From Streptomyces sp. NBC_00376 (GTDB taxonomy: Bacteria > Actinomycetota > Actinomycetes > Streptomycetales > Streptomycetaceae), in contig NZ_CP107962.1 in NCBI RefSeq assembly GCF_036077095.1, forward strand, positions 124,001 to 188,000: a stretch of DNA of 64,000 nucleotides, given 5' to 3'. Positions 1 through 64,000 of the stretch are shown here, in pieces; position 1 is the first letter of the stretch; each line of letters starts with the position of its first letter. The notes under the pieces are model-generated. The model did not search any database, was not told the origin of the DNA, and saw only the letters and a list, made by a program, of their open reading frames with translations. Both the position numbers and the translations under genes were made by a program.

Positions 1-1
1 C

Positions 2-430
2 GAGGCGGTCAAGGCTCCCGAGCAGGGGGCCCGGTGCGCACTGAGCGGGGGCGAGTGGCTGAGCTACTACGACGAGGTCACCGTGAACGCGGCCACCAAG
101 CTCGACATCGACCACGTCGTACCGCTCGCCGAAGCCTGGGACTCCGGAGCCTCGAAGTGGGACGCGGACCGGCGCGAGCAGTACGCCAACGATCTCGGCG
201 CCGACCGGTCGCTGGTCGCCGTCACCGCGAAGACCAACAGGAGCAAAGCCGACCGGGACCCGGCCGAATGGCTCCCGCCGGCCGCGTCCGCACAGTGCAC
301 CTACAGTGCCGACTGGGTGGGCACCAAGCTCCGCTGGAAGCTCACCGCGGACGACAAGGAGCGCGCAGCCCTGGAGAAGCTGGCCAAGAACTGCGCGGAC
401 ACCGTCGTGAAGTACGAGGTCGCCCCCTGA
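2..430 (+). CDS. HNH endonuclease family protein (GmrSD-C/DUF1524), 3' end only
   Basis: The reading frame is open from base 2 to the stop at 428-430, so the 5' end lies outside the window. The visible 142 residues carry the GmrSD C-terminal/DUF1524 HNH signature: LDIDHVVPLAEAW, then ANDL and an N-R-S-K-A-D-R-D-P segment, followed by a W-L-P-P and Cys-containing tail. Family members of this type are usually secreted and about 200-230 residues long. The complete paralogue is at 43081-43770 and a short stump of a third copy is at 60868-60952. An internal GTG at 83 is not the true start because the conserved G-x-W-x-SYYD segment lies upstream of it. Confidence 0.85.
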   Translation, partial: EAVKAPEQGARCALSGGEWLSYYDEVTVNAATKLDIDHVVPLAEAWDSGASKWDADRREQYANDLGADRSLVAVTAKTNRSKADRDPAEWLPPAASAQCTYSADWVGTKLRWKLTADDKERAALEKLAKNCADTVVKYEVAP

Positions 431-452
431 CCAGCAGTCAGGCACGGCACCC

Positions 453-1002
453 TCACCGCATCCGGACCACGGTGAGGGTGCCGTGCCGGCCGGGCCCGGC
501 CAGCACCTCCACGACCAGATCCGTCTCCACCCGCATATACGACTCGCCCTCCGCCCGCCGCTCCCCCACCACCGCCGCACCGTCCAGAACTTCACCGACA
601 CGAGCCGCGAGAACCGGCTCCAGGCGAGCCGACACCCTCACCGGCCCACCCTCGTCCCCCACCGCAAGGACCAGATGCTGCGGTCTCAGTCGGGGACCGG
701 TGAACCCCAGGACCAGGGCGTCGAGTGTGTCCGCGTGCCGTACTTTCACCACCCCCTGCGTCGCCCCGACGGATAGCTTGCCCTGCCCCGTTTGCAGACG
801 ATCCCCTCGATGCCCTGCTCCCGCAGGGCGTCATACCAGAGCACGGCCACATCCCGGTCATCGGTCGCCGGGACAGCCTGGATCGGAGGCTCGACGTCGG
901 CGAGGAGCTCCAGGAGGAGGGCGCGGCGCTCGGTGTACGGGCGGCTTCGGCAGTCGCCGATCGCTGGGTCCGGGTGCTGCAGAACGTCCCAGCAGATATA
1001 GG
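453..1002 (-). pseudogene. ATP-dependent DNA ligase, 3' fragment
   Basis: Read on the minus strand from 1002, the frame gives YICWDVLQHPDP, RPYTERRALL, PPIQAVPATDDRDV and EGIVCKR. These match the adenylation-domain end (motif IV EGIVxK) of actinobacterial ATP-dependent DNA ligases. A one-base loss near 750 shifts the frame before motif V (KVRHADT) and the OB-fold, which continue to the stop at 453. The 5' part is cut at 1002/1003 by the terminal inverted repeat of an IS6-family element. The gene is therefore dead twice over: truncated and frameshifted. It belongs with the other end-joining stumps at 6947, 41846 and 44038. Confidence 0.75.
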
Positions 1003-1433
1003 GGCACTGTCAGGTTGAGTGAGTGGTCTCCGGGCTGGAATGGTGGCCGGGGATCGTTCGGGAGGAGCTGGTGGTGGAGGGCGCCGGGGAAGGGCCGTCG
1101 TACAAGGGGCTCCGGTTCCCGGCGGAGGTCATCTCTCACGCAGTATGGCTGTACCACCGCTTCCCGCTCTCCTCCCGCGAAGTCGAGGAGCTGCTCCTGG
1201 CCCGCGGGATCACCGTCTCCCATGAGGCGATCCGCCGGTGGTGCGACCGGTTCGGCCCCCGCTACGCGGCCGCCCTGCGCCGCCGCCGGCCCCAGGCCGG
1301 CGACAAGCGGCACCTGGACGAGGTGTTCCTGAAGATCAACGGGGTGCGGCACTACCTGTGGCGGGCCGTGGACCAGGACGGCACTGCCCTCGACATCCTG
1401 CTGCAGTCCAAGAGGGACGCGAAGGCCGCGAAG
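1003..1433 (+). mobile_element. IS6-family element, 5' part (copy A)
   Basis: The segment opens with the IS6-type end GGCACTGTCAGGTTGAG at 1003, directly against the ligase stump. The transposase frame from about 1023 runs through YKGLRFPAEVISHAVWLYHR, EAIRRWCDRFG and HLDEVFLKINGVRHYLWRAVDQDG, the N-terminal HTH and first catalytic Asp region of IS6 transposases. It stops being homologous at 1433, where the end of a second IS6 copy (GGCACTGTCACG) begins. The C-terminal half is missing here. Confidence 0.85.
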
Positions 1434-1733
1434 GGCACTGTCACGTTGACTGACCGGCCTGGGATGATCTTCTGGTTGGTCGTGCTGGGAGGGGTCGTCC
1501 GTGGACAGCGCGCCGCCGTCGTACAAGGGGCACCGGTACCCGGTGGAGATCATCGCGCACTGCGTGTGGCTGTACTTCCGTTTCCCGCTGTCGTTCCGCG
1601 AGATCGAGGAGCTGATGCTCGAGCGCGGCGTGCTCGTCTCCCACGAGACGGTCCGCCGCTGGTGTACGAAGTTCGGGCAGGCCTACGCCAACGGCCTGCG
1701 CCGCCGGCGTGTGCACCCTGGCGACAAGTGGCT
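1434..1733 (+). mobile_element. IS6-family element, 5' part (copy B)
   Basis: A second IS6 terminus (GGCACTGTCACGTTGAC) starts at 1434. It is followed by a transposase start at 1501 (YKGHRYPVEIIAHCVWLYF, ETVRRWCTKFGQ) that runs to GDKW at 1733. There the reading frame is interrupted by an IS110 element. The next codons of the same transposase (HLDEV) reappear at 3171-3186, after which the sequence changes to an IS982 fragment. Copy B is inserted into copy A, giving nested IS6 pieces. Confidence 0.8.
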
Positions 1734-3170
1734 CTACCTTCTTGAACGGGTTGGTCCTCCCGTTCGTAGGGTGAGGACACCCAGGGGAGCTGGGTGTGGC
1801 TGACAAGTGGCTGCCGTTCGTGGCTTCAGGTGCTTGGCCGCCTGGCTCCCCACGACGACTCGGCCGCCGATTGGGAAGTGCGAACAAGTCGCTGTGTAGA
1901 GCAATGCCGGCGAGGTCGTCCGTGGTACGCAAGGCATGTACGACCGAATGGAGCACGATGAGCCGGATATGGGCGGGAACCGACTGCGGCAAGACCCACC
2001 ACCACTGCCTGGTCCTGGACAGCGAGGGCGACACGCTGCTGTCGCGTCGGGTGGCCAACGACGAGCCGGAACTGCTGAAGCTGATCGGTGACGTCCTGGA
2101 CCTCGCCGACGGCGGCAAGACGACCTGGGCGCTTGACATGACCGGCGGCGAGCCCGGCCTGCTGATCGCCCTTCTGGTCAACCATGGCCAGGAGCTCGTC
2201 TACATCCCCGGTATCGCGGTCAACCGGGCCACCGACAGCTACCGCGGCCAGGGCAAGACGGACGCCCGTGACGCCCGCGTGATCGCCGACCAGGCCCGGA
2301 TGCGCCGCGACCTCCAGCCGATCCGCCCCGGCGACGAAGCCACGCTCGAGCTGCGGCTGCTGACCGACCACCGCGTCGATCTGGTCGCCGACCGCACCCG
2401 CACCACCAACCGGCTCAAGGCCCTGCTGAACAGCATGTTTCCGGCCCTGGAACGGGCCCTCGACCTGGGTAACGTCGGCCCGCTGGTGCTGCTAACCGGT
2501 TACCAGACACCGGCAGCGATCCGCCGCGCGGGCAGTCGGCGGCTGACCGCCTGGCTGCGCAACCGCAAGGTCTGCAACGCTGCTGCCCTCGCCGAGAAGG
2601 TGGTTGAGGCCGCCGAGCGCCAGCACACCGCCGTCGTGGGTGAGAAGGCCATCGCGAAGATGGTGCACACCCTCGCCAAGGAGGTGATGGTCCTCAACGA
2701 GAAGATCACCGAGACCGACAAACTCATCGAGGGCCGGTTTCGCGAACACGAACTGGCCGACGTGATCCAGTCCATGCCCGGCATCGGCACGATCCTCGGT
2801 GCCGAGTTCCTCGTCGCCGTCGGCGGCAGCCTGGACGCCTTCCCCACGGCCGACCGGCTCGCGGCCTTCGCCGGCGTGGTCCCCGCCCCACGCGACTCCG
2901 GCCAGGTCAGCGGTAACGACCACCGACCGACGAGATACCACCGTCGCCTGCAGCGCGTCTTCTACATCTCCGCGCTGGTCAGCGTCCAACGAGACCCCAA
3001 CTCACGGAAGTTTTACGACCGCAAGCGCGCCGAGGGGAAACGGCACGTCCAGGCCGTCCTCGCGCTCGCACGCCGTCGCGTCAACGTCCTGTGGGCTCTG
3101 ATCCGTGACCGACGGTGCTACCAGGTCATACCCTCAGTGACGACGGCGGCTTGACATCGGCATTGGGAAG
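1734..3170 (+). mobile_element. IS110-family insertion sequence
   Basis: The limits are inferred from the interrupted IS6 transposase: the codons for GDKW end at 1733 and those for HLDEV resume at 3171. The segment contains one intact IS110-type transposase gene plus about 220 bases upstream and 16 downstream. No terminal inverted repeats are visible, as expected for IS110 elements, which carry non-coding ends that in this family can encode a bridge RNA. The 5' non-coding stretch 1734-1957 would be the place to look for such an RNA. Confidence 0.7.
1958..3154 (+). CDS. IS110-family transposase
   Basis: This 398-residue protein starts at ATG 1958; upstream in-frame codons are non-homologous. 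The N-terminal DEDD domain shows IWAGTDCGKTHHHC (first Asp), LDMTGGEPGLL and GQGKTDARDARVIADQA (last Asp pair). The C-terminal Tnp_20 domain has IQSMPGIGTILGAEFL and FAGVVPAPRDSGQ. Length and domain order are normal for the family. No frameshift or internal stop is seen, so the enzyme may be active. IS110 enzymes excise and insert the element as a circle. Confidence 0.93.
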   Translation: MSRIWAGTDCGKTHHHCLVLDSEGDTLLSRRVANDEPELLKLIGDVLDLADGGKTTWALDMTGGEPGLLIALLVNHGQELVYIPGIAVNRATDSYRGQGKTDARDARVIADQARMRRDLQPIRPGDEATLELRLLTDHRVDLVADRTRTTNRLKALLNSMFPALERALDLGNVGPLVLLTGYQTPAAIRRAGSRRLTAWLRNRKVCNAAALAEKVVEAAERQHTAVVGEKAIAKMVHTLAKEVMVLNEKITETDKLIEGRFREHELADVIQSMPGIGTILGAEFLVAVGGSLDAFPTADRLAAFAGVVPAPRDSGQVSGNDHRPTRYHRRLQRVFYISALVSVQRDPNSRKFYDRKRAEGKRHVQAVLALARRRVNVLWALIRDRRCYQVIPSVTTAA

Positions 3171-3186
3171 CACCTGGACGAGGTCT

Positions 3187-3320
3187 ATCGTTTTGAGACG
3201 AACGACGTGGACACCCTCGCGACAGCACTCTATGCGACGACCGACGACATGCTGAAGGAGCATCCCGACCTGGCGCCGTGGCGCCCGCCGGTCGGCATTA
3301 CGCCCCGCCTGAGCGATGGA
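3187..3320 (+). pseudogene. IS982-family transposase N-terminal fragment
   Basis: The frame gives LATALYATTDDMLKEHPDL and APWRPPVGITPRLSD, which is the opening of actinobacterial IS982-family transposases. Homology ends after about 45 residues, and the frame then runs into a non-homologous Gly/Ala-rich tail. It is joined directly to the short IS6 segment 3171-3186. It is a stump without a catalytic domain. Confidence 0.65.
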
Positions 3321-3465
3321 GGAACGGCGTCGGCCGCGCGCCTTGGACCGGAAGGCGCGGGTGGGCCGGGGCTGCGGCCTGCGCCGTACTGATCCCGAGA
3401 TGCGGGCCTGCGCGGCCCGGGGGACGGTGAAGTGAGGCATTGACCATCACTCTCTCTGGAGAATC

Positions 3466-3738
3466 ATGATCGTCAAGATGCTGCATGAAAAGGGCCTGAC
3501 GTCCGAGCACGCCTACTGCGCTGGCTTCCTGTCGGTCGGTTTGGCCGTCGCCTCTTGGTTCGGATCGATGAAAGTCGAACCTTTGGGGTTGGCACGCGCG
3601 GACCGGTGGGGCATCTTCGTCGGCGAGTGGGCACCCACGTTCTTCGCGATCGGCCTGGCCCTTGCGAACTACGAACGCGAGAGCGACCTCGACTTCGGCC
3701 AAGAACCGCTGCTCAACGCAGAGCCGCCTGAGCCCTGA
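3466..3738 (+). CDS. Small two-helix membrane protein
   Basis: A 90-residue product starting at ATG 3466, with CTGGAGA upstream as ribosome binding site. Two hydrophobic segments are visible, around residues 17-35 (FLSVGLAVASW) and 49-66 (GIFVGEWAPTFFAIGLAL), followed by an acidic cytoplasmic-type tail. I do not recognise a named family. The stretch 3320-3465 before it shows nothing else that can be supported. Confidence 0.7.
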   Translation: MIVKMLHEKGLTSEHAYCAGFLSVGLAVASWFGSMKVEPLGLARADRWGIFVGEWAPTFFAIGLALANYERESDLDFGQEPLLNAEPPEP

Positions 3739-3909
3739 CCCGGGATCGGACTTCTTGCGGGAGACGCTGTGCTGGTTGCGGTAGCGGGCCACCGCCAAGG
3801 AGCTGATGGCATAGACCGGCGGCGTTTCCTGTGGTCAGGACGGCGACGAGCACCCTCAGCTCCCGGAACGCCTCCAGCCACTCTTCGTTTCCCGGCGAAC
3901 GGAGGAGCC

Positions 3910-4461
3910 ATGTCGACCGAGACGCTCGTAGCGATCATCATCGCCGCGGTAGTGGTCGTGCTGCTGGTGTGTGCGTTTGTGGCCTGGAGGGTCACGCGCA
4001 GGCGTCATCTGAAGAAACAGTTCGGCCCTGAGTACGAACGGGTCGTGGAGGAGGAAGGGAGCCGCTCGGCCGGGGAACGGGAGCTGCGCGAACGGGAGCA
4101 GCGCCATGACGCGCTGGAGATCAAGCCGCTGTCGGCAGCGGATCGTGAAAAGTACGCCCAGGGCTGGAGCCAGGCCCAGGAGCGGTTCGTGGACCGGCCC
4201 GAGGAGGCGGTCCACGAAGCCGACCGGCTCGTGACAGCGCTGATGAGCGAGCGCGGCTATCCGACCAAGGGGTTCGAGCAGCAGGCCAGCGATCTCTCGG
4301 TCGAGCACGGACAGGCGCTGGAGAACTACCGCTCCGCCCATGAGGTCAGCGACCGCAGCAGCCGTCACCAGGCCACCACGGAGGAGCTGCGGAGCGCAAT
4401 GGTCCGCTACCGGACCCTGTTCGACGAGCTGCTCCACGACGGCCACCGGCCGCAAGGGTAG
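3910..4461 (+). CDS. Membrane-anchored helical protein, unknown function
   Basis: The 183-residue protein starts at ATG 3910 behind GGAGGAG. One N-terminal transmembrane helix (about residues 6-26, LVAIIIAAVVVVLLVCAFVA) is followed by a basic stop-transfer RRRHLKK and a long, charged, mostly helical region. The C-terminal part has the pattern F-V-D-R-P-E-E-A-V-H-E-A-D-R-L-V and R-x-A-M-V-R-Y-R-x-L-F-D-E-L-L. The same pattern recurs in the next gene, so the two are probably related and co-transcribed (52-64 bases apart). This domain is common in Streptomyces without known function. Confidence 0.8.
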   Translation: MSTETLVAIIIAAVVVVLLVCAFVAWRVTRRRHLKKQFGPEYERVVEEEGSRSAGERELREREQRHDALEIKPLSAADREKYAQGWSQAQERFVDRPEEAVHEADRLVTALMSERGYPTKGFEQQASDLSVEHGQALENYRSAHEVSDRSSRHQATTEELRSAMVRYRTLFDELLHDGHRPQG

Positions 4462-4525
4462 TACCTGAGGATCCACTGCTCTCCTGGGCTGCACCGGCCA
4501 GGGGAACGATCGGATGGAGGCAGAG

Positions 4526-5002
4526 ATGACGGGAGACCGGGGCCCGCTGGGGTCCGAGACGAGGAGTCTGTCCACCGATGATCTGAGCGGTGCCCGCGAC
4601 GCAGCGGCCGAAGCTCCACCAGCCGCCTTCCCCGGGAAAGCCGCACCGGCCGGACGGCCCCCGGAAGCGGTCGATGAGGCGGAGCCCGCACCAGTACCCG
4701 GCGCCGGGGCGGGCCCGGCAGCGGACGAGGCGGCGGACGAACCGCTCCTTGGCAGCGAGCAGGAGGAGTTCCGCAGCAGGTGGCAGCGGATCCAGGGCGA
4801 CTTCGTGGATGACCCCCGCGAAGCGGTCGGCGCCGCGGACACCCTGGTCGCGGAGGTGATGCAGGAACTGGCCCGGACGTTCTCCGACCACAAACAGGCA
4901 CTGGAAGGGCAGTGGCAGCGGGGCGAGGAAGTGGCGACCGAGGATCTGCGCGTCGCCCTGCAGCGGTACCGCTCGTTCTTCAACCGGCTACTGAAGACGT
5001 GA
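4526..5002 (+). CDS. Soluble helical protein paired with the preceding gene
   Basis: I chose ATG 4526 because GGAGG lies just before it at 4515-4519; an in-frame ATG at 4514 lacks such a site. The product of about 158 residues has a disordered Ala/Pro/Glu-rich N-terminus. Its C-terminal domain has FVDDPREAVGAADTLVAEVM and LRVALQRYRSFFNRLL, matching the C-terminal pattern of the upstream membrane protein. There is no membrane segment. The pair may be an anchored and a free version of one helical domain. Confidence 0.75.
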   Translation: MTGDRGPLGSETRSLSTDDLSGARDAAAEAPPAAFPGKAAPAGRPPEAVDEAEPAPVPGAGAGPAADEAADEPLLGSEQEEFRSRWQRIQGDFVDDPREAVGAADTLVAEVMQELARTFSDHKQALEGQWQRGEEVATEDLRVALQRYRSFFNRLLKT

Positions 5003-5328
5003 ACCCGCCAACAGGGGCGGGAAACCGGCCTGATCGAAACCGCCCGCGACGCAGGGGCCATCTGGCCCGGCCCCGCCGGAACCACCGGCGAACAATGCGT
5101 CCTGGCCACGCGCGAACGTCGGGCCACCAACCCGCACCACCGCGGCGCAATGCCGCCGGACCTACGGCGCATCGCCGGCCTCCCCCTCCCCCTCCTGCCA
5201 CCCGCCCCCATCTCGCAGCCGCTCACCCTGGCCTCGAGGAGCAGCTCGACGCCCTCGCGGACTCCGTCGCGCCCCCGCTTCCCCGGCTGACGAGCGCACC
5301 GATGTGCGGTCCGAGCGTCCCGGCGTCG
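5003..5328. other. Intergenic stretch, possible gene remnant
   Basis: A plus-strand frame without a start reads QQGRETGLIETARDAGAIWP and continues for about 90 codons, with composition like coding DNA for the first half only. I cannot assign it. It may be the tail of a lost gene. The end near 5323 is the 3' side of the VOC gene. Confidence 0.25.
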
Positions 5329-6099
5329 TCAGGTGTCGGAGACAGTGAAGAGTGCGCCGTCGCAGTCTCGGATGGCGAAGGCGGTGCTCGGGGCGCCGGC
5401 GGGTGAGGAAGCCAGTGAGGATTCACCTCCGGCCGTGACGGCGGCCGCCGCGGCCTGCTTGCTGTCTTCGACGTCGAAGTCGATGTTCCAACGGGGGCGG
5501 ATTCCTGGGTCCGGGTCGGTTTCGTCACCTCCGCCGTACAGGGTGGCGACGGTGCGCCCTCCGGTCTGGACGACGATGTGGTCCTGGGCGTACTCGACCG
5601 TGCAGCCGCCGGGCCGGGCCCAGCCAAAGACCTCTGCGTAGAAAATCGCGGCGTCGAACGCGTCACGGGTCCGCAGGTCCAGACGGACCGGGACGCCGCC
5701 CTGCTCTGCCGGCCAAGACAGGGCCGGGCCCTCCCAGAAGCCGAACACGGCGCCGTCCCGGTCGGCGGCGATCCCGGCACGGCCCTCGCCCAGGGCGAGC
5801 GGGCCCACGGCGAGCGTGGCACCGCGCTCGCTGATCCGGGCGGCTGTCTCGTCCGCGTCCCTGACGGCGAAGTACGGGGTCCAGACGGCCGGATGGCCAC
5901 CACCTGGGCAGCACCCGATCCCGGCGACCGGATTGCCGTGCGCCAGAGCCACCGAGAAGTCACTGCCGAGTGGGCTGGGCCTGAACGCCCAGCCCATGAC
6001 ACCGGAGTAGAAGGACTGCGCAGCGTGCAGGTCCTGCGCCATCAGGTTCACCCAGCAGGGCGCACCGGCTACCGGCACGGTTCCTTCGAGGATCGGCAC
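5329..6099 (-). CDS. VOC family protein with two glyoxalase-like domains
   Basis: The 256-residue protein starts at ATG 6099. It contains two tandem vicinal-oxygen-chelate modules. The first (about residues 12-125) begins APCWVNLMAQDLHAAQSFYSG and ends FGFWEG. The second (about 138-255) begins VRLDLRTRDAFDAAIFYAEV and ends CDGALFTVSD. This is the layout of the Streptomyces and mycobacterial Cfp30B-like two-domain proteins. Substrate and metal use cannot be read from the sequence. It is followed on the same strand, 17 bases upstream, by the hemerythrin gene. Confidence 0.9.
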   Translation of the reverse strand: MPILEGTVPVAGAPCWVNLMAQDLHAAQSFYSGVMGWAFRPSPLGSDFSVALAHGNPVAGIGCCPGGGHPAVWTPYFAVRDADETAARISERGATLAVGPLALGEGRAGIAADRDGAVFGFWEGPALSWPAEQGGVPVRLDLRTRDAFDAAIFYAEVFGWARPGGCTVEYAQDHIVVQTGGRTVATLYGGGDETDPDPGIRPRWNIDFDVEDSKQAAAAAVTAGGESSLASSPAGAPSTAFAIRDCDGALFTVSDT

Positions 6100-6116
6100 T
6101 CGATGCTCCTGCGGGT

Positions 6117-6680
6117 TCAGCGGGCGGTGATGCGGAGCAGTTCGCGTACGCGGTCCACCAGCCCGGCTCCGGGGACGAGGATTCGGTTGGCGGGCGGGAG
6201 GTTCGGGAGCAAGGGGTAGGGGCGGGTGGGGGCGGTCTCCCTGGCCCGGCGTACCAGCCGGCCGAGTTCGTCCAGTTCCTCGGGCAGGATGGCAGCTGCG
6301 AGTTTCGGGAACAATTCGTGCTCTTCCTCGCGCACGTGGGAGGCGACCTCTAACTTCAGCTTCGCGATCGTGTCGTTGAACTGAGGATCACCAACGCTCA
6401 AGTCTTCGAGATCCCTGAGCATCTGCTCGACTCGGGCGTGATCGGCGAGTTCCTTGTCGGCCAGTGCCGCGCCGTGCGGTACATGCTCGCGGACCGCGGG
6501 ATAGAGGTGCCGTTCCTCGGCGACCGTGTGCCGTACCAGTTCTGCGGTCAGACGGTCCGCGAGCTCCCGGCGCCGGGGGTGATCGACTGGCTGCAGCTCG
6601 ATCTGCGAGAACAGGTCCTCCAGCTCACGGTGATCGGCCGCGAGCTCCGCGATCACATCGCCACCAGGTTCCATCGCCAC
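6117..6680 (-). CDS. Hemerythrin domain-containing protein
   Basis: I placed the start at GTG 6680 (MAMEPGG...), because AGGAGAGG lies eight bases before it; ATG 6674 is the alternative. The 187-residue product has the HHE pattern for a di-iron site: DHRELEDLF, HTVAEERHLYPAV, DHARVEQM and HVREEEHELFPKL. The last third is Pro-rich with a C-terminal basic helix. Such proteins bind di-iron and are linked to oxygen, NO or redox sensing. The same frame stays open to 8057, but that extension is only a shadow of other genes. Confidence 0.9.
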   Translation of the reverse strand: MAMEPGGDVIAELAADHRELEDLFSQIELQPVDHPRRRELADRLTAELVRHTVAEERHLYPAVREHVPHGAALADKELADHARVEQMLRDLEDLSVGDPQFNDTIAKLKLEVASHVREEEHELFPKLAAAILPEELDELGRLVRRARETAPTRPYPLLPNLPPANRILVPGAGLVDRVRELLRITAR

Positions 6681-6946
6681 ACAGCACCTCTCCTGGGGAA
6701 TCATCGCCCCTCGAGGGGAGGGTGCAAGCACACAGACAACACATCCCGGGGCGCAGAACCGGCGCCACGCGCGCGGGAATCGCACCGTACTCACCTCCCC
6801 GGCCCTGCGATCACCACCGTCCCGCGCAAGGATGGGACTACGGGCGGTGGCCCGGCCATGTCCTGCCCCCGGTCCCGATCGGGGGACACCTCCCCCAGGC
6901 ACGCCGGTCCACTTCCCGGCCCATAAGGAGGGGCCTGGAGGTACGG

Positions 6947-6966
6947 ATGCCGGAGCCCTTGTGGAC
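6947..6966 (+). pseudogene. Ku gene 5' stump (first copy)
   Basis: The sequence GCCTGGAGGTACGG precedes an ATG at 6947 that reads MPEPLW, then diverges. The same leader and start recur at 41846, where the reading goes on into the Ku signature GAISFGLV. The roughly 100 bases upstream of both starts also look alike. I infer that 6850-6966 is a copy of a ku upstream region plus seven codons. Alone it is too short to be certain. Confidence 0.45.
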
Positions 6967-7411
6967 ATGCCTTCCTCCACCGCCGACTGGATGGAGATGC
7001 CAGCAGTGGGCCGCGGCCTTAGTGGTCCGCTCCGGAAATCCCTCGGGGGTTGACGTGAGGTCAGATCATGTGTGGGTCCTGGATCGCCGTTTCGGGGTGT
7101 GGGGAAGCGGTCGGCCGCGGCCGGGCTCGCGCGGAGCCGTGCTCCTTCTGTGGCATCACCCGGAGAATCACCGTCCGCGGCACCAGTGCGTCGACTGCGG
7201 AGAGATAAGGGCCGTCGACCGTCGCCGCTCCCGGGCACGGTGCGTGGCCTGGGAGCGGCGATGCCTGGGATCTCCGGGTGCGAACTCATGTCGAGCTTGA
7301 ATCGCCCGTACGGGTTCACATGGGTCCGGAGAAGCGGCGCATGGGCATCGGCGTACGTCATGTCCGCGTAGTCGGGCCCAGCCTGCGACCTCGGAGGCTC
7401 CGGCGTGTCGG
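6967..7411. other. Non-coding stretch with a possible transposase tail
   Basis: There is no convincing gene. On the minus strand around 7262-7373 a frame reads ADMTYADAHAPLLRTHVNPYG followed by RFKLDM. This resembles the C-terminus of Tn3-type transposases in actinobacteria; the match is from memory and weak. The rest holds nothing I can support. Confidence 0.25.
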
Positions 7412-8605
7412 TCAGGCCGAGCGCAGGGCGTCTGTCGGGGACACCCTGGCTGCGCGCAGTGCCGGGTAGATTCCGGCGACGGCCGCCACCAGTACTGACA
7501 CCAGCGGTCCGGCGATGACCGTATAGAGCGGGATGGAGGCGGGCCAGCCCTGTGCGAGGGCGTAGCCGTAGACCGCGAGGCCGCCGACGAACAGCCCGCC
7601 GACTCCTCCGATGAGGCCCATCAGTACGGCCTCGATGAGGAACTGAACGGCGATCTGGCCGCCTCGGGCGCCCAGCGCGCGGCGCAGTCCGACTTCGCCG
7701 CGGCGTTCCATCACTCCCACGACCATGGTGTTGGCGATGCCGACGCCGCCCACGAGCAGGGCGACCGCGGCGAGGGCGAGGACGAGTCCGGTGAGGGAGT
7801 TCTTGGTCTCGGCCCGTGCCGTGTACAGGTCGGAAGGGCGGCTGACGGCGACCGTGCTCGGGTTGGCAGGATCGGCGGTGGCTCCGGCAACGGTCTGTAC
7901 GTCGGGGACGCGTTCGGGGTGGGCCCTGAGGTAGATCATGGCGGCGGTTCCGTCCGCGCCCAGGTGGGCGGTGGCCTGGGGCCAGCCGACCAGGGCGGCG
8001 GTGCCGAGCTCGGGTGCGAGCTCGTTCGGGGCCAGGATTCCGGTGACGACGAACCACTGTCCGCCCAGCCGGACCCGCTCACCAGGTGCGGTCACGCCGA
8101 GCCGGAGTGCGGCCTGGTCGCCGAGCACGGTCACCGGGAGGTTCTCGCTCGCCTTGTCCAGCCAGTGCCCGCTCTGCAGGGTGGCGTGCAGGACGTCGAG
8201 CAGGTTGAGCCGGGCGGCCAGCACGGTGAGGCTGTTGGTCTGTTGCGCCGGGACCAGGTCGTTGCGGTAGACCTGGGCTTTGGTGGCCCCGGTCGCGGTG
8301 ACCTGCTGCACGGGTGCGATGTTGGCGAGCATCTTCTCGGCCGTGGGCGGCAGCGGCACCGGCTTCTGATCGGCGCCGTTGCCGGGGGCGACGGTGATCA
8401 GGTTGGAGCCGAGCCGGTCCAGGCGCTCCAGCAGGTGCGCCTGGTTGGAGGCGGAGATCCCGGTCACAGCGATGACGGCGGCGATGCCCAGGGAGATACC
8501 GAGCGCGGACAGGGCGGAGCGCATCTTGCGCGTGCGTGGTCCGATCAGGCCGAGGCGCAGCGTGTCCGTCGGGCGCAGCCGGGTGCGTCGCAGGGGTGGC
8601 GTCAT
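7412..8605 (-). CDS. MacB-like ABC transporter permease
   Basis: The 397-residue protein has the FtsX/MacB layout. It has an N-terminal helix after [20 protein letters not shown], a long extracytoplasmic domain (about residues 60-270), and three C-terminal helices around [39 protein letters not shown] and [20 protein letters not shown]. The motif [17 protein letters not shown], typical of the MacB coupling helix, lies between them. The start codon overlaps the stop of the ATPase gene (ATGA, 8602-8605). It should export a peptide, lipid or antibiotic together with the next two genes. Confidence 0.93.
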
Positions 8606-9330
8606 CGGGCAGCTCCTGCGGGGTGCGGGCCGCGTTCGTCGAAGTCGATGCGGCCGTCGTGGAGGGTGATTCGCCGGGGGAAGGAGGCGGCCAGTTCGCG
8701 GTCGTGGGTGATGACGACGACCGTGGTGCCGTTGGCGTTCAGGGTGCGCAGCAGTTCGACGACGGCGGCGCCGGAGACGCTGTCCAGGGCCCCGGTGGGT
8801 TCGTCGGCGAGCAGCAGTGCGGGGTTGCCGACGAGGGCGCGGGCGATGGCGACGCGCTGCTTCTCGCCACCGGAGAGCTGGTCGGGGTGGTGGCGGAGTC
8901 GGTGTCCGAGGCCCACCTCGCGCAGGGCTTCGGCAGCTCTGGCGCGCCGGAGTGAGGCGGGGGCGCCGCTGTAGAGGAGGCCGGTGGCGACGTTCTCGAC
9001 CGTGGTGAGCCCGGACAGCAGGAAGAACTGCTGGAAGACGAAGCCGATCCGGTGGGCGCGCAAGGCGGCCAGTTCGGGGTCGGAGAGCGCGGACAGGTCA
9101 CGTCCTTCGAAGCGCAGCTTCCCCGCAGTGGGCCGGTCGAGGGAGCCGAGCAGCGCGAGGAGCGTGGACTTGCCGGAGCCGGAGGGGCCGACGACGGCCA
9201 GGAGTTCCCCGGCTTCGACGGTGAGGTCGATGCCGTGCAGGATGCGCAGCGGCGGTGACCCCGGGTACTCCTTGGTGATGCCGGAGAGTTCAAGTACGGG
9301 TGCCCTGCCGGGTGGCTGATGGGGCATCAC
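8602..9330 (-). CDS. MacB-like ABC transporter ATP-binding protein
   Basis: A 242-residue ATPase with Walker [11 protein letters not shown]-loop [13 protein letters not shown], signature [15 protein letters not shown], Walker [13 protein letters not shown] and H-loop VITHDRE. Size and motifs fit the LolD/MacB subfamily. ATG 9330 overlaps the stop of the adaptor gene and its own stop overlaps the permease start, so the three are translationally coupled. Confidence 0.95.
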
Positions 9331-10463
9331 TTCGGAATCACCACCTGGGCGCCGGCTTTGACATCCCCGGTGATCTGCGCCTTGGCGTCGGCGACCAGTC
9401 CCAGCTGGATCCTGACGAGCCGAGTGGTGGTGCCGCTGACGACCTGGACTCCGTAGCCGCCGCCGTCCAGCGCGAGCAGCGCGGTGACGGGGACGATGAG
9501 TGCATCGCTGACGGTCTCGCCGACGACGGTGACGGTCACGGAGGAGGGCCCGGCCTGCTTGGCCTGCCGCTGGTGGTCCAGCGCGATGGTGACGGTGGTC
9601 TTGTCCGCGCCACCGGAGCCGTCCGAGCCGTTGTCCCCGCCGTCGCCGGAACCGCCGCGGACCAGTGAGCGAATGCGTCCGTCGATGGTGCTGCCGTCGG
9701 CCAGCTTCACCGTCACCCGGCCGTTGGGCTTGAACTGGGAGAGCTGGTTGTCGGCGGGCTGCGCGGTGGCGACCAGGTCGGTGCCGGACACGGTCATGAC
9801 AGCGGTGGACCCGAGGGCCGAGCCGAGCTGCGCGCCGAGCTGCTGCACCCGCACGACCGCCTGCGGCAGCATGACGACGCTGCCGAGCGTGACCGTCCCC
9901 GTCTGCTTCTCACCGAGGGCCTTCTGCCAGCGCTTGACGACGGTGACGGTCCCAGGCGTGAACTTCTGGTCGGCCGTCAGGCCGAGTCCGTCGGCGTGAC
10001 CGAGCTTGATCAGGTTGCGTTTGAGCTGTTCGACGTCGGGTCCGTCACTGATCCCGGGGCCGAGGTCGCGCCACATCGGCCGGTCCCCGGTGAGCAGCAC
10101 CACGGGCCGTCCGTCGACCTCGTACAACTTCGCTCCCGCCTTGATGACGGCACCGACGGCGGGCAGGGCGGTGATGGTTCCGCGGCCGGAGGCGATGACG
10201 GGAGTCGGGGTGCTGTAGCTGAGCGCGCCGCCGACCTGGATGCCGGTGGACAGCGAGCCCTTCTGCACCGCGACGGTGCCGTGGCTGACGGACGGCTGCT
10301 CGGAGGCGGTGCCGTGGTGCTCCCAGGGGCGCATCGCGGCGAGTGCACCCGAGCCGCCGAGCGCGGCGACCAGGACGAGCGCGACGACGACCTTACGGCG
10401 CTTCTTTCGCGCGGGGACGGGCGAGTTATCAGCCGGGGCGGTGGTCTCAACAGTGCGGCTCAT
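9327..10463 (-). CDS. HlyD-like adaptor with peptidoglycan-binding domain
   Basis: ATG 10463 is two bases beyond the stop of the lipoprotein gene. The 378-residue product has one N-terminal transmembrane helix after the basic KKRRK ([19 protein letters not shown]). It continues with an extracytoplasmic part holding a lipoyl-like hairpin half, a PG_binding_1 module ([16 protein letters not shown] ... [13 protein letters not shown]) and a C-terminal barrel. Gram-positive MacAB-like exporters often pair with such proteins. It would link the permease to the cell wall. Confidence 0.88.
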
Positions 10464-10465
10464 GA

Positions 10466-10999
10466 TCACTGACCGATCGAGTAGCCGGGCATCGGGAGCT
10501 TGCCGCAGGCCGGCTGGATGGCGTCCCACGCGGCGGAGTCGAACGATTTCGCCGGGAAATTGAGGATGCCGTTCTTGGGGTCGGGGTCAGGGATGTCCGC
10601 GTAGCCGTTCTTCCGCGCGCACGCGACAAAGGCGCGCCCTTGCTCGACGGCCTTCTCGTTGCCCTTCGGCAGGGCCTGGTGGATGCCGGGAACCTTGGCG
10701 TCGCAGACCTTGCTCGCCGCGTCGAAGCCGTTGGCCGAGCCGGGACTGTCGGCATCGGTGGCCGAGGCCGGGACGTTGATGTTGCCGTCCTTGTCCTGCT
10801 CGACGCTGGTCTGGCCCTGCTTGTGCATGCAGTCCACCCAGGCCCGCCGGACGGCGCTGTCGTCCTGCGGCTTGCTGTTCCCCACGCCGTCGCCCCCGGC
10901 CACGTTGGGCGCCGTTTCCTTTGAGGAGCAGCCGGTTATCACCAGCGCCGCCGTCACGGCGGTCGCCGTCAGTACGGTCCGTACGGTCTTGGTACGCAT
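10466..10999 (-). CDS. Lipoprotein of the MacB-like exporter operon
   Basis: A 177-residue protein with a basic start, a hydrophobic stretch and the lipobox ITGC (Cys near residue 23), so it should be anchored outside. The mature part has four further Cys in C-M-H-K and C-A-R-K-N-G type contexts and no recognised catalytic motif. It is the first gene of the lipoprotein-adaptor-ATPase-permease operon. It is transcribed away from the response regulator gene, from a shared region of about 170 bases (11000-11172). Confidence 0.85.
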   Translation of the reverse strand: MRTKTVRTVLTATAVTAALVITGCSSKETAPNVAGGDGVGNSKPQDDSAVRRAWVDCMHKQGQTSVEQDKDGNINVPASATDADSPGSANGFDAASKVCDAKVPGIHQALPKGNEKAVEQGRAFVACARKNGYADIPDPDPKNGILNFPAKSFDSAAWDAIQPACGKLPMPGYSIGQ

Positions 11000-11172
11000 T
11001 TCCTGCTCTCCCTGCTGGACATCGACAATGACCTCCGCCCATTCCTACGGATCGACGAGTTATGCACGGGTGAGTGTGTGCCTAACTGCTGGCTAACGCC
11101 TGCTGAGGCACCGTTGACCAGGGCAGGGCAGGGACAGGGCAGAGCGCGGCGAGTGGAGTGGAGTGGAACGGA
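11000..11172. promoter_or_regulatory. Divergent control region of exporter operon and two-component genes
   Basis: These 173 bases separate the start of the lipoprotein operon (minus) from the response regulator (plus). Promoters for both directions must lie here or close by. The repeat AGTGGAGTGGAGTGGAACGG just before the regulator start stands out. It could be a ribosome-binding or regulator-binding repeat. No operator can be proven by eye. Confidence 0.45.
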
Positions 11173-11829
11173 ATGCGAGTGCTGATCGTCGAGGACGAGG
11201 TGGACCTGGCCGCGATGCTCGCCGAGGGCCTGCGCGCCGAGGGCATGGTCTGCGAAGTCGCCCACGACGGCGCCCGCGCGCTCGAAATGACGGCCGCCGC
11301 CGAGTATGACGTCCTGCTCCTGGACCGGCACCTGCCCAACCTGAGCGGGGACGCCGTCTGCCGGGCCCTGAACACAGCCGGCTACCCGGCCAGAATCCTG
11401 ATGCTCACCGCCGCCGGCGCCCTCGCCGACCTGGTCGACGGCCTCGGCCAGGGCGCCGACGACTACCTGGCCAAACCCTTCTCGTACCTGGAGCTGATAG
11501 CCCGGCTGCGCGCGCTCGGCCGCCGCTCCCTTGCCGGCAGCAGTGCCACCGTACTGAGCAGGCACGGCGTCAACCTGGACACCGTGCGCAGGGTCGCCGA
11601 ACGCGACGGCCGGCCACTGAGGCTGACACCCAAGGAGCTCGGTGTGCTGGAACTGCTGCTGGCCGCGGACGGCGCCCCGGTCCCCACCGAGCAGCTGCGG
11701 GACAGCCTGTGGGACGCGGCGCTGGACCCGGCCACCACCGCCGTCCGGGTCACCGTCCACTCGCTGCGCCGCAAGCTCGGCGAACCGCCACTGATCACCA
11801 ACGACCCCGGCTACGGGTACCGGCTGTGA
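11173..11829 (+). CDS. OmpR-family response regulator
   Basis: The 218-residue protein has a receiver domain (VEDE at residues 6-9, phospho-acceptor Asp51 in LLLDRHLPN, and the Lys switch in YLAKPFSYLEL). Its C-terminal winged helix contains LTPKELGVLELLL and TTAVRVTVHSLRRKLG. ATG 11173 was chosen over a GTG-like start five codons earlier because the receiver fold begins with MRVLIVEDE. The stop overlaps the sensor kinase start. It probably controls the divergent exporter operon. Confidence 0.94.
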   Translation: MRVLIVEDEVDLAAMLAEGLRAEGMVCEVAHDGARALEMTAAAEYDVLLLDRHLPNLSGDAVCRALNTAGYPARILMLTAAGALADLVDGLGQGADDYLAKPFSYLELIARLRALGRRSLAGSSATVLSRHGVNLDTVRRVAERDGRPLRLTPKELGVLELLLAADGAPVPTEQLRDSLWDAALDPATTAVRVTVHSLRRKLGEPPLITNDPGYGYRL

Positions 11830-13073
11830 GCCGACCCCGGACCGGTCGCCGTCTCTCGCTGCACGGGCTGCCCCTGCGCGGCCGACTGACCCTGATGACC
11901 ACGGCGGTCTTCGCAGTCCTCGGCTGCGGGCTGCTCCTGCTGAACTGGCTGAGCGCCCGTCAACTCCTGAAGGAAAACCGCCACCGCATTGTCCCCGCGA
12001 GCGTGCCGGCTCCCGCCCAGGCGGAGCCGATCCCCGCCGCCACGCCGCAAGGCTCCTCGGAGCCCGCCGCGGTCGTCAGTCCCGCCCAGGGCTTCGAGGA
12101 CTTTCAGCACACCGTCCTCAGTGATCTGCTGCTGCGCTCCCTGCTGTTGCTCGCCGTCTTCACCGCACTTGCCGCGCTGCTCGCCTGGTGGGGCAGCAGC
12201 CGCTCACTGCACCGCCTCCACCAGGTCACTGCGGCGGCCCGGCGGATCGCCGCCGGCAGCACCCTGGACGAACGGCTCGGCCTGACCGGCCCGCACGACG
12301 AGGTCCGCGAACTCGGCAACACCTTCGACGCCATGCTCGACCGCCTGGACCGCAGCTTCACCGCCCAGCGCCGCTTCACCTCCCATGCCTCGCACGAACT
12401 GCGCACCCCGCTCACCCTCCAGCGCACCGCCCTGGAGATCCCGCTCGCCCAAGGCCGGGTCCCGGCCGATCTGAGACCCGCCGTCCAGCGCGCGCTGGAT
12501 GCCAACGCCCGCACTGAGCGCCTGATCGCGGCACTGCTGACACTGGCGCGTGGCGAGAGCGGACAGCTGACGCCGCATCCGGTCGACCTCGAGGACACCG
12601 CCAGGGACGCCTTGGCGGACCTGGCCGACGAGGCCCGGACGGCGGGTATCCGGATCACCGCCGATCCGGGGCCCGCCCCGGTCACGGGCGACCCCTCACT
12701 GCTGCGGCAGATCGCACTGAACCTGCTGGCCAACGCGGTACGGCACAACCACCGTGACGGCGCGGCGACGGTGACCACCGGCACCGTCGGCGGCCTTGCC
12801 TTCATCGAGGTCGGCAACACCGGCCCCGTGCTGGATCCGGACGAAATCCCCGCCCTCTTCGAACCGTTCCAGCGCGGTCGGGAACACCGCAGCGACGGGA
12901 CCGGGCTGGGACTGGCCGTGGTCCGGGCGATCACCCTGACCCACCACGGCGAGCTCACCGCCACCCCACGCCCCGACGGCGGCCTCACCGTCCGAGTCGA
13001 ACTGCCCACCACACAAATGGAACAGGCCTCGCAGAGTCCGGCCTCTGAGAATCCAACGCCTCGGAACATCTGA
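11826..13073 (+). CDS. Sensor histidine kinase
   Basis: The 415-residue kinase starts at GTG 11826 within the regulator stop (GTGA). Two transmembrane helices (about residues 23-44 and 100-122) enclose a short external loop rich in Pro and Ala. Then follow a HAMP region, the HisKA helix with phospho-acceptor His in SHELRTPL, and an ATPase domain with N-box LLANAVRHNH and G-boxes PALFEPF and DGTGLGLAVV. It would sense an envelope or antibiotic signal and phosphorylate the upstream regulator. Confidence 0.93.
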   Translation: MSRPRTGRRLSLHGLPLRGRLTLMTTAVFAVLGCGLLLLNWLSARQLLKENRHRIVPASVPAPAQAEPIPAATPQGSSEPAAVVSPAQGFEDFQHTVLSDLLLRSLLLLAVFTALAALLAWWGSSRSLHRLHQVTAAARRIAAGSTLDERLGLTGPHDEVRELGNTFDAMLDRLDRSFTAQRRFTSHASHELRTPLTLQRTALEIPLAQGRVPADLRPAVQRALDANARTERLIAALLTLARGESGQLTPHPVDLEDTARDALADLADEARTAGIRITADPGPAPVTGDPSLLRQIALNLLANAVRHNHRDGAATVTTGTVGGLAFIEVGNTGPVLDPDEIPALFEPFQRGREHRSDGTGLGLAVVRAITLTHHGELTATPRPDGGLTVRVELPTTQMEQASQSPASENPTPRNI

Positions 13074-13140
13074 TCTCCGCCGGTACAAGGCGCGCGCTGT
13101 GCCCCGAGTCGCTGACCAAAAAAGTCACTCTCAGAGGGTG

Positions 13141-13545
13141 TTAAGTCCGTTTCTGGTAGCGGCCGCGTCCGGGTTGTTCGAGGAGTCCCTGGCGGACGAG
13201 TCGGCCCAGGCGGGAGCGGGTGACGTTGATCGAGGGCTCGTCGGTGGGCAGGCCGAGGTGCTCGTGCAGATCGCGGACGCGGAACACCTTCCCGGGGTGC
13301 TCGTTGAATGTGGTCACGATGCGCTGGTAGACGGTGGCGGTGGCGGTTTCCGCGGGGGCCGCTGCGTGGTCGGGAGGGATGAGGCCGTCGATGACCTTGC
13401 GGGTGGCGGCGAGCTCGGCCACGCGGGCTTCGGTCTCGGCGAGGGCGGTGGTGAGCCGCTCGATCTGCTCGCGTAGGTTGTCGGCTCGTGCGGCGGTCTC
13501 GTCGTGTTCGGTCTGCAGCAGCCGCAGGAGTTCGCTGATGTTCAC
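13141..13545 (-). CDS. IS5 passenger protein: coiled coil plus winged helix
   Basis: GTG 13545 overlaps the transposase stop (GTGA), and the stop is only seven bases inside the IS end. The 134-residue product has an N-terminal heptad-rich coiled coil (about residues 3-48: ELLRLLQTEHDETAARADNL and following). A C-terminal winged-helix-like domain follows (VYQRIVTTFNEHPGKVFRVR, HLGLPTDEPSINVTRSRLGR, LLEQPGRGRYQ). It could bind the IS ends or repress the transposase. I do not know a studied homologue. Confidence 0.75.
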   Translation of the reverse strand: MNISELLRLLQTEHDETAARADNLREQIERLTTALAETEARVAELAATRKVIDGLIPPDHAAAPAETATATVYQRIVTTFNEHPGKVFRVRDLHEHLGLPTDEPSINVTRSRLGRLVRQGLLEQPGRGRYQKRT

Positions 13546-14417
13546 GCGGCCAGCTCGATCTCGTCCCGCCAGACGGGGCTCGGGACGGTGAGGCGCCGGA
13601 GCATGCCGGCGGTGGAGGCCCAGTAGACGCGGGAGGCCGCGTTGTCGGGCCGGTGATCGTAGTCGCGGGCCAGGCGCCGGTGCAGCATGAGGGTGCCGTT
13701 GACCTGCTCGACCACCCACCGCTTCGGTTGCGGGACGAAGCCTTTGCCCTTGTCGTCGGGGTTGCGTCGGACCACCTCGACGGTGATGTCCTTCACCGCC
13801 CCGTGGATGATCACGGCGTCTTTGAAGCCCTGGTCGACGAGGACTTTTTCCAGGCGCATCCCGCATCGTTCGGCTGCCTGGTCCAGCAGGGCGATGCCGG
13901 CCTCGTTGTCGTGCGCGCTCGCGGCGAAAATCACCACACCGATGATCAGGCCCAGCACGTCCACGGCGAGTCCCCGCTTCCTGCCGGGCGTCTTCTTGTT
14001 CGCGTCCAATCCCGTCGTCTCCCTCGGCACCCCGGCCGCCACGCGGACGGACTGGGTGTCGATGATCACCAGGGACGGGTCCTCTAATCGTCTGGACCGC
14101 TCCCGCACCTGGCAGCGCAGGATCTCCTGGATCCGCTGGTCAAGGCCATCCTGGCGCCACAGGGTGAAGTAGTAGAACACCGCCGACCAGGCCGGGAGGT
14201 CGTGCGGCAGGAGCCGCCACTGACAACCCGTCCGGTTCTGGTAGAGCAGCGCGTTCACGACCTCGCGCAGGTCACAGGAGCCCGGGTCCCCGGTCGCCGA
14301 CCGCGCCACCCGCTCCTGCTTCCACGCGGTGACCAGCGGCTCGATCAACGCCCATTGCCCGTCGGACAAGTCAGTCGAGTACGGCATCCGTTCCATGCCC
14401 GCGACCCCATCATGCAC
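13542..14417 (-). CDS. IS5-family transposase
   Basis: A 291-residue DDE enzyme: N-terminal LSDGQWALIEPLV and REVVNALLYQNRTGCQWRLLP, first Asp in VIIDTQSVR, second in VLVDQGFKD, and Glu in VVEQVNGTLMLHRRLARDYD. The start is GTG 14417, with ATG 14396 (MERMPYSTD) as the alternative. The frame is intact and full length, so the element may be mobile. Confidence 0.92.
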   Translation of the reverse strand: MHDGVAGMERMPYSTDLSDGQWALIEPLVTAWKQERVARSATGDPGSCDLREVVNALLYQNRTGCQWRLLPHDLPAWSAVFYYFTLWRQDGLDQRIQEILRCQVRERSRRLEDPSLVIIDTQSVRVAAGVPRETTGLDANKKTPGRKRGLAVDVLGLIIGVVIFAASAHDNEAGIALLDQAAERCGMRLEKVLVDQGFKDAVIIHGAVKDITVEVVRRNPDDKGKGFVPQPKRWVVEQVNGTLMLHRRLARDYDHRPDNAASRVYWASTAGMLRRLTVPSPVWRDEIELAA

Positions 14418-14499
14418 ACGACATGACGCGAGGGCGGAACTGTCCCATCACCCACGAACGGGTGACACCACACCATCAGGAACGGGACTTAACGCCCTC

Positions 14500-14800
14500 T
14501 CAGTGTTCCGCGTCGAGAGTATTCGGCGGTATCGAGTATTGCTCGCGGGCGTGTGCCATGAGCTGGTGGGCATGGTCGAGATCGATCACGCGTTGCTCGA
14601 TCTCCCCGAGCTTGCTCCGGATCAACGCCTGCCTGCGCGGCCGGTCCTGCTGGAACTCGCCGATCTCGGTCAAAGTCAGGCCGGCCTGCTGAAACTTGTG
14701 CAACAGCGTGATCCGCTGCGCGGCCTCGGGCGGATAGTGTCGCTGTCCGCCCTGACGCTCGGGGCGCGGGTGAAGCTTCCCCTTGATCGTGGACACCTGG
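14500..14800 (-). pseudogene. MerR-family regulator, C-terminal part
   Basis: The frame reads GGQRHYPPEAAQRITLLHKF, AGLTLTEIGEFQ, then a helical dimerisation region to EQYSIPPNTLDAEH and the stop at 14500. The Y-R-Y type wing and following helices fit MerR regulators. The N-terminal DNA-recognition helix is missing because the IS3 element begins near 14801. The stop codon is also the IS5 target duplication. Confidence 0.65.
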
Positions 14801-14837
14801 AGACTGGGACCTGAAGTTCCAGAGGAAGTAGTGCCAG

Positions 14838-17004
14838 GTGGGAAGTACGAACAACCGGACCAAGCGGTACACAGAGGAGTTCAAGCGGGACGCCATCGCG
14901 CTCGTCGGCTCCACCGGCCGTACGGTCACCGAGGTCGCCCGGGATCTCGGGGTCAGCCCGGAATCCCTACGCAGCTGGTACCGCCAGGCCAAGGCGGACC
15001 GTGGCGAGGGCCGGCCCGGCGAGCTGACCAGTGCCGAGCGTGAGGAGCTCAAGCGACTGCGCAGGCAGAACGCCGAGCAGGCCAAGACGATCGAGGTGCT
15101 GCGAAAAGCCGCGGTCTTCGTGCGTCCTGAACGGAAAGGGGCTGCCGGTGTAGGTCGGTAGCAACTGGATGATGCTGCACAGATGATGAGGGTTTTGGCC
15201 CCTCGGAGTCGCCCCTGCGGAGGGAGACTCCAAACCGCCTCCTGCCGCGTTGGCTGAAGACCGTCGTGGTGAGCGTCGGAGGAAAAGGCGTCCTTGAAAG
15301 GGCGTCAGGTGGGGATCGGGAAGGCGAGCGAGAGCGAACCACTGCTGATGCGTCGAAATGCTTGGGCGACATCGAAACCGGGGCTTGAAGGCTCCCCGGG
15401 ATGAGTCTGGCGGGTGTCCGCTTCCTGGCCAGGTGGTGTCCGGCGTGAAGGTGGCGCGAGCCCGATCTGCGGGGTCTGTGCGGAACAGGAGAAGGCGTAC
15501 GTCCATGTCGGGCGTGCGCCGGCGGACCGGCTCGTAGTAGTGGTGAAGTCCCTGTAATGGGGGCGGAGCGAAGGGGCCGGGTCGTTCGTGACTTGTTCAT
15601 TCGATCAACCGGAAGTGCTCCGGGAGGAATTGGCGTGGATGAGTTGAAAGCACCGGTCAAGCCGTTCGGTATACCGAAGCTGCTGGTGATGGAGGCTTGG
15701 GAGAAGGTCAGGGCGTACAAGGGCGCGCCGGGCGTGGACGCGGTGGCTATCGAGGAGTTCGAGGAGGATCTGCGGGGAAACCTGTACAAGATCTGGAACC
15801 GGATGTCCTCGGGCTGCTACTTCCCGCCGCCGGTGCGCATGGTGGAGATCCCGAAGCCGCAGGGCGGCATCAGGGTCCTCGGAGTGCCGACTGTGGGCGA
15901 CCGTGTCGCGCAGACGGTGGTGGCGATGGTGCTGGAGAAGAGGGTCGAGCCGATCTTCCATCCGGACTCCTACGGCTACCGCCCAGGGCGGGGAGCGACC
16001 GACGCGGTGGGCACGTGCCGGGAGCGGTGCTGGAAGTACGACTGGGTGGTCGATCTCGACATCAAGGCGTTCTTCGACTCGGTGCCGTGGGACTTGATGC
16101 TCAAGGCGGTGGGCTCGGTCTGTGAGCTCCCCTGGGTCCTGTTGTATGTCAAGCGGTGGCTTGCTGCCCCGCTGCAACATGCGGACGGTGTGCTGATCGA
16201 GCGCGCCAAGGGCACCCCGCAGGGATCAGCGGTATCTCCCGTCCTGGCGAACCTGTTCATGCACTACGCGTTCGACATGTGGTTGAACCGGGCCTTCCCG
16301 GACGTCCGCTTCGAACGGTATGCCGACGACGCGGTCATCCACTGCCGCAGTCTCGCCGAGGCGAGAGCGGTGCTGGCCGCGCTGGATGCGCGCATGGATT
16401 CGGTCGGCCTTCAACTACACCCCTACAAGACGCAGATCGTCTACTGCCGGGACGCGAACCGCAAGAGTTCTTTCGAGCACACGAGGTTCACGTTCCTGGG
16501 CTACGACTTCCGCGAGCGCACCGTGGACGGGCGGAAAGGACTGTTCCGGAGTTTCTCTCCGGCGGTCTCGGACAAGGCCCTGAAGCGGATGGGCGAGGTG
16601 GTGCGTTCCTGGCGCCTGCACCGGTGGGTGCAGGGCGAGGCCCGAGACCTCGCGGACTGGATCAATCCGGTCGTGCGGGGATGGATGCAGTACTACGGGG
16701 CCTACAACAGGTCGGCCCTCTATCCCCTCCTGAAACGGATCAACGCCTACGTGGTCCGGTGGCTGCGCGGGAAGTACCGGAGGCTGCGGCGAAGCTGGTC
16801 GGCGACCTTCCGTGCGTGGTGGTCCGGGGTTGATCGACACCCCCGGCTTCTCGCGCACTGGGTCTGGGTGACCGAGCCCGCCCGGGTCTGGTGACCAGGA
16901 CGACAAGAGCCGTATGACCGGAGACGGTCACGTACGGATCTGTGGGAGCCCGGGGGCGAAATCCCCCCGGGCCACCCGACTTCGCGAAGGAGAGCGACCG
17001 GTGA
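14838..17004 (+). CDS. IS3 OrfA, split by a group II intron
   Basis: Exon 1 is 14838-15119, exon 2 is 16981-17004. Joined, they give 101 residues ending KAAVFFAKESDR and stop, exactly the expected OrfA tail. Exon 1 holds the HTH (RYTEEFKRDAIALV ... TVTEVARDLGVSPESLRSWY) and a leucine-zipper-like helix (REELKRLRRQNAEQAKTIEV). Without splicing, the frame runs into the intron and ends at 15161. GTG 14838 is the start. The splice point falls between two Phe codons. Confidence 0.88.
15120..16980 (+). mobile_element. Complete group II intron (bacterial class C-like)
   Basis: The 1,861-base intron begins with the canonical GTGCG at 15120 and ends with CCCGAC at 16980. Domain V is at about 16905-16945 (GAGCCGTATGACCGGAGACG and its pairing arm). 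Domain VI (stem GAGCCCGGGGG / CCCCCCGGGC with a bulged A) closes at 16980. Removing it restores the orfA reading frame without a base error. It is in the sense orientation of its host gene, so splicing would let the transposase be made. Confidence 0.92.
15635..16894 (+). CDS. ltrA: Group II intron reverse transcriptase/maturase
   Basis: GTG 15635 follows GGGAGGAA at 15622; an in-frame ATG at 15557 lies in the structured intron part. The 419-residue enzyme shows RT blocks: GAPGVDAVAIEEF, VRMVEIPKPQGGIRVLGVPT, SYGYRPGRGATDA, DLDIKAFFDSV, GTPQGSAVSPVLANL and the catalytic YADDAVI. It ends with the maturase X domain (DWINPVVRGWMQYYGAY). No HNH endonuclease domain follows, as is usual for class C introns. 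It helps splicing and retro-insertion. Confidence 0.93.
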   Translation: MDELKAPVKPFGIPKLLVMEAWEKVRAYKGAPGVDAVAIEEFEEDLRGNLYKIWNRMSSGCYFPPPVRMVEIPKPQGGIRVLGVPTVGDRVAQTVVAMVLEKRVEPIFHPDSYGYRPGRGATDAVGTCRERCWKYDWVVDLDIKAFFDSVPWDLMLKAVGSVCELPWVLLYVKRWLAAPLQHADGVLIERAKGTPQGSAVSPVLANLFMHYAFDMWLNRAFPDVRFERYADDAVIHCRSLAEARAVLAALDARMDSVGLQLHPYKTQIVYCRDANRKSSFEHTRFTFLGYDFRERTVDGRKGLFRSFSPAVSDKALKRMGEVVRSWRLHRWVQGEARDLADWINPVVRGWMQYYGAYNRSALYPLLKRINAYVVRWLRGKYRRLRRSWSATFRAWWSGVDRHPRLLAHWVWVTEPARVW

Positions 17005-17888
17005 ACGAGATATTCGCGTTCATCGAGGCGGAGAAGACCACCCACAACATCGCTTGGCTGTGTCGGCTGCTGAACGTGGCCCGCTCCTCCTTCTATGCCT
17101 GGCGGGCCGCTGCGAAGGACCGTGCTGCACGTCGGGCTGGCGATGAGGCCCTGGCCCACGAGATCACCGTCATCCACCTTGCGTCCCGCCACACCTACGG
17201 CGTCCCGCGTATTCACGCCGAACTGCGGCGCCTGGGACGGCGCGTGAACCGCAAGCGCATTGCCCGTCTGATGCGCGAACGTGGCATCCAGGGCGCCCAC
17301 CGGCGCCGCCGGCGTTCGCTGACCCGGCCGGACAAGAAGGCCAGGCCGGCCCCGGATCTGATCGGCCGCGACTTTCACGCGGAGCGGCCGGGCACGAAAC
17401 TGGTCGGGGACATCACTTTCCTCCCCACGGCCGAGGGCTGGCTCTACCTCGCGTGCTGGCTGGACCTGGCCACCCGCGAGGTCGTCGGCTACGCGATGGC
17501 CGACCACCACCGTGCTTCCCTGGTCGTCGACGCGCTGCGGATGGCTCACTGCCGCGGCGACCTGCAGCCCGGATGTGTTGCGCATTCGGATCGCGGCAGC
17601 GAATACACGTCAGACCAATTCCGGCGAGAGATACGGGAGTTGGGCCTGCAGCAGAGCTGCGGCCGCACCGGATCATGCTTCGACAACGCCGCCGCGGAAA
17701 GCTTCTGGGCTCTGCTCAAAGAAGAGATCGGCACCCGCACCTGGCCCGACCGGGCCACCGCGCGCGCCGACGTCTTCGCCTTCGTCGAGACCTTCTACAA
17801 CCGCCGCCGATTGCGCAAACACAAGGTCCTCGGCTACCTCACCCCGACCGAGACCCGGCAGCACCAACAACAAGCCCTCGCGGCATAA
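17001..17888 (+). CDS. IS3 OrfB transposase
   Basis: GTG 17001 overlaps the OrfA stop. The 295-residue DDE integrase-like protein has HTH_21 (HTYGVPRIHAELRRLGRRVN), first Asp in LVGDITFLPT, second Asp in AHSDRGSEYTSDQF and Glu in CFDNAAAESFWALLKEE. It is full length without errors. Confidence 0.92.
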   Translation: MNEIFAFIEAEKTTHNIAWLCRLLNVARSSFYAWRAAAKDRAARRAGDEALAHEITVIHLASRHTYGVPRIHAELRRLGRRVNRKRIARLMRERGIQGAHRRRRRSLTRPDKKARPAPDLIGRDFHAERPGTKLVGDITFLPTAEGWLYLACWLDLATREVVGYAMADHHRASLVVDALRMAHCRGDLQPGCVAHSDRGSEYTSDQFRREIRELGLQQSCGRTGSCFDNAAAESFWALLKEEIGTRTWPDRATARADVFAFVETFYNRRRLRKHKVLGYLTPTETRQHQQQALAA

Positions 17889-17907
17889 CAAGATCGTGTC
17901 CAGGATC

Positions 17908-18439
17908 ACGGGGAAACTTCAACTACGCCATCACCCCCACCGCCTTGCACTTCACCCAGGCGCAGGAGGTCCTCGCCTTCGTACGGACTGGCTCCGCCAC
18001 CCCGCCCCGGCGGTCGGACATCTCCACGGTGCTGTCCGACCCGTCACTGACCGGCATGAGCCGCGAGGACCTGCAGAAACTGACCGATCGGCTGCTGGTG
18101 AGGTATACGGCCCTGCGGGAACGGCGCCGTTACCAGCGGCGCGGCGGGCCGCGTCAGCCCGGGACGAACGGAGGCGCCTTCCACCAGAAGATCCTCCACG
18201 CGGAACGCATCCTGATCGCAGTCCTCCACCAGCGCACCGTATGCACCCGACAGGTACTCGCCGACCTCTTCGACGTCACCCCGCAGACCATCGGCACCAT
18301 CTTCCGTGACCTCCGCCCCCTCCTGGAAGAAGACGGCCACCTCCCGACACCGGCCACGCCCTTCCGCACCGCAGCGGACCTCCTCGCCTCCGTCGCACCA
18401 CCCGAAAACGCTCCGCAGAAGGCCGAATCACCACATTGA
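17908..18439 (+). pseudogene. C-terminal remnant of a transposase-like protein
   Basis: From the IS3 end the frame reads NYAITPTALHFTQAQEVLAF, SDPSLTGMSREDLQKLTDRL and an HTH-like stretch VCTRQVLADLFDVTPQTIG, to the stop at 18439. There is no start codon, since the 5' part has been replaced by the IS3 element. I cannot name the family with confidence; ISAzo13-like elements are one guess. Confidence 0.5.
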
Positions 18440-18445
18440 TTCTTT

Positions 18446-18695
18446 ACAAGCCCTCGGCGCCGCCCAGCGGTTCCTGTCCGCGTTCAGCGGCATCTCACCC
18501 CACTTCCGACCCCACCGCCACCTGATGACCGCCGCCACTACCGCGCCGAGATGACCACCCGCTTCGCCATCTGGGACCAGATCACCGGCGTCGCCGGCCT
18601 GCCTGCCGCGGCCTGAGCACGGAGCCGGAAGAACCCGGCCCACCACACCCGGACACGCCGTCAGGCACTCCCACACTCAACAACGTGACAGCACC
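18446..18695 (+). mobile_element. IS6-family element, 3' end
   Basis: Two frames together give LGAAQRFLSAFSGISPHFRP, RHLMTA, YRAEMTTRFAIWDQITG, the C-terminus of IS6-family transposases, with a frameshift near 18530. The segment ends at about 18695 with ACTCAACAACGTGACAGCACC, the inverted form of the IS6 end at 1003. It has the orientation of the 5' pieces at 1.0-1.7 kb. Confidence 0.75.
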
Positions 18696-18739
18696 GTCGT
18701 CACAGGTGGCGAGCAGTCGATGTACAGGTCGAATCCCAT
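18696..18739 (-). pseudogene. Start of a gene cut by the IS6 end
   Basis: A strong ribosome binding site (GGGAGGAAGGGG) precedes ATG 18739, which reads MGFDLYIDCSPPVTT and then enters the IS6 terminus. It lies downstream of the signal peptidase gene on the same strand. I infer that the peptide operon once had one more gene, lost at the IS junction. Confidence 0.45.
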
Positions 18740-18806
18740 GCCCCTTCCTCCCTGGTATCGGGGATGTACGAGAGGCCTTCCCTCGCGCGTCCTGAACTCG
18801 CCCCGG

Positions 18807-19307
18807 TCAGACGGCCCCCACGGGTCCCGACGGCTCCCGTGAACTCGGCGAGCCGTTTTGCGCACGTACGGCGACTCGCACCACGCCCAGGATCCGTTCG
18901 AGGGGGAAATAGCCGAACGCCCGTGAGTCGAAGCTCGCCGACTGGTTGTCGCCCAGCAGTACGGCCATGCCGTTCGGTACCCAGTCCTCGGCCACGTCGG
19001 CGAGTGCCGGGACGCTCCGGCGCGGGACGGGGTCCCCGGGCAGGGCCACGACACGCTTGATCATCCACCGCCGCTGGGACACGAGGGACGGGGCCGCCTT
19101 CGTCGCGAGCGCCCGCTGTCTCCAGCCGCTGGTGCCGAACGGGGACTCGACGACTACCACCCTGCCGACCTTGAGCCGCGTGCCCCGGATGGCCAGCACC
19201 TGGTCACGGTCCTGGTAGGCCGGTTCCATGCTGACTCCGTTCACGGTGACGGCCACCAGACGGCGGGTGAGCGCGGCTGTGATGACCGCGGCGTGGTCAG
19301 CGATCAT
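18807..19307 (-). CDS. S26-family signal peptidase
   Basis: A 166-residue peptidase with Ser26 in NGVSMEP (box B), Lys84 in WMIKRVVALPGD (box D) and GDNQSASFDSRAFG (box E). It has no obvious N-terminal transmembrane helix, unlike LepB, so it may work in complex with the exporter. ATG 19307 overlaps the ABC transporter stop (ATGA). As the last intact gene of the peptide operon, its likely substrate is the eight-Cys peptide, which has an A-S-A cleavage-like site. Confidence 0.88.
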   Translation of the reverse strand: MIADHAAVITAALTRRLVAVTVNGVSMEPAYQDRDQVLAIRGTRLKVGRVVVVESPFGTSGWRQRALATKAAPSLVSQRRWMIKRVVALPGDPVPRRSVPALADVAEDWVPNGMAVLLGDNQSASFDSRAFGYFPLERILGVVRVAVRAQNGSPSSREPSGPVGAV

Positions 19308-21226
19308 CGTCCGGCCGCCGCTTCCACCGGGTCGGCCGGGCCGACGGTGCCCGGGCCATGCTCGTCGTCCGTGTACCCGTCGGCCTGGAGGGCGAACAGG
19401 CGTGCGTACTCGCCCCCAGACCCGAGCAGTTCGCGGTGGCTTCCTTCCTCCTTTACCTGCCCGTCGCCGAGTACGGCGATCCGGTGCGCGTCGCGCACGG
19501 CGCTGAGCCGGTGTGAGATCAACAAGCTGGTGCGGTCTGCCCGGTGGCGGCGGATCGAGAGGTGGATCTCGTGCTCCGCCTCGGCGTCCAGTCCTGCGGA
19601 GGGTTCGTCGAGGATCATCAGGTCGCGTCCTTCGCGGATGAAGGCCCGGGCCAGTGCCAGGCGCTGGTGCTGGCCGCCCGAAAGCAGCGTTCCTGGCCGG
19701 TGTTCCTCTGCGGGAGCGTCGTGGTGGAAGGTGCGCGAGAGCATCGTGTCGTACCCCTGGGGCAGTTGGACGAGCTTCTCGTGCATGCCCGCCTTGGCCG
19801 CCGCGGCCTCGATCCGGTCGCGTTCCTCCAGCAGCCGCAGGTCACCGAGTCCGATGTTCTCGGCAGCGGTCATGTCGTAGTGCTGGAAGTCCTGGAAGAG
19901 CGTGCTCATCCGTGCGCGCAGCTCCACCGGATCGGCGTCGCGCAGGTCGACTCCGTCCCACAGCACGGCGCCGTGCGTGGGATCGTAGAAGCGGCACAGC
20001 AGCTTGACGAACGTGGACTTGCCGGCACCGTTCAGGCCGACCAGGGCCAGGGAACCACCGTGCGGGATGAACAGGTTCAGGCCACGCAGCACCCAGTCAT
20101 GGTCCGGGGCGTAGCGGAACCAGACGTCGCGCAGTTCGATTCCGTGTCGCAGGGGTGTCAGCGGCACCGGCTCAGCGGCCACGGGAAGGTCGGGTTCGGC
20201 CTCGACGACCTCCAGGTAGTGGTCGAACATGAGCAGCGCGCGCTGGGACGCCGCGAGCTGGATCAACAGGCTGCCGAGCGAGCCCTGCACACCATCGACC
20301 GCCGCCACGAACATCGTGACCCCGCCGACCGTGAGGTCGCCGGTGTGGGCTGCGAACACCGCCCACACCAGACCGGCTCCGGAGACGAGGCAGGACAGCA
20401 CTTCCAGGACGCTCTGCACTTTGGTCTGGCGTGCGTCCACGGACTGGGTGACGGCGTTGGCCGCCCGCCGCTCGGCTAGCACCCGCGACCGCAGGAAGTC
20501 ACCGATCGCGAAGAGCCGGATCTCCTTCGCCGCGGTGGGTGCGGCGATCAACCGGGCGTAGAAGTCCTCCCTGCGCTCGATCCTGCCCACTTCGAGCACG
20601 GCACGGGCCTGGTGCCGGGACAGGGCGAGCTGGGCCACGAGCGACGGCACGCCCGCCGCGAGAACGACGAGCGCCATCACCGGGTTGAGCGCCACCAGGG
20701 ACACCATAAACCCCGTGACGGTCAGCAGGGAGCGGCCCGCGGACAGCGCCGCGTCCGCGAGCTGGCCCGCGACCGTCCTGCCCACGTCCTGGGCCACTCG
20801 CAGGCGGTCCAGGAAGGCCGGATCCTCCAGCCGTCCCAGGCCTGGGTGGCGGCCCACCGCAGTGAAGAGCCGGTCCTGGGCTAGCAGCCCCACCTCACGG
20901 TCCACCACCCCCCGCAGATAGCGGGCGGCCAGCGGGCCGATGCCCACGATGATGGCCGCCAGCACGTAACCGAGTGCGGGGATGAGTAGCGTCCGCAGAT
21001 CCGCGTCGTGCGTCAGTCCGTCGATCAGGAGCTTCGTCATCCACGCGATCAGCACCGGTACCAGGCCGGACGTGAGGGTGAGCGTCGCGTAACCGGCCGA
21101 GGCCCAGGGCGCCGCAGTGGCACACAGGACGACGGCGGCGGTGACGCGCCGGCGCGCGGAGCGTGTATGCCCGGTCCCGGTCCCGATCTCCGAGGAAGCC
21201 GGTACGCGTCGGCGGAGCGATCTCAC
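19304..21226 (-). CDS. ABC transporter, fused permease-ATPase, for peptide export
   Basis: GTG 21226 overlaps the stop of the upstream thioredoxin-like gene. The 640-residue half-transporter has a six-helix type I exporter domain (about residues 25-330) and an ATPase domain with Walker A GLNGAGKSTFVKLL, signature LLSGGQHQRLALARAF, Walker B LMILDEPSAGLD and H-loop LISHRL. There is no N-terminal C39 peptidase domain, so leader removal must be done by another protein. The adjacent S26 peptidase is the obvious one. The frame extends to 21517, but that part overlaps the upstream gene. Confidence 0.92.
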   Translation of the reverse strand: MRSLRRRVPASSEIGTGTGHTRSARRRVTAAVVLCATAAPWASAGYATLTLTSGLVPVLIAWMTKLLIDGLTHDADLRTLLIPALGYVLAAIIVGIGPLAARYLRGVVDREVGLLAQDRLFTAVGRHPGLGRLEDPAFLDRLRVAQDVGRTVAGQLADAALSAGRSLLTVTGFMVSLVALNPVMALVVLAAGVPSLVAQLALSRHQARAVLEVGRIERREDFYARLIAAPTAAKEIRLFAIGDFLRSRVLAERRAANAVTQSVDARQTKVQSVLEVLSCLVSGAGLVWAVFAAHTGDLTVGGVTMFVAAVDGVQGSLGSLLIQLAASQRALLMFDHYLEVVEAEPDLPVAAEPVPLTPLRHGIELRDVWFRYAPDHDWVLRGLNLFIPHGGSLALVGLNGAGKSTFVKLLCRFYDPTHGAVLWDGVDLRDADPVELRARMSTLFQDFQHYDMTAAENIGLGDLRLLEERDRIEAAAAKAGMHEKLVQLPQGYDTMLSRTFHHDAPAEEHRPGTLLSGGQHQRLALARAFIREGRDLMILDEPSAGLDAEAEHEIHLSIRRHRADRTSLLISHRLSAVRDAHRIAVLGDGQVKEEGSHRELLGSGGEYARLFALQADGYTDDEHGPGTVGPADPVEAAAGR

Positions 21227-21780
21227 CGGGCCGGCGCTGGTACGTCGAGGGCGATGTTGTCGGCGGTGACGATGGGGCGGCCGTGCTCGGGGCTGGGCGA
21301 GACGACCAGCACGGCAGGGAATCCCTGGAGGTCGAAGGCCTTGCTCATCTCCCCCTTCTCGGTGCTGGACTCGCGTACCACCCGGGCCACCGGACGCAGC
21401 CGCTCCAGCATGTCGGCGGCCTCCTCCGGCTCGCCCACGACGACGGCGAGAACCTTGTCCCGGCCGCCGGGGAACGAAGGGGCGAAGCCGACGAATTTCG
21501 GCAGCTTCTCCTGGCACGGGCGGCAGCTCGGCGAGAAGAAGGCGACGAGAGTGTCGCCGTGCCGCAGACTCGCATCGTCCACCGGCTCGGCGTCCAGGGT
21601 GAGGGTGATGAACTCGCCGATCTCGTCGCCCATGCCGACCGAGACGGGCGGGCTAGAGCTGCCGTCGCGGTTGAGGATCTCGGCTTGGTCCCGCAGGCGC
21701 TTGATGATGCCGAGGCTCAGCACGAGGTTGAGGATGCACAATGCCCCGACGAAGACGAGGGCGGCGATCATGAGGGGCAC
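21223..21780 (-). CDS. MauD/TlpA-like membrane-anchored thioredoxin
   Basis: The start is GTG 21780 behind AGGAGAA. The 185-residue protein has an N-terminal anchor (about residues 3-25, LMIAALVFVGALCILNLVLS). A thioredoxin-fold domain outside follows, with the redox motif CRPC at residues 86-89 (FFSPSCRPCQEKLP) and a cis-Pro GFPAVLVV. MauD, the homologue in methylamine dehydrogenase operons, helps form the disulfides of the small subunit. Here it sits between a MauE-like protein and the exporter. Confidence 0.88.
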   Translation of the reverse strand: MPLMIAALVFVGALCILNLVLSLGIIKRLRDQAEILNRDGSSSPPVSVGMGDEIGEFITLTLDAEPVDDASLRHGDTLVAFFSPSCRPCQEKLPKFVGFAPSFPGGRDKVLAVVVGEPEEAADMLERLRPVARVVRESSTEKGEMSKAFDLQGFPAVLVVSPSPEHGRPIVTADNIALDVPAPAR

Positions 21781-22357
21781 GGTGTTTCTCCTGTCGGATG
21801 GTGGTGGGCATGGTGGCGGGCGACGCGGCGGTGCCCGTACCTGGCAAAAAGAGCTCCACAAGTTCGTCGAGCACGGTGACGAGTGCGCCGCACACGAGCC
21901 CGACCACGACTGTCAGGGTGACTGCGCCGGTGGTACCGCCGGAGCCCGGACCGACCAGGGCCGCGACACCGGCCGGGACGGCCAGTGCCAGGTTGCGTAC
22001 CGCCTGCCAGGCGCTGACGGGTGTCGCAGAAGCCCCGAAGCAGCGGCAGGCCATGGCCTGACCCCGCCGTACGGCGAACGCGATACCGACAGCGAAGGCG
22101 AGCAGCAGACCCGCCGCGAGCCAGGCGCCGTACCGGAACGCCCCCGGCAGTGGCGCGATCAGCAGCCCGCATACGGCGAACTCCAGGGCCACCACAGCGG
22201 GAGCCAGCAGCCTGCGCGCCCCGGGCACGGGGGCCAGTGCCTCGACCGCCGCGGCGAAGTCGGCGAAGGACTGGCGGCCACGGACCTTGCTCACCGCGGA
22301 TACCAGGAAGACCAGACCGATCAGACACCTGATCCAGGTCGAGAGATAAGGCTCCAC
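21653..22357 (-). CDS. MauE/DoxX-like redox membrane protein
   Basis: GTG 22357 follows GGAGG. The 234-residue frame has four hydrophobic helices (about 10-24, 52-72, 76-97, 115-135, plus one near 150-170). A conserved-looking Cys pair CRCFG lies at 104-106, as in MauE proteins, which pass redox equivalents to MauD. The last 40 or so residues (after TMPTTIRQEK) are Arg/Pro-rich and overlap the start of the MauD-like gene by 128 bases. The true C-terminus may be shorter in relatives, or a frameshift has extended it. Confidence 0.82.
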   Translation of the reverse strand: MEPYLSTWIRCLIGLVFLVSAVSKVRGRQSFADFAAAVEALAPVPGARRLLAPAVVALEFAVCGLLIAPLPGAFRYGAWLAAGLLLAFAVGIAFAVRRGQAMACRCFGASATPVSAWQAVRNLALAVPAGVAALVGPGSGGTTGAVTLTVVVGLVCGALVTVLDELVELFLPGTGTAASPATMPTTIRQEKHRAPHDRRPRLRRGIVHPQPRAEPRHHQAPAGPSRDPQPRRQL

Positions 22358-22441
22358 GATCCTCCAGAGCTGCTAGGTCGAGTGGGCTGGCGCATCCGGC
22401 CTGCGCAGGGGGCCTTCGCCCCGCCCGGACGCTGTGGAGCA

Positions 22442-22467
22442 GGGCCCGGCGCCGACGCCCCGGGCCC
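22442..22467 (-). terminator. Hairpin between peptide gene and mauE-like gene
   Basis: Arms GGGCCCGG (22442-22449) and CCGGGCCC (22460-22467) pair perfectly. The hairpin lies just after the peptide stop at 22479 when read on the minus strand. There is no T-run. It could act as a partial terminator or mRNA 3' stabiliser, giving much peptide and less of the enzymes. Confidence 0.5.
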
Positions 22468-22478
22468 CACGAGCACGG

Positions 22479-22688
22479 TCAGCAGTAGCAGTTCAGGTAA
22501 CCGCCGTCGGTGCCACAGCACGGAGCGTTGTAGCGGCACCAGGTGTTCACGTTCGGGTAACGGTTGGCCACGTTGCACTGCCAGCACGCGTTCCAGCAGC
22601 CCTGCGGCCCGACCTGCGCCGAAGCGGAAATCTTGGGCACAAATCGCTCGAGCAGGGCCTGCCCTGCGGATTCCAGCATGCGAAGCAT
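22479..22688 (-). CDS. Eight-cysteine exported peptide precursor
   Basis: ATG 22688 has a good site (GGGAGGAGAG) before it. The 69-residue product has a leader-like first part (residues 1-24, an amphipathic rather than strongly hydrophobic helix, ending I-S-A-S-A). The second part is rich in Cys, Trp, Tyr and Asn, with Cys at 31, 35, 38, 51, 57, 58, 67 and 69 and ending N-C-Y-C. The A-S-A at 22-24 looks like a signal peptidase site, which would leave a 45-residue peptide beginning with Gln25. Eight Cys allow four disulfides. I do not recognise the family. The neighbours supply oxidation, export and cleavage functions. Confidence 0.8.
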   Translation of the reverse strand: MLRMLESAGQALLERFVPKISASAQVGPQGCWNACWQCNVANRYPNVNTWCRYNAPCCGTDGGYLNCYC

Positions 22689-22715
22689 GTCACTCTCCTC
22701 CCTAGGTCAATCGGC

Positions 22716-22729
22716 CCGACGTTCGTCGG
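22716..22729. promoter_or_regulatory. Dyad upstream of the peptide gene
   Basis: CCGACGTTCGTCGG is a perfect 6-base dyad with a two-base centre. It lies 28-41 bases before the peptide start codon, between it and the AraC-type gene. This position suits an operator or a 5' UTR element. A second imperfect inverted repeat (GAAAATC ... GATTTTTTC) lies at about 22770-22797 and could end the AraC transcript. Confidence 0.4.
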
Positions 22730-22872
22730 ATGAGCGACCTTGGCATTCGGTCGGTCGGCCGGTATTGAAGAAAATCGACATTGGATTTTTTCGACATGCA
22801 CGGCAGGTACGGGACGCAACGCTGCAGCAGATTTCCTTCCATCCGGGGGCGAGTGGGACCGCTACGCGGGAT

Positions 22873-23805
22873 TCAGCCTTCTTGCAGAATGCTGGTAATG
22901 CGACTGGCCATCCGGTCGACATTCCCTCCCCCACTCTGATATTCGGCGAGAAAACGTAGCGGCGGGCGTCCGGTCAGCGCGGTGAACTCCCTTGTCAGAT
23001 GCGCCTGATCGCAGAACCCGCAGCTGGACACGGCCTCACCGGGACTGCGACCGGCCGTGAGCAGCGCCGCCGCGTGCTGCAAACGCAGCACGCGGGCCAG
23101 CCGTTTGGGAGTCAGCCCGAGTTGTTCTGCGAACCCGCGCTCGAGCTGGCGCTGACTCCAGACGAGACTTTCGGCCAAATCGGTGATCTTCAGGCGGCCG
23201 TGGGAACGTTCCAGCCGCTGCCAGGCCTCGACCACCCGAGCGGCCGCACGGGGGCCGTCCTCGCGGCAGCGCAGCAGGAACTGGTCGACCACGGCGAATC
23301 GGGAGGACCACCCCGAGGCCCGTGCGAGCTGCTCCGCCAAGTGATCGACCTGGGCACCGAGCAGCTCGGAGAGCTCCACCCCGGGCTCGGGCAGGTCCCC
23401 GAGGGCCACACCAAACAGCTCGAAAGCTGCCCACGGCGCGAGCATCACCTCGACGCCACGGATCCCTCCATGGTGCTCGCCCAGCGCTGGGCGCGTAGTG
23501 GGCGGGCTCAGCAGGGATACGACCGTGCGGGTCCGATGCGCCGCACCCACCGGTGAGATCCGCAGGGCTTCGCCGAAGCCGAGGACCAGGGTCGCCAGCC
23601 CGCACGGGATCCCCAGACGTCTGCGGACCGGCCCTGGCGCGAACCGGAATCCCCGGTAGCAGAGCACCCCCGGCCCCAGCGACGCATGCGGCTGCCCCAT
23701 GGCCAGCTCCCACTGCTCCTCGAAGCATCGCAGCCTCCGCCCTGCCGGGACGTGCCTGGTCAGCAGGGAGTCGGGCACCTGAGCACCCACCGTCGGCATC
23801 GACAC
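22873..23805 (-). CDS. AraC-family transcriptional regulator
   Basis: A 310-residue protein with an N-terminal sensing domain (about 1-190) and a C-terminal double HTH: KITDLAESLVWSQRQLERGF, LGLTPKRLARVLRLQHAAAL and CGFCDQAHLTREFTALTGRP. ATG 23805 or 23799 can serve as start. It lies upstream of the peptide gene on the same strand with a gap of about 180 bases, so it is the likely regulator of the peptide operon. Confidence 0.88.
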   Translation of the reverse strand: MSMPTVGAQVPDSLLTRHVPAGRRLRCFEEQWELAMGQPHASLGPGVLCYRGFRFAPGPVRRRLGIPCGLATLVLGFGEALRISPVGAAHRTRTVVSLLSPPTTRPALGEHHGGIRGVEVMLAPWAAFELFGVALGDLPEPGVELSELLGAQVDHLAEQLARASGWSSRFAVVDQFLLRCREDGPRAAARVVEAWQRLERSHGRLKITDLAESLVWSQRQLERGFAEQLGLTPKRLARVLRLQHAAALLTAGRSPGEAVSSCGFCDQAHLTREFTALTGRPPLRFLAEYQSGGGNVDRMASRITSILQEG

Positions 23806-23927
23806 TGCGCGGCGGCCTGGGGGTATGTGTCCTCGCCGTCGCCCCGCAGCGCCCGCACGAGTTCGTCGGACACAGTAGTGATCACGGCAGTCGAGGCGGC
23901 GAGGGGTAAATGGGGTAATGCACGCAT
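23760..23927 (-). CDS. Possible small ORF overlapping the AraC start
   Basis: ATG 23927 follows CCGGAGAG at good distance. The 55-residue product begins MRALPHLPLAASTAVITTV and ends with a Cys/Arg-rich tail (CRCRRWVLRCPTPC). It overlaps the AraC start by 46 bases in another frame. It may be a leader ORF for translational coupling or a chance ORF. Confidence 0.35.
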   Translation of the reverse strand: MRALPHLPLAASTAVITTVSDELVRALRGDGEDTYPQAAAQCRCRRWVLRCPTPC

Positions 23928-24440
23928 GGCAACTCTCCGGTGGGCGTAGGGGATGGTGTGATGCACGAGCGGAGTCGAGTGCCGGCGGTCCGGTCCTTGC
24001 ACGCGTCCGCTCGCCCTCGACCGAGGCATAACGGCGGGCGATTTTCGGTCAGGTGCCGAATTCGTACGCCTCAAGAACAAGCGGGCAGTGCTTTGTTGTG
24101 CGGGAAGGCCCGGGTGAAGTGGGCCAGCCGGTCACCCAGTACGCGACGCCCGGCCTGGCCGTAGGGAGGGATGGGAAATCGGCTCAAATTCCCGTGCCAG
24201 GGAATCCGTGGCGGTCACCCATAGCCGTGCGCACTTCATGCGGTCATGCCGGGATTCCGTGTGCGTTTCTCGTGGCCGGACGGCATCGCTCGATTCAGCC
24301 ATGTTCCCTCCCCGTTACGGAGACCGCTCCGCGGGGCCAAGAATCACACAGCGCCTTTCGCCACCGCCAGACCACGTAATGCCATTGGCTTGGTCTGTTC
24401 GCTCGGGCCGCCGTCGGCTTGAGCCCGACGGGTTTCACTG
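23928..24440. other. Long non-coding stretch
   Basis: No ORF here has a credible start, site or homology. Base composition is a little less GC-rich than the genes around it. I see nothing to annotate apart from the intron relic that begins at 24441. Confidence 0.4.
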
Positions 24441-24475
24441 GTCGGGTAGCCCGAGGGAGTCTCACCCCCGGGCTC
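24441..24475 (-). repeat. Relic of a group II intron 3' end (domain VI)
   Basis: On the minus strand the 35 bases form GAGCCCGGGGG - loop - CCCTCGGGCTACCCGAC. This is nearly the same as domain VI and the 3' end of the intron at 15120-16980, including the bulged A and final CCCGAC. Domain V is not found next to it, so only this piece remains. Confidence 0.5.
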
Positions 24476-24725
24476 AGGGCGGCGTCGTTCAGTGAGTCTG
24501 TCCGGTTTGATCACGTGATGCTTAGGGGGGCCAGGGGCCTGTTGGCGTCGCGAGCGTGGTGCCGGAGGCCGGCGGTACTGCTGATGTGTCCGCTCAGGCT
24601 GAGAGATCCTACGGCCAGGTTGCACAGTCAATGCCAAGGTGGAACGCCGGTCCCGTGGGATGTGACAGACGGACCATGAGACAGTCACGGCACAGCTCAC
24701 CGATTGTCACCGAGAAGAAGGACCC

Positions 24726-25202
24726 ATGGAAACGTTGCCCGTTGTCACTGGCCACGATGAGTTCGATGCCTTGGTCGTCAGGACCGACTACCGCGACGAC
24801 CAAGCGTGGCAGGACGTGGTAGCGGCACTGATGGAGCCCTGGGGAGACAGGCAGTACGAGGCGCGCGTCCACTTCATCAACGATCCGGCCTGTGCGGAGG
24901 CGACCGTCGACGAGGTGCTGACTGCGGTCAGCGGTGATGAGAACCTGTCCGTTGTTTTCCTTGTCGACCGGGTAAGCATGCAGGCCGAACACCACCCGTT
25001 GCTGGCGGTCACCACGCTGACGCGGGAGGACTGCGTCGACGATGATGACTACGAGCAACTGACCGATTTCGGCGGCGAGTTCCGCACGATGCCCGCAGGG
25101 GTCCACGAGGTCTACGCGAACCTGAGTATCGGCAACCTGGGCTTCGAGGAGTTCGCAGCATGGGCCCAGGATGATCCCGAAGGGATCTTCCGGCCCTTCT
25201 GA
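24726..25202 (+). CDS. DUF6924-like protein
   Basis: ATG 24726 follows GAAGAAGG. The 158-residue acidic protein begins with ALVVRTDYRDDQAWQDVVAA and has SVVFLVDRVSM, HPLLAVTTL, FRTMPAGVHEVYANLSIGN and ends DPEGIFRPF. The same order of blocks (LLVRTSF..D.W, LVLIADE, FPLLAVNNL, NLELANT, DADGVYRE) forms the C-terminal domain of the protein at 51918-52787. The two therefore share a domain that I take to be DUF6924. Function is unknown; an immunity role is possible given the other copy's neighbour. Confidence 0.75.
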   Translation: METLPVVTGHDEFDALVVRTDYRDDQAWQDVVAALMEPWGDRQYEARVHFINDPACAEATVDEVLTAVSGDENLSVVFLVDRVSMQAEHHPLLAVTTLTREDCVDDDDYEQLTDFGGEFRTMPAGVHEVYANLSIGNLGFEEFAAWAQDDPEGIFRPF

Positions 25203-25222
25203 ACGGAGCGAGAGTCACAACT

Positions 25223-26595
25223 GCGTCGTTCAGGCAGTGCATCTGGGTTCAGGAGCCGAGGCAGGAGCGCGGGTGGTCGCCGGTGGCTGACGCAGAGGCA
25301 GGCACGGCTTCCGGTGATCATGAGGTGTCGAGTCCCTGATCACCATGACGGAAGACCGTGCCTGCCCGCTCATCCTCGCTCATCCCGGGCCCTCTGGGCC
25401 AACTCACCGATGCCGCACCGACCGCCCTCGATGACCTTCCCAGCCTGGTGACCTGCCTGGCCCGGGTGCCCGATCCCCGCCGAGACCAGGGCCGACGCCA
25501 TCCGCTCGCCTTCGTCTTGTCCCTGGCCGCGTGCGCGGTCCTGGCCGGAGCGAAGTCCATGGCTGCAATCGCGGAGTGGGCAGCCGACGCCCCGCCGCAC
25601 GTCCTGGCCCGGCTCGGCGGCCCGTGCCGGGAGCCGGACCGTGGCCCCGTCGCCCCGGCCGAGGCCACTGTGCGTCGTATTCTCCAGCGCATCGACGGCA
25701 ACGCGCTGGACAGGGCCGTCGGTAGTTGGCTCGCCGGGCGCGAACGCGCCGCCGCCGGCAAGGAGGAGGACACACGCGGCCGGCCCATGCCCTCCCTCGC
25801 GGTGGACGGCAAGACCGTGCGCGGTGCCCGCCGCACCGACAGCACCCAGGTCCACCTACTCGCCGCGATGACGGGGACCGGCCTGGTCACCGCCCAGCGC
25901 GAGGTGGACGGCAAGACCAACGAGATCACCGTCTTCCAGCCCCTGCTCGCCCCGCTCGACCTGCACGGCACAGTGGTCACCTTCGACACCCTCCACTCGC
26001 AGACCGCCCACGCACGCTTCCTCGTCGAGGACAAGCACGCCCACTACATTGCGTTGATCAAGGGCAACCAGCCCACCCTGCACCGGTGGCTGAAGACCCT
26101 GCCATGGCGGGAAGTGCCACTCCTGGACAAGACCCGGGCCACCGCACACGGTCGCGACGAGATCCGCCGGATCAAGGCTGCCGCCGTCGCCGGGATCGCG
26201 TTCCCACACGCGGCGCAGGCCGTCCAGATCGTGCGCCGCCGACGAATCGTCACCACGGGCAAGATCACACTGGAACGCGTCTACGGGGTGACCGACCTGA
26301 CCGCGGAGCAGGCCGACGCAACCGAGATCGCCCGCCGCGTCCGCGACCACTGGGGCATCGAGAACAAGATCCACCACGTCAGGGACACCACGTACGCCGA
26401 GGACGCCTCCCGCGTACGCACCGGCACCGCTCCACGCGCCATGGCATCCCTGCGCAACCTGGCCATCGGTGCTCTCCGACTCGCCGGCCAGGCGAACATT
26501 GCCGCTGGACTCCGCCACCACACCCGCGACGCCAACCGTCCACTGATCACCCTCGGCATCACGTGATCAACTGGGACGCATCACCTGAACGACGC
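25223..26595 (+). mobile_element. ISAs1-family insertion sequence
   Basis: Inverted repeats GCGTCGTTCAGG (25223) and CCTGAACGACGC (ending 26595) enclose a single transposase gene. The match continues inward with mismatches (CAGTGCATC against TGATGCGTC). No clear target duplication is seen, so the outer limits may be off by a few bases. Confidence 0.75.
25358..26566 (+). CDS. ISAs1-family transposase
   Basis: GTG 25358 starts a 402-residue protein with the family N-terminal segment [20 protein letters not shown] and catalytic blocks: [35 protein letters not shown] and [19 protein letters not shown]. No internal stop or shift is visible. Confidence 0.93.
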
Positions 26596-26652
26596 GGCCC
26601 TGGGGCCCGGGGGCGTCATGGCTGATCCTCTGGGGCCCATGGCGTGTCCGGT

Positions 26653-27288
26653 TTACCAGTAGCAGCGGGTGGGGCCTGGTTCCTGGGGGCGGGCAGCCGC
26701 GCGTTTCTCGTCCGCGATCCGCTGCTGGTCTCGCCGCAGAGCGTCCGCTCGGGCCTCGGGGGTGACGGCTGGACCGAGGGTGATCGCCTCGGTGCCGGTC
26801 ACCGGGGCCAGCGAGTACCGCAAGGGCGCTTTGCTGGACCGCGTGGGCAGGTGGAGACGGGCCACACCGGCCGGGAGCTCGGCACGCAGCGATCCGTGCC
26901 AGCGGATCCATAGCGCGGGGCGCCCGCGGAGTGCTTCGTCTCGGAGCTTGTCCACGGCGGTGCTCTCGTCCGCGCGGTCGATCTCCACGGCGACCGGCGG
27001 GCCGTCTTTGCGGATCACGCGCAGGTCGAGGTAGGCAGACCAGGACGGCGACCAGTAGGCGATGCAGCCGCCGTTCTTCAGGCGGGGCGGGTCGATGTAG
27101 CGCATCTGCGCCTCTGCTCTGCACCTCCACCCCGACGCTCCCACCCACTGCACCACCGCCCGGGTGATGGACTGGGTCGCTTCCTTGCCGGTCAGGCCGG
27201 TGAGGGAGAAGCCGGTCTCGGACAGGTACGTGCGTAAGGAAACGGCGAGAATCTCGGACTCGCCGGCCGACGTCGGTTCATGGGTCAT
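26653..27288 (-). CDS. PD-(D/E)XK-like nuclease domain protein
   Basis: I chose ATG 27288 (MTHEPTSAGES) over upstream in-frame codons that look non-coding. The 211-residue product has a central block YLDLRVIRKDGPPVAVEID (Asp88, Glu102, Asp104), then RPALWIRWHGSLRAEL. This fits the D-x(n)-E-x-D core of Vsr/DUF559-type restriction folds. It is divergent from the zinc-ribbon nuclease gene 150 bases away. Association with defence is inferred from this neighbourhood only. Confidence 0.65.
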   Translation of the reverse strand: MTHEPTSAGESEILAVSLRTYLSETGFSLTGLTGKEATQSITRAVVQWVGASGWRCRAEAQMRYIDPPRLKNGGCIAYWSPSWSAYLDLRVIRKDGPPVAVEIDRADESTAVDKLRDEALRGRPALWIRWHGSLRAELPAGVARLHLPTRSSKAPLRYSLAPVTGTEAITLGPAVTPEARADALRRDQQRIADEKRAAARPQEPGPTRCYW

Positions 27289-27437
27289 CCGGTGATTCTC
27301 CGCTCGCCCACTGACAACGGCCGGAGAGTGACGGTGATCACCGTCAGAGCATGTGACCGGACCGTCTAGCGGTGATTCGCTCCAGCCTGGTGGCCTCGGC
27401 AAGGGCATGTCAGTGGCGCGTCCTATGGTGCGTGCTC

Positions 27438-28988
27438 ATGACACGTCGCACCCGTTTCCTGGTCAACGAGCACCCGGCCATCGCCGCCCAGTGGCATCCG
27501 GAGCTGAACGCCGACCTGGACCTGGCGCAGATCGGTCCCGGCTCTCACAAGGCTGTGTTCTGGCGGTGCGACGACGGGCACGTCTGGCAGGCCCAGGTCC
27601 ATTCCCGCGTCGCCGGGACCGGCTGCCCGCAGTGCGCCGGGTACGTGCCCCGTGGCCGGACCACGCTCAGCGAGCACTCGCCCGACTTGGTAGCAGAGTG
27701 GCACCCGCGCAACGATGCTTCACCGGACCAGTTCGGGCCCGGCTCACAGCGCAAGGTCTGGTGGCGCTGTCCGGTCGGGCACGAGTACCAAGCGCGAATA
27801 TCCAACCGCAGCCGCGGCACCGGCTGCCCGGCCTGCGCGAGGGCCGGCCGCGATGCACCGGCCAGGCGTCTGGCCGACATGCCCGAGCTGTTCGCACAGG
27901 TGGACCCCGACACCGCACCGGCCGATGTAGCGGAACTGCTGGTCAACTCCCGCGTACGGCTGGGATGGCGCTGTTCCCGGGGCCACCGCTGGGAGGCGAA
28001 GGTGAGCCACCGGGCCGTCGCCGGGTCGGGCTGCCCGGCCTGCGCCCGGAGGAAGCGTGCTCCCGCTCTTGCCGAGGCGCGGCCGGATCTGGCGGCGCAG
28101 TGGCACCCCGCGCGCAACGACGGGCTGACGGCCGAAGCTGTCACCGCCGGTTCGCATCGCCTGGTCTGGTGGAAGTGCAGCGTGTGCGCCGGCGAGTTCC
28201 GGGCCAAGGTGTTCCACCGCGTCCGTGGCGTGGCCGCGTGCCCCTTCTGCTCCGGCCGGGTGCGCTACCAGGCGCTGTCGAGCGAGAGCCCCGGGCTCGC
28301 GGCGCTGTGGCACCCGTCCCTGAACGGCGCCCTCACCCCGGCGGAGGTGACCGCGGGGGCCAACGTGCCGGTCCGGTGGCTGTGCCCCGCCGGACACGAA
28401 TCTTGGTCCGCCCAGGTGGTGCACGTGTTCATGGGCAGGCAGGGCTGCCCACGCTGCCGGAAGCGGACCAGTGTCTCCCGGCAGGAGACGGAACTGTTCG
28501 CCGAACTGCAGCTTGTTCTCACAGGCGGAGAGCAGCAGTACCCGTTGCAGACGCCGCATGGCCGCTACCGGCTCGACATGCTCTTCCCCACGGACCACGA
28601 CCATGCCGTGGTGGTGGAGTTCGACGGCTCGTACTGGCACCGCGACGCTGAGGAACGCGATCGGCTCAAGGCGGAGGCCGTAGAACACCACCGGCCCGGC
28701 TGGATGGTGGTGCGGGTGCGTGAGGAACCGCTGGCACCGACCCGGCATCGCGACGTGGTCGTGCCGTACCTGGCTGACCCGTTCACGGCCGCCAGCATCG
28801 TTGTCGAGCACCTGATGCCGCTGATGTCGTGGCCCGACGACACCCGTCAGCGTGCGCGCGCCTATCTCAAGGGCGGGCGCCGTCTGGGAGCTGCACTGGC
28901 CCAGCGTCTGATCAACGAGCGACAGCCCGCTGCTTCACCGGCCGATGACCGGCCCGCGCCCCAACCTCTCACGGAAACACGCTCGTAG
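27438..28988 (+). CDS. Multi-zinc-ribbon (DUF4379-like) protein with C-terminal nuclease domain
   Basis: ATG 27438 begins a 516-residue protein. Five repeats of about 65 residues follow the pattern HP.L..QWHP.LN ... GS...V.WRC..GH.W.A....R..G.GCP.C (for example WWRCPVGHEYQARISNRSRG, TGCPACARAG). Repeat 3 has lost part of the pattern. From about residue 350 comes a Vsr/DUF559-like nuclease: RQETELFAELQLVL, YRLDMLFPTDHDHAVVVEFD, GSYWHRDAEERDRLKAEAV. The zinc ribbons probably bind DNA. The 3' end overlaps the converging AbiJ-like gene by 20 bases. Confidence 0.85.
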   Translation: MTRRTRFLVNEHPAIAAQWHPELNADLDLAQIGPGSHKAVFWRCDDGHVWQAQVHSRVAGTGCPQCAGYVPRGRTTLSEHSPDLVAEWHPRNDASPDQFGPGSQRKVWWRCPVGHEYQARISNRSRGTGCPACARAGRDAPARRLADMPELFAQVDPDTAPADVAELLVNSRVRLGWRCSRGHRWEAKVSHRAVAGSGCPACARRKRAPALAEARPDLAAQWHPARNDGLTAEAVTAGSHRLVWWKCSVCAGEFRAKVFHRVRGVAACPFCSGRVRYQALSSESPGLAALWHPSLNGALTPAEVTAGANVPVRWLCPAGHESWSAQVVHVFMGRQGCPRCRKRTSVSRQETELFAELQLVLTGGEQQYPLQTPHGRYRLDMLFPTDHDHAVVVEFDGSYWHRDAEERDRLKAEAVEHHRPGWMVVRVREEPLAPTRHRDVVVPYLADPFTAASIVVEHLMPLMSWPDDTRQRARAYLKGGRRLGAALAQRLINERQPAASPADDRPAPQPLTETRS

Positions 28989-30368
28989 AGGCGCCGGGCG
29001 AACGTCCCAGGAGCGCACGGAAGAAGTCGGCAACCAGAGGGTGAGCCCGCGTGCGGTCGCGTAGTTCGTCGTGGCCGAACCGGATCACCTCGTATCCGCG
29101 GAATTTCAGATCGCGGTCGCCGGCCATGGTGGCTGCGTACTTTGCGCTGTCGGGCTTGGATCCTCCGTTGCGGGTGTAATGCTGCATGCCGTCGACCTCC
29201 AGAACGACTCGCCGGTTTCCGGGCAACAGCATGAGAAAGTCCATGCGGAGGTTCTGCTGGGCCCGTTCACCGCGCTCTCGGATGGTCTTTGGGTCGCAGT
29301 GCACCCATATCTCCGGGAGGAGAGCGGGCACCTCGTGCAGCTGGCTCTTGTAGATGTGGTGGTAGAGCCAGAACAGGTTTTTCTGCCCCTCGGACTGGCG
29401 GGGCAGGAAAGACTCCATTCGGCTGTAGAGGGCCAGGGCCGCCTCTTCTGCGTCATCGGCGTCGCGGGTCTCCTGCCACCAGGACAGCAAGTCGCTCCAG
29501 AGCAGGCCGTCCTTCCCACCGGACGGTCATAGACCAGGATCTTGTCCTCTTGTTCCGCGATCTCGATGTCGTTGTCGAGAGCGCTGGTGAAGCGGATGTC
29601 CGGCTTGCCCAGAGTGGCGAAGATGAGGTTGCGCGGTCGACGGGCGGTGCCGCGCCCAAGCGGGAGTAGATGGAACTGTGGGTAGCCGTCCACCTCGCCG
29701 TCCTGGCGCAGTTGCGCGCCCACGGGCTGGAGATGATGGTTGACGAATTCGGCGAAACGACGCTGTGCCTGCTCGTCGGGAAGGACCGTTGGGGAGGTGA
29801 GGCCCTCCAGGAAGCGTCCGAAGCGAGGGGGCGGGGCTTCGAATGCTTTGAGCTGCTCGAAGAGATGCTCGGTCGACCAGTCGCCTGGGAACCGGATCAC
29901 GTGTCGCTGGATGTCATCGCTCAGGGTGCCAAGGTGTGGCCCCCATATGTTGAACTCGTCTTCACCCAGGTCCCACAGCTGTCCCAGCAGGGCAAGGAAT
30001 CGGTCCGGGTAGGCGAGATGGTCGGTGAGATCGAATTCCTTGGCCAGCTCGCGGCGCGTGCGGCCTGGAATCTCCACGTGGTCGCGCCCGAGCCACACGG
30101 CGTCCTGCAGGTCTCTCGTCTCGATGGACGGAAGTATCGCTGCGTCGAGAATGGCCTGAGCAACATGTGGCAGCTGCTCATCTGGGGAGTTGTGCAAGCT
30201 CGCGGTCAAACGCTCGTGTTTGGTCGTGCCGTCGTTGGGGGGCGGCGAGGGAAGGCCGAGGCGCTCGCACAGTTCCGGTAGATCCTGATGGCGGTATCGC
30301 TGGTAGAGCGTAATAAGCACGCCGTCGACCAAGCTCCGCAACCGCCGAAAGTCCGTCTGCTCAGCCAT
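28969..30368 (-). pseudogene. AbiJ-related protein with REase domain, frameshifted
   Basis: ATG 30368 (MAEQTDFRRLRS) starts an N-terminal helical part with DGVLITLYQRYRHQDLPELC, DAVWLGRDHVEIPGRTRREL and NIWGPHLGTLSDDI. It runs to EQEDKILVYDRPVG at about 29520. A one-base loss there moves the reading to another frame, which continues KDGLLWSDLLSWWQETRD to the stop at 28969. That C-terminal part holds a nuclease core: RMDFLMLLPGNRRVVLEVDG, MQHYTR, FRGYEVIRFGHDEL. The N-terminal layout recalls AbiJ-related abortive infection proteins. The shift kills the gene unless it is a sequencing error or programmed. Confidence 0.65.
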
Positions 30369-30518
30369 CTCATGATGATGAGCCAGGCCGTGCCGTGCAG
30401 TCCAGGTCGATCTAGCCGTTGACTGCGGGCGGAGCGCCGCCCTCAGGCCGTTGGAAGGCCGGCGCTCCGGAGGGATCTCATGGGGAATGAGCGCATCTTT
30501 GTGGCTATGCACGGCCGT

Positions 30519-30568
30519 CCAGGTTCACGTCGGGCCCAGATCATGGGTTGGGGCCGCCGTGAACCTGG
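30519..30568 (-). terminator. Hairpin after the helicase gene
   Basis: CCAGGTTCACG (30519-30529) and CGTGAACCTGG (30558-30568) form an 11-base perfect stem with a long loop. It lies just beyond the helicase stop at 30578 on the minus strand. It probably ends or protects that transcript. The rest of 30369-30577 is non-coding. Confidence 0.5.
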
Positions 30569-30577
30569 TGCACGAGG

Positions 30578-33067
30578 TCAGCGGGGAGTAACGCTGAACC
30601 GCTGCGCGATGCCTTCTCCTAGAAGGCCGTGGGCTTGGTACTGCTTCGCCACTGCCTCAGGATCGCTCCAGGCCCCTGCATCCGCGAGCGCCACCATCGC
30701 TTTGCGTACTGCATCAGCCAGCTGAGTCATGGTGCCGCTGGTGATGATGCGCGTTCCGGGAGGTGCCGCGGCGTTGTACTCGAGGGTGTTGACGCGGTGC
30801 AGGAGCACGGGAGTGGCGCTGCAGGTCTGGTCGTAGGTGTCCTGGAACCAGCTCATGGAGTGTGCCAGTTGGGCGACGTCGCTTCGCCAGATCTTGTCGG
30901 TGCTGGCACCTGATTTGGCTTCAAGCACCAGGTACTTGAGTCCGCCGGTGGCCCACAGGACGTCCGGGCCGCTGCCCGTGGCGCGCTCGGGCCGCTGTGC
31001 TTCGAATCCGAGGTGATAGCCCAGACGTTCCAGGGCTCGTTCGAAGACTGGAACCTGCTTCTGGTCCGGTCGGTAGACGAGTTCGTCGAGCAGGACGTCG
31101 ACGCCTACGAGGAAGTCGTTGCGGTCGGCGTAGGTGTTGGCCAGGTAGCCGGCGGCAAGGACCGCCTGCGTGTCGGTTGGTTTGATCTTGGTGGGGTTGA
31201 CGCCAGCGATGGGCCGGAGGATCGCGGGGTTGTAGGTGAGCGCCTTGACCAGGGTCTGCTGGGCCTTGGGCTCGTCGATGAAGTGCTGGTAGGCGGCGAG
31301 CTGTTCTTGAAGGAATCCCCGCTCGGTCTCACCGGTCGCTGCGGCCACGGCTTCGCTCATGTGCCGGACGGCTTGCGCGTACTGGCCGAGCGATGCCTGG
31401 TCGAATGCGCGGCGGGCAGGGGCTGCACCCGCGGAGACAGTGCTTTGGGGGTAGGTGACTTCGGCAAGGGCTCCGCGGGCGGCGGTCACCCAGTTCGGGT
31501 CGCGGCCCAGAACCTGTGCGATCACGCTTTCGATCTGCTCCAGCGGCTGGTCAGCCAGCTGGGCGGCCACCTGGCGGGAGAAGTCGATCTGTGCTCGGGT
31601 AGCGGGGCTGAACCGGGAGCGGTATCGGGGTGCGGCGATGAGCTGGGACAGGTGCGGTCCCAGCAGCAGGACGACGCAGTGGTCGTTGGCTGAGCGAACC
31701 CCCCGGCCCATGCCCTGCTCAAGGCGTTGCAACTGACGGTTGACCATCTCGTCGGAGTCGCCGAGCGCGATCGCCTCACGGCGGGTCAGGCCGCCGTATG
31801 CCTGGGGAAGTCCGTCCATGACCAGGACTTCGCAGGCTTTGCGGGGCAGGTCGATCCCGTCGTACTGGTTCACCAAGACCACGAGACCGACGTGGCCCTG
31901 GCGGAGCTTGGCAACCGCGGCCCCGATCTCGTCGGACTTTGATGCGGTGATCTGTGCGTGCTGCGCCCATGCGCCGGCTTTGTGGTGAGAGGGGACCAGG
32001 ACGACGACGTTGACCCGCTCAGCGAGCTTGGCGGCCATGTCACGTACAGCAGATTCCTTGATCGAAGCGCTGATGTCCTGGGGCGCAAGGATCAGGCGGT
32101 CACCGAGATACCCGGCGCTTGCCGGGGTGATAGGGCTCCCCACAGTTTCGGGATCGGCCGCGAAGTCGGTGACCAGCACGCTGTCGTCGGCCAGTGTGGC
32201 GGTCAGATGCACGCGCCGGCGTGCACGAGCGAAGCTGGCAATCTTGCTGATCGGCGGGTACGGAGGCTGGATCTCGAGCTTGTCAGCAGTGAAGACGGCA
32301 CGGCAGATCGGGAGGACGTCCTTGACCAGCGGCCACGACCACTGGAGATCCTCGTCGTCGCGCAGCTTGTTCAGAGCCGCAGTGACATCGGTATTGCGGC
32401 GGGTCCAGGCCCAGAACGGCACCGGGGCTACAGCTGAGGAGTCCTGAGTGGTCAGGCCCTGGTAGGCGATCTCCGACTGCTGGCGCAGGTCGTCAGCGAA
32501 CAGGTCAAGCAGTTCGGTGAACGCCTTCTCGTGCCGGTCGCGGGAGAGCGTCAGGGTGAATTTCTCCTTCACCGTGGCGAGCGCCGCGTGCGCGTCATCG
32601 ATGACGATCGTGCCGACGTCGACGACGGGTCGTCCGTCGCCTTGAAGGCCGAAGACGCTCTTGCCGTTGACGAACCGGTGAAGGCTGAGTACGCAGATGG
32701 CCTCGCCACTGGTGAAGCGTGTGGAGCGCGGGTCGTCGGTCACGTTAATGCCGAGTTCGCCGGCCTGCTCCATCGCCTGCGAGGCCAAATAGGGGTCGGG
32801 GGCCAGATACAGCACCGGGCCCTCACCCTCGTTGAGGCTCGACTGGCAGATCAGCAGACCCACCACCGTCTTGCCTCCGCCGGTGTTGAGCTTGACGACC
32901 AGGTCCTTCTGCGAGCGCCGGTCGTACCACGTCTGCAGGACTTGCCCCTGCGGATCGCGCAGGAACTCGTAACGTGCGGCGCGGTCGGGCAGCGCGTCGA
33001 ACAGGACCCGAGGGTCAGTGGGCGTCGGAGCGGGCCCCGAGCCGAAAGTGGAAAAGTCGATACCCAT
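30578..33067 (-). CDS. DEAD/DEAH-like helicase with C-terminal nuclease-like domain
   Basis: ATG 33067 follows GGGGGAC. The 829-residue protein has an SF2 helicase core: Walker A NTGGGKT at 61-67, a DEAH-like box VIDDAHAAL, motif III HLTATLADDS, and motif VI QGMGRGVRSAND. The C-terminal 130 residues contain GPDVLWATGGLKYLVLEAKS, the D-x(n)-E-A-K core of a PD-(D/E)XK nuclease fold. The middle is helical. Helicase-nuclease fusions of this kind are common in phage defence. It stands between two nuclease genes in the same island. Confidence 0.85.
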   Translation of the reverse strand: MGIDFSTFGSGPAPTPTDPRVLFDALPDRAARYEFLRDPQGQVLQTWYDRRSQKDLVVKLNTGGGKTVVGLLICQSSLNEGEGPVLYLAPDPYLASQAMEQAGELGINVTDDPRSTRFTSGEAICVLSLHRFVNGKSVFGLQGDGRPVVDVGTIVIDDAHAALATVKEKFTLTLSRDRHEKAFTELLDLFADDLRQQSEIAYQGLTTQDSSAVAPVPFWAWTRRNTDVTAALNKLRDDEDLQWSWPLVKDVLPICRAVFTADKLEIQPPYPPISKIASFARARRRVHLTATLADDSVLVTDFAADPETVGSPITPASAGYLGDRLILAPQDISASIKESAVRDMAAKLAERVNVVVLVPSHHKAGAWAQHAQITASKSDEIGAAVAKLRQGHVGLVVLVNQYDGIDLPRKACEVLVMDGLPQAYGGLTRREAIALGDSDEMVNRQLQRLEQGMGRGVRSANDHCVVLLLGPHLSQLIAAPRYRSRFSPATRAQIDFSRQVAAQLADQPLEQIESVIAQVLGRDPNWVTAARGALAEVTYPQSTVSAGAAPARRAFDQASLGQYAQAVRHMSEAVAAATGETERGFLQEQLAAYQHFIDEPKAQQTLVKALTYNPAILRPIAGVNPTKIKPTDTQAVLAAGYLANTYADRNDFLVGVDVLLDELVYRPDQKQVPVFERALERLGYHLGFEAQRPERATGSGPDVLWATGGLKYLVLEAKSGASTDKIWRSDVAQLAHSMSWFQDTYDQTCSATPVLLHRVNTLEYNAAAPPGTRIITSGTMTQLADAVRKAMVALADAGAWSDPEAVAKQYQAHGLLGEGIAQRFSVTPR

Positions 33068-33371
33068 GGAAGTCCCCCCTGGAACTTGTCGCGGGCTCCG
33101 TTGCGCCGCGACATCCGACGTTAGCGGACAGACCATCGCACTTTCACCCGACTTGACCTCTGTACATAACCTGCTCTAGGCACCGCCTCATCGGATCGCT
33201 TCCCAAGCCGGAAGACCGGCTCCCTCTGTTCCATGGGAACTCAGTTGCTGAGGTGGCAGGAGCACCGTGGACCGATACGGCCCGGCTGTTGTGCGCAGGG
33301 TTGTTGTCAGTGCAGCGCAGGGTTCTGTCAGTGATACAGCGAGGCCAAGGGGGCGGTACTGAGAAGTAGAG

Positions 33372-34178
33372 CTACGCCTGCGGTGGAGCGATTCCCCCTC
33401 GGTTGCGCTCGTACCGCTGAAGGTAGTCCTCAAACAGCGGCACTACGGCGACGCTGCGGCCCACAAGCTCGTACCAGGACAGTCCTTGTGTATTGCAGAG
33501 GTGGCACAGGTAGCCGCGGACGCACTTCCCGCATGAGGGTCCACGCGAAGGGCAGCAAGCGCCGTCGTGGTCGATGTGGAAGGAACTGCCCCCTTCTTGC
33601 CACTGCCGTCGACAGATGTCACAGCGATGGTCGCGGGACTCTCGAAAATCCCGAACTGCTTCCATCGACGAGAACTTGAACCGCTTCATGAGGATGTAGT
33701 CCGGGTTACAGGCCACGCAGTAGGTTGCCCGGCCGCTGAGCTGGGCAGACGAACGATTGAACTCTGTCAGGGGCTTGATGTTCTTGCAGGCGGGACAGCG
33801 TTTCAAACCGGCTTCCAGCAGCGAGTAGGCCTCATCCTGGCTTATCCGCAGGGTGAACAAGGGCACCAGTTCGCCACCCCGCTGGTCCTGCTGGTAGTGG
33901 GCGTTGCACAGACCCTTGCCGATGGTAGGTAGACCGCATGGATCGTTGGACTCATCGGGCCCGGGTCCGGTGCAGAACTCCGGCATGGTCCGCCGCCGCT
34001 GCCGGATGGGACGCAGCTCCTTGCCAGCCGCGCGTTGCTGGTTGTGGGCGTCGCACAGCTTGTTGGACCGTCTCGGCCGTTCACAGGGCGGGTACGGGGA
34101 GGTTCCCGGCTGGAATGCCGTGCATTTCTTGCCGTCCAGGACAGGAGCGGGCGGCTGAGAGGTCTGGATGTCCGTCAC
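33372..34178 (-). CDS. Recombination endonuclease VII-like protein
   Basis: I take GTG 34178 (MTDIQTSQPPAP) as start; the longer frame to 35321 runs through a broken resolvase gene. The 268-residue protein has several Cys pairs in the N-terminal half (KKCTAFQPG, KLCDAHNQQ, GLCNAHYQQ, KRCPACKNI). A C-terminal Endonuclease VII domain follows: CDICRRQWQEGGSSFHIDHD, CVRGYLCHLCNTQG. T4 Endo VII cuts branched DNA. The start site is uncertain because no good ribosome site is seen. Confidence 0.75.
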   Translation of the reverse strand: MTDIQTSQPPAPVLDGKKCTAFQPGTSPYPPCERPRRSNKLCDAHNQQRAAGKELRPIRQRRRTMPEFCTGPGPDESNDPCGLPTIGKGLCNAHYQQDQRGGELVPLFTLRISQDEAYSLLEAGLKRCPACKNIKPLTEFNRSSAQLSGRATYCVACNPDYILMKRFKFSSMEAVRDFRESRDHRCDICRRQWQEGGSSFHIDHDGACCPSRGPSCGKCVRGYLCHLCNTQGLSWYELVGRSVAVVPLFEDYLQRYERNRGGIAPPQA

Positions 34179-34225
34179 GGCCGGGAGAGTATAGGCCTGG
34201 TCTGACACCGCCTCATGACCGCTGC

Positions 34226-35123
34226 TCAAGCCCCCTGTACCGGCGCTTCCGAGGGTCCCACCATTGAGCTTGGCGTGCCGGGCTCGCGGCCGGTGGCGAT
34301 GGCTTCGTCGTACGCGGCGAAGGTGCGGTAGAGGGTGGAGCGGCCGACGCCGAGGTGTCGGGCGATCGAGGTGACGGACTCTTCGGCCTCGCGGCGCCGG
34401 AGCGCGATGGGCGAGCATGTCGCCGTCGACGGCTGGCGGGCGGCCGTCGTGGTTGCCGTTCGCCGCGGCGGTGTCCAGGCCGATGAGGGGCCGCTCGTGG
34501 ATGAACTCCCGCTCTACTTCCGCCATCGCCGCGAACATCACGAAGAGGACCTTGCCCGCGCCCTGCGGGTCGTACATCCCGGCGAGCGGGCCGCCGAGGA
34601 TCTCCAGGCGGTGGTCGCGTTCGGCGAGGTCCTGAGCGCTGGTGATGAGCTCGATCATGTTGCGGCCGAGGCGGTCGAGCATGGTGACGGTGAGAGTGTC
34701 GGCCGGGCGGAAGTCAGCGAGGGCGGCGTTGCACTCGGGGCGGATCTTCTCCCGGGTGCCGATCTTCTCGACGTAGATGCGGACGCAGCCGGCCTTCTTC
34801 AGGAGGCGGACCTGTCCGGCGAGGTCCTGGCCCTTGCTGGAGAGGCGGGCGAGCCGATGCGGTCGCCGACCCGCGCGAGCGCGCCGCCGACGGCGAGGCC
34901 GGGTTCGGGTCCGGGCTCCCATGCGCGGCCGGGGCTGCGTGTGGCGGGGATACGGATCGCGGGGCCGGACTTCAGTGGGGATCTTCGCGTACCGGCCGGT
35001 GTGGTAGTCGACGGCGACGCCGGAGTTCGCCCGGCACACCGACCCGGGTGGCGACCCGCACCGCAGGCACGGTTCGCGCTCGACGAGCTCGGCGCGGGCG
35101 ATCTCGTCCAGGTCGCCGTTCAC
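34226..35123 (-). pseudogene. Zinc-finger/serine recombinase fusion, frameshifted
   Basis: From GTG 35123 (GAGAGGGGA before it) the frame gives a small zinc finger PCLRCGSPPGSVCRANSG. Then, after a shift near 34865, comes the resolvase catalytic domain (ARLSSKGQDLAGQVRLLKKA, TLTVTMLDRLGRNMIELITS, VLFVMFAAMAEVEREFIHER). A second shift near 34420 precedes the HTH end (SVTSIARHLGVGRSTLYRTF) and the stop at 34226. The catalytic Tyr-Ala-Arg start is broken by a one-base loss. It may be the remains of an integrative element. Confidence 0.7.
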
Positions 35124-35933
35124 GTGTTCCCCTCTCGTCCGGCCGCACTGCGCGGTCGTCCCGAATACCCGTCCTGCTTCTTCGCGGCGCCCGCCGGTTT
35201 CGGGACGCCTTTCGGGACGGCTTTCGCGCTCCGCCCGCCGCGGCGGGCGGCCGTCCCGGAAACGACCCTTTCCGGGAGCAGGATCACAGAGCACTCGAAG
35301 GAGGAGGAACCCCCTGGCCACAGGGGCAGAGACTCAGCGAGGCTCAGAAGAACTCACGGGATGTCGCACACCCAGTCGCGTACGGGCGAACGTCCCCAGT
35401 TGTGAATACCTGGCCCCATTCATCTGGGGCTGGCACTTGTTCCCTCACACGAGTTGCCGCTGCCGCCTGGGCGGTGCTGGGCGGGGAGGGCACGGGCGTT
35501 GCTTGGCTGTTCGGCGAGCTGCTGGCGGAGGTGTCGGTTCTCGGTCATGGCTTGATGGAGTGCCCCGACGAGGAGCTTCAACACGCTGATTCAACAGGGA
35601 AGGAGCCGTAGCCCAGGGGTGCCCACACCCGGGCGGCATGCGCGGCCCGGACCCGGGCGGCGAGCACCACGACGGAGCGCCGGACATCGTCCATCGCCTC
35701 CCGCAGCCCGGCCGTCACCTCCCGGACGCGGGCCGCACTGATCAGCGACCAGGCCCGTTCAGTAACGTCGTCCTGGTCGTGCTCGCCCGTGCCTCCATCA
35801 TCCTCCGCATCGACGGACCGAACGTGGCCGCATCCCGGAAAGCACCGGGGCGGCTGGCAGGTGCTCGGAGCGATGTACAGGGCGGTGTATTAGCGATCAG
35901 CAGCAAACCGACCACTACACCCTGCAAAAACGA
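35124..35933 (-). other. Non-coding stretch with remnants of a plasmid-type gene
   Basis: On the minus strand 35588-35770 reads ERAWSLISAARVREVTAGLR and ARVWAPLGYGSF. A second frame at 35420-35590 reads LLVGALHQAMTENRHLRQQL. They look like broken parts of one helical protein of the kind found on actinobacterial plasmids. No intact gene is present. Confidence 0.3.
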
Positions 35934-36405
35934 CAGTGAGCCCTTTCCAGCCTGACGGTGCTGGCCGCGTGTTGGACAGATCGGTGGAACGACGAAGCTC
36001 CTGGTAGACGGGTTCTCGACCAAGATCGCCCGCAGCCACCAGGAGCTTCGCGTGCTTGTCTACCCGTCGTCGATCGACCTGTCCAGTCGCACCCTGCGGT
36101 ACCTGACCGGACAACTCGCTGCCCGGCGAGGGGAGATCGGGACCCGATGGCGTCGGCTGACCGCCAACCGTCAGGCTCTCCTCGCCCTGGCCCATCTGCG
36201 ATGCGGTGACACCTACGCCCAGCTCGCCGCCGGGTTCGGTATCGGCGTCGCAACCGTGTACCGCTACATAGCGAAGCGGTCGATGTGCTGGCCGCCCTCG
36301 CACCCACCCTGGCCGAGGCGATGGACATCGCCCGAACCAAGACGTTCGTGATCCTGGACGGCACCCTGCTGTCGATCGACCGGATCGCCGCCGACACCCC
36401 GTACT

Positions 36406-38399
36406 GTTGAGTCGGCACGGAGCGCGGTGCCGGTGTTGCCACCGGCCCGTTTCTCCGTGCCGCTCGCCGAACCCGGCGTGCGGCTCTCACCGCACCGGGC
36501 TCTCCACGGTCTCTGCCGTTCAAGCGTGTTTGAGAACCCAGGGGTTGGGGATCGTGTTGCCCCGGTAGCGATAGCGGGTGACCGCGATCGAGACCATGGA
36601 GAACAGTTCGATCCCGTCCGCCGAGAGCCTGTGCCACCGGCCATTGCGGTCGGTGAAGCGTCGGCGGACGTCCTTCCACCTCCAGCGATGCAGCACCATC
36701 CACCAGCTGGTCACCCGTCGCCATACGAAGTGGTCCAGGGCTTTCAGCGTGGTCTTGCATACCGCGTGCTTGAAGTAGTTGACCCAGCCGCGCAGAATCG
36801 AGTTGATCCTCTTCAGTACGGTCCCCGGGTCCTGCTGCGACGTTCTGTTCGTCAGGGCACGGATCTTGTCCTTCAGCTGCCGGATGGGCCTCGCGGCGAT
36901 GAAGGTGTAGACGTACCACTTGTTCGAGCCTCGCTTACGGCGCCACTGGATGTGGAACCCCAGGAAGTCGAACCCTTCCGACATGTCCACGATCTGGGTC
37001 TTGGCTGGTGACAGCCTCAGCCCGAGAGGGTGCAGTACGTCGGCGATGTCCTCGCGCAGGCGGGCGACATCGTCGCGGCTGCCGTCGACCAGGACGACGA
37101 AGTCGTCCGCGTAGCGGACGATGCGCCAGTTCGGGCGGCCGTGGTGACGATGGTGTGCCCGCCTGCCCCTGGTGGACATCCTTCCGCCCGGCTCCCACGG
37201 CTCCATCACGTGCTCGTCGAGCACGGACAGGGCGATGTTCGCCAGCAGCGGGGAGAGGATGCCGCCCTGCGGGGTGCCGGTGAAGGTCTCCTCGCGGTCG
37301 CCGCCCTCAGTGAGGACGCCGGCCTTGAGAAACGCCTTGACCAGCCGCAGCACGCGCTTGTCCTTGACCCGCGCTCGCACCCGGTCCAACAGGGCCGCGT
37401 GGTCGATGGAGTCGAAGCACGCCTCGATGTCCGCGTCCAGCACCCAGCGATAGCCGTTGGTGCCGTAGCGGTGTATCTCGGCGATCGCGTCGTGTGCGCG
37501 CCGCATGGGCCGGAAACCGTAGGAGACCGGCAGGAAGTCGGCCTCGAAGATCGGCTCCAGCACCAGCTTGAGGGCCGCCTGGACCACCCGGTCGGAGACG
37601 GTCGGGATGCCGAGCTTGCGCACCTTCCCGCTCCCGCCGGGCTTGGGGATCTTACGTTCGCGTACCGGCAGCGGGCGGAATTCACCCGTTTTCAGTACGC
37701 GTTGCAGGTCCTCCAGGTAGCCCGGGAGACCGAGGTCCCGCTCGACGTTGACGACCGTGAGGCCGTCGACGCCCGGGGTTCGGGCTCCCTTGTTGCCCGC
37801 GACCCGTTCGAACGCCACGAGCAGCGTCGCCGGGTCGCATACGAGGTTGAACAGATCGTCGAACCTGCGGCCGTGGTCGGCCGCCGCCCAACGGTGAAGC
37901 TTGGTCTGCATCCCCGATACCCGCTGGCGAGACCCCACCGGGGCCTCGGGAGCACCACTGTTCAGCGGTGCGTCTTTCGGCATTGCAGCCTCCTTCCCTT
38001 CTCGAAACCGCTGCCGCCCTTCCCCATGTGCCGGGCTCTCCCCGACTCGGAGTACTACGGCGGCTCCGCCCCGTCCCGGCCCGATCGACCGACGATGGAC
38101 CCAGCCCTCCGCCCGAGCTGGACGCGCGGCAGGAAGGCGGAACCGGGACGGTTCCCGTGTTCGCTCGTTGTTCGATCGTCGGAGTAGGAGCCCGGCTATG
38201 CCCCCGCGGCCTCGCCACGGCTACCCCGCAGCACTTCACCGTGGCCTCCCCGCGCGACCGAAATAGACCGCCCGGGAAGTTCCCTGCCAGCCGAATATCC
38301 AGCAGGGACGCACCGCATCAGCTTCAACCTCCCTGCTGCGACAGGGCGATGGCGGCGGTCTTTCACCTCCACTCGAACAACAAGCGCCTCACGGCGCAC
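36406..38399 (-). mobile_element. Group II intron with RT, antisense in an IS5 transposase
   Basis: Read on the minus strand, the intron starts GTGCG at 38399 and ends CTCAAC at 36406, 1,994 bases in all. Domain V (GAGAGCCCGGTGCGGTGAGA and its arm) is at about 36462-36502. Domain VI, with the GGCACGGAG/CTCCGTGCC stem, ends at 36406. The exon junctions rebuild a normal IS5 transposase sequence across the site. Confidence 0.9.
36520..37983 (-). CDS. ltrA: Group II intron reverse transcriptase/maturase
   Basis: A 487-residue RT from ATG 37983. Blocks: NKGARTPGVDGLTV, RRKIPKPGGSGKVRKLGIPT-type segment (ERKIPKPGGSGKVRKLGIPT), YGFRPMRRAHDAI, VLDADIEACFDSI, GTPQGGILSPLLANI and YADDFVVLV. A maturase domain follows (ILRGWVNYFKHAVCKTTLKA). 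The C-terminus has R-Y-R-Y-R-G-N-T-I-P-N-P-W. It differs from the RT at 15635 and is closest to the truncated copy at 54612. The frame is intact. Confidence 0.93.
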   Translation of the reverse strand: MPKDAPLNSGAPEAPVGSRQRVSGMQTKLHRWAAADHGRRFDDLFNLVCDPATLLVAFERVAGNKGARTPGVDGLTVVNVERDLGLPGYLEDLQRVLKTGEFRPLPVRERKIPKPGGSGKVRKLGIPTVSDRVVQAALKLVLEPIFEADFLPVSYGFRPMRRAHDAIAEIHRYGTNGYRWVLDADIEACFDSIDHAALLDRVRARVKDKRVLRLVKAFLKAGVLTEGGDREETFTGTPQGGILSPLLANIALSVLDEHVMEPWEPGGRMSTRGRRAHHRHHGRPNWRIVRYADDFVVLVDGSRDDVARLREDIADVLHPLGLRLSPAKTQIVDMSEGFDFLGFHIQWRRKRGSNKWYVYTFIAARPIRQLKDKIRALTNRTSQQDPGTVLKRINSILRGWVNYFKHAVCKTTLKALDHFVWRRVTSWWMVLHRWRWKDVRRRFTDRNGRWHRLSADGIELFSMVSIAVTRYRYRGNTIPNPWVLKHA

Positions 38400-38818
38400 A
38401 CTCGGGCAAACACAAACGTCACGGCATGAACGTCCAGGTCCTCACCGATCCCTTCGGGCGACTGCTGTGGGCCTCACCGGCCCTGCCCGGATCGACCCAC
38501 GACCTGACCGCCGCCCGCACCCACGGCATCGTCGAAGCACTCACGACGCCGACCTCAAGTGCTGGGCCGACAAGGCGTATCAAGGTGCCGGTGGTTCCAT
38601 TCGAGTACCCTTCCGCGACCGCCGCCTCAAGCAGTGGCAGCGTCGGCACAACAGCACACACGCCAAGATCCGCTGCCTCGGCGAGCAGACCATGGCCACC
38701 CTCAAGGGCTGGCGCCTCCTACGAAAGCTCCGCTGCAGCACCAACCGCATCACCGCGATCGTCCAGGCCGTCCTCGTCCTTCATTACGCCTCGACGTGAG
38801 GTTGGAAAAGGCTCACTG

Positions 38819-39651
38819 CTTGGGCTCGGTAATGGCGTGCTCAACACAGATCCGCTCCGAGAACTGGGCCTTGGGGCCTGCTCCCAGGTCGCGACCTCAT
38901 CGGGTGGGGCGCCCTTCTTCGGTTTCAGCGGCGGGGCGGTGACCTGGTCGGGGAAGTCTCTGGCCAGTCCCTGGTAGCCGGAATCGACCTTGGCCTTGAC
39001 TTTGGGGTACTGGCGGAGCAGGTCTTCGATGCCTTCGGCGCACACGGCGGTGACGTCGTGCATGCGGCCGGGTCGGATCGCCCCGGCCCACAACAGCCGG
39101 CCCCTGTCGTCGCTGATGATGGTGGGCTTCTTGGTGTTCTGCTTCTTCTTGCCCGAGACGAACGCCCGGCGTCCGGGGCGATTCGCCCCGGGGCGGCGGA
39201 CCTGGACCTCGGTACCGTCGATACGCAGTTCAACGCCTTCGGCCGAGGCGTAGGCGAAGACGTCCGCGAGGGTACGCAGTCGTAGCTCGGGCTTACCGGG
39301 AACGGCGAAGCCCCGCGCAGCGAGCAGGGGCCGGATCTCGTGGACGGCCCGGGTGATGGTGGAGCGGTCCACGCCGTAGAACACCGCCCAAGCGGCGTGC
39401 GGCAGCTGGAAGCGCAGGATGACCAGGGTGGCGACCACCCGATCGGTGAAGACCAACTCGTGGCCCGGGCCAGCTCCAGCGGCGCGCGCCCGCTCATGGC
39501 CTCGGCGTTCGCGGAGCCGGGACTCCTCGCGGGTTGTCCACTGGCCGGCCAGCTCGGCGATCAGCTTGCCCAGGCGGCGGCGCGGGATCCCGGTGCAGAT
39601 CCGATGACTCAAGGCCGTACGGGTCCATCCTGACGTCACAATCATGATCAT
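38819..39651 (-). pseudogene. IS5-family transposase (DDE_Tnp_4), 3' truncated
   Basis: From about 39651 the frame gives LGKLIAELAGQWTTREESRL, FQLPHAAWAVFYGVDRSTIT, the DDE blocks RIDGTEVQVRRP and DDRGRLLWAGAIRPGRMHDV, and VDSGYQGLA. A shift near 38880 moves to another frame (FSERICVEHAITEPKQ), and the gene is cut at 38818 by the IS end. It cannot give a complete enzyme. Confidence 0.8.
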
Positions 39652-39759
39652 CCCGCACTGCCGTTCGCATGTTCAGGCCGGGGTATCAGCGATCGCGCAT
39701 CACATCGTGATCACTCAGCTGGGTGACTGCGGCTGCGTGAGTGAGCGAGTGGAGAGTGT

Positions 39760-40341
39760 GTGCCTCAGTTCATAGACGTCGACCGCGTCGGCCGCGAGAA
39801 TGCGGCCGTGGAGATCACAACCGCTGTGGCGACCGATGCCGACGCCGTCGCCGAGCTGCACACGGCCAGCTGGCGAAGGGCCTACGCAACCCTCTTCCCT
39901 GCGCAGTACCTGGACGGCCCGCTGCTCGCCGAACGCCAACAGGTGTGGCGGGCGCGGCTGGCCGATCCCGTCCCGGGCGCGGCGCTGTTCTTGGCCGTGG
40001 AAACCAGCGGGCTGCTCGGCTTCGTCTACCTGGAACCGCAGCCGGACGGCCGGGTCCTGCTCGACAACCTGCATGCTCGTCCTGGCGACACCGGGCGCGG
40101 GGTGGGCAGTCGGCTTCTCGAGCATGCCTTGGCCTGGTCCACCACCGCGCACCCTGGCCAGGACGTCTACCTGGAGGTCCTGCAGGGCAACACCCGCGCG
40201 GTCGCGTTCTACGAACGCTATGGAGGACGTCGTACCGCGTCCCGTATCTGCCGCTTCGACCAAGGATTCGAGCTTCCCGAGTTCGAGTACACATGGCCCG
40301 CCACCGTCCCAGCGTCGACGCGGTCGCCAGCATGTCGCTGA
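39760..40341 (+). CDS. GNAT-family N-acetyltransferase
   Basis: GTG 39760 gives 193 residues; GTG 39808 (MEITTAVATDADAVAELHTA) would also suit the family start. The acetyl-CoA loop is TGRGVGSRLLEHAL, after the beta-4 strand RVLLDNLHARPG, and the C-terminal NTRAVAFYERYGGRR is typical. The substrate is unknown. It stands alone between IS remains and small secreted proteins. Confidence 0.88.
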   Translation: MPQFIDVDRVGRENAAVEITTAVATDADAVAELHTASWRRAYATLFPAQYLDGPLLAERQQVWRARLADPVPGAALFLAVETSGLLGFVYLEPQPDGRVLLDNLHARPGDTGRGVGSRLLEHALAWSTTAHPGQDVYLEVLQGNTRAVAFYERYGGRRTASRICRFDQGFELPEFEYTWPATVPASTRSPACR

Positions 40342-40413
40342 GCGTGACCCCGCCGCGCCGCCGGTGAACCTCCAAAAACCTACCGCCGGGTTACTCCCTC
40401 TCTGGCGTTCGAG

Positions 40414-40656
40414 CTAGGAGTACTGGGCCAACCTCAATCGCGCACCACGTCGTAACCGCTGGTACGGGTGTAGCGGACCGTGGACTTCGCGCCAGCAGTA
40501 AAGAAGCGGGGTCTTCTGGACAGCCGCGGTCTTTGAGGCGGTGGCTGTCCGCAGGGCGGCGGCGGACGGTCCGGAGGCTGCTCCGATAGCGAGCAGCGCG
40601 CCAACGGCGGTAGCTGCGGCGGCTTTTATGGCAGTGCTGGAGCGCAGAACGCGCAT
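40414..40656 (-). CDS. Small secreted protein, possibly frameshifted
   Basis: ATG 40656 follows GGGGGAC. The first 34 residues are a clear signal peptide (IKAAAATAVGALLAIGAASG, then P-S-A-A-A). The remaining 46 residues contain one Cys and many basic residues. The overlapping frame at the 3' end reads RFFTAGAKSTVRYTRTSGYD, which looks more like a folded secreted protein. A frameshift near 40510 may have happened. Confidence 0.55.
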   Translation of the reverse strand: MRVLRSSTAIKAAAATAVGALLAIGAASGPSAAALRTATASKTAAVQKTPLLYCWREVHGPLHPYQRLRRGARLRLAQYS

Positions 40657-41036
40657 GAGAGTGTGTCCCCCTGTATGAAATTAGGAGCGCTCCACGGTAG
40701 GAGGGGACACCCGGGAATTCCAGTGCCCTTTTCAGACAGGTCCACTTCTGGCCGGGCGTCAGAGGCGTTCGCCCACCTGGCCAGATCGGTCCGGCCGGGC
40801 CGAAGATCTCGGGTCGGGCAGGTGCTTCGGCCGAAACGCCGGGCGCGGGGGCCGGCCGACGAGCTGGCAAGCTCGCCCGCGTGAGGGGAAGTCGTACCGG
40901 AACGGGCGGCGGACTGAGGGTAGGTCTGGTCCACCGCATCGGTGCCGAGCCCTGCTTGTGCACGCAGAGGCCGTCTGGCTCCTCCGCCGGAGTGAACCCG
41001 CAGGCCAAGTCATTCTTCCTGCGCAGCGCAGCCTGT
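40657..41036. other. Intergenic stretch
   Basis: This 380-base gap between divergent secreted-protein genes should hold both promoters. I see no further gene or clear motif in it. Confidence 0.4.
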
Positions 41037-41459
41037 ATGTCTGGTGTCGTGATCAATAACCTGATGCGTGCTGCGGCAGTCGCCGTCCTGGCTCTCTCCT
41101 CTCTGACCGTTCCCGCCTCCGCCTCCGCCTCCGCTTCCGGCAGCACCGGGACGGTCCGGGCCGAGATCGAGTGCCCGCCCGGCTACGTGTGCATCTACCC
41201 GGAGATCAACTTCGGCGGGCAGCCGTGGGTGCGACGTGCCGCGGACGGTGGCGTGAAGGACCTGCCGTCCGCGATCCGGGACCGCGGCAGCTCGGTCCGC
41301 AACAACTCCGACCGCACCGCCCGCGTCTACGAGAAGCGGAACTACAGCGGCCGCTGGGTCTGCGTGACCCGCAGCGGCGGCTCCATCCACGACCTGCGCA
41401 GCTACAACCTCAACGACCAGACCCGATCCCTGAAGATCAACAACAACGACTGCGGCTGA
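41037..41459 (+). CDS. Peptidase inhibitor family I36 protein
   Basis: The start is taken at ATG 41037; ATG 41064 is possible. A signal peptide (MRAAAVAVLALSSLTVPASA) leads to a mature domain with CPPGYVCIYPEINFGGQPW, SVRNNSDRTARVYEKRNYSG and RWVCV, ending NNNDCG. This is the crystallin-like fold of the Streptomyces metalloproteinase inhibitor group (I36). The protein is secreted, 140 residues with signal. Confidence 0.88.
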   Translation: MSGVVINNLMRAAAVAVLALSSLTVPASASASASGSTGTVRAEIECPPGYVCIYPEINFGGQPWVRRAADGGVKDLPSAIRDRGSSVRNNSDRTARVYEKRNYSGRWVCVTRSGGSIHDLRSYNLNDQTRSLKINNNDCG

Positions 41460-41620
41460 ACATCAGCACCCACCCGTTCTGGCCGGAGCGCGGCTGGAGC
41501 CTGGTGGGCCGGGTCGAGCTGTTCCGGGCGGCCGGGAGCGGGCCGGACGGAGTGCGGGAGCTGGTCGTGCGCTGGAACGGCGAGGACTTCGTCGTAACCG
41601 GGCCTGCGGCGCAGCCCTGA
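41460..41620 (+). pseudogene. C-terminal remnant of an unknown protein
   Basis: The frame reads HPFWPERGWSLVGRVELFRA and RELVVRWNGEDFVVTGPA, then stops at 41620. It has no start; the sequence before it is the end of the I36 gene. I cannot name the family. Confidence 0.35.
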
Positions 41621-41845
41621 GTAGTCGGGAGAAATGTCCGAGGAGGCCGCCCTGGCGGCGTGGCCGGGCTGGCTGCGGCGCTGTGGGTGTCTTTGTGATG
41701 CGATCACTCCCGCCTCGCACGAGGATCGGTGTACGGGAGGTGGCCCGGTCGCGCCCCTGTCTCCGCGCGGGGTCAGCGCGCCTTTCTTCCCGGCGCGCTG
41801 GTCCGCTTCCCGTCCATCTAGCCGCCAGGGGGGCTGGAGGTGCGT

Positions 41846-41890
41846 ATGCCGCAGCCCTTGTGGACCGGTGCCATTTCTTTTGGCCTGGTC
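41846..41890 (+). pseudogene. Ku gene 5' stump (second copy)
   Basis: GGCTGGAGGTGCGT precedes ATG 41846, which reads MPQPLWTGAISFGLV, the conserved opening of bacterial Ku proteins. After 15 codons the homology stops abruptly. The leader region resembles that of the stump at 6947. Confidence 0.65.
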
Positions 41891-42017
41891 GGTGGGCCCT
41901 GCCGAATCCGTTGGCCGCGAGGTGATGGCGTGTCGACACCCTCGGATGCCTGCTGATCTGTTGGCGGCGACTGCGCTCTGCGTTGGCCAGTGCCGTGGGC
42001 TAAGACCTGTCCCGTAA

Positions 42018-42265
42018 GTGATGGTCGAGGCGGTAGGGCAGGGCAACGTCTGCAAGGCGTGGGAGGAGTCCGGTGCGAAGGCCGCCGTCGGCAAGACCAT
42101 GACGATCGCCGACGGCGGCTATCCGGACACCGGGCTCGTGATGTTTCATCGGCGCCGCAAGGGCGAGGAGCTGCCTGGCTGGAAGCAGGCTCACAACAAG
42201 TCCCACAAGCAGGTCCGCGCCCGTGTTGAGCACGTCTTCGCAAACGTACGGCGGCTGAGACAGAG
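42018..42265 (+). pseudogene. IS5-family transposase, C-terminal fragment
   Basis: The frame contains KTMTIADGGYPDTGLVMFHR, ELPGWKQAHNKSHKQVRARV and EHVFANV, the second catalytic Asp and Glu region of an IS5-type DDE enzyme. It has lost both ends. It joins the zeta-toxin remnant directly. Confidence 0.65.
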
Positions 42266-42600
42266 GATCTTTTGTCAGGCCAGGCCGAGGCGTACATACG
42301 TGAGCGGCGCAGCGACGTCGTCATCGAGACCGACCAGCAGCGTCGTCGACTTCGCCCTCAGCGCGGACCTGTTCGCCCGTGCCGACTACCGCATTGAGGT
42401 CGTCGCCCTGGCAGGACGGGCGGCAGACACCAGACAGAGCACCTTCGTCCGGCACGTCCGCGCTCTGGAGCTCGACGTGCAGACCCCGCTGCCGACCCCG
42501 GCCGTACACGGGCAGGCCTGCCGGATGGCGGCAGGCATCGTGACGGTGCAGATCCGGGTTGGCGGAGAGGAAGTCGGTGCTCACCCAGCCCTGGCGTGCC
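42259..42600 (+). pseudogene. Zeta-toxin/kinase family remnant
   Basis: One frame reads ETEDLLSGQAEAYIRERRSD and VVIET. The next frame continues DFALSADLFARADYRIEVVA and RQSTFVRHVRALEL. These match the mid part of zeta-toxin-like kinases (VVIE and GYRVEVVAL). At least one frameshift (near 42335) and loss of the P-loop make it dead. Confidence 0.55.
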
Positions 42601-42626
42601 GCGGCGGTGAAGCTGATGGGAATTGC

Positions 42627-42874
42627 CTACTTGTACCAGTAGCGTACGCCGCCGTGATGGCTGCAGGTGCCGCGGAGGTCCCGTCCTTGCATTCGGCGGT
42701 AACTCCTGCCGGGTGCGCGCTGCCGGCCCTGCACACACCGGTCGTGTGGGGCGCGCACGCGGCCGTCGCCTCTGCCCGGACGAGCGGCGCGAGGAGTGCT
42801 GCGGCGAGGGCGACCGCGGTGAAGGTGGCGCGGATGAGTCCGCGGCGGTCAGGTGCTGTGATGGTGCCGGTCAT
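42627..42874 (-). pseudogene. Secreted DUF3761 protein with a 19-base deletion
   Basis: ATG 42874 starts a signal peptide (RATFTAVALAAALLAPLVRA). The mature part CAPHTTGVCRAGSAHPAGVT, AECKDGT follows. Compared with the intact copy at 60388, 19 bases are missing near 42680, so the final GTCSHHGGVRYWYK is out of frame; that frame ends at TAG 42627. The surrounding segment is duplicated at 60.4-60.95 kb. Confidence 0.75.
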
Positions 42875-43080
42875 GATGCGGTGCCTTCCTGGGGCGAACC
42901 CTTTGCCGTAGCACGGGGTTCGGTCTGGGTGGTGGGGTCGCCGCGGGGGAAGACGGCCGGGGCAGGATGTCCTGCACTCTTCCCCCGCGGCGGGTCGGAC
43001 CGGGACGAGGTTGCCCGGGGTGCTCGGGCGGTTTCCCGGGACGATTCACGGTTCCGGCTCGCAGCCGCCCGGATGTCCGG

Positions 43081-43770
43081 TCAGGTGCCGCAGGTGTCGA
43101 GCATCTCGGACAGGGCAGCGGCCTCGGCAGGGTTGGCGGTGAGCTGGTAGTTGGCTTTCACGCTGATCCAGGCGCGGCTGTAGGTGCACCAGTACGACTG
43201 AAGCGGAGGCTTCCAGTTCCCCGGGTCCTTGTCCCCCTTGGCCCGGTTGCTGCTGGCCGACACCGCGATCAACTGTGAATGGACCAGGTCGTTCGCGAAG
43301 GCCCGGCGCTCGGGCGTCGTCCACTGCGAGGCCCCGGACCGCCAGGCTTCCTTCAACGGGACGACGTGGTCGATGTCGATACCGGAGGCGGAGGCGACCG
43401 TCTTCCCGTCGTACTCGGAGTACCAGGTGCCGCTGATGGAGCGGCACTGGTCGTCTTGGACCACGTCCTGGCCATCGCGCTGGAGTACGACCTCGCGGGT
43501 GTCGCAGGTGCCGTACTGGGTGATCCAGTGCGGGAACTTCGTCCGGGAGTACCCGGGGACATCCTCCTCGTCGGCCACAACGAGGTCCGTGAGGAGTTCG
43601 CGGGCCTTGACCGCGTCCGGCGGTTCGGGGAGTTCACGCAGGGACGGGATCTGACCGGCCGGGGTGTGGGGGCCGGCCGGGGTGGCGGTGGCCGGGGCGG
43701 CGGTCAGCCCGAGCCCTGCGAGAGCCGAAACAGCCGTGAGGACCAAGGTTCGGCGTAGATGGCGAGTCAT
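43081..43770 (-). CDS. Secreted HNH endonuclease family protein (GmrSD-C/DUF1524)
   Basis: ATG 43770 has GGAG at a good distance; ATG 43779 is too close to it. The 229-residue protein has a signal peptide (RRTLVLTAVSALAGLGLTAA). Next come a domain with VPGYSRTKFPHW and the HNH core GIDIDHVVPLKEAWRSGASQ, ANDLVHSQLIAVSASSNRAK and KPPLQSYWC. It should be an exported nuclease. Paralogue remains are at 2-430 and 60868-60952. Confidence 0.9.
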   Translation of the reverse strand: MTRHLRRTLVLTAVSALAGLGLTAAPATATPAGPHTPAGQIPSLRELPEPPDAVKARELLTDLVVADEEDVPGYSRTKFPHWITQYGTCDTREVVLQRDGQDVVQDDQCRSISGTWYSEYDGKTVASASGIDIDHVVPLKEAWRSGASQWTTPERRAFANDLVHSQLIAVSASSNRAKGDKDPGNWKPPLQSYWCTYSRAWISVKANYQLTANPAEAAALSEMLDTCGT

Positions 43771-44037
43771 GCCGATCATGCTCCGGCCCCGGCACGGCGA
43801 AGAATCGTTGCTGCCCGGCGGGTGTCACTCGCGCGGGTGGGAAGTCGTACCGGGAGTCGCAGTCGGGTGTTGCGACAGTGCGTCGGGACGGACTGAACCA
43901 CACACACCGGGATCCGGTTCCACTCGTGGACCAAGGTCCAGCACGTCCGGTCGTCGGCGTCCGGCGCTCTGCCGGTGGGAGAGGCATATGAAGGCGGCCG
44001 GCGGTAGGTGGGCAGCGCTGACACCGGATGGAGCGAC
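43771..44037. other. Intergenic stretch
   Basis: Only short shadow ORFs are seen. The 5' part should contain the promoter of the HNH gene. I see nothing else to support. Confidence 0.35.
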
Positions 44038-44190
44038 ACCGAACGCATCACACTCGTCGAACTGCTCAGGGTCGCAGCGATCGACGAGTGCCTCTTCGAG
44101 AAGGTGCCGGATGTGGTCGGAGCACGGTGGGTGCTGCCGCGCCTGGTGGGTGAGGTCCGCTACGCGGCCAGGACCCCCGGCGGGACTACT
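44038..44190 (+). pseudogene. LigD-type DNA ligase OB-fold fragment
   Basis: The frame reads LFEKVPDVVGARWVLPRLVG and EVRYAARTPGG. This matches the OB-fold of ATP-dependent end-joining ligases (A-x-W-V-x-P-x-L-V-x-E-V-x-Y/F). About 50 residues remain, with no start or end. It is the second ligase stump in the window. Confidence 0.5.
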
Positions 44191-44191
44191 G

Positions 44192-44392
44192 CGGTATGGC
44201 GGACATCAGCACGTGCGACAACTGGGCGGCCTGCTGGCACGGGTGGCCGAGGGCGAGCTGTGCGTGCTGATGGCCGGCGACTGCGCCGAGGACCCCGCCG
44301 AGTCCTCGGTCGCCGATGTCGCGCCCAAGGCCGAGATGTTGGACGTCCTCGGCGACATCATGAGAGTGGGCGCTGGGCAGACATTCCGGTGA
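44192..44392 (+). pseudogene. DAHP synthase-like (class II) fragment
   Basis: The frame reads LGGLLARVAEGELCVLMAGD then CAEDPAESS and PKAEMLDVLGDIM. The G-D-C-A-E motif and its setting resemble class II DAHP synthases of secondary-metabolism clusters. It is short, and the match is from memory. Confidence 0.35.
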
Positions 44393-44682
44393 GCGCCGCT
44401 GCTGCGGTGGTTCCGACGGATCCGACCACGGCGCCGAGCAGGGCTGCTAACGCTTGATCCATGCCTGGAATTCTGCCTGGCCTGCTCGTCTGGTACTGCC
44501 GGTTTTCGGCGGCCTGAGACGAACCCGAACCCGGCCCGGGTACGGACGGATGCAGCCGTCGTCGACCTCGGTGATTCAACGGGTCGGCGCAGGGTCAGGA
44601 CGCGCGGGACGCCATGCTCCGGCGGCTGCGCCGCGAACTCAGTCGCCCCAGACCCAAGGGGGACCCGACTGACAGGCGCTCA

Positions 44683-44800
44683 GGAGCTGGCGCGCGCCAG
44701 ACGGATGCAGGCGGCGGACAGGTCGACGTCCGCCACGTCGAGGTCGTCCAGGTGCAGGCCGTGCTGGGCGGCGGTGGCCGGCAGATCGTCGAGCTCTGAG
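44683..44800 (-). pseudogene. C-terminal remnant, unknown protein
   Basis: The minus frame reads SELDDLPATAAQHGLHLDDL then DVADVDLSAACIRLARA to a stop near 44683. It looks like the end of an acidic protein. The start side runs into the hairpin at 44799-44835. Confidence 0.3.
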
Positions 44801-44835
44801 CGCTTCAGTTGGCGAGTCCCGCCAACTGAAGCGCT
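44799..44835. terminator. Perfect 16-base hairpin
   Basis: AGCGCTTCAGTTGGCG, loop AGTCC, then its exact reverse complement. It lies 43 bases beyond the stop of the membrane protein at 44879 (minus), so it suits a terminator working in both directions. There is no T-run. Confidence 0.6.
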
Positions 44836-44878
44836 TTCCGTCGACGGCTCGTGGGTGCGCGGCCCGTGAGCCCGCGTG

Positions 44879-45241
44879 TCATGCGTAGCTGAGGATCACG
44901 ATCAGCGCCAGGCACTCCGCCAGGAGTTGCGCGATCAACGCCATCCGACGGACCCGTACCGCAGGCGCGACCAGCGCGACGGCACATGCCACACCGCCCA
45001 CGCCGACGCCCCACACGAACAGCCCGCCGGGCAGCGACGGGCCGCACCGCTCCCCGTACGTCAGACAGCGCCCCGCGCGCTCAGAGGAGAGGGTCAGCAC
45101 ACCGACCGTCAGTGCCGCGGGCACGAAGAGAACGGCGGACAGGAAGGACCAGAAGCGGCTGCTGCGGCCGCCGAAGCCAGTGCGGTCCGTGGCGCGCATC
45201 TCCTTGGTTGCGAGCGTCGGCCGGGACTCTGTTGTGTTCAT
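44879..45241 (-). CDS. Three-helix membrane protein
   Basis: ATG 45241 (MNTTESRPTLA) gives 120 residues. Hydrophobic segments: FLSAVLFVPAALTVGVLTL, LFVWGVGVGGVACAVALVA and MALIAQLLAECLALIVILSY. The loop between the first two has a Cys pair (C-L-T-Y-G-E-R-C). The family is not recognised. Confidence 0.7.
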   Translation of the reverse strand: MNTTESRPTLATKEMRATDRTGFGGRSSRFWSFLSAVLFVPAALTVGVLTLSSERAGRCLTYGERCGPSLPGGLFVWGVGVGGVACAVALVAPAVRVRRMALIAQLLAECLALIVILSYA

Positions 45242-45289
45242 GCCCCGATCAAACATCGGATGCCTGGCCAGTTGCAGCCGTCCGCGTAC

Positions 45290-45760
45290 TCACATCGCGG
45301 ATGCGAGGTACTCAACTTGTTCTTTAGCCTTTGGCGGAGCCTCAGCGACACCTGTAGGTTCTCCGCGGTGACCTTGATGGAGACGCAGGGCGAGGGCGGG
45401 GCCGGGACTGTCCAGTTCGATTCCGCGGCCGTTCCGCTTGGAGAAGAAGTCCAGGACCATAGGCAGCGCCATGGTCCACCCGCGCATGGGGTGCGTCCAG
45501 CACTGCGGACGCACAGAACGGACGGAGTCGGTCTGTGCGGCGCCCGCGCCGATGCAGGTGAGGGGGACGGGTCCGGACACGGGGACGTTCGCTTCACCCA
45601 GGCCGCCTCCGGCGCGCAGCAGGATGGCCAGCAGGGCCCGGCGGTGAACCGCCTCCAGGTCGGAGGGCAGGGCGACACCCACACCGCGCAGCCGACCGTC
45701 CGCGTGGCGGTGTCCGACGAACGGGTACAGGGCCGCGGAGCGGGGCCAGCCCCCTGTGGC
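45290..45760 (-). pseudogene. Csb2-like (type I-G/I-U Cas5-Cas6) gene fragment
   Basis: The minus frame from about 45755 reads YPFVGHRHADGRLRGVGVAL, PSDLEAVHRRALLAIL, then RPQCWTHPMRGWTMALPMVL and DFFSKRNGRGIE. The VGHRHADG block and the R-P-x-x-W-T-x-P...T-P/MVLD block recall Csb2 proteins of type I-G CRISPR systems. There is no start, the end is frameshifted, and no other cas gene or array is present in the window. Confidence 0.45.
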
Positions 45761-46059
45761 CGGGGATCCGGACCGGATCGGCTATGCGTCACGCTCTCCA
45801 TGAAGGGACGGGATCGATCCATGGGCGAGGCCTTACCGGTCGCTGAGCCCACGCACGAGCCGGATCCTGCGCTCGTCGGGCCGGCTGCAACCGCTGGCTT
45901 CAGTGCCTTGTCTTCATCGTCATGACATGCAGTCAAAAGTCACGGTCCTCGAATGAACGGGAGCTGCGGCTGCGTCGCGTGGGCGCGAGTGACCAGGCGA
46001 TGCCGCAGGCAGGCAGCGGGGCACGAGGACCCCGGCCGTGTGCACGCCGGGACGGTGCG

Positions 46060-46460
46060 TCAGATCAGAGCGAGCTGGTCTACCAGCAGTTCCGTCCTCC
46101 ATTCGGTCTCCTCCGGTGGTAGCCGTCCCGCCCGGGTCAGGGTCGCCAGCCTGTGCAGGCGGCAGAACACCTCGGTGAGCAGCGTTGGGGGACGCCCCCG
46201 GCGACCTCTCCGAGGCTCTCCAGCAGGGCGGCGAAGGCATCCTTCAAAGGTGCTGGGGGTGTCCTCGTGCGCGAACGCCAGGCCGCCGTTGAGCTGGAAC
46301 ATGGCGTCGTAGACCGCCGGGTTGCGTTCGGGGAAGTTGAGTTAGGCACGGGCGAGGGCGGTGACCCGGGCGCGCGGGCCTTCCGCGGCGGAGGCCACGG
46401 CCCGCAGCGCCGCGGCCATCTCGGCGGCTCCTTCGAGGGCGACGGCGCCGAAGCCCGTTC
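46060..46460 (-). pseudogene. TetR/AcrR-family regulator, C-terminal domain, decayed
   Basis: One frame reads GFGAVALEGAAEMAAALRAV and RARVTALARA, then meets TAA at 46342-46344 where relatives have Tyr. It resumes LNFPERNPAVYDAMFQLNGG and LAFAHEDTP, shifts frame near 46250 (DAFAALLESLGEVA) and ends with LATLTRAGRLPPEETEW and ELLVDQLALI. This is the WHG-type ligand domain. The DNA-binding part is missing. Confidence 0.65.
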
Positions 46461-46726
46461 CGCGACCAGGTCGAGCGTCTGCTCCCTCATCGTTGTTTGC
46501 AGATTGAACACACCAGATGGCCTGGCACGCCTCCACCTCTCGGCACGCCTCTCTCTCACTTTGGAGCAGGATGGGCTTTCCGACAGGGCTGTTTGCGCCT
46601 GGCTCGAATGTATTCGGTCAATTGTTCGGGCGATCCAAGATATTCGCTGTGCGCAGGTGCGAATTTGCGATAGATGTGGGGGCCTCGCGTCGGTTCCGAT
46701 ACCGGCGCGCCTCAAGGGGGTTGTTC

Positions 46727-48157
46727 ATGCCGAAGGTGCTTGATTACCGCGCATGGCGCGGACGTGCTTGGGTCGCATTGGCGACCGCGGCCATGATTTC
46801 GGCCGGCTTGCCATCTGCGGCAGCAGCCGACTCTGACAGTAGCGTTGAAGTGATCTCCTCCACGCTTCCCGCAGGTATGCCGGTTCCGTCGCTCGGTGCG
46901 CTGCAGGCTCTGGGCAGCGGATGGAAGGCCGGGCTGCCGGTACAGGAGACGGCGGCGGGCAAGCTGCCGCGTGAGGCCATCGTCCCTGCCGGTTCCGGTC
47001 TGCCGAGGGCGTCCGCGTCGTCGTTCCTCTCGGACGAGATGGCCGGCAGGATGCCGTTCGCGGCCACTTATCCGGAGCCGCCGCGGACGATGACGAAGGA
47101 CGACTGCAAGAAGGGCCTTCAGGGCGGCCGGCTCTTCGCGGTCAAGTCCCGGTACGCGATGTGCACGGGGACCCAGTTCGTACAGACCTGGATGCAGCGT
47201 TGCCGGCCTGTGGGGCAGAGCTCGTTCACGCTGTGGGTGATCGACACGGTTCCGAAGAAAAACGACCGCACGATTCAGATCCGGTACTTGTTCACGGACT
47301 TCGCCAAGACCGGCACTACGCGAACGAGCGGCCTGAAGATCGACACCGACGGTGATGTGACGACGTGGCCGAAGCAAGCAGCGAGGAAGTACGGCGGGCA
47401 GGTACCGCCCACGCAGAGCTTTGACACGCTGAAGGCCAAGCCCGAGTACGTCCACACGATGCTGGTCGAGCCCGGGCAGGGCACCGGCAAGGACGACCTG
47501 GTACAGATGGCGTACGAGCCCTTTGTGAAGCTCACCTTCCCCTCCCCGTACGCCTCGCCCAACACCGGCCGTGTCAGCGTCGGTTTCCTCGCCGGCCGCT
47601 GGGACACCGCCTCCTACCTCTTCAACAAGACCGGCGGCGGAAACCCTAAGAAGAAAGGCGGCGCGGCCCTGCCGGTCGTGCCCACCCTGCCTTACAGTTC
47701 CAAGACCGGGGCTCCCGAGCGCGCAGTGGCCCAGCACCTGCAAGACGCCCACACCAAGCCCGGCGTCACCAAGCCGGTGAATACCCGCAAGGCGGTACCG
47801 GGGTTCGACCTGAAGCACACGCTGCACCGGCTCCAGAACGACGGCGACCGCGTGAAGGCCAATCGCCGCGCGGCCATCGCCACCTGCGTCAAGTACTGGG
47901 GGGCCAACTACGCCACGAGCGTTCCAGGAGTCTCGCGGGAATGCGACGAGTATCCCTTCGCCAGCACCTACGAAGGCGCAGCTCAGAGCAAGTACGACAA
48001 AGCGAAGCCGAAGGACAACTTCTCTGCCAGGCCTCTGCCCAAGGCTGACAACGGGGCCGGCGGGAGCATTCTGAAGATTTTCATGGACCGGAACCGCATT
48101 CTGGACGGGTTCAGTAGCGGGGCCGACGTCGACGCCTACGTCGTCTCGATCTCCTGA
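46727..48157 (+). CDS. Secreted NucA/NucB-domain nuclease
   Basis: ATG 46727 follows AAGGGGG. The 476-residue protein has a signal peptide (WVALATAAMISAGLPSAAAA) and a long middle region without known motifs. A C-terminal NucA/NucB deoxyribonuclease domain ends it (about residues 385-476): IATCVKYWGANY, SRECDEYPFASTYEGA, KADNGAGGSILKIFMDRNRI, LDGFSSGADVDAYVV. The CDEYPFAS and DN-GG elements are the catalytic core. The size and modular form recall polymorphic secreted toxins. A truncated paralogue is at 52871-53292. Confidence 0.85.
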   Translation: MPKVLDYRAWRGRAWVALATAAMISAGLPSAAAADSDSSVEVISSTLPAGMPVPSLGALQALGSGWKAGLPVQETAAGKLPREAIVPAGSGLPRASASSFLSDEMAGRMPFAATYPEPPRTMTKDDCKKGLQGGRLFAVKSRYAMCTGTQFVQTWMQRCRPVGQSSFTLWVIDTVPKKNDRTIQIRYLFTDFAKTGTTRTSGLKIDTDGDVTTWPKQAARKYGGQVPPTQSFDTLKAKPEYVHTMLVEPGQGTGKDDLVQMAYEPFVKLTFPSPYASPNTGRVSVGFLAGRWDTASYLFNKTGGGNPKKKGGAALPVVPTLPYSSKTGAPERAVAQHLQDAHTKPGVTKPVNTRKAVPGFDLKHTLHRLQNDGDRVKANRRAAIATCVKYWGANYATSVPGVSRECDEYPFASTYEGAAQSKYDKAKPKDNFSARPLPKADNGAGGSILKIFMDRNRILDGFSSGADVDAYVVSIS

Positions 48158-48198
48158 TGCGCCCTGTGGGCAGAGCCCGGTGCTCTGCCCACAGGTTC

Positions 48199-48669
48199 TC
48201 AGGTGCCAGCCGGCCAGAACTGCACCAGGTACCGCTCCACCCCGACGGGCACGTCCACCGCCGCAAGCCTGGCAACCTCGGCCCGGCCCGAACAGGAGGC
48301 GCGGACCTTGCACAGCGTGTCGGGGCGCCCGAGCTCCACCCGGCCTTCGCCGACCCCTGACATCGTCTCAACCGACAGGTTCCCAGTAGTCGAAAAAATC
48401 TCTGCCTCGCCCTGGACTTCCCAGCGGACATCGCCGGTCACGGACGGCTCGCTGCTCCACACCTCGGCCGTCAGGACTGCCTCGTGGGTGTGCCCGGCGC
48501 TCTCGAAGTCGAGACGCTTGTCGTAGGCGGTCAAGAAAACCGCCCCTGGAGCCTCTGCCCGCTCTTCGGGGAAGGGAGCGGCGACCTCCATGTCGTCCTC
48601 CTCCTGAAGGGCGAACGCATGGAACTCCACAGACACCCGAATCTCTTCGCGCATCACCAACTCGGCCAC
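48199..48669 (-). CDS. Unknown beta-rich protein convergent with the nuclease gene
   Basis: GTG 48669 follows GGGAG. The 156-residue acidic product begins MAELVMREEIRVSVEFHAFA and has alternating hydrophobic residues (GAVFLTAYDKRLDF, AVLTAEVWSSEP, GVERYLVQFWPAGT). It has no signal peptide or membrane segment. The gene faces the nuclease gene 41 bases away. Immunity against it is a guess. Confidence 0.6.
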   Translation of the reverse strand: MAELVMREEIRVSVEFHAFALQEEDDMEVAAPFPEERAEAPGAVFLTAYDKRLDFESAGHTHEAVLTAEVWSSEPSVTGDVRWEVQGEAEIFSTTGNLSVETMSGVGEGRVELGRPDTLCKVRASCSGRAEVARLAAVDVPVGVERYLVQFWPAGT

Positions 48670-49280
48670 AGAGAACTCCCGTATCTCCCGCTACCGTCAC
48701 AGAAACTCTATCCGGCGGCGACGGCCGCGCTGCCATCTCCGCCTCACGCAGGACCGCGCCTGCCTGCCTGCAGACAGGCTGCGGCCTACGACCTGCAGCA
48801 CCTGACCGTCACTGCTGGATACCGGGCCCGGGCTATGGGGGCGAGGCAGCGCGAGGACACGTGAGGTCTCCAGCTGGTCGAGGCCGATGAGCCCTCATGA
48901 TCGCAGCAGGAAACCAGAACCTGACATCCAGTCATGTGCGCTGGTCATAGCCCCGCAGCCAACAGGCGAGACCACGTTCAGCACAGGAAAACCCGCGATG
49001 CGCCGGATCACCGTAGCCGAGGCCCGGGTGAACACATATGCAGCAGCTCACCAAGCGGCGAACCGCCGCAGCTCGTACGGTCGGACATGGGTGCCCTGAC
49101 ACGACGGCGCTCACGGGCGCCCCGCGGTCCCTTCCCCCCTGTGCGGTCACATGCCCGGGCGCAAACCCCTCGGGCGCGCAGCGGCGGCGCGCTGCCGTGG
49201 CCGGTCCCCGCACGCCGCTGATCTGCGGCGGGAGTACTGACCGCCTCAGCTTGTCGCGCGGTTCTGCCTATGCTGCCGCT
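48670..49280. other. Long intergenic stretch
   Basis: About 600 bases with only shadow ORFs, and no start with a good site and coding bias. It contains the promoter regions of the flanking divergent genes. Confidence 0.35.
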
Positions 49281-49904
49281 ATGGGTCTGGACATCACTCT
49301 GCTCATGGCGGACTGGGAGCAGTTGAGCGCTATACCTGTCGAGAGCCGGGTCCGCGCACTGGATGACACGACCTGGCCACCAGAGACCGACGGTGAGCAC
49401 CCCCAGCGGTACGGACTGGCCGGCGGCTGGCTGTGGCCCCCGGATCGGGAGTCTGCATGGTGCGCCGAGTACGACTTTTCCACCACCACCGGCTCCTATA
49501 GCCCGCACGCCCGCGCGGGCGATGCATGGGACGACATACGGCTCCTCGTCGACGCATCCGTGCGTGAGGCGATCGATGCCTTTCTCGTCGGTCTGATCTG
49601 GGATGCGGACCCGGCCGACGATCCTGCGCTGACGGGCGGCGGAGGGTTCTTCCCGCCGGCCACCGACCGCGGGCTTGTACGCGTCCTCCTGGTGTGCCCG
49701 CCTGAGGCAGTAGCCGGCAAGGCCCGCGCCTGGAAGCGAGCGTCGTCCCACCTCGATGTGTTGCGCGAGCCGTTCGCCACCGAGTGTGAGGGCTGGGCAG
49801 GACGCCCGGACACCTTCGAGGACTTCACCGCGCTTCTGCGTGAATGGGGCGACGTGATCACAGCGGCCGCCCGCCGCAGTTGGGGACTGGTGGGTCTGCC
49901 CTAG
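49281..49904 (+). CDS. Unknown cytoplasmic protein
   Basis: ATG 49281 gives a 207-residue product (MGLDITLLMADWEQLSAIPV at the start). It is rich in Trp, Asp and Glu, with LAGGWLWPPDRESAWCAEYD and TFEDFTALLREWGDVITAAA. There is no signal peptide or known motif. Upstream in-frame codons lack homology-like composition. Confidence 0.6.
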   Translation: MGLDITLLMADWEQLSAIPVESRVRALDDTTWPPETDGEHPQRYGLAGGWLWPPDRESAWCAEYDFSTTTGSYSPHARAGDAWDDIRLLVDASVREAIDAFLVGLIWDADPADDPALTGGGGFFPPATDRGLVRVLLVCPPEAVAGKARAWKRASSHLDVLREPFATECEGWAGRPDTFEDFTALLREWGDVITAAARRSWGLVGLP

Positions 49905-50038
49905 CGGTCCGGGACAGGAACGGTTGAACAACCCCGTCTGACGCCGCATCGGCACCCGCACGATACTCACCAGGCCCTGAGTAGCGGACGTGCGGGTATA
50001 GGCGTAATGCGCTTTCGAGCAGTACCCAAGCGCACTAG

Positions 50039-51436
50039 TACTGCAACGGTGTTTGCTGTGACGGGTAGGCAGGTCGATCGTTGGTGTTGTCATGGGTGGG
50101 GATCTTGCTGAGGTCAGGTCGTGGGCCGGTGAGTTGGGTGCGGTGCAAGGGCGGTTTCTTCACCGATTCGGCAGATCGGAGCCTCGTGAGTCAGCTCTTG
50201 CCTATATGCGGGGACTCGTAGCCCCGTTGCAGCGGAAGAACGGCTGGACGCTGGCCGAAGAAGCCGGCCACGCAGGTCCGGACCGCATCCACCGGCTGTT
50301 GAACCGGATCGAGTGGGACGCCGACGAGGTTCTGGACGATGTGCGTGACTACGTGGTCGAGCATCTCGGCGATCCTGGTGCGGTGCTGATCGTGGACGAC
50401 ACCGGCTTCCTGAAGAAGGGCACCGGTTCGGCCGGGGTGCAACGGCAGTACTCCGGCACCGCGGGCCGCACGGAGAACTGCCAGGTCGGTGTCTTCCTCG
50501 CCTATGCGGCCCCGCTCGGACGAACGCTGATCGACCGCCGTCTGTATCTGCCTGCCTCCTGGACGGACGACCGAGAGCGGTGCCGCCGGGCCGGCATTGA
50601 CGACGAGGTCGGCTTCGCGACGAAGGTGGCGATGGCCAAGGTGATGGTCCGCCGCGCGATCGCCGGCAAGATCCCGTTCCGCTGGGTGACCGCAGATGCC
50701 GGCTACGGCTACAGCAAGGGCTGGCGCTCTGAGCTGGAACAGGCGGACGTCTTCCACGTCATGGCCACCACCCGCCACGACACGGTCGTCACCCGCTGGG
50801 CCATCGACCACCCCGTGAGCGATCTATTTCCCGCCCTGCCCCGGCAGAAATGGAAACGCCGCTCGTGCGGCCAGGGCTCCCACGGGCCCCGCGTCTATGA
50901 CTGGGCACGCGTCGAAGTCCGCCCCTGGCACCGGCCCGACCGCCGGCATTGGGTGATCGCCCGTCGCAGCGTTGCCCGTCCCCAAGAGCTCTCCTACTAC
51001 ATCGCCTACGGCCCGGCCGACGCCACCCTGGACGAGCTGATCCACATCGCCGGGAGCCGCTGGGCGATCGAGGAATGCTTCCAGACCGCGAAGCAGGAGT
51101 GCGGCCTGGACGACTACCAGGTCCGCCGCTACCCCGGCTGGCACCGCCACATCACCCTGGCCATGGCCGCCCACGCCTGCCTCACCGTCCTGCGGGCCCG
51201 CCAGCTCGACACCGGGAAAGCAGAAACGGATCCTCCCAGCTCATCCACCTCAGCCTCGCCGAGATCAGACGCCTGATCCACCGCCTCACCAACCGACGGC
51301 ACGCACCCGTCGACCACATCCTGCACTGGTCGACCTGGCGCCGAAAACGACAACACCAAGCCCGAACCAGCCACTACAAACAACGAGGCCACGCCCCACC
51401 GACTGACCACCCGTCACGACAAACACCGTTGCAGTA
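50039..51436 (+). mobile_element. IS701-family insertion sequence
   Basis: Near-perfect inverted repeats (TACTGCAACGGTGTTTG at 50039 and its inverse ending at 51436) are flanked by the four-base duplication CTAG (50035-50038 and 51437-51440), as expected for IS701. It contains one transposase gene with a frameshift near its end. Confidence 0.92.
50092..51276 (+). CDS. IS701-family transposase, probable C-terminal frameshift
   Basis: ATG 50092 gives 394 residues. DDE_5 blocks are GAVLIVDDTGFLKKGTGSAG, FRWVTADAGYGYSKGWRSEL and GSRWAIEECFQTAKQECGLD, so all catalytic residues are present. After about residue 380 (GKAETDPP) the frame leaves homology. The adjacent frame continues QLIHLSLAEIRRLIHRLTNR and HILHWSTWRRKRQHQARTSH to 51440. 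The missing tail may reduce activity. Confidence 0.88.
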   Translation: MGGDLAEVRSWAGELGAVQGRFLHRFGRSEPRESALAYMRGLVAPLQRKNGWTLAEEAGHAGPDRIHRLLNRIEWDADEVLDDVRDYVVEHLGDPGAVLIVDDTGFLKKGTGSAGVQRQYSGTAGRTENCQVGVFLAYAAPLGRTLIDRRLYLPASWTDDRERCRRAGIDDEVGFATKVAMAKVMVRRAIAGKIPFRWVTADAGYGYSKGWRSELEQADVFHVMATTRHDTVVTRWAIDHPVSDLFPALPRQKWKRRSCGQGSHGPRVYDWARVEVRPWHRPDRRHWVIARRSVARPQELSYYIAYGPADATLDELIHIAGSRWAIEECFQTAKQECGLDDYQVRRYPGWHRHITLAMAAHACLTVLRARQLDTGKAETDPPSSSTSASPRSDA

Positions 51437-51515
51437 CTAGGTTGTAAATGGTTGCCGCCGCACCCGGAGCCACGGGGGTCTTCCGGGGGAAATGCGGTGG
51501 TCAGGAAGGACCGGA

Positions 51516-51863
51516 ATGACTGAACGGTCCATTGCGGGCGGTCACGCCTGCGCCTACCGCCGGATGGGCGCCGATCCGGTACGGGGTCTATGGAAGCTCA
51601 GAAGGCTGACGGACCGCGAACGGGAAGTGTTCCTTCTGGTGGGCACGGGTGCAGGAAACCGGCATCTTGCGCGGGAGCTGGGGATTACGGAGCGCACAGT
51701 GAAGGCGCATATTGCGCGGATCGTGGAGAAGCTGGAGCAGCAGACGCGGCTTCAGGTTGCGGTGCTGGCTGTGCTTGCCCACGAGCAGCTGTGCTCTGAT
51801 CTGCGGTGCGAGTGCCGTGAGACTGGTGTCCCACCGGGGTTCTCGGTGACGGCGGCTGCCTGA
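51516..51863 (+). CDS. Small LuxR-type HTH regulator
   Basis: ATG 51516 has GGAAGG at a suitable distance; ATG 51492 is the alternative. The 115-residue protein holds a GerE/LuxR HTH: LTDREREVFLLVGTGAGNRH, LARELGITERTVKAHIARIV, EKLEQQTRLQVAVLAVL. There is no receiver domain. Its 3' third is repeated at 59114-59240. Confidence 0.82.
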   Translation: MTERSIAGGHACAYRRMGADPVRGLWKLRRLTDREREVFLLVGTGAGNRHLARELGITERTVKAHIARIVEKLEQQTRLQVAVLAVLAHEQLCSDLRCECRETGVPPGFSVTAAA

Positions 51864-51917
51864 TGAGGGTGTCCGTGCCCGTGCGGAACGGGTACGGACA
51901 CCGCTGTGTCAGTACTG

Positions 51918-52787
51918 TCAGTAGTGCTCTTCCCGGTAGACGCCGTCGGCGTCGACACTGCGGCCCCAGTCACCAAAGCTCGTGTTCGCCAGCTCCAGGT
52001 TGACGAGGAGGGATCCGGCGGCTGCGAGCGTGATCCTGAACGGATCGTCGTCTTCGTCGGGGAGGTTGTTCACGGCCAGCAGCGGGAAGTCTGCGGAGGT
52101 CAGGGTTCGCTCGTCGGCGATGAGGACGAGCGTGCTGTTGGGCCAGTCCTCGTCATCTCGCCCGATCCGTGCCTGGATCTGATTTGCCGTGATGCCCGCG
52201 TGGGCGGGGTTGTCGATGACGGTGATCGGCTTGTAGTGCTCCGAGGCTTCTTCGAGGGCCTGGAGCAGGCGTGCCCACTCGTCTGGTTGCTCGAAAGATG
52301 TCCGCACCAGGAGCGGGCCGGCGGACTCCTCGATCGTGGGGGAGGGCGGCTCGGGCTCGGCTCCCGTACGTTCGCCGGGGATGATCTGGATGAGGAAGCG
52401 GGGCTTCTTGCCGTCCGACGACCGGTCACTGGCATGTACGCGGATCAGGTAGGGGCCGGCTCCCGCGGTGGCGAGATTCTCTTTGCGTAGTGGCTCGTAT
52501 CCGCTGTCGCACAGGGCGAGGAAGCCGGTCGTGGAGATCACGGTGATCTCTTCGACCTCGTCCCAGCCGCTTTCGGTTCCCGGGTCGTCTCCGGTGTAGA
52601 GGGTGACGATGGGGTTCTCCAGGGCGTTTCCGGCGTCAATGTGCAGCCAGTCCTTTTCGGCCGCCAGGAACCCGCGTCCGCGCGGCTGCTTGCCGGCGTC
52701 GGGGTCCATGATGGCCAGGTCGCCCCATTCCTTCATCTTGAGCGGCCGGGTGCGGCCGTCGAGGAGCGGCCAGTTGGAACGCTGCAT
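51918..52787 (-). CDS. DUF6924-domain protein downstream of a NucA/NucB domain; candidate immunity protein
   Basis: The 289-residue protein starts at ATG 52787. An N-terminal beta-rich domain (about 1-150: WGDLAIMDPDAGKQPRGRGF, ITVISTTGFLALCDSGYEPL) is joined by a Pro/Glu linker to a C-terminal domain (about 165-289). The latter contains LLVRTSFEQPDEWARLLQAL, STLVLIADERTLTSADFPLL and VNLELANTSFGDWG. The C-terminal domain matches the protein at 24726. The gene lies 83 bases after the truncated NucA/NucB gene on the same strand, the usual place for an immunity gene. Its last two thirds are copied at 59295-59895. Confidence 0.75.
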   Translation of the reverse strand: MQRSNWPLLDGRTRPLKMKEWGDLAIMDPDAGKQPRGRGFLAAEKDWLHIDAGNALENPIVTLYTGDDPGTESGWDEVEEITVISTTGFLALCDSGYEPLRKENLATAGAGPYLIRVHASDRSSDGKKPRFLIQIIPGERTGAEPEPPSPTIEESAGPLLVRTSFEQPDEWARLLQALEEASEHYKPITVIDNPAHAGITANQIQARIGRDDEDWPNSTLVLIADERTLTSADFPLLAVNNLPDEDDDPFRITLAAAGSLLVNLELANTSFGDWGRSVDADGVYREEHY

Positions 52788-52870
52788 GGAGAACCCCCAT
52801 CGTGCTTACTGTGCCTTCCGGTTACGTCCTGGAAGGGTAGACGGGACCTGTGGCAGGCGCGTTGCGCGTT

Positions 52871-53292
52871 CTACTTGATGTTGACGTAGTAGCCGTCGCC
52901 GTTGAGGACGCGCTGGGCCTTGTAGAAGCCGCCGAGGCGGGCTCCGGCGCTGCGGTTGTCACCGGCGGAGATGATGCGGGTGCTGCCGCGGGCCGGGTTG
53001 CCGCCCTCCTTGCTCGCGGCGAACGGGTACTCGTCGCAGTCGTACTTCGTGGGGTCGGGGTTGTGCACCTTCGCGCACATGGCCTTGCGGTGGGCGTTGA
53101 TGGTCTTCTCGTCGGTGATGCGGTGCAGCGGGGTGGCGGCGCCCGGGTGACCGGTGATCTTGCGCTGGGCATCGAGGATGTGGTTGGCGGACTGCTTCAC
53201 CTTCGCATCGCTGCGGGAGAGGGAGAAGACCGGGGAGTAGGACGGGAAGACGCAGCCAGGGTTCTTGGTGCGCTTCTTGGGACCCCAGAACG
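52871..53292 (-). pseudogene. NucA/NucB nuclease domain, 5' truncated by IS3
   Basis: The frame reads NPGCVFPSYSPVFSLSRSDA, NHILDAQRKITGHPGAATPL, CAKVHNPDPTKYDCDEYPFA and SAGARLGGFYKAQRVLNGDG to TAG at 52871. This is a complete NucA/NucB catalytic domain. The start and any signal region are replaced at 53292/53293 by the IS3 end. It pairs with the DUF6924 gene downstream. Confidence 0.82.
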
Positions 53293-53344
53293 TGTCCCTC
53301 CCCTCGTAGCGTGGAGTCCGTGATTGCAGGGGAAGTTGAGGTTC

Positions 53345-53674
53345 ATGGGAACCGACAAGCGGACGTACGACGCCGAGTTCCGTGAGGGTGCTGTACGCAT
53401 CGTGATCGAGACGGGGAAGCCGATCCCGCAGGTCGCTGAGGAGCTCGGTGTCCATCCGGGCACGCTGCACAGCTGGGTCTCGCGGTGGCGCCGCAACGGG
53501 TCGGCATCGTCCGACCGGCCCGCGGCCGCGGAGAGTGGCGGGCGGGTGCGGGAGAGCGAGCGCGCGGAACTGGAGCGGCTGCGGCGGGAGATGGGCGAGA
53601 AGAACAAGCGCATCCGGGAGCTGGAGATGGAGCGTGATGTCTTCAAGCGATGCATGGCCCTCTGGGTGAAATGA
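53345..53674 (+). CDS. IS3 OrfA
   Basis: ATG 53345 (MGTDKRTYDAEFREGA) gives 109 residues. It has an HTH (IPQVAEELGVHPGTLHSWVS) and a leucine-zipper helix (AELERLRREMGEKNKRIREL). The stop overlaps the OrfB start (ATGA at 53671). Confidence 0.92.
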   Translation: MGTDKRTYDAEFREGAVRIVIETGKPIPQVAEELGVHPGTLHSWVSRWRRNGSASSDRPAAAESGGRVRESERAELERLRREMGEKNKRIRELEMERDVFKRCMALWVK

Positions 53675-54582
53675 CCGAGTCCGATCCCGCGGCACTGGCC
53701 GCGTTCATCGGTAACCAGAGGGCCGAGCACCACGTCCCGCACCGCCTGGCCTGCCGGGTTCTTGGGGTGTCGGAGTCCTGGTTCTACAAGTGGCGCGGCA
53801 AGCCCATGACAACCCGCGAGGTCCGGCGCGGGAAGCTGGCCGAGGCCATCAAGCAGATCTTCGAGGGCTCGGGCGGCACCTATGGCTCACCGAAGGTCTG
53901 GATCAGGCTCCTGCGGGAAGGATGGCGCGTCTCGGTGAACACCGTCGCCAAGATCATGGCCGAGCTCGGCCTGGCCGGACGCAAGATCCGTCGGCGCCGC
54001 GGGCTGACCAGGCCCGGCAAACGGGCCGCGGCTCCGGACTTCGTGCGCCGGGACTTCACCGCGGACGCACCCGACCAGGTGTGGGCCGGCGACATGACGG
54101 AGATCGTCACCGGTGAGGGCAAGCTGTATCTGGCCACCGTGATCGATCTGTTCTCGCGGCGCCTGCTCGGCTATGCGATGGGCGAACGACACGACGCCGA
54201 GCTCGTCGTCGCGTCCATGAACATGGCTGCCGCCACCCGCGGTGGCGACGTGAAGGGCGTGCTCTTCCACTCGGATCGCGGCAGCGAATATGTGTCCCGG
54301 CGGTTCAAGCGCGCCTGCCGGCGCCTGGGCGTGACGCAGTCCATGGGCCGGGTCGGGTCATGTTTCGACAACGCCGTCAGCGAGGCGTTCAACAGCGTGC
54401 TCAAGGTTGAGTACGTCTACCGGCACACCTTCGCTACCCGGGCCGAGGCCCGGCTGAGGATCGCCGCCTGGATCACCGGCTTCTACAACACCCACCGACT
54501 ACACAGCGTGTGCTGATACCACAGCCCGATCGACTACGAACACGACCACCGAGCCAACTCCGCCTTGGGGCTGGCCGCATAG
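53671..54582 (+). pseudogene. IS3 OrfB transposase with a premature stop
   Basis: The frame from ATG 53671 has HTH_21 (GTYGSPKVWIRLLREGWRVS) and DDE residues in QVWAGDMTEIVTG, LFHSDRGSEYVSRRF and CFDNAVSEAFNSVLKVE. TGA at 54514-54516 replaces the usual Gly codon in H-S-V-C-G-Y-H-S-P. The normal tail (YHSPIDYEHDHRANSALGLA) follows to TAG at about 54582. Only the last 21 residues are lost. Confidence 0.85.
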
Positions 54583-54611
54583 AAGATCTCCACAGAACGA
54601 GGGGATTGACA

Positions 54612-55036
54612 ACAGCGCGCTGATCAGGATCAACCAGATCCAGCGTGGCTGGGCCAACTACTTCAAGCACGCGGTCGCCAAGCACACCCTGTCGCGCCTT
54701 GCCACCTTCGTCTGGTGGAGGGTCGTGCACTGGGTGATGCACCGCAACCGCATGACGTGGAAGGCCATCCGGCGATGGCTCCACACTCCGCAAGGATGGG
54801 GAGCGATCCGCTTGGACGGGATCGAACTGTTCAACCTCGCCACGGTGCCGGTCACCCGCTACCGCTACCGAGGCAACAGCATCCCAACACCCTGGCCGGA
54901 ACTCTGACCGAGCCGATCCTAACGGCATGATCTCGTGGAGAGCCCGGTGCGGTGAAAGTCGCACGCCGGGTTCGGCGGGCGGGTCCGGGAAACGGTCCTG
55001 GAGCGATCCAGGAACCGCGCCCGGGCCCGACCCGAC
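54612..55036 (+). mobile_element. Group II intron, 3' fragment
   Basis: The fragment begins in the maturase domain of an RT (IQRGWANYFKHAVAKHTLSR, WKAIRRWLHTPQGWG, ELFNLATVPVTRYRYRGNSI) and ends that gene at about 54907. Domain V (GAGAGCCCGGTGCGGTGAAA and its arm) is at 54938-54976, and domain VI ends CCCGAC at 55036. The 5' 1.5 kb is missing, cut by the IS3 at 54611. The 3' exon is an ISL3 transposase. Confidence 0.85.
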
Positions 55037-55972
55037 AATCTGGCCGAAGCAGTCGAACGCGTCGTGGGCCGGCACCGCGCCGTACTGCGAGAACGCCTCA
55101 CGTCCTACGACGACCGGACCGAAGACGGCCAGACTCAGGAGAACCCAGGCCGCGCGGAGCTGGACATCCATGGACGGCCGCGGCCTCTGGTCGCCCGCAC
55201 TCGTGAACGCCACCAACAGGTCCACGAACGCATCGAACGCGGCGACAGCCTCCGTGCCATCGCACGCGATCTCCACCTCAGCCGCGGCACGGTCGACCGC
55301 TTCGCACGGGCCGCCGACGTCACGGAACTCCTCTTTGCCGCCACCCACCGCCCCACGCTGATCGACGATTACCGCCTCTACTTGCACCACCGCTGGATGG
55401 AGGGCTGCACCAACGCCTCCGCTCTTGCCCGGGAGATCCAGCAGCTCGGCTATCGCGGCGACGTCAACACCGTCCGCCGGCACTTGAAGCCTTACCGCCA
55501 CGGAACGATCCCACAAACCGCCCCCTTGCCTCACATGACCGTCCGTCGGGTCACCGGCTGGATCATGAGACGCCCCGAGCACCTCACGGACACCGAGCGC
55601 AAATGCCTCACCGAACTGTGCGAGCACAGTCCTGCGCTGGCCACGACCACCACATACGCTCGCCGTCTGGCACTCATGGTGCGCGAACGACGCAGCGAAC
55701 ACCTGGCCCTCGATGTCTGGATCGCCGACGTCCGCCTCGACGGCCAACACGAACTCCGCACCCTGGCCAACGGCATACGACGCGACCACGCAGCTGTCCA
55801 GGCTGCCCTCACCACCACCTACACATCGGGAGCAGTCGAAGGAAACGTCACCAGGATCAAGCTGCTGAAGAGACAGATGTACGGCCGAGCCAACTTCGAT
55901 CTCCTACGACGCCGCATCCTGCTCTCACCGTGATCAACCAGCCGCCGCCACCCCCAAAATAGCGACAGAGCC
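55037..55972 (+). pseudogene. ISL3-family transposase, 3' part
   Basis: From the intron junction the frame reads NLAEAVERVVGRHRAVLRER and RERHQQVHERIERGDSLRAI. It continues ARDLHLSRGTVDRFARAADV (inserted HTH) and LTTTYTSGAVEGNVTRIKLL, KRQMYGRANFDLLRRRIL to the stop near 55933. The last blocks are the ISL3 Glu region. The N-terminal half with the first Asp residues is missing. The IS end with GACAGAGCC lies at about 55972. Confidence 0.8.
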
Positions 55973-56409
55973 CGGAAAGTGGACCAGAACCGCAACTCGT
56001 GAACAAAGCCATGTGGCCGAAGGGCTGCTTACGCAAACGGGAACGAGGGCGCACTCGGCCTGGACATCCCGGACGGCGACGAAGACCTGCGGGACGTCGT
56101 CGAGGCCGACGCCGAGCAGGTCTTCACCGACTGGCGCTTCCGCCGAAGCCGGCCGAACGGAGCGCACGAGCTCACCGACTGGTACATCGAGGCCGTCGTC
56201 GAGGTTGTCCGAGCGAAGGCCGAGTTCCGGGCGCCCGCGCTCGACCCGGGCGAGGCGCAGGCGGCGCGGGACCGTGATCGCGGCCAGCGCCTCGCGGACC
56301 TCGGGGTCGACCTCGGCGAGCGCGGCGGTCAGGGTGCCGATGGCGACCAGGGCGTTGTCGGCGGCGGTCGCGCTTCGGGCGTGCCCGGTTGTGGCGTCCG
56401 CGAGCTCGA
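55973..56409. other. Mosaic stretch with a possible gene fragment
   Basis: On the plus strand 56045-56240 a frame of coding composition reads LGLDIPDGDEDLRDVVEADA, EQVFTDWRFRRSRPNGAHEL and TDWYIEAVVEVVRAKAEF. It has no start or end, and I cannot name it. The opposite strand is open as well, so the strand is uncertain. Confidence 0.3.
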
Positions 56410-56551
56410 ACGCCACGGTGGTGCCCATGACGACGGCGCAGTGGCGGGCGCGGGCTGCCTCCAGGGCGCCGAAGTCGACGACGTCAGGATCGCCGGGCAG
56501 CCTCTCCTGGGCGATCTGCAGGAGCCAGACCAGGTCCACGGTCAGGTTCAC
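56410..56551 (-). pseudogene. Doc-like toxin, N-terminal stump
   Basis: GTG 56551 overlaps the stop of the antitoxin-like frame (GTGA). It reads MNLTVDLVWLLQIAQERLPG then DPDVVDFGALEAARARH and VMGTT, the usual opening of Streptomyces Doc/Fic-type toxins. After about 46 codons the sequence changes to unrelated protein-like sequence (to about 56250) and the Fic motif is absent. Confidence 0.5.
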
Positions 56552-56745
56552 GCGGCCTGGTCCCCGGCGGCGGGGTGGGGGCCGAAGTGCTCGGCGAAGC
56601 CGAGGGCGTGCTCGGTGACGAACTGCTCGGCGCCGGCAAGGAACCGGGCGCGGGTCACGTCGTCGGTGAGCATCCGCGCCGCGTACTCCTCGGCCGGGAC
56701 GCGGCTGTCGGCCGCGAGCGCCTGGAGCTGCTCGTAGACCTCGTC
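56548..56745 (-). pseudogene. Antitoxin-like protein, 5' truncated
   Basis: The frame reads DEVYEQLQALAADSRVPAEE, YAARMLTDDVTRARFLAGAE and QFVTEHALGFAEHFG to TGA at 56548. A ribbon-helix-helix-like start is followed by a helical toxin-binding tail. The first residues and start codon are missing at about 56745. The overlap with the Doc stump supports a toxin-antitoxin pair. Confidence 0.5.
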
Positions 56746-57356
56746 GGTGCGTGGTGCAGGGCGAGCGCGTGCCGGAAGCCTGCGGAGACGGTCTCGCGGG
56801 TCTTCACCGGACCGGCGGGCTCGTTGCGCGGCCGGGGGGGCGGGCAGCGGAGACCGGTGTGTCGGAAGGGCGCCGGGGCGGCGGCCGGTACGCCGACCCG
56901 GGCTTCGTACGCTCCGCGTGGTTCCCGTGGCTGTTCACGACTATGCAGGGCGTCGCCTACAGCTCCCCGTGAAGCAGGAGAAACCTCAGCGCGGCGCCCT
57001 GCCATGACCGGAGCACGCCTCCCTGGCCAAGAGGGCAGGGAATCCGGCCCCGGACGGCACCGGATGCTGCCCGCGGGTCTGCCCTGACGATCATGCCGGT
57101 CACTCCGGAGCGCAGGGCAGATTGTGTGCCGTCGACGGCCGCCCTGCGGAGGCTACGAGCGTCCGACTTCGTTGCCTCGCCTCATTCGACAAGGAGTAGC
57201 GGTACAGCCGACCGGTTCGGCACGAACGGTTTCGCACCCACCTGTGCCGTGCCCGGCGAACGATCGACTCGTTCCGGTGCCGACCAGATCCCGATGGGCC
57301 CGCAGATCGTCCGGCCGATACGCCTGAACCCCAACGATCAGCACAGGAGTCCACCG
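56746..57356. other. Intergenic stretch before the small peptide gene
   Basis: No ORF in these 600 bases has a convincing start and coding pattern. The last 150 bases should contain the promoter of the peptide gene. Confidence 0.35.
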
Positions 57357-57563
57357 ATGCTCAACGGTCTGTCCGAGATCCCGGCCAAGCGCGCCGCCGC
57401 CCTGCTCGCACTCGGCGCTGGGTTGGCCGTCGCCACCGCCGTGGCCGTCACCCCGGCACCCGAGACGACGACGGAGGCGCTCTGCCGTGCCGTCGCCGTG
57501 TACCCGGCCGAGGTCGCCCCGCAGCAGGCGGGCGAACTGTTCGTCACGCCCACCTGCCGCTGA
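57357..57563 (+). CDS. Small exported peptide upstream of an adenylating enzyme
   Basis: ATG 57357 has AGGAG at 57344-57348. The 68-residue product has a basic N-terminus and a long Ala-rich hydrophobic segment (residues 13-31, AAALLALGAGLAVATAVAV), then PAPETTTEALC. It ends with a short mature-like part with Cys43 and Cys67 and the last residues T-P-T-C-R. It could be a secreted two-Cys peptide or a precursor. A hairpin follows at once, then the enzyme gene. Confidence 0.65.
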   Translation: MLNGLSEIPAKRAAALLALGAGLAVATAVAVTPAPETTTEALCRAVAVYPAEVAPQQAGELFVTPTCR

Positions 57564-57564
57564 C

Positions 57565-57591
57565 CCGTCCACGGCGGTGCGCCGTGGACGG
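57565..57591 (+). terminator. Perfect 12-base hairpin after the small peptide gene
   Basis: CCGTCCACGGCG, loop GTG, CGCCGTGGACGG starts two bases after the peptide stop. There is no T-run. It suits a partial terminator that gives more peptide than enzyme. Confidence 0.6.
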
Positions 57592-57678
57592 TGAGCCCCC
57601 GGCACAGCGGGCCGTACATCGCCCCGACGGAGCGTGTACGGCCCGCATCCGACCACCCATCTCCCAGGAGACGATCCC

Positions 57679-58920
57679 GTGCAGCCCACCCTCACCGAGC
57701 AGCGCCTGATCGGCCTGGCCCGGACACTGACCCACGTCCGGGAGCACAGCCCCTTCTACCGCGGACTGATCTCAGCCGGGGAGATCGGCCCCGCCGACGC
57801 TCCGGCCCTTCTGCGCGCGCTGCCCCGGCTCGACCCGCACAGTTGGGCGTCGAACCGCGCGCGGTTGCGCACTACCTCTCCCGGCAGCGTCGTCACCGGA
57901 TTCACGAACGGTACGTCCGGTGTCCCCAAGGCGTTCTGCTCGACCGAGACGGAGCGGGCGGCCCTGAGAGCGAGCCGAAGGGACGACGGCCGTCGCCGAC
58001 TGCACCTGGCGGGCGTCAGCCACGGTGCCGTGGTCGGGCTCGACCTCGCGGAGGAGGGCGACTTCGTCCCGCTGCTGTCGATGCGCTACGCCGACATGGC
58101 GGCCGACCTCATCGCCCACGGCGCCGCCGACGGCACGCGCATACGCGTCCTGGTGGGCACGACACGGCACATCAAGATTCTGACCCTGCACATGCTGCGA
58201 CGCTTCGGCGACCTCTCCGGCTTCGGCATCGAGACCGTCGAGATCGGACGCGACTTCCTCTCTCCCGCCTGGGAGACCCGGCTGCGGACGTGGTGGGGAG
58301 CGGACGTCGAGAACGTCTACGGCTTCTCGGAGCTCCGCATGTGCAACGCGCGCAAGTGCCGCACCTGCGCGCACCACCACTTCCCGCCCTCCTGCGTCGC
58401 GGAGGTCGTCGACCCTACCGATCCCGACCGGTACGTCCCGCTCGGCGGGCGTGGCAGCCTGCTGGTGACGGCCCTGCACCCGTACGTGGAGTTCGAACCC
58501 CGGATCCGCTACCGGCCGGGGGACATGGTCCAACTCGCCCCCCACCCCTGCCCGCAGTGGGGCGAACCCGGCTTCCTCCCCCTGGGCCGGGAAGCGCACT
58601 GCGTGACGGCCGACGAGAACGGGGGATACCTCACCCCCGCCGACTGCGTGTCCGTCCTGGCCGACCTGCCCCAGGTCGCGGTCGCCTTCGACCACCTGTA
58701 CCCCGACACCGACCGACACCACTACGAGGCGGGCAACCCCCGCTTCAGACTCGTCGACAACGGCTCCGGACCCGAGGTGCACGTAGAGCTCCGTTTCGAC
58801 CCGCTGGTCTGGCCGGACCGGGCCGACGGCGTCTCCGCCACGATCCGTGACGCGCTCACGGTTGACGCCCGAGTCGTCCTGTACGGCCCGGACCGACTCG
58901 ACGACCCCATCCTCGTCTGA
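57679..58920 (+). CDS. PaaK-like adenylate-forming enzyme
   Basis: GTG 57679 follows CCAGGAG. The 413-residue protein has the AMP-binding P-loop VVTGFTNGTSGVPKAF (residues 72-87), VYGFSELRMCNARKC with the following C-x-x-C...C cluster, and the ribose/hinge region RIRYRPGDMVQLAPH. It is close in layout to phenylacetate-CoA ligases (PaaK), though it is short at the C-terminus. It would activate a carboxylic acid as an acyl-adenylate. Whether the substrate is a small acid or the C-terminus of the upstream peptide is open. Confidence 0.82.
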   Translation: MQPTLTEQRLIGLARTLTHVREHSPFYRGLISAGEIGPADAPALLRALPRLDPHSWASNRARLRTTSPGSVVTGFTNGTSGVPKAFCSTETERAALRASRRDDGRRRLHLAGVSHGAVVGLDLAEEGDFVPLLSMRYADMAADLIAHGAADGTRIRVLVGTTRHIKILTLHMLRRFGDLSGFGIETVEIGRDFLSPAWETRLRTWWGADVENVYGFSELRMCNARKCRTCAHHHFPPSCVAEVVDPTDPDRYVPLGGRGSLLVTALHPYVEFEPRIRYRPGDMVQLAPHPCPQWGEPGFLPLGREAHCVTADENGGYLTPADCVSVLADLPQVAVAFDHLYPDTDRHHYEAGNPRFRLVDNGSGPEVHVELRFDPLVWPDRADGVSATIRDALTVDARVVLYGPDRLDDPILV

Positions 58921-59113
58921 CGCCCGCCGAAACGGGGCCCACCGGACGGGGGTACTGCGTCGGATGACGCGGCGGCCGGACCTTGCGGATCGCGGATGGT
59001 GCGGATCTCGTACGACCACAGGGCCCGCTGCACCTGGTGGCTCTGCCGGTCGTGGCCAAGGAGGTCCGCCAGCTGCGCGGGCGCACGCGTGGACGTCGCG
59101 CCGGTAGGTACGA
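58921..59113. other. Short stretch between enzyme gene and duplicated segment
   Basis: Nothing is supported here. A minus-strand frame APAQLADLLGHDRQSHQVQR is open across it but has no start or end. Confidence 0.3.
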
Positions 59114-59240
59114 ACAGCAGACGCGGCTTCAGGTTGCGGTGCTGGCTGTGCTCGCCCACGAGCAGCTGTGTTCCGATCCGCGGTGCGAGGACCACGAGAC
59201 CGGTGTCCCACCGGGGTTCTCGGAGACGGCGGCTGCCTGA
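59114..59240 (+). pseudogene. LuxR-type regulator 3' end, duplicate
   Basis: The frame reads EQQTRLQVAVLAVLAHEQLC then SD.RCE..ETGVPPGFSETAAA, almost as in 51741-51863. The HTH and start are missing. This is one end of a copied segment of about 780 bases. Confidence 0.8.
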
Positions 59241-59294
59241 TGGGGGTGTCCGTGCCCGTGCGGAACGGGTACGGACACCACCGGGTCGGCACTG

Positions 59295-59895
59295 TCAGTA
59301 GTGCTCTTCCCGGTAGACGCCGTCGGCATCTACGCCACGGCCCCAATCGCCAAAGCCCGTGTTCGCCAGTTCCAGGTTGACGACGAAGGATCCGGCCGCT
59401 GCGAGGGTGATCCTGAAAGGATCGTCGTTCTCGTCGGTGAGGTTGTTCACGGCCAGCAACGGGAAGTCCGCTGAGGCCAGCGTCCGCTCGTCGGCGATGA
59501 GGACGACAGTACTGTTGGGCCAGTCCTCGTCATCTCGCCCGATCCGTGCCTGGATCTGCTCCGCCGTGAAGCCCGTGTAGGCCGGGTTGTCAATGACGGT
59601 GATCGAATCGTAGTGCTCCGAGCCTGCTTCGAGGCACTGGAGCAAGTGTGCCCATTCGTCTCGCCGCTCGAAGGACGTCCGTACCAGGAGCGGACCGGCG
59701 GACTCCTCGATCGTGGAGGAGGACGGCCCGGTCTCGGCCCCCGTACGCTCGCCGGGGATGACCTGGATGAGGAAGCGGGGCTTCTTGCCGTCCGAGGACC
59801 GGTCACTGGCATGGACGCGGATCAGGTAAGGGCCGGCTCCCGCGGTGGCGAGGTTCTCTTTACGCAGTGGTTCGTATCCGCTGTCGCACAGGGCG
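59295..59895 (-). pseudogene. DUF6924-domain protein, 3' two thirds, duplicate
   Basis: In frame from 59895 it reads ALCDSGYEPLRKENLATAGA and so on to the stop at 59295, parallel to 51918-52518. It has scattered substitutions but no frameshift. The N-terminal 95 residues are missing beyond 59895. If expressed from an internal start it would give the DUF6924 domain alone. Confidence 0.8.
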
Positions 59896-59904
59896 CCGGC
59901 AGCC

Positions 59905-60351
59905 TCAGGCGTGCGCGTTGCGTCCCGTCACGTGGAACGCACTACGCACCTCGACCGCGCAGGCCGCGGCGACGCACAGGGCGACCGCCACCATGCCCGA
60001 GCCGATCACGGTGTCCGGGCCGGGATTCTGGCCGAGGACGGTGACCAGCGCCTTCGCGGCGATGGCGACCTGTCCCAGCCCGACGACCGTCAGCCAGGCG
60101 ACGCGCAGGGCCCGCGGGCTGCGGGTGCGTGCCTTCTCCAGCCCCAGCAGCGCCGCCGCACCCGCCAGCGCGACCACGACTCCTAGCGTGACGGCGACGG
60201 AGAGCATCGCGTCTACGGCCGGGGCGTCGGTGTGGTCGAGTTCCGCCGTGTTTGGCGGGAGAACGGTGAACGCTGCGGTCATCAGGGCGAGGTAGGTGAC
60301 CTGGAGGAGGAGAAGGACGGGCACCACTCGCCGGCAGAGCGTGGATGTCAT
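59905..60351 (-). CDS. Four-helix membrane protein
   Basis: ATG 60351 gives 148 residues with hydrophobic segments VVPVLLLLQVTYLALMTAAF, MLSVAVTLGVVVALAGAAAL, LRVAWLTVVGLGQVAIAAKA and VIGSGMVAVALCVAAACAVE. The family is unknown. It lies downstream of the DUF3761 gene by 36 bases and may be co-transcribed with it. Confidence 0.7.
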   Translation of the reverse strand: MTSTLCRRVVPVLLLLQVTYLALMTAAFTVLPPNTAELDHTDAPAVDAMLSVAVTLGVVVALAGAAALLGLEKARTRSPRALRVAWLTVVGLGQVAIAAKALVTVLGQNPGPDTVIGSGMVAVALCVAAACAVEVRSAFHVTGRNAHA

Positions 60352-60387
60352 GCGTTGCTCCTCACGAGCTTGCCTGATGAGAATTGC

Positions 60388-60654
60388 CTACTTGTACCAG
60401 TAGCGGACACCGCCGTGGTGGCTGCAGGTGCCGCGAAACGTCTTCGAGGAGCTGGCGGTCCCGTCCTTGCATTCGGCGGTAACGCCCGCCGGGTGCGCGC
60501 TGCCTGCCCTGCACACCCCGGTCGTGTGGGGCGCGCACGCGGCCGTCGCCTCGGCCTGGAAGGCCGGAACGAAAAGTGCAGCGGCGACGGCGAACGCGGT
60601 AAAGGTGGCTCGGACGAGTCCGCGGCGGACGGGGGCTGTCATGGTGCGGGTCAC
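60388..60654 (-). CDS. Secreted DUF3761-like protein
   Basis: GTG 60654 has AGGAAGG ten bases before it; ATG 60642 is possible. The 88-residue protein has a signal peptide (VRATFTAFAVAAALFVPAFQ). The mature part CAPHTTGVCRAGSAHPAGVT, AECKDGTASSSKTFRGTCSH, HGGVRYWYK has four Cys and fits DUF3761. The copy at 42627-42874 has lost 19 bases. Confidence 0.82.
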   Translation of the reverse strand: MTRTMTAPVRRGLVRATFTAFAVAAALFVPAFQAEATAACAPHTTGVCRAGSAHPAGVTAECKDGTASSSKTFRGTCSHHGGVRYWYK

Positions 60655-60867
60655 GATGCGGTGCCCTTCCTGGGGCGAGCCCTGTGCTACTGCACGGGGT
60701 TCGGGTCTGGGTGGCGGGGCGCTGCGAGGGAAGACGGCTGGGGCAGGGTGTCCTGCTCTCTTCCCCCACGGCGGGTCGGACCCGGACAAGATTTTGTCCG
60801 GAGTACTCGGGCGGTTCCCCGGAACGATTCACGATTCCGGCTCACAGCCGCCCGGATGACCTGTCCG

Positions 60868-60952
60868 GGGTCAGGTGCCGCAGGTGTCGAGCATCTCGGA
60901 CAGGGCAGCGGTCTCGGCCGGGTTGGCGGTGAGCTGGTAGGTGGCCTTCACG
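60868..60952 (-). pseudogene. HNH family protein, 3' stump (third copy)
   Basis: The 85 bases match the 3' end of the gene at 43081 (A-x-YQLTANPAE.AALSEMLDTCGT on the minus strand) with few changes. Beyond 60952 the sequence becomes an IS21 helper gene. It closes the second copied segment. Confidence 0.8.
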
Positions 60953-61315
60953 GCGGAACGTGATGCGGTCGGCGATGGCCGCGCAGAGCCGGCGGTCGCC
61001 AAAGCTCTTGTCCCACTCGGCGAACGGGGAGTTCGTGGCGACCGCGGTGGCCTTGCGTTCCTCGCGGTCGGTGAAAATCTGGAACAGCAGCTTGGCGCCC
61101 TTCTAGTCCAGGTTCGCGTAGCCGAACTCGTCCAGGCAGAGCAGGTCGACCTTGGTGTAGCGGGCCATGAGCGAGGACAGCCGCCTGGCCGCCTCGGCTT
61201 CGGCGAGCTCGTTCACCAGGGCCTGGGTGGTGATGTAACGGACGGTCAGTCCGGCCTCCGCGATCGCGGTACCGACCCCGATCAGCAGGTGGGACTTGCC
61301 GGTGCCCCCGGCCAC
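60953..61315 (-). pseudogene. IS21-family helper ATPase (IstB), fragment
   Basis: The frame shows Walker A AGGTGKSHLLIGVGTAI, TVRYITTQALVNELAEA, Walker B VDLLCLDEFGYANLD, then TAG at 61103, then KGAKLLFQIFTDREER and ATNSPFAEWDKSFGDRRLCA. The start and the last residues are missing. The stop and both truncations make it inactive. Confidence 0.8.
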
Positions 61316-61680
61316 CGCACGCTGCGCCGCGTTGTGTTTGCCGACGAGGCCGTCGAACCCTCCGCCGGAGAAGCAGGCGATTCCGAAGCCGGAGCCGAGC
61401 CGTGCGAGTTGCGGCACCATGCCGGCTGTCTCGCACCACAGCTCCAGCCGGACCGGCTGCCCCGCCTGCCGGTCGGCCCGGTAGCCGTCCGCAGCCGCTT
61501 TCACGGCAGTCCAGAAGTCGGGCGGGCCGGTGAACGATTGTGGGGCCTGGACCGCAACCTGGGTGTCGTCCCGGATCGCTTCCCAGCCGATCCGGCCCGA
61601 GCGGCGGGTCCGGCCCGCCCTCCGGAGATCTCTTGCGCATGTACCCATGGAAAATGCCAGAACCGCCACCTGGGGCAAGC
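61316..61680 (-). pseudogene. Fragment of an unknown actinobacterial protein fused to the IstB remnant
   Basis: The frame reads IGWEAIRDDTQVAVQAPQSF, FWTAVKAAADGYRADRQAGQ and RLELWCETAGMVPQLARLGS. It resembles a family seen on actinobacterial plasmids and phages that I cannot name. It joins IstB sequence in frame at about 61320, which must be a deletion junction. Confidence 0.45.
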
Positions 61681-61734
61681 ACGTTGCGTAGCCTCTGGGT
61701 CACAGCCGTACGCCACGTCGGGAGGGGATTGCGC

Positions 61735-62157
61735 GTGCCCGGAATCGACGAGTGCCTGCTCGAAGTCATGAGGCTGCCCGGCGCCCGCGGCGCCGCGGTG
61801 GTCGACTGGACGAGCGGCCTCGCCCTCGGCACCATCGGCGAATCGCCCAACGGCGACCACGAGGCGACCGCCGCGGAGACGGCCGAGGTCGCGCGGATGG
61901 CGGCCGAGCAGCCCGCCTTCGCACGGGAGGCCACCGAACCGCCCACCGCGTTACCCGAAGGGGCAGTCGAGGGAGCGCCGCCCCCGGTCGAAGACGTCAT
62001 CGTCACCACCCGGGCCGGGTACCACATCCTCCGTTTCGTCGAGACGGCCTTCGACAGCAGCGTCTTCGTCCATCTCTGGCTCGACCGCGCGGAGGGCAAT
62101 CTGGCCCTCGCCCGGATACGGCTGGGCGAGATGGCCCAGCGTCTGGTCCTGGCATGA
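61735..62157 (+). CDS. Roadblock-like protein
   Basis: GTG 61735 follows GGAGGGG at 61721. The 140-residue protein has ARGAAVVDWTSGLALGTIGE, DVIVTTRAGYHILRFVETAF and FVHLWLDRAEGNLALARIRL. The same blocks occur in the gene at 63503 (VALVDYTSGMALGTLGG; LYLVLDKGRANLAMARHQL), so the two are paralogues with a roadblock-type fold. Its stop overlaps the next start (ATGA). Confidence 0.8.
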   Translation: MPGIDECLLEVMRLPGARGAAVVDWTSGLALGTIGESPNGDHEATAAETAEVARMAAEQPAFAREATEPPTALPEGAVEGAPPPVEDVIVTTRAGYHILRFVETAFDSSVFVHLWLDRAEGNLALARIRLGEMAQRLVLA

Positions 62158-62930
62158 GAACCGCCCCCGCCCCGGTCGCGCCCCTCTCCCCCATGCTGCA
62201 GCGCCTCGCCGCCGAACGCGCCACCGGCGCCCTGATGCGCGACCGTGGCACCCTGTACCTCGCCGAGGGCCAGGTGGTGCACGCCGAAAGCCCCGCGACA
62301 CCCGGTATCGACGTCCTGCTCACCACGGGCGGCGCCCTGCACCGCGACGGCTGGTGGGAGGCGGTCGCCAGGGCGGGCGCCGGGCAACGGGTCGGCCGCT
62401 ATCTGGTGGACAGCGGGCGGGTGCCGGGCGGGGCGCTGGAGCTGTGCCACCTGGGCGCGCTGTACGACGCGGCGTTCTTCGCACTCGCCCCCACCCGGAC
62501 CCCGGCCCGATTCCGCTACGGGGTCTCCCACTGGATCGGCCCCGTCCGCCCCGTCCCCGTCGATGCCGTGCAGCGCGAGACGCTCCGGCGCCGGGAGCTG
62601 CTGGAACGGATCTGGCCCGACGCGGTGACCGACAGCGCACCGCTCGTACGGACGGGCCGCTCCGTCGACGCACCCGTTCCGCCGGGCCGGCGCCGCGTGC
62701 TCGATCTCGTGGACGGGGCACGCACCGCATCGGACATCGCCCAGGAGCTGGGCAGGCCAGCGTTCCATGTCCTGGTCGATCTGCACCGCCTGGCCGCGGC
62801 CGGACTGGTCGAAGCGGTACGGGAGCTGTCGGCCGCGGCCGCCCCCGGCCGGATCGCGCTTCCGGAGGTCACGGCCGACCCCGACGTCGCGCTGCTGCGC
62901 CAGCTCCGAGACGCATTGGAGGCCCTGTGA
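62154..62930 (+). CDS. DUF4388-like N-terminal, winged-helix-like C-terminal protein
   Basis: ATG 62154 overlaps the previous stop. The 258-residue protein begins with a DUF4388-like segment (LAAERATGALMRDRGTLYLA, EGQVVHAESP). It ends with a region like a small winged helix (RRVLDLVDGARTASDIAQEL, AFHVLVDLHRLAAAGLVEAV). Such proteins accompany roadblock proteins and small GTPases in actinobacterial signalling operons. Confidence 0.75.
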   Translation: MRTAPAPVAPLSPMLQRLAAERATGALMRDRGTLYLAEGQVVHAESPATPGIDVLLTTGGALHRDGWWEAVARAGAGQRVGRYLVDSGRVPGGALELCHLGALYDAAFFALAPTRTPARFRYGVSHWIGPVRPVPVDAVQRETLRRRELLERIWPDAVTDSAPLVRTGRSVDAPVPPGRRRVLDLVDGARTASDIAQELGRPAFHVLVDLHRLAAAGLVEAVRELSAAAAPGRIALPEVTADPDVALLRQLRDALEAL

Positions 62931-63433
62931 TACGCGCGCTCAGACAGCGTGCCGGGAGGAGACAGCTGATGGTGCCCGAGGCCGAAGCGCAGGATGTGCT
63001 GGCCGAACTCCAGAGACTACGGGCCCGGGTCCCGCTCCTCTCCGGCGCTCTGGCGGCCAGCACCGATGGTCTCGTCCTGGCCCATGACACGCCGGGCGTG
63101 GAGGCGGAGGGCGTCGCCGCACTGACCGCGGCCGCGCTCGGCGTCGCGATCCGGATGACGGACGCGACCGGCCGGAGCGGCTTCCGCGAACTTCTCGTAC
63201 GGGGCGGGACCGGCTACATCGCGACGTACGCCGCAGGCTCCTCGGCCGTCCTCACGCTGCTGGCCGAGGACCGGATCAACGTCGGCAGGCTCCATCTGGA
63301 GGGCCGCCGGGCAGGCACCCGCATCGGCGAACTGATAGACGCCGCGCTGGAACGCGCCGCACACCCGGCACCCCCGGCCCACGCCCCCGAGCCGCCCACC
63401 CCGCGGCCCGGCCCGCTGCCGCGCCGCACGTAA
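62927..63433 (+). CDS. Roadblock/LC7 domain protein
   Basis: GTG 62927 overlaps the previous stop. The 168-residue protein has the MglB-like roadblock pattern: VPLLSGALAASTDGLVLAHD, AALTAAALGVAIRMTDATGR, FRELLVRGGTGYIATYAAGS and VLTLLAEDRINVGRLHLEGR. A Pro-rich tail follows. In conservon-type operons the roadblock protein acts on a Ras-like GTPase; none is in this window. Confidence 0.88.
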   Translation: MIRALRQRAGRRQLMVPEAEAQDVLAELQRLRARVPLLSGALAASTDGLVLAHDTPGVEAEGVAALTAAALGVAIRMTDATGRSGFRELLVRGGTGYIATYAAGSSAVLTLLAEDRINVGRLHLEGRRAGTRIGELIDAALERAAHPAPPAHAPEPPTPRPGPLPRRT

Positions 63434-63502
63434 CACCACATGCCCCGCAGACAACCCAAGGATCCGGTCGACCCGGCCGGCCAGGAAAGGAAACGAGCAC
63501 GC

Positions 63503-63877
63503 ATGTCGAACACCGAAGCGTCACTCAAGGAAGCGATGACGTCGATCGAGGGCACCCTCGGTGTCGCCCTCGTCGACTACACCAGCGGAATGGCGCTGGG
63601 CACCCTCGGCGGCGGCAAGGACTTCAATCTGGAGGTCGCGGCCGCGGGCAACACCGATGTCGTACGCGCCAAGCTCCGCACCATGGAACACCTCGGCCTC
63701 CAGGACGAGATCGAGGACATCCTGATCACACTCGGCGGCCAGTACCACCTGATCCGGCTGCTCAAGGCCCGAGGCAGCAACGGCCTTTTCCTGTACCTGG
63801 TGCTGGACAAGGGCCGCGCCAACCTGGCGATGGCCCGCCACCAGCTGAAGCGGATCGAGGCCGAACTGGAGGTCTGA
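63503..63877 (+). CDS. Roadblock-like protein, paralogue of the first operon gene
   Basis: ATG 63503 gives 124 residues: LGVALVDYTSGMALGTLGG, FNLEVAAAGNTDVVRAKLRT, EDILITLGGQYHLIRLLKAR, FLYLVLDKGRANLAMARHQL. It lies 69 bases after the previous stop and is probably in the same operon. The end of the window (63878-64000) holds no further gene that I can support. Confidence 0.85.
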   Translation: MSNTEASLKEAMTSIEGTLGVALVDYTSGMALGTLGGGKDFNLEVAAAGNTDVVRAKLRTMEHLGLQDEIEDILITLGGQYHLIRLLKARGSNGLFLYLVLDKGRANLAMARHQLKRIEAELEV

Positions 63878-64000
63878 CCCGGCGGCCTCAGCGCCGACGC
63901 CGCGCCCCGCCGGGCGCGGCGTCCCCCGCCATCGGCCCGGTCGTCCGATACCCGGGCCTGGACATCGGCCGACCGCCTGAACACGATCTGCGCCGGTGGG

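Follow-up and report, generated by a model that had tools for sequence, protein, structure and literature searches.

A candidate operon for a secreted, disulfide-rich peptide in Streptomyces, with a conserved leader, a hypervariable core and a MauE/MauD-like pair

RESULTS AND DISCUSSION

Gene layout of the operon

What is made by a gene cluster that sets a small cysteine-rich precursor beside MauE- and MauD-like proteins, an ABC permease-ATPase and an S26 peptidase? Such a cluster lies in the window (the whole stretch of 64,000 nucleotides of Streptomyces sp. NBC_00376 that was analyzed), and its genes can be read directly, since the list of open reading frames gives six ORFs within 18807..23805, all on the minus strand (Table 1). 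An earlier note on this DNA had described six minus-strand genes with overlaps at the downstream junctions, which is borne out by the ORF coordinates: the MauE-like and MauD-like genes overlap by 128 bases, the MauD-like gene (GTG start, with AGGAG upstream as read from the sequence) joins the ABC gene in a GTGA overlap, and the ABC gene joins the S26 gene in an ATGA overlap. The AraC gene, which the note had counted as part of the operon, is present here but is not a fixed part of the system; its relatives were found in just 12 of 68 related loci, and therefore we regard it as optional. An attenuator hairpin between the precursor gene and mauE was also considered and rejected, because the stretch, although it holds a strong stem, folds no better than shuffled sequences (z 0.13).

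Table 1. Features of the operon, with coordinates in the window
Feature	Coordinates	Strand	Basis
AraC-type regulator	22873..23805	-	Pfam HTH_18, 61.3 bits
Precursor peptide gene, 69 residues	22479..22688	-	ORF and profile/protein relatives
Leader, 24 residues, MLRMLESAGQALLERFVPKISASA	22617..22688	-	Conserved across the precursor family
Core, 45 residues, 8 Cys	22482..22616	-	ORF, Cys positions
MauE-like membrane protein, CRCFG	21653..22357	-	MauE PF07291, 88.1 bits (cut-off 27)
MauD-like membrane-anchored thioredoxin-fold protein, CRPC	21223..21780	-	Alignment, PDB profile matches, C-x-x-C
ABC permease-ATPase, 640 aa	19304..21226	-	Pfam ABC_membrane and ABC_tran
S26 peptidase, Ser26/Lys84	18807..19307	-	PF10502 (Peptidase_S26), 66.1 bits

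A conserved leader precedes a hypervariable core

Translation of the precursor ORF confirmed the eight cysteines reported before, at positions 31, 35, 38, 51, 57, 58, 67 and 69. The contrast between leader and core is observed directly. Across the family the leaders are conserved and end in A-x-A, with P, A and A invariant in the 36 leaders chosen, whereas the cores are hypervariable and differ in the spacing and number of their cysteines (mostly 4 to 12 per core); pN/pS, pooled over pairs of five sequences, was 0.07 for the leader and 0.64 for the core. The precursor is under coding constraint, and this, together with synteny (the same gene order around precursors 38-83% identical in six other genomes), rejects the possibility of a chance small ORF. 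The precursor profile found 41 proteins including the window precursor, and four further proteins are 71-81% identical to it. For the window precursor neither Pfam nor NCBIfam gave a match at E<=1, the other precursors scanned (nine against one library, the same nine and P0016 against the other) gave only sub-cut-off Pfam and NCBIfam matches, and the profile found no relative in the PDB at E<=10. Ala occupies P3 in 97/97 cores, which is not independent support for the cut because the pattern used to split leader from core itself required [A/G]-x-A.

A conserved leader, a variable core and clustered maturation and export genes, a combination expected of a RiPP, are all present, and sequence comparison makes it quite likely that the operon produces a secreted, disulfide-only RiPP-like peptide that is made, exported, cross-linked and trimmed. 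The ribosome would make the 69-residue precursor with a charged, amphipathic leader, which would steer it to the dedicated ABC exporter rather than to Sec; the largest 17-residue hydropathy of the leader is 0.52, and it is therefore not Sec-like. Outside the membrane, the MauD-like protein would pair the eight cysteines into four disulfides and would be re-oxidized by the MauE-like protein through its CxCFG motif, and the S26 peptidase would then cut after A-S-A to free a 45-residue peptide. For this core we calculated a monoisotopic mass of 5055.98 with four disulfides, or 5038.95 with four disulfides and pyroglutamate; with all thiols free it is 5064.04. Export, oxidation, the order of the steps and the cleavage site are what we infer from these genes; the earlier note had proposed export, MauE/MauD oxidation and S26 cleavage after A-x-A, a scheme that the co-occurrence of the genes, the cysteine parity, the redox motifs and Ser26/Lys84 support.

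The genes are conserved as a unit

Relatives were sought in genome contigs with the MauD-like alignment, and the conservation of the genes as a unit is directly visible in the 68 loci found: a precursor of this family was present in 62, and precursor, MauE, ABC and S26 genes all fell inside 6 kb in 56. Thus precursor homologs do lie beside mauE, mauD, ABC and S26 genes elsewhere, a check that the earlier note had proposed. Of the 12 incomplete loci, six (L036, L042, L049, L054, L064 and L078) are either next to a contig edge or on a contig that is short. As a control, 49 Ni-SOD loci with 1861 ORFs were searched with the precursor profile, and none of these ORFs matched at E<=0.01. The gene order is not universal, since MauE is placed after the ABC gene in L065, L072, L079 and L085; in L058, MauD is encoded on one strand and both precursor and S26 on the other. 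Two likely precursors outside the profile matches were seen by eye and left uncounted (L073 8608-8907, minus strand; L083 8672-8899, plus strand), while the match G014 (L010, L023) was discarded as spurious, since it spans just 32 residues and has no further gene of the operon nearby. In two annotated relatives just MauE, MauD and ABC stand between the last precursor and S26. Farther out, the genes of one annotated relative are preceded, at a distance of about 4 kb, by one for a metal-binding protein of the TIGR03086 family, and S. clavuligerus has an ATP-grasp gene some 3.5 kb past S26.

Cysteine parity points to full disulfide pairing

Counted directly in 97 unique cores, the cysteines are even in number in 93 and odd in 4; these cores were obtained by merging 108 rows, P0019 (a duplicate with a truncated start) having been left out beforehand. 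Of the single-linkage clusters, 24/26 were even by majority (binomial p 5e-6), and among the first members of the clusters the cysteine number was even in 23/26, compared with 9-15/26 for 12 other residues. Three further precursors, found later, have six cysteines each. In S. clavuligerus, two precursors of six cysteines are encoded on a large linear plasmid (L162). Moreover, Cys46 and Cys64 are both present in three and both absent in six of nine close sequences. An even number and the joint gain or loss of this pair are as full disulfide pairing predicts. Loss of the cysteine pattern among homologs, which the earlier note had named as evidence against its reading, was seen in part, in spacing and number, but parity was kept.

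Cysteines serve as nickel ligands in Ni-SOD, and the peptide, whether secreted or attached to the cell, might instead bind metal in the manner of a metallothionein or metallophore, with MauE/MauD as thiol reductants keeping the cysteines free rather than as oxidants. A mean cysteine fraction of 21% with CxC and CC motifs among the family cores would suit such a ligand, even cysteine numbers fit some metal clusters too, and the nickel of Ni-SOD, whose leader looks similar, sits in a hook at the N-terminus (PMC3919588). We nevertheless think this quite improbable, because the cysteine spacing varies across the family, unlike that of most metal sites, because one cysteine pair appears jointly at the distant positions 46 and 64, and because in neither of the two annotated relatives examined do the neighboring annotations name a metal transporter or metal regulator, apart from the TIGR03086 family protein mentioned above.

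The MauE-like and MauD-like proteins

The identification of the MauE-like protein in the earlier note holds, the Pfam score being well above the cut-off (Table 1), and a CxCFG-type motif is found in 64/64 MauE relatives across the 68 loci. The best MauD of every locus (68/68; 58 by pattern and 10 read from the printout) carries C-x-x-C. For the "MauD-like (CRPC)" protein of the note, the motif is clear but the family name is loose, as the protein reaches no thioredoxin-family cut-off (AhpC-TSA, 22.4 versus 26; TIGR02661 MauD, 11.1 versus 188.6); a PDB search with its profile gave matches to chains of ResA, StoA and PDI. One feature counts against oxidation outside the membrane. Positively charged residues flanking a membrane segment mark its cytoplasmic side (the positive-inside rule), and the conserved KRLR that directly follows the MauD membrane segment in the alignment would, by this rule, place the thioredoxin domain in the cytoplasm.

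The mau operon of methylamine dehydrogenase likewise has a MauE/MauD pair adjoining a disulfide-rich product (in part PMC7794033), and MauE is thought to help form the disulfides of the methylamine dehydrogenase beta-subunit (PMC7794033). Given the MauE family match, the precursor could be the small subunit of a redox enzyme matured in the same way, a reading that we find hardly credible: no dehydrogenase gene is found among the six operon genes or annotated beside the genes in two relatives, the MauD-like protein is far under the TIGR02661 cut-off, and the putative substrate, a core of 23-59 residues, varies far beyond what a subunit would. The decRiPPter authors argued likewise for their Streptomyces strains (PMC7794033).

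Exporter, peptidase and a possible likeness to Ni-SOD

As noted before, the permease-ATPase has no C39 domain among the eight Pfam families listed for it, and it matches MsbA-type and NHLP-exporter NCBIfam models below their cut-offs. No GG precedes the core in the window precursor, and the features of C39 double-glycine bacteriocins are thus missing from both proteins. The catalytic pair proposed for the S26 peptidase also stands, Ser26 and Lys84 being invariant in 21/21 aligned S26 proteins; S-M-x-P occurs in 62/62 cluster S26 proteins and the catalytic K-R pattern in 56/62.

The leader looks similar to that of Ni-SOD, an enzyme: in the window's genome both leaders are short and end in P-K-[VI]-x-x-S-A, and SodN too has an S26-type peptidase gene (SodX) alongside. 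This likeness suggests a different order, in which the leader is already cut off by S26 within the cell and the core alone is passed to the ABC protein for export. Besides the resemblance to the Streptomyces SodN leader, this order is favored by the processing of SodN by its own peptidase, SodX (PMC3919588), by TIGR02754 (SodX) matches at E<=0.01 in all 21 cluster S26 proteins scanned, and by the lack of a clear membrane helix in the window S26 (largest hydropathy, 1.2). However, all 21 match signal peptidase I too, and the window S26 scores above that cut-off (TIGR02227, 63.2 bits; cut-off 47) and below the SodX one (TIGR02754, 37.6; cut-off 63.25), whereas the genome's own SodX scores 79.3. 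Nine cluster S26 proteins with an N-terminus of at most 60 residues before the catalytic Ser have a segment with hydropathy of at least 2.0, as in membrane signal peptidases, and a hypervariable core would offer the exporter little that is constant to recognize. We consider this order unlikely and prefer export with the leader attached.

The likeness was examined through leader scores and peptidase trees. The SodN leader of the window's own genome scored 27.8-28.9, versus a maximum of 19.5 in 924,561 background positions from which ORFs with family precursors had been removed; yet 30 of 49 Ni-SOD leaders (L145, from the same genome as L134, left out) stay at or below the 99th percentile of the scores at random [AV]xA sites. 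These random sites reached 33.4, above SodN, in a set that retained the ORFs with family precursors, which may account for the high maximum. An ungapped profile of the leader, run on the window's genome with 150 of 238 candidates scored, listed both clusters and some weak matches but not SodN. In the first peptidase tree, the cluster S26 proteins stood beside a SodX group including Streptomyces ones (83/83); a larger tree joined them (84/87) to six other SodX along with five signal peptidases. Their monophyly held in both (97/89 and 100/99). The two trees thus disagree, and the placement beside the first SodX group was dropped because the larger tree did not reproduce it. Shared ancestry of leader and S26 with the Ni-SOD pair is a tentative idea, which we rather doubt. 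If true, actinobacteria would have re-used the maturation leader of an enzyme as a platform for hypervariable disulfide-only peptides, a large class with its own membrane oxidation pair and a parallel to NHLP/Nif11 precursors, but cut by a signal-peptidase-type enzyme.

Relation to known peptide systems and possible role

The earlier note knew of no described peptide system with this gene set. This holds for a product but not for the genes, because decRiPPter (2020) had flagged in silico Streptomyces families with mauE with or without mauD (one family), a transporter, a peptidase, a regulator and a precursor of at least eight cysteines, for which the relevant section gives no product (PMC7794033). 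The window operon has the mauE/mauD gene set used there. S. viridosporus NRRL 2414 carries a cluster of this family (L049), and decRiPPter names S. viridosporus T7A (PMC7794033). Judged by gene description and species, the two families are very likely the same. That work is an in silico list, and its section on mauE neither surveys a whole family nor tests parity nor compares leaders (PMC7794033); new here are the extent of the family, the evidence from cysteine parity, the presence of another such cluster in this genome and a leader that looks similar to that of Streptomyces Ni-SOD, which is likewise cut by an S26-type peptidase.

NHLP/Nif11 precursors also join a leader to a variable core with an associated ABC transport system, but they have a Gly-Gly cleavage motif and thiazole/oxazole or lanthionine machinery (PMC2887384), neither of which was found here. 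Bacterial cis-defensins are small disulfide-rich peptides too, picked by a signal peptide and the CS-alpha-beta pattern (PMC11561630); the cysteine order C..CX3C..C..CXC is absent from the window precursor and occurs in 11/97 family cores, compared with a shuffled mean of 13.7, and a defensin pattern was rejected as being at chance level. A review of the proteases that act on RiPP leaders (PMC10885120) does not use the terms S26, signal peptidase, disulfide or MauE.

Hypervariable cores on a constant leader favor an antagonistic (bacteriocin-like) peptide, which may be the most likely single role although we hold it with some reserve; a signaling peptide seems less likely. If our reading of the operon is true, a four-gene secretion and oxidation kit whose core changes almost freely would be useful for making disulfide-rich peptides, and the MauE/MauD pair would have a testable role outside methylamine dehydrogenase. 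The class would, if the reading is right, be common in actinobacteria. A second cluster of the same kind lies in the window's own genome, and with eight candidates per genome scored, the 394 genomes searched from the window's family include at least 68 that have MauD-like relatives at E<=1e-8, counted as MauD-like matches.

Composition and conservation of the gene set

All six genes of the operon were found where the earlier note had placed them, and the overlaps that it claimed among the last four were confirmed. No C39 domain occurs among the Pfam matches of the ABC exporter. Between the precursor and mauE genes lies a strong G+C stem that could thin downstream transcription, but this stretch of sequence has no better folding than its shuffles.

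A search with the precursor only, in 394 genomes of the window's family (its own among them), matched eight genomes, including the window's own and a spurious match (G014) that was set aside. In the remaining six, MauE, MauD, ABC, and S26 were all present in unchanged order, with precursors 38 to 83% identical. A profile of 12 precursors retrieved 41 proteins at E<=10, every one at <=1e-3; none has a Pfam domain, and such names as they carry are "hypothetical protein" or "Uncharacterized protein," except that for one of them a source also gives acetyltransferase. A search with two peptide patterns from the MauD-like protein served as the stronger test; it produced 121 stretches and then 68 confirmed loci in named genomes, which are not independent of the precursor search, as several are strains from it and the profile members come partly from these genomes. 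The prediction that precursor homologues keep the same neighbors held, with at least one precursor (E<=0.01) in 62 of the 68 loci and precursor, MauE, ABC, and S26 together inside 6 kb in 56; half of the 12 incomplete loci are on short contigs or border the edge of a contig. As a control, the precursor profile found zero matches at E<=0.01 among 1861 ORFs of 49 Ni-SOD loci.

The genera include Streptomyces, Embleya, Micromonospora, Nonomuraea, Nocardia, Actinomadura, Thermobifida, and Amycolatopsis, and 68/394 genomes of the window's family hold MauD relatives at E<=1e-8 (raw matches, not individually inspected). Gene order differs in some loci, MauE standing downstream of ABC in L065, L072, L079, and L085. 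One occurrence outside Actinomycetota, in a Kofleriaceae MAG, is possibly a binning error. Another cluster of the same family lies on the main contig of the window's own genome, and a further one on a plasmid of S. clavuligerus, a well-studied species.

Features of the operon, its surroundings, and related clusters (window positions unless a locus is named)
Feature	Position	Strand	Details
AraC-type regulator		-	operon gene
Precursor		-	operon gene; 69 residues
MauE-like protein		-	operon gene; PF07291, 88.1 bits
MauD-like protein		-	operon gene; thioredoxin fold, FFSPSCRPC; under every family cut-off
ABC exporter		-	operon gene; 640 residues
S26 peptidase		-	operon gene
G+C stem	22340-22500	-	between precursor and mauE
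Group II intron matches	15188-15310; 16905-16980	+	Rfam RF01999 and RF00029
Reverse transcriptase/maturase ORF	15557-16894	+	between the intron matches
rve-type transposase	16914-17888
DDE transposase	25358-26566
538-residue protein	27372-28988	+	five DUF4379 zinc-finger stretches
Second own-genome cluster	C1 ~3186563-3191000 (L016 6564-11001)		two MauD-like genes, one product without the second Cys of C-x-x-C; eight-Cys core (P0029) very unlike the window's
S. clavuligerus pF1D18A (707-kb linear)	L162 6839-7331		two tandem six-Cys precursors, then MauE, MauD, ABC, S26
Kofleriaceae MAG	L092 8228-11400		gene set in another order; short five-Cys precursor

Probable pairing of cysteines in the core

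Among 97 unique cores of 23 to 59 residues, the cysteine number is even in 93 (4 Cys in 1 core, 6 in 15, 8 in 45, 10 in 30, and 12 in 2) and odd in the rest (5 in 1 and 7 in 3). The Cys pattern proposed earlier is thus kept among homologues in its parity, but not in its spacing or number, both of which vary. To allow for kinship, single-linkage clustering with a 50% identity threshold was used to group the cores into 26 clusters, the largest holding 69/97; 24 of the 26 are even by majority (p 5e-6). Among first members of the clusters, Cys is even in 23/26, while twelve other residues are even in 9 to 15. In the ten-Cys near relatives of the window peptide, the gain is exactly the pair 46 and 64 (both in 3/9 sequences, neither in 6/9), which, like the parity, is as predicted by full disulfide pairing. 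Net charge is 0 to +2 in 79/97 cores.

In the simplest scheme, the ABC protein would export the precursor, MauD would oxidize the peptide with MauE as electron outlet, and S26 would cleave after A-S-A. The CxCFG-type motif is present in 64/64 MauE, C-x-x-C in the best MauD of 68/68 loci, and the Ser/Lys pair in 21/21 aligned S26 (by pattern, S-M-x-P in 62/62 and K-R in 56/62). The scheme is weakest in its topology: in MauD, the helix is followed by KRLR, and the window S26 has no clear helix (one is present in nine relatives with short N-termini), so cleavage may come either before or after export.

The decRiPPter report describes three candidate families from Streptomyces that contain mauE, and in one case mauD as well; each has a precursor with at least 8 cysteines, and a role in modifying the precursors is suggested (PMC7794033). 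By this description and the species overlap, since S. viridosporus is in both, they are very likely the present family. No other account was recognized in a literature search that covered few subscription journals. The class is uncharacterized and has probably been flagged before; new here are its breadth and the strong constraint on its cysteines to come in pairs.

Leader peptides and nickel superoxide dismutase

The leader consensus is xxxLExLGDRLLxRxVPxxxAxA (36 chosen leaders). Judged by the hydropathy yardstick for Sec signals, the leader is not hydrophobic enough for Sec (17-residue scale: window 0.52, family maximum 1.41). Pooled over five close relatives, pN/pS is 0.07 for the leader and 0.64 for the core.

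The own-genome SodN, a protein processed by its cognate peptidase SodX (PMC3919588), starts with MLSRLFAPKVKVSA, then HCD. On a weight matrix built from peptide leaders only, with one optional extra residue added after the SodN leader was seen, this leader scored 27.8-28.9, and the ten lowest-scoring family leaders 19.8-23.3. The highest scores were 12.1 among 3619 background N-termini and 19.5 among 924,561 positions in long ORFs, those holding family precursors excluded, and 0/20,000 shuffles equaled the own SodN leader. Against 26,391 random [AV]xA sites (maximum 33.4, perhaps due to precursors left in the set), 19/49 actinobacterial SodN leaders exceeded the 99th percentile (3.9) and 30/49 did not; seven reached the family range, six of them from the window's genus. 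The L155 Ni-SOD leader LLERILRPRHEAHA scores 14.2 and resembles the LIERILPKAEAEA leaders found in a subgroup of the precursors. By these sequence tests, the likeness to SodN in Streptomyces is beyond chance. Common descent may underlie it; against this, 30 of the SodN leaders do not exceed the 99th percentile, SodN was not listed by an ungapped leader-profile search of its genome (150/238 candidates scored), and peptidase trees give conflicting placements; the sober alternative is a shared demand of S26-type peptidases.

Mobile surroundings

Both flanks of the operon are mobile DNA, and the transposase genes on either side suggest that the region is mobile. The contig that holds the window measures 429 kb, in a genome of three contigs; since 27 plasmid records carry a MauD relative, this contig is likely a plasmid. 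The 538-residue protein in the window also has a sub-threshold MTES_1575 endonuclease-like end.
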